From assembly GCA_040756715.1 (NCBI GenBank), contig JBFLYE010000015.1:1-18378 (forward strand): 18,378 nucleotides of DNA, written 5' to 3'. Below, piece after piece: positions 1 through 18,378 of this stretch. The number at the start of each line of letters is the position of its first letter. The first letter of the stretch is position 1. The translations under genes and the position numbers were made by a program. Below the pieces are notes generated by a model. It was not told the origin of the DNA and searched no databases. It saw only the letters and a list, made by a program, of their open reading frames with translations. This stretch comes from JBFLYE01 sp040756715 [NCBI: bacterium] (lineage in GTDB: Bacteria > UBA9089 > UBA9088).

Positions 1-124
1 AACTTAACCTTTTTCAATTCAAAATTCAAAATTTAGAATTCAAAATTTCTTAAAAGGTGGATGAATTTTTAACAGATAAACACAACCCTATCTATTTTTG
101 CACTAAGTAATGGAAGATACTATA
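1..124 (+). mobile_element. MITE copy 1, right part (left part outside window)
   Basis: Positions 13-124 are identical, base for base, to 4359-4470 (112 bp at a constant offset of 4346). Similarity continues to the window edge with small indels (1-12 against about 4349-4358). The second copy is complete and has the structure of a TA-flanked miniature inverted-repeat element, so this is taken as the right end of another copy in the same orientation. Its terminal ACTATA at 119-124 abuts coding sequence that starts in the middle of a beta-sandwich domain. This suggests that it too interrupts the giant surface-protein gene and that the 5' part of that gene lies to the left of the window. The element carries no recognisable gene. 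The 112-bp identity is seen directly; the insertion is inferred from copy 2. Confidence 0.82.
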
Positions 125-3100
125 TATTACACATCCTCAAATAAATCAAATTGCTATTTTTCCTTCACTGTCCCAGAGGACTTTTCTGGCAAGCTGACCC
201 TTGTCTTTGATGTGATGACAACATATAAACCTCCGTGGTGGATCCGTAATATCAAGCAAGCAGTCCTTAATGTAGAGAGTCTTCTTAAGTTAAGCCTAAA
301 AACAAGGACAACCAAAGATGGCTGGCAATTAGAAGCTGAATTAGTCAATCAATTAGGATTGGTCAAAGACAGCCAATTGATATTTGAGTTATTCAAAGGA
401 AAAGATATAGTATGGGAGCAGAAAGTAGAGATAGGTGATCTAACAGAAGACATCAGGACAATCGAAGGGATAGATTTAGACCCTTCTCTGATTTACTTTA
501 ATCAGCAATACCAATTAAAATCAAGATTTGACTTTGACTGGCAAGAGAAAAGATATTCTGTATATGCCCCTACCTTAGTCCTCAAACTATCCAATATCGT
601 AGACCTAAGACTAAAGACCCTCATGCTTCATTGGCGTTACCCTTTAGAGGGAGAGATATTCATCTTAAACAATGGAGACTTTAAGGAAGACCTAAATGTT
701 ACCATTTCTATTCCAGACCTTGGATTTATCTCCACCCAATCTATCACCCTATTACCCGCAGGAACAGCCGCTATTCCCTTCAATCCCATTATCCCAGAAA
801 CAATAGAACCAGGGAAGCATAACATATATCTTAGATATCAGTTGCCAAATGGAAGTTTCATAGAGAAGGGGTTTGGTTTTGTCCTTCCTCAATCAAACCT
901 TGGGCTCATCTTAGAGAAGATAGATTACTTAGCTGGTGAAGTAGGAAGCATAACTGTAAGAAATAGGGGAGGAGTGGATACAACCTATGAATATTACGGA
1001 ACCCTATCTGAAGGATATTATGGAGGCAAGAGAGTGGTTGAATTCATTGGGACAGGAACAGTCAAAGCTGATGGCTCAAGCACCATCTGCTTCTCTATCC
1101 CTACCTGGATAACAGAAGAAAGGCATTTTTTGGTAGTAGATTATAAGGATAAGAGGACGGGAGAAGAAAGAAGATTACGGAAATGGTTGCAATTGACTGG
1201 GTTGATCAAACTTAGAGTTGATAAAATAGAATACTTAGCTGGTGAAGCAGGAGAGGTAATAGTGGATAATACAACAGCCAAAGATTTGGAGTATGACTAT
1301 CTGATCAATCTCTTTAAAGAAGAAAGTAAGGTGGTTGAGTTTGCTGGAACAGGAAGTGTCCAGGCTGGTGGCTCAAGCACCATCTCTTTCTCTGCCCCTG
1401 TTCGGATGTTTGATGAAAATTATAGAATAGAGGTAGAATGCATAGATAAGGAGACAGGAAGATCTATTAAATTAGAGAAAGAAATCTATGTAAGCAGATT
1501 GCTTGAGCTGAGTCTGGATAAGGAAGATTACTTAGGTGGAGAGATAGGAAGTATAACGGTAAAGAATGTAGGAGCAGTGGATTCAGATTATGAATATTAT
1601 GGCACCATCTCTATGGGAGAATGGTCTTCTCTATTTGGTGGAACAGGAACAGTCAAAGCTGGAGGTTCTGCTACCATCAACTTTCTTGTTCCTGTTAGGA
1701 TGATTGAGGGATGGTATGGGTTGGAATTAGAGATCATAGACAGAGCATCAGGAGAATCGCTCAACTGGTCTACAAAGATAAAGGTAAGAGGATTGCTTGA
1801 GCTGAGTCTGGATAAGAAAGATTACTTAGCAGGAGAGATAGGAAGTATAACGGTAAGGAATACCTCAGCAACAGACTCAACCTATGAATATTATGGCACT
1901 ATATCTACCCCAGGATATTCTTCAGGGTTTAGTGGAACAGGAACAGTTAAGGCTATTAGCACCAGCACCATCAACTTCTTTGCTCCTGTTAGGATAGTAG
2001 AAGAATATTATGAGTTGATGGCAGAGATTAAGGATAAGGCTACAGGAAGGTCATTCAGATTGGAGAAGGAGATAAAAGTAAGTGGCTTGCTCAAACTTAT
2101 CTTGGAAAAGACGGAGTATTCAGTAGGTGAAGAGATAGAGGCAAGATTAAAGAATGTGGGATTTCAAGAGAAGGAGATCAATTATACCATCAGATTGGCT
2201 GATTGGTATGATAGAGAAATGGCTAAAAATCTTGGAACAGAGACTATTAGTCCTTCAGAATCAAAGCCAATCAAGCTCACTATTCCAGACCAGGCGGTAG
2301 ATGGTCAATATCAGTTGATGGTTATCTGTAAAGATTCAGTCTATGGAGACTCCATAACCTTTGAGAGAACCATCAATATAGCAGGATTGAAAGGAGAGCT
2401 TACGGTAAATACCAATAAGGAAGCATATTTTCTTACCGAGCCTATCACTGCCAAAGCATATCTTAATAACCAGGATGGAAAGATAGAGGATGGCAGCTTA
2501 AGCTTAGGGATATACACGGGCTTAGAGGGATGGATAAACTATTCTTTTATCAAGAGTGTCAACTCAATAGTAGCCGATGGCAGATGGGTCTGGTTTGGCA
2601 CAGATTTTGGTGTATCAAGGTATGATAAAATAACCGGTAGTTGGACTAATTATACTAAAGATAATAGTAGATTAGCAAGTGATAAGATAAGCTCCCTTGC
2701 TATAGATGATTCAGTAAGTGATGAGATAAGCTCCCTTGCTGTAGATGATAAGGATGTCTGGATGGGAACAAGGGATGGTGTAGCAAGGTTAAATAAAATA
2801 ACCGGTAGCTGGACTACATATACTACAGAAAATAGTGGCTTGGTAGATAATGATGTTAGGGCAATAGCAGTAGATGGAGAGGACATCTGGATTGGGACAG
2901 AGGAGGGGATAGCAAGGCTGAATAAGGCAACTAATGAATGGGCAACCTATACCACAGAGAATAGTGGCTTGCTAAGCGATAATATTACTGCTATTGCTGT
3001 AGATAAAGATGATGTCTGGTTTGGAACAATAGATGGTGTCTTGAGATTGAATAAGATAAGTGGTAAATGGACTGCATATACGATTAAAAACAGTGGCTTA

Positions 3101-4234
3101 GCGAATAATTGGATCCGTGCAATAGCAGGGGATGGAATTTATGTATGGTTTGCGGGTTGGGAGCAGAGTGGGGACTATGGGGTTGGAGTCTCAAAGGGAG
3201 TCTCAAGATTGAATAAGCTAGATAATACCTGGATTACCTACACCACAAAGAACAGCGGTCTTTCCAATAATGATGTGGGAGCAATCGCAATCGATGGCAA
3301 TGATCTCTGGTTTGGAACAGATTATAGTGGTGTATCAAGATATAATAATGAGATATGGCTGACCTACAATACGGAAAACAGTGAGTTAATCGACGACCAT
3401 ATTGCTGCTATTGCCGGGGATGATGAATCTGTTTGGTTTGGAACAGGGGAGGGGGTAAGCAGATACCAAAAGAGGGGGAAGCTAATTTGGAAGGAGAACT
3501 TCCCCGTTAATCTTCCTGAAATAAGCAATAGGGAGATTTCTACTTTAGTAGGCACATTGGGTATTACTGGCAAATTATACTTAAAAGGAGAGCTATACTC
3601 TGCTTTTGAACAACTAATTGCCCAAGATGAGTATGGATTTTACATCTCCCCAGGCACAGTCACCTTAACCTTAGAGACAGACAAGAGAACCTATAAGGAA
3701 GGAGAGCCGATTACGATAAGTGGTGAGGTTAAGAATTGGGCTGATCTATCAACCGATGAGCTAACCCTAAGGGTTAATATAGGCACAATAACTATTCATA
3801 CCGAAACCTTTAGCTTAGTTCCGGGAGGAACCCATCCCTTTGCTCTTACTGCTTCTGCTGATTCCTCTTTTATCTTGAAGGGTATGGTAGAAAGCCCAGC
3901 AATCGGCACAGTTGCTGTGGCAGAATATATTGAGGTAGAGCCTTCATTATTAGAGGTTATAATTGATGCCCCTGATCTAGTAGGAAGGGGAACAAATAGC
4001 TTCAGAGTGATATTTGAGAACAAAGGAAAGGAAGAGGTAGAAATCAATTATCAATTAGCAATTGGCAATGGTCAATTATCAGAGGGGAGTATAAGTATTA
4101 AAGCAGGAGAGAGTGAGGTGATTGAAGGGGAGTTTAGTCTGTTAGAGGATGGGACGATTACATTAGTTCTCTCGGGTGATGTAGTAGGCATCTATACTAA
4201 GTTTGTAGAGTTTGGGGAGAAGGTAGATATATAG
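110..4234 (+). CDS. Giant CARDB / seven-bladed propeller surface protein, middle segment (interrupted by MITEs)
   Basis: Open frame of 1374 codons made almost wholly of beta-sandwich domains of the CARDB type. Related domains of about 98-100 residues begin near residues 264, 364, 464, 562 and 660, each with a hallmark like L-x-L-D-K-x-x-Y-L-x-G-E-x-G-S-I-T-V-x-N. A further domain starts near 763. Residues about 805-1130 hold seven blades with motif V-W-F-G-T-x-x-G-V-S-R followed by W-T-x-Y-T-x-x-N-S-G-L, like the Reg_prop/two-component-regulator type of beta-propeller. More CARDB-like modules follow to the end. There is no signal peptide, no Shine-Dalgarno sequence before ATG 110, and an in-frame stop at 104-106. 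The first five codons belong to MITE copy 1, and the native reading starts mid-domain. The stop at 4232-4234 lies inside MITE copy 2. The frame is therefore best read as the middle of a larger secreted or cell-surface gene that continues at 4471. Its ligand is unknown; CARDB proteins commonly act in adhesion or as extracellular scaffolds. Confidence 0.85.
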   Translation: MEDTIYYTSSNKSNCYFSFTVPEDFSGKLTLVFDVMTTYKPPWWIRNIKQAVLNVESLLKLSLKTRTTKDGWQLEAELVNQLGLVKDSQLIFELFKGKDIVWEQKVEIGDLTEDIRTIEGIDLDPSLIYFNQQYQLKSRFDFDWQEKRYSVYAPTLVLKLSNIVDLRLKTLMLHWRYPLEGEIFILNNGDFKEDLNVTISIPDLGFISTQSITLLPAGTAAIPFNPIIPETIEPGKHNIYLRYQLPNGSFIEKGFGFVLPQSNLGLILEKIDYLAGEVGSITVRNRGGVDTTYEYYGTLSEGYYGGKRVVEFIGTGTVKADGSSTICFSIPTWITEERHFLVVDYKDKRTGEERRLRKWLQLTGLIKLRVDKIEYLAGEAGEVIVDNTTAKDLEYDYLINLFKEESKVVEFAGTGSVQAGGSSTISFSAPVRMFDENYRIEVECIDKETGRSIKLEKEIYVSRLLELSLDKEDYLGGEIGSITVKNVGAVDSDYEYYGTISMGEWSSLFGGTGTVKAGGSATINFLVPVRMIEGWYGLELEIIDRASGESLNWSTKIKVRGLLELSLDKKDYLAGEIGSITVRNTSATDSTYEYYGTISTPGYSSGFSGTGTVKAISTSTINFFAPVRIVEEYYELMAEIKDKATGRSFRLEKEIKVSGLLKLILEKTEYSVGEEIEARLKNVGFQEKEINYTIRLADWYDREMAKNLGTETISPSESKPIKLTIPDQAVDGQYQLMVICKDSVYGDSITFERTINIAGLKGELTVNTNKEAYFLTEPITAKAYLNNQDGKIEDGSLSLGIYTGLEGWINYSFIKSVNSIVADGRWVWFGTDFGVSRYDKITGSWTNYTKDNSRLASDKISSLAIDDSVSDEISSLAVDDKDVWMGTRDGVARLNKITGSWTTYTTENSGLVDNDVRAIAVDGEDIWIGTEEGIARLNKATNEWATYTTENSGLLSDNITAIAVDKDDVWFGTIDGVLRLNKISGKWTAYTIKNSGLANNWIRAIAGDGIYVWFAGWEQSGDYGVGVSKGVSRLNKLDNTWITYTTKNSGLSNNDVGAIAIDGNDLWFGTDYSGVSRYNNEIWLTYNTENSELIDDHIAAIAGDDESVWFGTGEGVSRYQKRGKLIWKENFPVNLPEISNREISTLVGTLGITGKLYLKGELYSAFEQLIAQDEYGFYISPGTVTLTLETDKRTYKEGEPITISGEVKNWADLSTDELTLRVNIGTITIHTETFSLVPGGTHPFALTASADSSFILKGMVESPAIGTVAVAEYIEVEPSLLEVIIDAPDLVGRGTNSFRVIFENKGKEEVEINYQLAIGNGQLSEGSISIKAGESEVIEGEFSLLEDGTITLVLSGDVVGIYTKFVEFGEKVDI
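899..2090 (+). repeat. Tandem CARDB domain repeats, about 294-300 bp period
   Basis: Four consecutive domain units start near 899, 1200, 1497 and 1791, and a more divergent fifth starts near 2085. The units at 1497 and 1791 are 294 bp (98 codons) apart and nearly identical over their first 70 bp, with only a few substitutions. That indicates recent duplication or gene conversion between them. The other pairs are clearly homologous at protein level but more diverged. Confidence 0.85.
2678..2755 (+). repeat. In-frame 39-bp tandem duplication inside the propeller
   Basis: Two adjacent 39-bp units (2678-2716 and 2717-2755) encode S-D-K-I-S-S-L-A-I-D-D-S-V and then S-D-E-I-S-S-L-A-V-D-D-K-D. The duplication falls on the inner strand at the start of the second propeller blade and adds 13 residues without breaking the frame. 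The extra strand should bulge out as a loop. Confidence 0.9.
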
Positions 4235-4258
4235 TTAATTCCATAACGCTTTACAAAA
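4230..4258 (+). repeat. Left terminal inverted repeat of MITE copy 2
   Basis: Begins TATAGTTAATTCCATAAC. Against the reverse complement of 4442-4470 it matches at about 20 of 29 positions, including TATAGT, TTCCAT and the closing CAAAA. Outside this block a shared TGTGTTTA appears on both arms (4263-4270, and as its complement near 4423-4430), so the inverted homology extends inward with gaps. Confidence 0.75.
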
Positions 4259-4468
4259 TGTATGTGTTTAGATAATCTTAAGGAAAACTTTATAAAATTA
4301 TGAATTTTGAATGTTGAATTTTGAATTAAAAGGGGAAAAATTTTATAAAACTTAAACCTTCAATTCAAAATTCAAAATTTAGAATTCAAAATTTCTTAAA
4401 AGGTGGATGAATTTTTAACAGATAAACACAACCCTATCTATTTTTGCACTAAGTAATGGAAGATACTA
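4232..4468 (+). mobile_element. MITE copy 2 (TA-flanked, about 237 bp) splitting the surface-protein gene
   Basis: Non-coding element bounded by TA at 4230-4231 and 4469-4470. The flanks read TATA on both sides, so the exact duplication could be TA or TATA. The ends are imperfect inverted repeats (4230-4258 and 4442-4470). Inside, 4302-4327 and 4361-4394 are complementary AT-rich arms built from TTGAATTTTGAATT and its complement, so the whole element can fold into a long hairpin. It has no transposase. A TA target duplication with TIRs is the signature of IS630/Tc1-mariner-type transposition, so the element was probably mobilised in trans; the family is inferred. Deleting 4232-4470 (239 bp, not a multiple of three) joins the two large frames in phase. 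A partial second copy with 112 identical bases sits at 1-124. Confidence 0.82.
4302..4394 (+). repeat. Internal AT-rich hairpin of the MITE
   Basis: The left arm 4302-4327 is made of repeated GAATTTTGAAT units and the right arm 4361-4394 of the complementary ATTCAAAATT units. They pair over about 24-26 bases with small gaps around a loop of roughly 33 bases containing AAAAGGGGAAAAA. It is too poor in G and C to look like an ordinary intrinsic terminator. Confidence 0.7.
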
Positions 4469-4470
4469 TA
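4442..4470 (-). repeat. Right terminal inverted repeat of MITE copy 2
   Basis: Read on the minus strand it begins TATAGTATCTTCCATTAC and pairs with the left end at 4230-4258. It contains the ATG at 4456-4458 that opens the downstream frame. The same 29 bases are present in copy 1 at 96-124. Confidence 0.75.
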
Positions 4471-6936
4471 GAAGTAGACCCAGAGCTCTTCTATCCCGAA
4501 GGCTGGGTGGGAATACCCATAACCCTTACCAATCAGGGCAGATTGGATTCTTCATTCTCGGTAAGTTTTAGCTTGGAAAAGATAAATAAGATGATAAAAT
4601 CTCTTGCTCCCAGCCAGACCTTGACTGATCTAAAGATAATCAATAGCTCTAAAGGAGTAAAGGTAAGAGAAGAGAAAAAGAAGGGCTTATTCGCCTTAGG
4701 TGATTCTTCCCGGCCAGTCAATATAGAGCTTCCTGCCGGTGGCTTTGTCCTCTTCCATCTCCTCTATGAGCTTTCTGAGGGTGACTACAAAATAGACTAT
4801 GAGTATTTTAGAAAGAAAGGAAGCGAGAGCTTTGGGGTGCGTAATTATAATGTTGTCTCTATCAAGGATTTTGAGCTATCTATAGACTTATCTACCATAA
4901 CCGTTAAGTTTGAGATTGAAAACAAGGGAGTAAATGAATTCAAGGGTAGTTTCAACCTTGACTTGGAGCTATCTGCTACTGAGACTGCCACGGGTAGTAT
5001 CACCATTCCTATCAATCAATCAGAGAAGAAGGAATTCAAATTTCCTATCCCAGATGAGGTTATCCCTGGTATCTACTCTGCTAAATTGGGTATTTATCAT
5101 GATAAGACAAAAATAGCTGAGAAGATAAAGGAATACAGGATTGAGCCCCTATTTGTGATTACCTCTGTTAAACTGAATGGAAGCGAAACCGAATCCTTGC
5201 ACCTCTATCCGGGAGGAGATTATGAATTATCTTTAAAGATAGAAAACAGGGGTAATCTTGAGGCTTCCTGTAAGCTCATCTGCAGCCTATTCAATATGAG
5301 AGAAGAGGGATTGATCAACCTTCCGGTTGGCTCATCAACCAAGATTTCCTTCCCCCTCTCTATCTGTGAAGACTTTACCTATGAAGATACCCAGCTTAAA
5401 CTCATCTTAGACTATGAAAGGGCAACCAAAGAGCCAGGCGTCTATTATCTCCCAGTCAAGGTCTATGGCATCTTCCTTGAGGTATCTTCCCAGCTTGATA
5501 AAGACTTCTACAAGATAGATGATAAGGCAACCTTGACCATACAGATTAAAAACATCTCGCAATATATAGGGAGTTTCTCAGTCTATGCTGAGGTAAGCCT
5601 CTATGATTATACCACCAAAACCCTTTTCACTTTGGTTGGCACAGAGACCAAGAGCTTATTATTTTCTGAGATACCTATAGCAGGCTTTGACCAGAAGCTC
5701 TTCTATTCTCTCTGCTACAGGAGTGGGAAGGTGATCTACATAAACTCCCTCTATCTATATGAGGAAGATTATTTCATGGTCTATAGCCCTCAAGATTATT
5801 ACCAACCAGGCACCCAGGCAGTCTTCATGGTAAAGGTCTCAGAACCAGGCACCCTAAGCTATCAAGTAAGTTATCTCCACTATGGCTTAGTAGAGGGTCT
5901 CTCAGGGACTCAAGGAGTGAGTGAGGGTGAGAATATTCTTATCTTAGATTTACCAGAATATCTGAGATTAGGTAGCTATGATTTAGAATGCCAATTCTTT
6001 AGAGAAGGAGAAAAAACCTTGATTAAGAAGATCAAGTTTGATGTAGCAGGTTTTGCCATCTTAACCGAAGGGCTCTATTTTGATAAGGATTACTATTTGG
6101 CTAAAGAGACGATGAGCGTAACCTTCTTGTTTAAACCAAAAGGAGAGATAGGCACAGCTACTCTAAGGGCCTGGGCATTAGCTCCTGATAGCACCAAAAC
6201 AATAGTCGGATTTGCCAAAAAAGACCTGTTCCTGAGAGATAATGTAGTTGAGGTGGTCTTGCCGATTAAGTTAGCCACAGAGTATTCTGGTATCCATACC
6301 CTTCAATATTGCTTCTTTAAGGGTAACAGGCTATTGAGCAATCGGATTTGTTTCTTTGATGTTAAAGATCTTGAAAACCCAAAGTCTCATCTATCTATTA
6401 AGGGAGATTACTTTGAGAAGAGAGAGATAGAGGTAGAGTTATGGGCAACGGATGGAAAGGGGACAGGGATAAAAAATATCGTTCTCTTTAGCAAAAGGGA
6501 GGAAGAGGCAACCTACACTCCTTATGGCACGCGATCAACCAGTGGCACTATACTCTTTAAACCAGAGAGGGATGGGATATATCAGTTTATCAGCCAGGCT
6601 GAGGATAAAGCGGGTAATCTTGAGGCCTTCAAAGATCAACCAGAGGCAACCGCTACGGTCCTTGTTGAAGATAAAGCAATCATTGCCTTAGATAATAATG
6701 AGATTATTGTCTATCCTAATCCCTGCAAACAAGGAAAGTATGTCTACTTTAAAAATGTAAGTCAAGAAGCAATCATTAAAATTTATAACATTAAGGGTGA
6801 ATTGATCGAAAGGATAATTGTAGATGAGGAACCAGAGAAATGGGATGTAAGAGATATTGCCTCAGGGGTTTATCTCTACCTTATCCAAGATGTATCCTCT
6901 AACAAAAGGATAGGAAAGATCGGCGTGATAAAATGA
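4456..6936 (+). CDS. Giant CARDB surface protein, C-terminal segment with FlgD-like/Por-sorting-type domain
   Basis: Open frame of 826 codons, seemingly the 3' part of the same gene as 110-4234. Residues 1-5 (M-E-D-T-I) are encoded by the MITE. Native sequence resumes at codon 6 with E-V-D-P-E-L-F-Y-P-E-G, the remainder of a CARDB domain whose first strand ends the upstream frame. Several CARDB-like sandwiches follow to about residue 620. Residues about 640-735 form an Ig-like module with E-D-K-A-G-N-L-E, as in OmpL47-like domains. Residues about 750-826 form a FlgD-like/type A sorting domain: V-Y-P-N-P-C, I-K-I-Y-N-I-K-G-E-L and D-I-A-S-G-V-Y-L-Y-L. Such C-terminal domains direct export or anchoring at the cell surface in several diderm phyla, by T9SS in Bacteroidetes; whether T9SS exists here is unknown. 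There is no signal peptide and no Shine-Dalgarno sequence, as expected for a gene fragment. The stop overlaps the start of a small ORF (ATGA). Confidence 0.85.
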   Translation: MEDTIEVDPELFYPEGWVGIPITLTNQGRLDSSFSVSFSLEKINKMIKSLAPSQTLTDLKIINSSKGVKVREEKKKGLFALGDSSRPVNIELPAGGFVLFHLLYELSEGDYKIDYEYFRKKGSESFGVRNYNVVSIKDFELSIDLSTITVKFEIENKGVNEFKGSFNLDLELSATETATGSITIPINQSEKKEFKFPIPDEVIPGIYSAKLGIYHDKTKIAEKIKEYRIEPLFVITSVKLNGSETESLHLYPGGDYELSLKIENRGNLEASCKLICSLFNMREEGLINLPVGSSTKISFPLSICEDFTYEDTQLKLILDYERATKEPGVYYLPVKVYGIFLEVSSQLDKDFYKIDDKATLTIQIKNISQYIGSFSVYAEVSLYDYTTKTLFTLVGTETKSLLFSEIPIAGFDQKLFYSLCYRSGKVIYINSLYLYEEDYFMVYSPQDYYQPGTQAVFMVKVSEPGTLSYQVSYLHYGLVEGLSGTQGVSEGENILILDLPEYLRLGSYDLECQFFREGEKTLIKKIKFDVAGFAILTEGLYFDKDYYLAKETMSVTFLFKPKGEIGTATLRAWALAPDSTKTIVGFAKKDLFLRDNVVEVVLPIKLATEYSGIHTLQYCFFKGNRLLSNRICFFDVKDLENPKSHLSIKGDYFEKREIEVELWATDGKGTGIKNIVLFSKREEEATYTPYGTRSTSGTILFKPERDGIYQFISQAEDKAGNLEAFKDQPEATATVLVEDKAIIALDNNEIIVYPNPCKQGKYVYFKNVSQEAIIKIYNIKGELIERIIVDEEPEKWDVRDIASGVYLYLIQDVSSNKRIGKIGVIK

Positions 6937-7055
6937 GAATTTTATTTCTCCTCCTTTTTCTTGCCAGAGGTTTGCAGGCAATAGAATATCAAAAGGCATT
7001 TACCTATCGTTTAAGGAAGGCCGTAAAAAGAGGAAGTCGCGGTAAAAATGTTTAG
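6933..7055 (+). pseudogene. 40-codon remnant of an exported protein
   Basis: ATG at 6933 overlaps the stop of the surface-protein gene by four bases (ATGA), a normal operon junction. The peptide starts with a convincing signal sequence, M-R-I-L-F-L-L-L-F-L-A-R-G-L-Q-A. It then runs only about 24 residues, rich in Lys and Arg, before TAG at 7053-7055. The reading ends at an AT-rich repeat (TTTAGAATTTTGAATTTT, 7051-7068) of the same kind as in the MITE interior. I read this as the 5' stump of a secreted-protein gene whose body was lost by deletion or rearrangement. A genuine small secreted peptide cannot be excluded. Confidence 0.5.
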
Positions 7056-7079
7056 AATTTTGAATTTTATTGTTTCGTC

Positions 7080-7108
7080 TTGACTTCCCTCTCATCCATT
7101 TTTATAAT
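7080..7108 (+). promoter_or_regulatory. Sigma-70-type promoter of leuA, probably leaderless
   Basis: TTGACT at 7080-7085, a 17-bp spacer and a perfect TATAAT at 7103-7108. The usual start point about 7 bases after the -10 falls at 7114-7116, and the leuA ATG is at 7116. No Shine-Dalgarno sequence precedes the ATG. The mRNA is therefore predicted to be leaderless or nearly so, with no room for a leader-peptide attenuator or T-box. Confidence 0.75.
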
Positions 7109-7115
7109 TTAAATT

Positions 7116-8621
7116 ATGGATAGGGTTTATATCTTTGATACAACATTAAGGGATGGTGAGCAATCCCCAGGTGCATCAATGAATGTATCAGAGAAATTAG
7201 CCCTGGCAAAACAGCTTGCCAAGCTTAATGTTGATATTATTGAAGCAGGATTTGCCATAGCTTCAGAGGGTGATTTTGAGGCAATAAAAGCTATTAGCAA
7301 TGAGGTAAAAGGCCCAATCATATGCAGCCTTGCCAGGGCAAAAGAAGATGATATAAAAAGGGCTTATGAGTCAATAAAGGATGCAGAAAAAAGAAGGATT
7401 CATACCTTTCATTCTACATCTGAGATACACCTTAAGCATCAGTATCATATAAGTAGGGAAGAGGCATTAAAGAGGTCAGTAGAAATGGTAAAGCTTGCAA
7501 AAAGCTTCACGGACGATGTTGAATTCTCACCAATGGATGCAACGAGAACAGATATTGGCTATCTCTTAGAGGTTATTGAGGCAACCATAGAAGCAGGTGC
7601 AGAAACAATTAATATACCCGACACGGTTGGATATAGCATTCCCATTGAATTTGGAAAAATTATTAAAACAATTAGAGAGAGGGTAAAAAATAGGGCGATA
7701 ATCTCTGTCCATTGCCATAATGACCTTGGGCTTGCTACGGCTAATTCTTTATTAGCCGTGTTAAATGGAGCAAGGCAGGTTGAATGCACAATAAATGGCA
7801 TTGGAGAGCGTGCAGGCAATTGCAGCCTGGAAGAGGTGGTTATGACCTTAAAGACAAGGCGTGATCTCTTTAATCTTGATACACAAATAACAACAGAGGA
7901 GATAATGCGCACAAGCAGGCTTTTAACAAAGATAACGGGAATATCTGTCCAACCAAACAAAGCAATTGTTGGAGCCAATGCCTTTGCCCATGAATCTGGA
8001 ATCCATCAGGATGGGCTATTGAAGGAGAAATTGACCTATGAAATCATCAAGCCCCAAAATGTAGGGCTTTCTCAAACAAAATTCATCCTTGGTAAACACT
8101 CAGGAAGGCATGCCTTCAAAACAAGGCTTAAGGAAATGGGCTACATCCTTTCTGACGAAGAGCTTAATAATGCATTCAAACGCTTTAAAAGCCTTGCTGA
8201 CCAAAAGAAAGAGATATTTAATGAGGATATAGAGGCATTGATAGAAGAAGAGAAAACACAAATACCAGAAACCTATAGCCTTATAGAGCTTTCTGTTGTA
8301 AGCGGAACAAAGCAAAAGCCCTCTGCAGAGATAAAACTTAAATTCGGCGAAAAAATTATTGAAAAAACCGCAAGCGGGGATGGGCCTGTTGACGCTACAT
8401 ACAAGGCAATACAAGAGCTCACCAAGACAAAAAGCTCTCTTTTAAAATACGAGGTAAAAAGCATTACCGGTGGCACAGATGCCCTAGGAGAGGTTATGGT
8501 CTCACTTGAGGAGGGTAGCAGGATTGTAAGGGGCTATGGTGCAGATACAGATATAATTATAGCCTCAGCGAAAGCATATCTTTCTGCGATAAATCGTCTA
8601 CTATCATTAAAGCATTGGTAG
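7116..8621 (+). CDS. leuA: 2-isopropylmalate synthase
   Basis: Condenses acetyl-CoA with 2-oxoisovalerate to 2-isopropylmalate, the first committed step of leucine synthesis in the cytoplasm. The 501 residues match the usual bacterial length. The TIM-barrel catalytic domain starts with F-D-T-T-L-R-D-G-E-Q (residues 7-16, catalytic Arg12 and metal ligand Asp13) and has the metal-binding H-C-H-N-D-L-G at about 199-205, plus N-G-I-G-E-R-A-G-N. A linker with H-E-S-G-I-H-Q-D-G and L-G-K-H-S-G-R-H leads to a C-terminal LeuA allosteric domain from about residue 385, where leucine normally binds; it contains G-D-G-P-V-D-A-T-Y-K-A. The gene stands alone on the plus strand behind its own promoter. Its end converges with dprA, leaving 18 bases between them. 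The paralogue cimA lies further along, so the name rests on the Q-S-P-G-A-S-M motif and LeuA-type length rather than on position. Confidence 0.95.
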   Translation: MDRVYIFDTTLRDGEQSPGASMNVSEKLALAKQLAKLNVDIIEAGFAIASEGDFEAIKAISNEVKGPIICSLARAKEDDIKRAYESIKDAEKRRIHTFHSTSEIHLKHQYHISREEALKRSVEMVKLAKSFTDDVEFSPMDATRTDIGYLLEVIEATIEAGAETINIPDTVGYSIPIEFGKIIKTIRERVKNRAIISVHCHNDLGLATANSLLAVLNGARQVECTINGIGERAGNCSLEEVVMTLKTRRDLFNLDTQITTEEIMRTSRLLTKITGISVQPNKAIVGANAFAHESGIHQDGLLKEKLTYEIIKPQNVGLSQTKFILGKHSGRHAFKTRLKEMGYILSDEELNNAFKRFKSLADQKKEIFNEDIEALIEEEKTQIPETYSLIELSVVSGTKQKPSAEIKLKFGEKIIEKTASGDGPVDATYKAIQELTKTKSSLLKYEVKSITGGTDALGEVMVSLEEGSRIVRGYGADTDIIIASAKAYLSAINRLLSLKHW

Positions 8622-8639
8622 GGTTTTTCAAAAAATTTT

Positions 8640-9512
8640 TCATTTTATCTTAACAATATGGCCTAATTCCTCAATAATGTCAAGAACATCACACACGGGC
8701 TTTACTCCCTCTTTAATAAGCTTATTTGTTCCCCTGCTTGTTTCTTTTGTAATCTCACCAGGAACAGCAAAAACCTCCCTTCCACTTTCCATTGCAAGCC
8801 TTGCTGTGATTAAGGCACCACTCCTTTCCTTTGCCTCAACCACAACGCATCCCAAAGAAAGCCCTGCAATTATCCTATTTCTTCTTGGGAAATTATCCTT
8901 AAAGGGTGGAGTAGCTAAAGGAAATTCTGAGATAACCGCACCGTTTTCACAAATCTTTTCAAATAAAGGTTTATTTTTGCTTGGATAGACATTCAAAAGC
9001 CCAGAGCCTAAAACAGCAATTGTTCTTCCCTTTGCTTCTAAACAAGCCCTGTGTGCAATTGTGTCTATACCCCTTGCCATTCCCGATACAATGGTAAAGC
9101 CTAGTTTGGAAAGCTCCCTTCCTAGCATCTGGCAAACATTCCTCCCATAGCTTGATGAATGCCTTGAGCCAACAATGGCAATGGAAAGCTTGTCATCTGG
9201 AATAATCTTTCCTTTGATGTATAAAACAATCGGAGGGTCAGAGATTAGCTTAAGGCTTTCTGGATATTCCTCGTCTTCTACTCCAATAATCCTTATCCCA
9301 TTCTCCTTTGCAAGCTTTATCTCCTTTTTTATGTCTATCTTTTTTCTCTCTTTGCAGATAACATCTGCCCATTCTTCTTCAATAATTTCTTTAAGGCTAG
9401 AATAGGAAGCAGAAAAAGGGTCAGCTAAATTTTTTAATAGAAGGTTAAGCTTGTAGGAGGGTATTCCCCTTATCATATTCAGCCCTATAAGGGCTTCACT
9501 TGTATTTCTCAT
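8640..9512 (-). CDS. dprA: DNA processing protein DprA (Smf)
   Basis: DprA binds incoming single-stranded DNA during natural transformation, protects it and loads RecA. The 290-aa protein has an N-terminal helical/SAM-like region (1-70). A Rossmann-like DprA fold follows, with I-V-G-S-R (113-117), S-G-M-A-R-G-I-D (143-150), V-L-G-S-G-L, S-E-F-P (195-198), F-P-R-R-N-R-I-I-A-G-L-S (208-219) and S-G-A-L-I-T-A (231-237). It ends soon after the fold, so the C-terminal winged-helix (DML1-like) domain of longer homologues (about 360 aa) is absent, a common variant. The start ATG at 9512 lies 17 bases inside the end of the upstream LysM gene, so the two are co-transcribed and probably translationally coupled. 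No clear Shine-Dalgarno sequence is visible at the start. Confidence 0.95.
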   Translation of the reverse strand: MRNTSEALIGLNMIRGIPSYKLNLLLKNLADPFSASYSSLKEIIEEEWADVICKERKKIDIKKEIKLAKENGIRIIGVEDEEYPESLKLISDPPIVLYIKGKIIPDDKLSIAIVGSRHSSSYGRNVCQMLGRELSKLGFTIVSGMARGIDTIAHRACLEAKGRTIAVLGSGLLNVYPSKNKPLFEKICENGAVISEFPLATPPFKDNFPRRNRIIAGLSLGCVVVEAKERSGALITARLAMESGREVFAVPGEITKETSRGTNKLIKEGVKPVCDVLDIIEELGHIVKIK

Positions 9513-11286
9513 ACATCAGGGGCTCTATCCATACAGAAAATAAAGAAACTTGACTTTCATTCCCTGCTCTATCAACTGCCTTATATCTAATAATATGGAG
9601 ACCCTCTTCCTTTATGGTAAATGCCTCTGTATAGGGAGAAAGATTTTCAGAATCAACGCTATAAAGGATGTGGGAAAGGCCTGCTGGGCTATCTTCTGCT
9701 TGGAATATTATTTTATTCTCCTCGGGAAGGAAGTAATTTTTGTTATATACAGCCATCTTTGGGTCTGTGAAAAATGAAACAATGGGCGGATTCTTGTCAA
9801 GGATAAAGGAGAGGCTATTTTCAGAAGAGATATTTCCCACATTGTCCTCAAACCTGTAAATTATTTTATAAGGGCCTTCAAGCTGTAGGTTAAATTCTGC
9901 CCTCTTTAAATATTCCTTTATTTCATTATTTACCATTACCTGAATTCTTGATAGACCAGATGTTGTATCAGAGCCTGTAATGGTGCAGGTTGCCTCTTGG
10001 GTTAAATAGCCATCTTTAATAGGAGGGCTTATTTTTAATTCGCCGCAGGGTGGGTTTCCATCAACCATAAATGAAATAGCTATTTCCTCACCCTCTTCTT
10101 GCCGCATATCAATAGCCTTATAGGTTATTGTTCTTGCCCCCTCTTTTAATTTCAAAGGCTCCTTGTATGAAAAATAAGGTGAGGAGTCAATCCTTACCAA
10201 TACCTTAGAGATAGAATTGTCTTCCTCGATGGGAAGGAGGTAAATAAGTGCATTTGAGGAGATATAATTTTTTTTATCCTCGCTATAGAGCCTGGTTGGA
10301 AGATTAGAAAATAGAGGAACAACCTCATACTTAAGGCCAATCCTTCTTTCTATAGCAAATCTTGTTATCTCGCTTGGCTTTCCCTGAAGACCATTATTAT
10401 CAATCCCTGAGATATGAAGGTAATAACTTCCTTCTTTTAATGGATTTGATATAGTTTCAGATTCTTTTGATAATACATTAAATTGCGGGTGAATGAATCC
10501 TATATCAGATGCTATTTCAACCAGATGCAGGGCTGCCTCTCCCTCCCATTTAATCTTTGGCCTCATATTTCCTGTTATTGAATTTTCCAGAGGCAAGAGA
10601 ACCTTTGGAGATGCTGGAAGAAGAACAGGGTCAATGGGACCCTTTTCTGTAATTATTGTTCCATAACCAGCTGAGGTAAGAACCCTTTTTCCATAGGCAC
10701 TTACATAGGCTTCTCCTTCAAATACAGAAATCCTGGTTAGATTTCCCCTATCTATAAAAACCTCTCCTTCACTTATATCAACAAATCCATCCATTGTGAT
10801 TACCCTTATTTTTTTTCCTGGTGTAACCTTTATTTTTCCCTGGATAAGCCCAATGGAAAGAGCACCCGTTTCCCTGTCCCTTCCTTCAAATTTTACACTT
10901 GTCTCATCCTTAACAGAAATAAGGTCTCCAGAGGGGAACAAAACCTCAATCCTTGTATTTGCTTGTGTTTTTAAGGTCTCATTTGTTCTTATTTTATCCC
11001 CTACTTTCAGCCTCTTTTTTGCAACTGCTGCATAACCCGATACATCCATAACCTCGCCATCCTCAAGCTCTATACCTATTTCATCTTTGCTGGGAAACTC
11101 AATTATTTGTTTTGGAAAGATAAGATGGGGATTCTTTAATTTATTATACTCCCCTATCTTTGGCCAGAGGAAAGGATTTCCAAGGTGCTTCTTGCATAGA
11201 CCCCAAAGGGTATCACCCCTCTTTACCACAACCCCATATCCTACGAAAGGTAACCCCAAAAGGGCAATTAAAAAAAATCTCTTCAT
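9496..11286 (-). CDS. Exported LysM-FecR protein with Ig-like/OmpL47-type repeats
   Basis: 596-aa protein with a signal peptide (K-R-F-F-L-I-A-L-L-G-L-P-F-V-G-Y-G, residues 2-18). A LysM peptidoglycan-binding domain follows at about 20-65: V-K-R-G-D-T-L-W-G-L, and N-P-H-L-I-F-P-K-Q. Residues about 75-220 resemble the FecR domain (V-G-D-K-I-R-T, F-P-S-G-D-L-I-S-V-K-D, G-x-I-x-V-x-x-G-K-K-I-R-V-x-T). A fibronectin/Ig-like module spans about 230-310. Three modules of the OmpL47/chitobiase-like type then follow, ending with Y-S-V-D, E-G-L-H-I-I-R-Y-K-A-V-D-R-A-G-N-E. It is presumably periplasmic and wall-bound, with a structural or envelope-sensing role that the sequence does not define; no FecI sigma factor is nearby. 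ATG 11286 has a good Shine-Dalgarno GGGAGG (complement of 11294-11299) and its own promoter. It is the first gene of a two-gene unit with dprA. Confidence 0.85.
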   Translation of the reverse strand: MKRFFLIALLGLPFVGYGVVVKRGDTLWGLCKKHLGNPFLWPKIGEYNKLKNPHLIFPKQIIEFPSKDEIGIELEDGEVMDVSGYAAVAKKRLKVGDKIRTNETLKTQANTRIEVLFPSGDLISVKDETSVKFEGRDRETGALSIGLIQGKIKVTPGKKIRVITMDGFVDISEGEVFIDRGNLTRISVFEGEAYVSAYGKRVLTSAGYGTIITEKGPIDPVLLPASPKVLLPLENSITGNMRPKIKWEGEAALHLVEIASDIGFIHPQFNVLSKESETISNPLKEGSYYLHISGIDNNGLQGKPSEITRFAIERRIGLKYEVVPLFSNLPTRLYSEDKKNYISSNALIYLLPIEEDNSISKVLVRIDSSPYFSYKEPLKLKEGARTITYKAIDMRQEEGEEIAISFMVDGNPPCGELKISPPIKDGYLTQEATCTITGSDTTSGLSRIQVMVNNEIKEYLKRAEFNLQLEGPYKIIYRFEDNVGNISSENSLSFILDKNPPIVSFFTDPKMAVYNKNYFLPEENKIIFQAEDSPAGLSHILYSVDSENLSPYTEAFTIKEEGLHIIRYKAVDRAGNESQVSLFSVWIEPLMYEKYK

Positions 11287-11314
11287 CTTTAAACCTCCCT
11301 ATAAAATAATAAAG

Positions 11315-11343
11315 AGTATAAAAATTGCCTATTTTTTTGTCAA
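11315..11343 (-). promoter_or_regulatory. Sigma-70-type promoter of the LysM/FecR-dprA unit
   Basis: On the minus strand: TTGACA (11338-11343), a 17-bp spacer and TATACT (11315-11320). The predicted start near 11308 gives a leader of about 22 bases containing GGGAGG before ATG 11286. The -35 box overlaps the last codons of gmhB, so this promoter re-initiates transcription downstream of the serA-gmhB unit. Confidence 0.75.
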
Positions 11344-11897
11344 GGTTTATCACAAGATAAAATTAAATTTATCGCCTGATGAAGATTATTGGCAATAAAA
11401 TCGGGCTTACAATGCCAATTATCTTTTTCCTCTAACATCTTCTTGCCATATCCAGTAAGGACAAGAATGGTTTTACAATTTGCCCTCTTTCCTGCTTCTA
11501 TATCCTGCAGCTTATCTCCAATCATCCAGCAATCCTCTAATTTAAGACCAAAATCAAGAAATGCCTTTTTAAACATCCCTATCTCTGGCTTTCTGCAAGG
11601 GCATTTATCATCTGGATGATGGGGGCAATAATATACGGCATCAAGCCTTGCTCCCTCTTTTGCCAACTCCTCCTTCATTAAGTCATTTATCTTTTCTGCC
11701 TCATCAATGCTATATAACCCCTTTCCTACACCTGCCTGATTTGAAATAACAATTGCCAATATCTTATTTTCATTTAATCGCCTGATTGCCTTTCCTACAT
11801 CGGGAAGGAGCTTAAAATCCTCTCTTTTTTTCACATAGTCAAAAAGCTCCTCATTTATCACGCCATCCCTATCCAGAAATACACAAGGAGGAATCAT
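11340..11897 (-). CDS. gmhB: D-glycero-D-manno-heptose 1,7-bisphosphate 7-phosphatase
   Basis: HAD-family phosphatase that removes the C7 phosphate of heptose 1,7-bisphosphate on the way to ADP- or GDP-heptose for LPS core or surface glycans; cytoplasmic. The 185 aa match the family length. HAD motif I is F-L-D-R-D-G-V-I-N with Asp9 and Asp11; motif II is I-S-N-Q-A-G-V-G-K-G. The GmhB zinc loop C-P-H-H-P-D-D-K-C-P-C-R-K-P has ligands Cys91, His93, Cys99 and Cys101. Motif IV is M-I-G-D-K-L-Q-D-I. Histidinol-phosphatase (HisB-N) is the close alternative, but the neighbours offer no histidine genes. The ATG overlaps the serA stop by four bases (ATGA), so the two are translationally coupled. Confidence 0.88.
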   Translation of the reverse strand: MIPPCVFLDRDGVINEELFDYVKKREDFKLLPDVGKAIRRLNENKILAIVISNQAGVGKGLYSIDEAEKINDLMKEELAKEGARLDAVYYCPHHPDDKCPCRKPEIGMFKKAFLDFGLKLEDCWMIGDKLQDIEAGKRANCKTILVLTGYGKKMLEEKDNWHCKPDFIANNLHQAINLILSCDKP

Positions 11898-13471
11898 AAA
11901 CTCGCCATTCTTACCTTAAGAATTTGGGGCATTTCCTTTATCTTTAAAATAATATCTTCTGAAAGCTCTCCATCAAGGTTCCATACAGAAAGGGCATTGC
12001 CTCCCTTTTCCTTCCTGGAGAGCTGAAGGTTTCCAATGTTTATGTTATTTTCTCCCAAAAGGGTTCCTATTTTTCCAATAATTCCTGGCTCGTCTGTCTG
12101 GGATAAAACAAGGATATTCCCCTCTAAAGAGACCTCAACAGAAAAATCATCAATAAGGACAACCTTTCCAAATTTCTCTTTAAACAATGTGGCCTGTACT
12201 ATAGTCTTTTCTTTGTCGGTGGTAAGGGAGAGGGAGATTAAAGCAGGGTAATCGGTTTTTTCTTTTGACTTTAAGAAAGAAACACTTATACCCATTTCCT
12301 CGGCAATAGATTGGGCATTTACATAGTTTATATTCTCCTCGGGAAGAAGCCAGGAAAGAATAAAAACTACAATCGTGTTTGTAAGGGGAAGGACATCACT
12401 GTCCTCTATTTCTCCAATATATTCTATCTCAATTCTCTTCAAGCTTCCCTCTATTATTTGAGAAGAAAATTTTGCTTGGGCTTCACAAAGGGAAATCCAG
12501 GGTCCTAATCTTTTTGTAACCTCGGGAGAAATTTGGGGAAGATTAACCGCATTCCTTATTTTGCCAGATAGGGCATCCTTTATCTGATGTGCAATCTCTA
12601 TTCCAACACTCTTTTGTGCCTCAATGGTTGATGCACCAAGATGGGGAACAAATACGCAATTATCAAGGGAAAGTAAAGGTGAGTCAAGCGGAGGCTCTTT
12701 TTCAAATACATCCAAGGCAGCAGACCTTATCTTTCCAGATCTAAGCCCATCATATAATGCTTCTTCATCGATTATTCCACCCCTTGCACAATTTATAATA
12801 ATTACATCAGATTTCATCATTTCTATTTCTCTCTTTGAGATAAGATGTTTTGTCTTTTCTGATAATGGCGTATGAATCGTTATATAATCTGATTGTTTAA
12901 AGAGCTTCTCAAGAGAAACCAAGGTTATCTTAAAATCCTTTGCCAAATCCTGAGAGAGGAATGGGTCGTATCCAATGATATTCATCCCAAAAGAAGATGC
13001 CCTTATGGCAACCTGCTTTCCAATACGGCCTAAACCAATAATGCCCAATGTCTTTGAAAATAGCTCATAGCCTACAAATAGCTTTCTCTCCCATTTTTGT
13101 GATTTAAGGGAGGTATATGCCTGAGGGATTTTTCTTGAGCAAGCAAGCATCATTGCCATTGTATGCTCTGCGGTTGATATGGTATTTGAATCTGGTGTAT
13201 TCATAACAATTATCCCCTTCCTGGTTGCTGCCTTTACATCTATATTATCAACGCCAACCCCAGCCCTTCCTATTATCTTAAGATTTTTCCCTGCACTAAT
13301 AACCTTTGAGGTTACCTTTGTCTCAGAGCGGACAACCAAGCAATCAAAATCAGGGATTGTGCTAACAAGCTCATCCTCTTGCAGGGCTGTCTTTAAAACC
13401 ACCTCTGCCCCGGTTTCCCTTAAAATTTTTAACCCCTCCTCTTGTAATGGATCAGAAACTAATATTTTCAT
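11894..13471 (-). CDS. serA: D-3-phosphoglycerate dehydrogenase
   Basis: Oxidises 3-phosphoglycerate to 3-phosphohydroxypyruvate with NAD+, the first step of serine synthesis. The 525 aa correspond to the long three-domain form. The split substrate-binding domain and the NAD-binding Rossmann domain show G-L-G-R-I-G (146-151), C-A-R-G-G-I-I-D-E with catalytic Arg230, F-E-K-E-P-P with Glu259 and P-H-L-G-A-S-T with His277. An ASB-type intervening domain (about 315-450) follows. A C-terminal ACT domain begins V-L-S-Q-T-D-E-P-G-I-I-G-K-I-G (about 455-525) and is the site of serine feedback in relatives. It lies 55 bases downstream of cimA without a terminator between them, and overlaps gmhB by four bases, so it appears to be part of the same transcript. 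Confidence 0.95.
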   Translation of the reverse strand: MKILVSDPLQEEGLKILRETGAEVVLKTALQEDELVSTIPDFDCLVVRSETKVTSKVISAGKNLKIIGRAGVGVDNIDVKAATRKGIIVMNTPDSNTISTAEHTMAMMLACSRKIPQAYTSLKSQKWERKLFVGYELFSKTLGIIGLGRIGKQVAIRASSFGMNIIGYDPFLSQDLAKDFKITLVSLEKLFKQSDYITIHTPLSEKTKHLISKREIEMMKSDVIIINCARGGIIDEEALYDGLRSGKIRSAALDVFEKEPPLDSPLLSLDNCVFVPHLGASTIEAQKSVGIEIAHQIKDALSGKIRNAVNLPQISPEVTKRLGPWISLCEAQAKFSSQIIEGSLKRIEIEYIGEIEDSDVLPLTNTIVVFILSWLLPEENINYVNAQSIAEEMGISVSFLKSKEKTDYPALISLSLTTDKEKTIVQATLFKEKFGKVVLIDDFSVEVSLEGNILVLSQTDEPGIIGKIGTLLGENNINIGNLQLSRKEKGGNALSVWNLDGELSEDIILKIKEMPQILKVRMASL

Positions 13472-13526
13472 AAGCTCAAATAACCTCGATGCAGATGTAA
13501 GCCCTTCAAAGGATTCAATACCCTTT

Positions 13527-15083
13527 TTATTTTTTTCTCTTTAGTAATGCATATTCTATGGCATCAACCAGGGCATGGCAGGAGGCATCAATAATATTTT
13601 CCGAGACGCCAATCGTTCCGAAAGAGCCTTTTTTATCTGATGATTCTATAAGAACCCTCACCTTTGCCGCTGTCCCCTCCTTTGTATCAATGACTCTGAC
13701 CTTATAATCTGTAAGATGGACATTCTTAAGCTCTGGATAGGATGAATACAAAGCCTTTCTAATAGCATTATCAAGGGCATTTACCGGGCCATCTCCCTCT
13801 GCCACTGTATATTCCTCCTCTCCTTGCACCTCAATCTTTACGGTTGCCTTTGAGGTGAGCCTTCCTCCTTCATTTTCAACCATAACCCCATACTCCTTTA
13901 TCTTAAACGATGGCTTATATCTTCCCAGTGCCTTATCGATCAATAGCTCAAAAGAGCCATCTGCTGCTTCAAACTGATAGCCCTGGTCTTCAAGCTCCTT
14001 CACACACTTTAATATCTTTTTTGTCTGTTCTTTTGAAAAAATAAGCTTATATTCAGATGCCTTATGGAGTATGGAGGCAGTCCCTGCAAGCTCTGAAACA
14101 ATCATTTTCCTTGTATTTCCAACAATCTCCGGGTTTATATGTTCATAGGCCTCTGGGTGTTTCATTACCGCACTAATATGAACGCCACCCTTGTGAGTAA
14201 ATGCAGATTGTCCAACATATGGCTGATGTGGAAAAGGAGCAATATTTGCTATCTCTGCGATAAACCTCGATGTCTCGGTAAGGCTCTTTAATTTCTCCTC
14301 CTTTATGGTTGAAATTCCAAGCTTATAAAGGTTTGGAATTAGTGTTATAAAATTTGCATTCCCACACCTCTCTCCATATCCATTTATTGTTCCTTGAACC
14401 TGGCTGCATCCAGCTTTTATCGCAGAAAGAGAATTTGCTACGGCAAGCTCTCTATCATTGTGTGCATGGATACCCAAAGGAAAATTTGTCTTTAATTCTT
14501 TGATTATATTTTCTATCTCATCTGGAAAAGAACCACCGTTTGTATCACAAAGAACAACCATTTCACAACCACCATTTATTGCTGCTTCCATAACCATTTT
14601 TGCATATTTTGGATTCTCCTTATAGCCATCAAAGAAATGCTCACAATCAAAGAATACCCTTTTTCCTTTTTTTCTTAAGAATTTAATAGATTCCTCAATT
14701 ATCTTTAAGTTTCTCTCAAGGGATATTCTTAAAACATTCCTTACATGGAAGTCCCATGTCTTTCCAAATATAGTGATTATCTCTGTATCTGATGAGATAA
14801 GCCCAAGAAGATTAGGGTCATCAGGGGGTGTGTATTTTGGATGGCTGGTTGAGCCAAAGGCAACAATCTTTGAAGATTTTAGTTTTTCTTTTTTTATTTC
14901 CTTAAAAAACCTTTTGTCTTTTGGGTTTGAAAATGGCCATCCTCCCTCAATATAGTCAATTCCAAGCCTATCCATGATTCTTGCTATGGCAATCTTATCC
15001 GATAAGGAAAAAGATATGCCCTCCATCTGAGCGCCATCCCTTAATGTTGTATCGTAAAGCTCAATCTTCATTTTATTTTTCAA
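13527..15083 (-). CDS. cimA: (R)-citramalate synthase
   Basis: Condenses pyruvate with acetyl-CoA to citramalate, the entry to the threonine-independent route to 2-oxobutyrate and isoleucine. The 518 aa fit the long CimA type. The barrel begins L-Y-D-T-T-L-R-D-G-A-Q (Arg15, Asp16), with G-G-W-P, F-G-S-T, H-A-H-N-D-R-E (His206, His208), N-G-Y-G-E-R-C-G-N and H-K-G-G-V-H. The CimA-specific features H-K-G-G-V-H, the D-R-E-L-A-V-A-N-S stretch and the G-A-Q (rather than G-E-Q) signature separate it from LeuA. A C-terminal LeuA-type regulatory domain holds G-D-G-P-V-N-A-L-D. Two starts are possible: TTG 15083, preceded at 8 bases by GGGGAG, or ATG 15071 (M-K-I-E-L-Y), which lacks a ribosome site. 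The sequence favours the TTG, homology usually the ATG. The stop of the upstream gene is 17 bases before the TTG. Confidence 0.93.
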   Translation of the reverse strand: MKNKMKIELYDTTLRDGAQMEGISFSLSDKIAIARIMDRLGIDYIEGGWPFSNPKDKRFFKEIKKEKLKSSKIVAFGSTSHPKYTPPDDPNLLGLISSDTEIITIFGKTWDFHVRNVLRISLERNLKIIEESIKFLRKKGKRVFFDCEHFFDGYKENPKYAKMVMEAAINGGCEMVVLCDTNGGSFPDEIENIIKELKTNFPLGIHAHNDRELAVANSLSAIKAGCSQVQGTINGYGERCGNANFITLIPNLYKLGISTIKEEKLKSLTETSRFIAEIANIAPFPHQPYVGQSAFTHKGGVHISAVMKHPEAYEHINPEIVGNTRKMIVSELAGTASILHKASEYKLIFSKEQTKKILKCVKELEDQGYQFEAADGSFELLIDKALGRYKPSFKIKEYGVMVENEGGRLTSKATVKIEVQGEEEYTVAEGDGPVNALDNAIRKALYSSYPELKNVHLTDYKVRVIDTKEGTAAKVRVLIESSDKKGSFGTIGVSENIIDASCHALVDAIEYALLKRKK

Positions 15084-15099
15084 TTCTTAAACTCCCCAT

Positions 15100-15870
15100 T
15101 CAAAAGACCTTAATTTTATACCCTATCTTCACTATCCTTGATGGGTTTCCTCCCAAGAGGTCAATGGCACAAAGAGAAAAAGAAAGGTTTTGGGCAAGCA
15201 AAAATTTTGCTCCTAAGTTAAATCCTGCCCCTTTATTTTCACTACCCTTATCAATAGGAATGCCCTCTATCTCAGTAAGAAGGGTGAATTTAGGACCCAA
15301 GGCTAATTCAGTTCCAGAGAATAAGGAAAGTCCTCCTTTCTCGTAATCCTCTACATCAACAAGGAATCCAAAGCTTAAGCTATGCTCAAGAGAAAATAGA
15401 ATAACAGGCTTCGTAGCCACAAGATATAGCCCCTTTAGCCCCTTTATTCTTTTTTCTTCCCATCTTTTTTTATATCCATAGGGGTCATTGTAGCCTAAAG
15501 AGATGCTTGGAATTTTTTCACCTCCCGATGTAGCTTTTATTTTAAGAAAAAGAAGTAAGGGAAGACTTGTTTCTATCTTTTCATCTCCTATGACATTTTG
15601 CATATCCAGAGGAACACCAACAAAGACATTATTAGAAAGTCCCAATCCAGAATTCATTACTACACCACCATTGTCATAGATTCTAAAGGAAAGGGAAAGG
15701 TCTCCTTTTTTTAGGGTCTCTGCATTAGGAATATTGACAAGGTCAATAGAGTAGACAAGGCTTGCCAGCAAGAAGGCACAAAGGGACAAAGGCACAAAGG
15801 CACAAAGTTTTAATGATTTTGATTTTTGATTTTTTATTAAATCCTTACCCAATAGTTTTGCGTTTTGCAC
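15100..15870 (-). CDS. Putative outer-membrane beta-barrel protein, repeat-derived signal peptide
   Basis: Not recognised as a named family. After a signal-like segment (residues about 20-41, L-K-L-C-A-F-V-P-L-S-L-C-A-F-L-L-A-S-L-V-Y-S) come alternating amphipathic strands with many Gly and aromatic residues, such as G-D-L-S-L-S-F-R-I-Y-D-N-G-G, S-L-G-Y-N-D-P-Y-G-Y and I-V-K-I-G-Y-K-I-K-V-F. The protein ends in a hydrophobic/aromatic Phe strand, as outer-membrane barrels often do. The start is uncertain: no ATG precedes the signal segment. GTG at 15870 opens the frame but lies in repetitive non-coding-looking DNA, and GTG within the signal segment is also possible. The hydrophobic core is encoded by 8-bp tandem repeats. 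It lies between a small 81-aa gene and cimA on the same strand, and was probably transcribed with them. Confidence 0.6.
   Translation of the reverse strand: MQNAKLLGKDLIKNQKSKSLKLCAFVPLSLCAFLLASLVYSIDLVNIPNAETLKKGDLSLSFRIYDNGGVVMNSGLGLSNNVFVGVPLDMQNVIGDEKIETSLPLLLFLKIKATSGGEKIPSISLGYNDPYGYKKRWEEKRIKGLKGLYLVATKPVILFSLEHSLSFGFLVDVEDYEKGGLSLFSGTELALGPKFTLLTEIEGIPIDKGSENKGAGFNLGAKFLLAQNLSFSLCAIDLLGGNPSRIVKIGYKIKVF
15775..15806 (-). repeat. 8-bp tandem repeat (GGCACAAA x4) inside a signal peptide
   Basis: On the plus strand, four units read GGCACAAA, GGGACAAA, GGCACAAA, GGCACAAA. On the minus strand they encode L-C-A-F-V-P-L-S-L-C-A, residues about 22-32 of the putative outer-membrane protein. 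Because 8 is not a multiple of 3, gain or loss of one unit would shift the frame. An adjacent low-complexity stretch at 15856-15882 repeats GTTTTGCGTTTTGCACTTTG, suggesting invasion by intergenic repeats. Confidence 0.85.
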
Positions 15871-15890
15871 TTTGCGTTTTTAAGTTTTTA

Positions 15891-16136
15891 TCATACCTTT
15901 TCAATTGGAATGGCAAGGGATGTTTGGGTTCCTGCCACCTCCTGGAATTGAATAACAAACTCAGCGGCATCTCTTTCATTTTCTGCTTCAAAGATTAACA
16001 AAAGCTCTGGCTTTCCAAATAGAAAAAGGCTCTCCTTTATGTGAATAACCTCGGGTATCTTTGCATATTTTAAGAATATCTCAAGGGCTTCCCTTGTCTT
16101 TCCAGGGAGTGTATTAAGGGTTGTAACAAAAAGCAT
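15891..16136 (-). CDS. Small alpha/beta protein, Lrp/GYD-like fold (hypothetical)
   Basis: 81-aa protein with the beta-alpha-beta-beta-alpha-beta pattern of a dimeric ferredoxin-like barrel. It has M-L-F-V-T-T-L-N-T-L-P-G-K, then a helix (T-R-E-A-L-E-I-F-L-K-Y-A), strands at I-H-I-K-E-S-L-F-L-F-G and E-L-L-L-I-F-E-A, a helix D-A-A-E-F-V-I-Q-F and a last strand T-S-L-A-I-P-I-E. This resembles Lrp/AsnC ligand-sensing or GYD-type domains without a DNA-binding part, but I cannot name a family or function. ATG 16136 lies 29 bases after the upstream 67-aa gene, on the same strand and apparently in one transcript. Confidence 0.65.
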   Translation of the reverse strand: MLFVTTLNTLPGKTREALEIFLKYAKIPEVIHIKESLFLFGKPELLLIFEAENERDAAEFVIQFQEVAGTQTSLAIPIEKV

Positions 16137-16165
16137 CTTTTAACCTAAAAAGCCAAGTGCTCATC

Positions 16166-16369
16166 TTATCTTGAGTTCTTTATTGACTCAAGGACATTGA
16201 TAAATTCAGAAAGGCCTGAATCTGGAACAACAATAGCATTTCTTCTTCCTGAAGATTTTTCAACAATCCTTAAAAACTTTCCATTTGGATTTTCTTTATA
16301 CTCAAAGAAAAATATCTTTGATTCCACATCCAGCCTTTTTGTTAATATCTCCTTATCTATATCTTTCAT
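16166..16369 (-). CDS. DUF3276/Pur-alpha-like nucleic-acid-binding protein
   Basis: 67-aa protein matching the Pur-alpha repeat pattern as in the bacterial DUF3276 family. S-K-I-F-F-F-E-Y-K-E-N-P-N-G is followed by K-F-L-R-I-V-E-K-S, R-N-A-I-V-V-P-D-S-G and a C-terminal helix L-S-E-F-I-N-V-L-E-S-I. Pur proteins bind single-stranded DNA or RNA; the cellular role of the bacterial members is not well defined. It is the first gene of the unit that leads to cimA, serA and gmhB. The -10 box lies only 12 bases upstream of ATG 16369, so the mRNA leader is about six bases and there is no Shine-Dalgarno sequence. Single-domain length suggests it works as a dimer. Confidence 0.65.
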   Translation of the reverse strand: MKDIDKEILTKRLDVESKIFFFEYKENPNGKFLRIVEKSSGRRNAIVVPDSGLSEFINVLESIKNSR

Positions 16370-16381
16370 TTTAACTTAAAA

Positions 16382-16411
16382 ATTATAATAATTCTATAAA
16401 AATATTAGCAA
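16382..16411 (-). promoter_or_regulatory. Promoter of the Pur-like to gmhB transcription unit
   Basis: On the minus strand: TTGCTA (16406-16411, 4 of 6 to consensus), an 18-bp spacer and a perfect TATAAT (16382-16387). The predicted start near 16375 leaves about six bases before ATG 16369. It is the only good promoter seen upstream of the six-gene run down to gmhB. Confidence 0.6.
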
Positions 16412-16451
16412 GTGTTTTTTTAAGGCACCTGAAATAGGAAGAAACATTTGG

Positions 16452-16489
16452 AATTGTAAATTTTAATTTAAAATGCTAAATTTGCAATT
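16452..16489 (-). repeat. AT-rich inverted repeat downstream of ccdA
   Basis: AATTGTAAATTT (16452-16463) pairs with AAATTTGCAATT (16478-16489), 11 of 12 positions, around a 14-base loop. It sits between the end of ccdA and the promoter of the next unit. It could end transcription of the ccdA unit, but it lacks a GC stem and a clear U-run. The rest of the gap 16370-16548 shows nothing else I can identify. Confidence 0.4.
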
Positions 16490-16548
16490 TGCCACGAATA
16501 ATCTCCATCTCTGGTTTTGTTACACCACCTAAAACGCTTACCTAAAGT

Positions 16549-17226
16549 CTATACCCTTAAGATTATCCAGATACCAACCCCAATCAGCAGGATTCCAGAT
16601 ATAACAGATATTGCGGAAAAATACCTCCTTATTTTAGAAAAGAAGGCAAAGAATGTGGAAATACCCATACTTACGAGAAGGAAAGGCAATCCCAGCCCTA
16701 ATGAATAGAAGGCCAAAAGCAAGATACCCTGTTTAACACTTTCCTCAGTAGCGGCAAGTGAAAGGATTGAACCCAAGATTGGCCCAATACAGGGTGTCCA
16801 ACCAAAGCCAAAGGCTATCCCTATCAGGAAAGAGCCCAAGATAGTAGCAGGCCTCTTCTTGAAATGAAACCTCTTCTCATATTGGAGAAACCCTATCTTG
16901 AATGCCCCCAAGAGATGAAGCCCGAATATGATCACGATTATCCCTAAGATTATGCGAATTATCCCTTTATGGCTTAAGATGAATCTGCCCATATAGGTGG
17001 CAGAAGCCCCTAATAAGACAAAGATAGATGAAAAGCCTAAGATGAAAAGAAAAGTGGCGATTAAGATTTTTTTCAAACCCTTTCTTCCGGGAGCATCTTG
17101 CAGCTTGTCTACAGATAGCCCAGAAATAAAGGAGATATAGGCAGGGAAAAGCGGCAGGACACAAGGGCAGAGGAACGATAATAGCCCGGCGGAAAAGGCA
17201 ATGAGTAAAGAGACTTCATCCATCAC
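16549..17226 (-). CDS. ccdA: CcdA-type thiol-disulfide membrane transporter
   Basis: Integral inner-membrane protein of the DsbD/CcdA family. It carries electrons from cytoplasmic thioredoxin across the membrane to extracytoplasmic thioredoxin-like proteins. The 225 aa have six hydrophobic segments. The conserved first-helix motif is C-P-C-V-L-P (Cys20, Cys22) and the partner motif is W-T-P-C-I-G-P with Cys146, both required for electron transfer in the family. Two starts fit: GTG 17226 or ATG 17223. The ATG forms TGATG with the stop of the TlpA gene, suggesting stop-start coupling. The direct partner is presumably the TlpA-like lipoprotein encoded just upstream. Confidence 0.92.
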   Translation of the reverse strand: MMDEVSLLIAFSAGLLSFLCPCVLPLFPAYISFISGLSVDKLQDAPGRKGLKKILIATFLFILGFSSIFVLLGASATYMGRFILSHKGIIRIILGIIVIIFGLHLLGAFKIGFLQYEKRFHFKKRPATILGSFLIGIAFGFGWTPCIGPILGSILSLAATEESVKQGILLLAFYSLGLGLPFLLVSMGISTFFAFFSKIRRYFSAISVISGILLIGVGIWIILRV

Positions 17227-17885
17227 TCTTTGAGGAGAGAATCTATCTCTTTCTCAAATACCTCTTTAGGACGATAACCTACGATTTTATTTTCTATATT
17301 GGCTTCTCTGTCTATGATAAAAGTAGTTGGTATCCCTCTTATTCCACCAAAGTCCTCGATTACCTTTTGATTTCCCATAACAATAGGGTAGTTTATTCCT
17401 GTCTCTTCTTTGAACTGCCTAACTTTATCCTGACTTTGATCAAGACTAAGGCCTATAATTATCAATCCTTTATCCTTGTATTGGCTGTAAAGCTGGATAA
17501 AGTCAGGAATCTCCATCCGGCAGGGTGGGCACCAGGTTGCCCAAAAATCCAAGATTATTACCTTACCACTGAATTCAGAAAGGGTTAAGGTTTCTCCATC
17601 TATGGTGGGTAAGGTAAAATCAGGTCCATTCCATATCTTTGCTTGCTTTGGGGGTTCCTCCTCAGCCACCTGCTTCTTAAGTATCTGCTCCTCTTCAGCC
17701 ACTTGTTTCTTCTCAGCCACTTGCTCCTTCTTAGCCACCTGCTTTTCTTCAGCCACTTGCTTCTCTTCGGCTACCTGTTGCTTAGCTATCTGCTGCTCCT
17801 CTTCAGGCTGGCTTTCCTTTTTCCCACAACAGCTGACCAAGATCAGAAGCCCGATCACCAAGAATAATCTCTTCATCTTTACCAC
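17223..17885 (-). CDS. TlpA/ResA-like lipoprotein thioredoxin with KQVAEE linker
   Basis: Membrane-anchored extracytoplasmic thiol reductase. The frame opens at GTG 17885, but ATG 17876 (M-K-R-L-F-L-V) is the better start. AAGGTGG lies five bases before it, and the GTG is part of that ribosome site. Numbering from GTG, a lipobox L-V-S-C ends at Cys19. Residues 37-77 are a charged linker of six-residue units like Q-V-A-E-E-K. The thioredoxin/AhpC-TSA-type domain (about 84-220) has F-T-L-P-T-I-D-G, active site W-A-T-W-C-P-P-C (Cys119, Cys122) and the cis-proline loop G-I-P-T-T-F-I-I-D. Genes for DUF6132 (upstream) and CcdA (downstream, overlapping) flank it. The unit probably reduces periplasmic disulfides, as in cytochrome c maturation or oxidative defence; the actual substrate is unknown. 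Confidence 0.9.
   Translation of the reverse strand: MVKMKRLFLVIGLLILVSCCGKKESQPEEEQQIAKQQVAEEKQVAEEKQVAKKEQVAEKKQVAEEEQILKKQVAEEEPPKQAKIWNGPDFTLPTIDGETLTLSEFSGKVIILDFWATWCPPCRMEIPDFIQLYSQYKDKGLIIIGLSLDQSQDKVRQFKEETGINYPIVMGNQKVIEDFGGIRGIPTTFIIDREANIENKIVGYRPKEVFEKEIDSLLKE
17655..17777 (-). repeat. 18-bp coding repeats for the KQVAEE linker
   Basis: About six degenerate units of 18 bp encode Q-V-A-E-E-K, Q-V-A-E-E-K, Q-V-A-K-K-E, Q-V-A-E-K-K, Q-V-A-E-E-E and, after Q-I-L-K, K-Q-V-A-E-E-E. The unit length keeps frame, so copy-number change would only alter linker length. It is probably a charged helix spacing the thioredoxin domain from the lipid anchor. Confidence 0.85.
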
Positions 17886-17918
17886 CTTAAACCTCTTTTT
17901 CCTCTTAAAACTTAAGAA

Positions 17919-18086
17919 TCATTTTATCATAAGAGCAATTATTGCTCCCATAATCGCACCATATATTGCCCCACTAAATGGATTGCTGGTCAAAGGGCAA
18001 GTTCCCGATGAGCACTTGCCAAAGTATCCGATGATACCCCCTATACCTGCACCAATAATAGCTGCCAGGATAATTCTTCCCATCAT
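17919..18086 (-). CDS. Small membrane protein, DUF6132-like
   Basis: 55-aa protein: M-M-G-R-I-I-L-A-A-I-I-G-A-G-I-G-G-I-I-G-Y, then K-C-S-S-G-T-C-P-L-T-S-N-P-F, then G-A-I-Y-G-A-I-M-G-A-I-I-A-L-M-I-K. The core C-S-x-G-T-C-P-(I/L)-T-S-N-P between two glycine-zipper helices is the pattern I associate with DUF6132 proteins, small membrane proteins of unknown function often near thiol-redox genes. The two cysteines (25 and 30) could be a redox pair or metal site. ATG 18086 (or the next ATG, 18083) follows a very strong ribosome site, AGGAGGAGG, 6-9 bases upstream. It leads the unit with the TlpA-like protein (33 bases to its GTG, 42 to its ATG) and CcdA. Confidence 0.8.
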   Translation of the reverse strand: MMGRIILAAIIGAGIGGIIGYFGKCSSGTCPLTSNPFSGAIYGAIMGAIIALMIK

Positions 18087-18110
18087 AATAATCCTCCTCC
18101 TTTGTTTTAT

Positions 18111-18140
18111 ATTCTACAGCTTGGGGGTAACCTAAGTCAA
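18111..18140 (-). promoter_or_regulatory. Promoter of the DUF6132-TlpA-CcdA unit
   Basis: On the minus strand: TTGACT (18135-18140), an 18-bp spacer and TAGAAT (18111-18116), preceded by an AT-rich stretch that could act as an UP element. The predicted start near 18104 gives a leader of about 18 bases that holds the AGGAGGAGG ribosome site. Confidence 0.65.
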
Positions 18141-18184
18141 CTAAAAAGTAAATATGCCTAAATACTTATCCTTGAATTAGGGGG

Positions 18185-18278
18185 AATTCATCATAAGTAT
18201 GTGTTTAGCTCCTTTAAAATCTGTTCATCTTATTGTTATCCCTATCAAAAGAAATTCAAAAGAACAATTCAAAATTCA
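18185..18278 (+). repeat. Possible decayed relative of the MITE
   Basis: GTATGTGTTTAG at 18197-18208 is identical to 4260-4271 in the left arm of the MITE. It is preceded by GAATTCATCATAA (compare TAATTCCATAAC in the element) and followed, at 18251-18278, by ATTCAAAA units like those of the element interior. The termini and the TA flanks cannot be recognised, so this may be a remnant or a coincidence of AT-rich sequence. Confidence 0.3.
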
Positions 18279-18378
18279 CTCCTTCTTCAAACAGGCATTT
18301 CTTGTCTTTCTTATGGGCTAGTTTCCATATGCCAAATAACAAGCCACACTTTGAGCAATTGGTTGTTTTGTATGGGCT
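18256..18378 (-). CDS. C-terminal end of an unidentified gene with zinc-ribbon-like cysteines (partial)
   Basis: The minus-strand frame runs in from the right edge for 40 codons to TGA at 18256-18258: T-N-C-S-K-C-G-L-L-F-G-I-W-K, then H-K-K-D-K-K-C-L-F-E-E-G-V-N-F. A C-x-x-C-G pair followed by His and Cys suggests a metal-binding finger. No start lies inside the window and I do not recognise a family. An open frame of this length can occur by chance. Confidence 0.35.
   Translation of the reverse strand, partial: SPYKTTNCSKCGLLFGIWKLAHKKDKKCLFEEGVNFELFF

Follow-up and report, generated by a model that had tools for sequence, protein, structure and literature searches.

Among the non-autonomous DNA transposons (MITEs) already described from bacteria, Chunjie of Geobacter uraniireducens is 235 bp long and occurs in 38 copies. 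As far as the excerpts of its description go, it resembles the element reported here in its length, in having tens of copies with conserved ends alongside many partial copies and size variants, and in that one of its copies disrupts an operon; its other copies are intergenic, whereas nine of the 37 complete copies that we read lie inside genes, a comparison made by description only (PMC10969869). The Correia/NEMIS and RUP elements, in the parts of the two accounts drawn upon here, share with it terminal inverted repeats, a target duplication, a terminal TA and a copy number of about 100 (PMC2229807, PMC10969869). Promoters on MITEs are known from the same excerpts: Correia elements carry outward-facing ones, whereas the outward promoter of the present element is a consensus match only, and the likeness is again one of description (PMC2229807, PMC10969869). 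The Rickettsia palindromic elements (RPEs) are likewise small elements lying inside protein-coding genes, but they are open and fused in frame with them (excerpts of PMC2229807, PMC10969869). Since the present element has stops in all frames and amounts to a net insertion of 239 bp, it cuts the gene, unlike an RPE. The kind of MITE is already known, and we do not present a start codon carried by a MITE as unpublished; the term “start codon” is absent from the main texts of PMC2229807 and PMC10969869. No paper describing this particular family was found in a literature search made by kind of element, not by sequence.

The window, i.e., the whole stretch of 18,378 nucleotides analysed, is contig C15 of a 1.55 Mb draft genome in 218 contigs. 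Positions 4232–4468 are occupied by a 237-bp AT-rich, non-coding element with a TA on both sides, and the features of the locus are as follows:

4232..4468, + strand: MITE of 237 bp, TAGT...ACTA, non-coding (from its sequence, its copies in the genome and stops in six frames)
4230..4231: left copy of the TA target duplication (duplication of TA seen at other sites)
4469..4470: right copy of the TA target duplication (same basis)
4230..4247, + strand: left terminal inverted repeat including the TA, TATAGTTAATTCCATAAC (14/18 match to the right end)
4453..4470, - strand: right terminal inverted repeat including the TA, outward reading GTAATGGAAGATACTATA (sequence comparison)
4289..4400: internal AT-rich hairpin with arms 4289–4330 and 4359–4400, 83% complementary (arm search, folding)
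4415..4444, + strand: promoter-like TTAACA-18-TATTTT directed outward at the right end (a match to the consensus only)
4456..4470, + strand: element-borne ATG GAA GAT ACT ATA, whose frame continues into the downstream gene half (sequence)
1..124, + strand: right half of a second element copy at the contig end (sequence match)
110..4234, + strand: upstream fragment of a multi-domain protein (Pfam matches of beta-propeller type; 110–124 and the stop at 4232–4234 are element-derived)
4471..6936, + strand: downstream fragment of the same gene (Pfam matches to CARDB and Por_Secre_tail; homologues across the join)

The inverted ends are imperfect, with TATAGTTAATTCCATAAC and the reverse complement of the other end, TATAGTATCTTCCATTAC, identical at 14 of 18 positions. 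Each of the six reading frames of the element is closed by 4–8 stops, and the fold of positions 4225–4480 has a z-score of -3.9, with none of 200 shuffled sequences as stable. The initial annotation, which had described inverted repeats, the lack of an ORF and a long internal hairpin, is borne out in all three respects. It had left the duplication as either TA or TATA; of these, TA stands: if TATA were taken, the joined frame would retain a stop, and TA is what the empty sites show.

The upstream ORF (110–4234) ends in FGEKVDI before a TAG stop at 4232–4234, inside the element, and the second ORF, downstream of the element, runs from 4456 to 6936. Deletion of 4232–4470 yields a single open frame of 1375 + 821 codons, i.e., the exact restoration that had been predicted. 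A 527-residue query spanning the join recovered matches in 13 of 19 genomes (the source genome and 18 relatives). Of the 34 matches listed, 19 by manual count run across the join, every one of the 13 genomes contributing at least one, and all 19 are free of stops; one of them is a paralogue in the same genome, on contig C124. When this paralogue and five chosen homologues from relatives were re-aligned, the 24 residues on either side of the join proved gapless in all six and the FGE before the join was retained in each, as in FGEKVDI|EVDPELFYPEG versus FGEKVDV|KVEPEIVYPLG. Relatives encoding two separate genes at this point were not seen, the frame being continuous in the 13 matched genomes. 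Together with the dispersed near-identical copies and the empty sites, these continuous homologues support the reading of the two large ORFs as one gene split by a TA-flanked MITE. Used as a query against the genome_contigs collection, the CARDB half retrieved no relative.

The ATG at 110, the apparent start of the first ORF, is itself element sequence, belonging to the second copy whose right half makes up positions 1–124 at the contig end; both fragment ORFs accordingly begin with an element-borne MEDTI. As the window begins inside this second copy, the gene has been cut at least twice.

The element is a MITE, with inverted ends, a TA duplication and many dispersed copies. At least 90 BLAST matches to it were found in the genome, at least 24 of which cover the 239-base query from end to end at 97% identity or more (40 of 259 candidates scored in both cases). 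Searches for the ends with up to two mismatches returned 112 left ends (100 of them listed) against 10 for the reversed-pattern control, and 100 right ends against a single control match; removal of duplicates leaves 92 right and 88 left ends, pointing to roughly 90–100 copies. Pairing of the listed ends gives at least 37 complete copies and 37 were read in sequence; 35 are common to both sets, so that there are at least 39 overall, with those at C23:10914 and C190:2741 known by position and standing outside the 37 read. Complete copies span 157–269 bp with both TAs counted, ten are identical to each other, and copies are dispersed in both orientations, with 106 half copies at contig ends. The element thus lies at scattered sites and is not merely a conserved promoter. 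Two long pairings of left and right ends, on C47 (about 1.9 kb) and C181 (about 2.5 kb), were rejected as a larger element: ordinary genes lie between the ends, and each pair consists of a chance right-end match and a truncated element.

Beyond the source genome, in a member of the same genus (G001), one complete copy combines the same ends with a different core, and a further right-half match (88%) lies on contig C72. In the other 12 matched genomes among the 61 searched, matches are confined to the AT-rich core (query positions 39–172). A degenerate pattern of the ends, searched exactly, matched five places in genome_contigs, which by eye look like chance matches without the element, and none in viral_contigs; both scans may leave out records close to this genome.

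Three empty counterparts of occupied sites were found elsewhere in the assembly: one in a gene that we take from its sequence to be trpB, one in a paralogue and one in an intergenic repeat. Comparison of empty and occupied sites shows TA becoming TA-element-TA. On contig C119 the presumed trpB reads through CACA-TA-GTATG without the element, whereas C97 has the element at that TA; a Pfam scan of the trpB half matches PALP up to position 124 of 295. The C138 paralogue of the gene on C60 reads GGCAGTAT-TA-AAGTAAAG where C60 carries the element, the two genes being 97% and 85% identical on the two sides. Finally, the sequences on either side of the copy at C174:13867 both have their match in an intergenic repeat at C174:16969 (90% over 73 bp), where the two stretches overlap by the TA. 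In a search with 32 half-copy flanks, only one, that of trpB, had a second, empty place (40 of 99 candidates scored). A search for joined sites was made with 32 of the 37 read copies, three being left out by choice and two for too short a flank; it found empty counterparts for two of the 32, each of them a diverged repeat or a paralogue (40 of 234 candidates scored). Contig C97 (3.1 kb) could not be taken as a simple occupied trpB allele: its first and last 124 bp are identical, and while one end holds trpB with the element, the other holds a 41-bp trpB-like piece at 92.7%. Given this overlap and the diverged flank, C97 may be a circle, a duplication, an assembly join or a rearrangement. For the insertion site in the window itself, the genome and relatives searched yielded no empty version, and hence the recency of that insertion is judged from copy identity only.

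By manual assignment, the nine in-gene copies among the 37 read are those on C15, C60, C63, C65 (at 375), C122 (at 1326), C167, C201, C161 and C181. Those on C181 and C161 cut, both at codon 7, genes that we take from their sequences to be rluD and lemA, respectively; Pfam matches to S4 and PseudoU_synth_2 back the former. In a response-regulator gene on C167, one half matches Response_reg and the other Trans_reg_C, the latter from profile position 18 onward, and an ATP-grasp gene on C65 is split such that its second half matches RimK from position 90. The Pfam scan gave no match for both halves of the C63 gene or the first halves of those on C65 and C201.

The age of copies was gauged from ungapped differences to the main type over the outer 170 bp, the youngest type having at most two; this type may partly mean the commonest source copy. 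By this measure, eight of the nine in-gene copies, as manually assigned, are of the youngest type compared to 11 of the 28 others (one-sided p 0.012). With cut-offs of zero and one difference, the in-gene figure is 7/9, against 9/28 (p 0.022) and 10/28 (p 0.034) of the others. The exception is the in-gene copy at C122:1326, to which another copy is identical. Runs of N occur in at least three complete copies, the interiors of copies may be consensus, and many contig breaks fall inside the element. The idea that the rluD and lemA copies are old, retained in-frame insertions, which a nearest-neighbour identity of 0.945 had suggested, was rejected: the value comes from a run of N in the C161 copy and a shortened core in the C181 copy, and their ends are identical to the main type.

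ORFs of at least 100 codons abut element ends in 30 of 174 cases inward and 28 of 174 outward, compared to 38.0% and 38.8% of 22,089 background TA sites with elements masked, these sites being from stretches mostly near element copies; the unmasked background (34.8% and 35.2%) gives the same outcome. Such ORFs are thus about half as frequent at element ends as at other TA sites. The youngest-type in-gene copies and this under-representation point to recent insertion and purging, and both results fit the loss with time of harmful insertions. The annotation had offered that the insertion was recent, or removed or tolerated in some way, and it is “recent” that the data best support.

IS630/Tc1-mariner elements insert at TA and duplicate it, as does this MITE; unlike them, however, it has no transposase. 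The TA target would agree with descent from IS630, but the single DDE_3 (IS630-type) match in the genome lies in an element (L031 on C164, about 1425–2560) whose transposase is in two overlapping frames and whose ends begin TAACGCAT, not TAGT. The IS630/mariner transposase with TATAGT-type repeats that the initial annotation had suggested looking for did not turn up: no transposase with the MITE ends was found at the PF13358 loci of G000–G004 or the PF01609 loci of G000 and G001, in a draft of 218 contigs. Every end tested at those loci has at least five mismatches, and G004 has no PF13358 locus.

We regard it as very probable that a non-autonomous DNA transposon inserted recently into a TA inside a single large gene for a multi-domain protein. 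The 237-bp element would have been moved by a trans-acting transposase, the TA target suiting the IS630/Tc1-mariner family, with the TA duplicated on insertion as it is at other copies. The upstream fragment now stops at the TAG furnished by the element's first bases. The downstream fragment, its native N-terminus lost, would be translatable only from a start in the element, e.g., the right-end ATG, or from an internal one. It retains a match to a C-terminal sorting domain and, because it is cut off from the gene start, is predicted probably to be without an export signal; as a result, the insertion most likely disables the protein. On this account insertions in genes would be young and in the course of being purged, and the data would be explained without any removal mechanism.

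Two other explanations need to be weighed against recent insertion. The element might be precisely removed from DNA or RNA, in the manner of an IES or an intron, leaving the cut genes functional. That nine genes among the complete copies are interrupted with their halves otherwise open, and that trpB is present both beside the element and without it, speak for such removal; but the youth of most in-gene copies and the roughly two-fold avoidance of ORFs look as if insertions do harm, empty second places are few (1/32 half-copy flanks, that of trpB, and 2/32 joined sites, both in diverged repeats or paralogues), and no Rfam family reaches its gathering score in the window. We consider precise removal highly improbable. 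Still less credible is an assembly artefact joining unrelated contigs through a high-copy repeat. The draft does offer grounds for suspicion, as 55 unpaired ends lie within 150 bases of a contig start, 106 copies are halves, some are scaffold gaps with N, and C97, the contig with trpB, overlaps itself at its ends and carries an odd 41-bp flank resembling trpB. The window, however, contains no N, and its two flanks code in a single frame for successive parts of one homologous protein, which a chance join would not produce.

A further reading concerns what recent insertion by the MITE leaves behind. The right end carries ATGGAAGATACTATA, whose outward reading is ATG GAA GAT ACT ATA (MEDTI). It could be a portable start module, combining an outward promoter with a near-leaderless ATG giving MEDTI-, such that insertions would be kept when this ATG falls in frame with the rest of the gene; we hold this tentatively, as the less probable side of the question. 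The same reading predicts, with no greater assurance, continued expression of the CARDB half downstream and of genes including rluD and lemA. Of the 18 ORFs of at least 100 codons that leave the right end, 12 are in frame with its ATG, whereas the left end has 2 of 10 in frame and the background of other TA sites gives 39.8% with or without masking (binomial p 0.019–0.020; Fisher one-sided p 0.023). Other ORF cut-offs give binomial p 0.003–0.018 and Fisher p 0.006–0.033. The ATG is retained in 86 of 92 right ends and is in frame with the remainders of both rluD (C181) and lemA (C161), which, judging by the reading frames, could restart there and lose only their first residues; moreover, the promoter-like TTAACA-18-TATTTT ends 11 bases before it.

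Against this, the excess was noticed post hoc with four cut-offs tried, and of the 18 ORFs two come from the split gene of the window, two or more of the rest (C59, C64) are questionable, and only a minority have been checked by homology. ORFs entering the left end in matching phase (6/12 versus a 40% background) have no clear bias, and the left ends, which show no bias, likewise contain an ATG in 80 of 88 cases. Chance readily yields promoter-like matches (four found, 1.5 expected), TTAACA is near that place in 45 of the 92 right ends (variant in 18, absent in 29), and no clear Shine-Dalgarno sequence precedes the ATG. That the element as a whole is a putative mobile translation-start cassette, with a right-end outward promoter and a leaderless-type ATG, we rate a shade lower again, as doubtful. 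If it were one, insertion early in a gene would swap the native first residues for MEDTI- with the protein still working, as for rluD and lemA, while insertion late in a gene would yield two polypeptides, each with its own start; the two CARDB fragments, which both begin with MEDTI, would be an example. A working right-end ATG would mean that MITEs can re-start genes in frame, beyond breaking them or bringing promoters.

These results document a recent burst of a MITE in this genome, with nine genes cut among the 37 complete copies read. The element also accounts for about a quarter of the contig ends in the draft (106 half copies against 218 contigs), and genes of this draft assembly may carry annotations as two proteins.

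Several neighbouring repeats were also observed. AATTCAA heptamer repeats of the core match, apart from the MITE ends, in 12 other genomes (e.g., G012, G014 and G016–G018), which belong to the phylum set or, in two cases, are more distant. The sequence GTATGTGTTTA (e.g., at window position 18197 and at L103, L107, L109 and L111) occurs at 20 distinct places among the examined loci of the source genome (G000), three of them in the MITE itself (window position 4260, L022 and L113); by eye, the sequence on its left is unique whereas various repeats follow on its right, and it looks like the boundary of another repeat family. In G001, loci L091–L097 hold another repeat in which an end, GTAACTATTCACCCTATAGGG, is joined to a subterminal GTATATGTTTAGATAATGTTAAGG and a different core. 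GTATATGTTTAGATAATGTTAAGG is two mismatches from the subterminal stretch of the MITE, and the build is modular, with ends and cores exchanged. The G001 copy on its contig C42 (L073/L100) shares its outer ends with the MITE (57 bp identical, 68 bp at 94%), and in its core AGAGCACCAG-type repeats replace the AATTCAA heptamer hairpin. Nested insertion is also seen, the copies at C126:13775 (L012) and C122:6972 (L007) lying within another copy's end repeat or immediately next to it.
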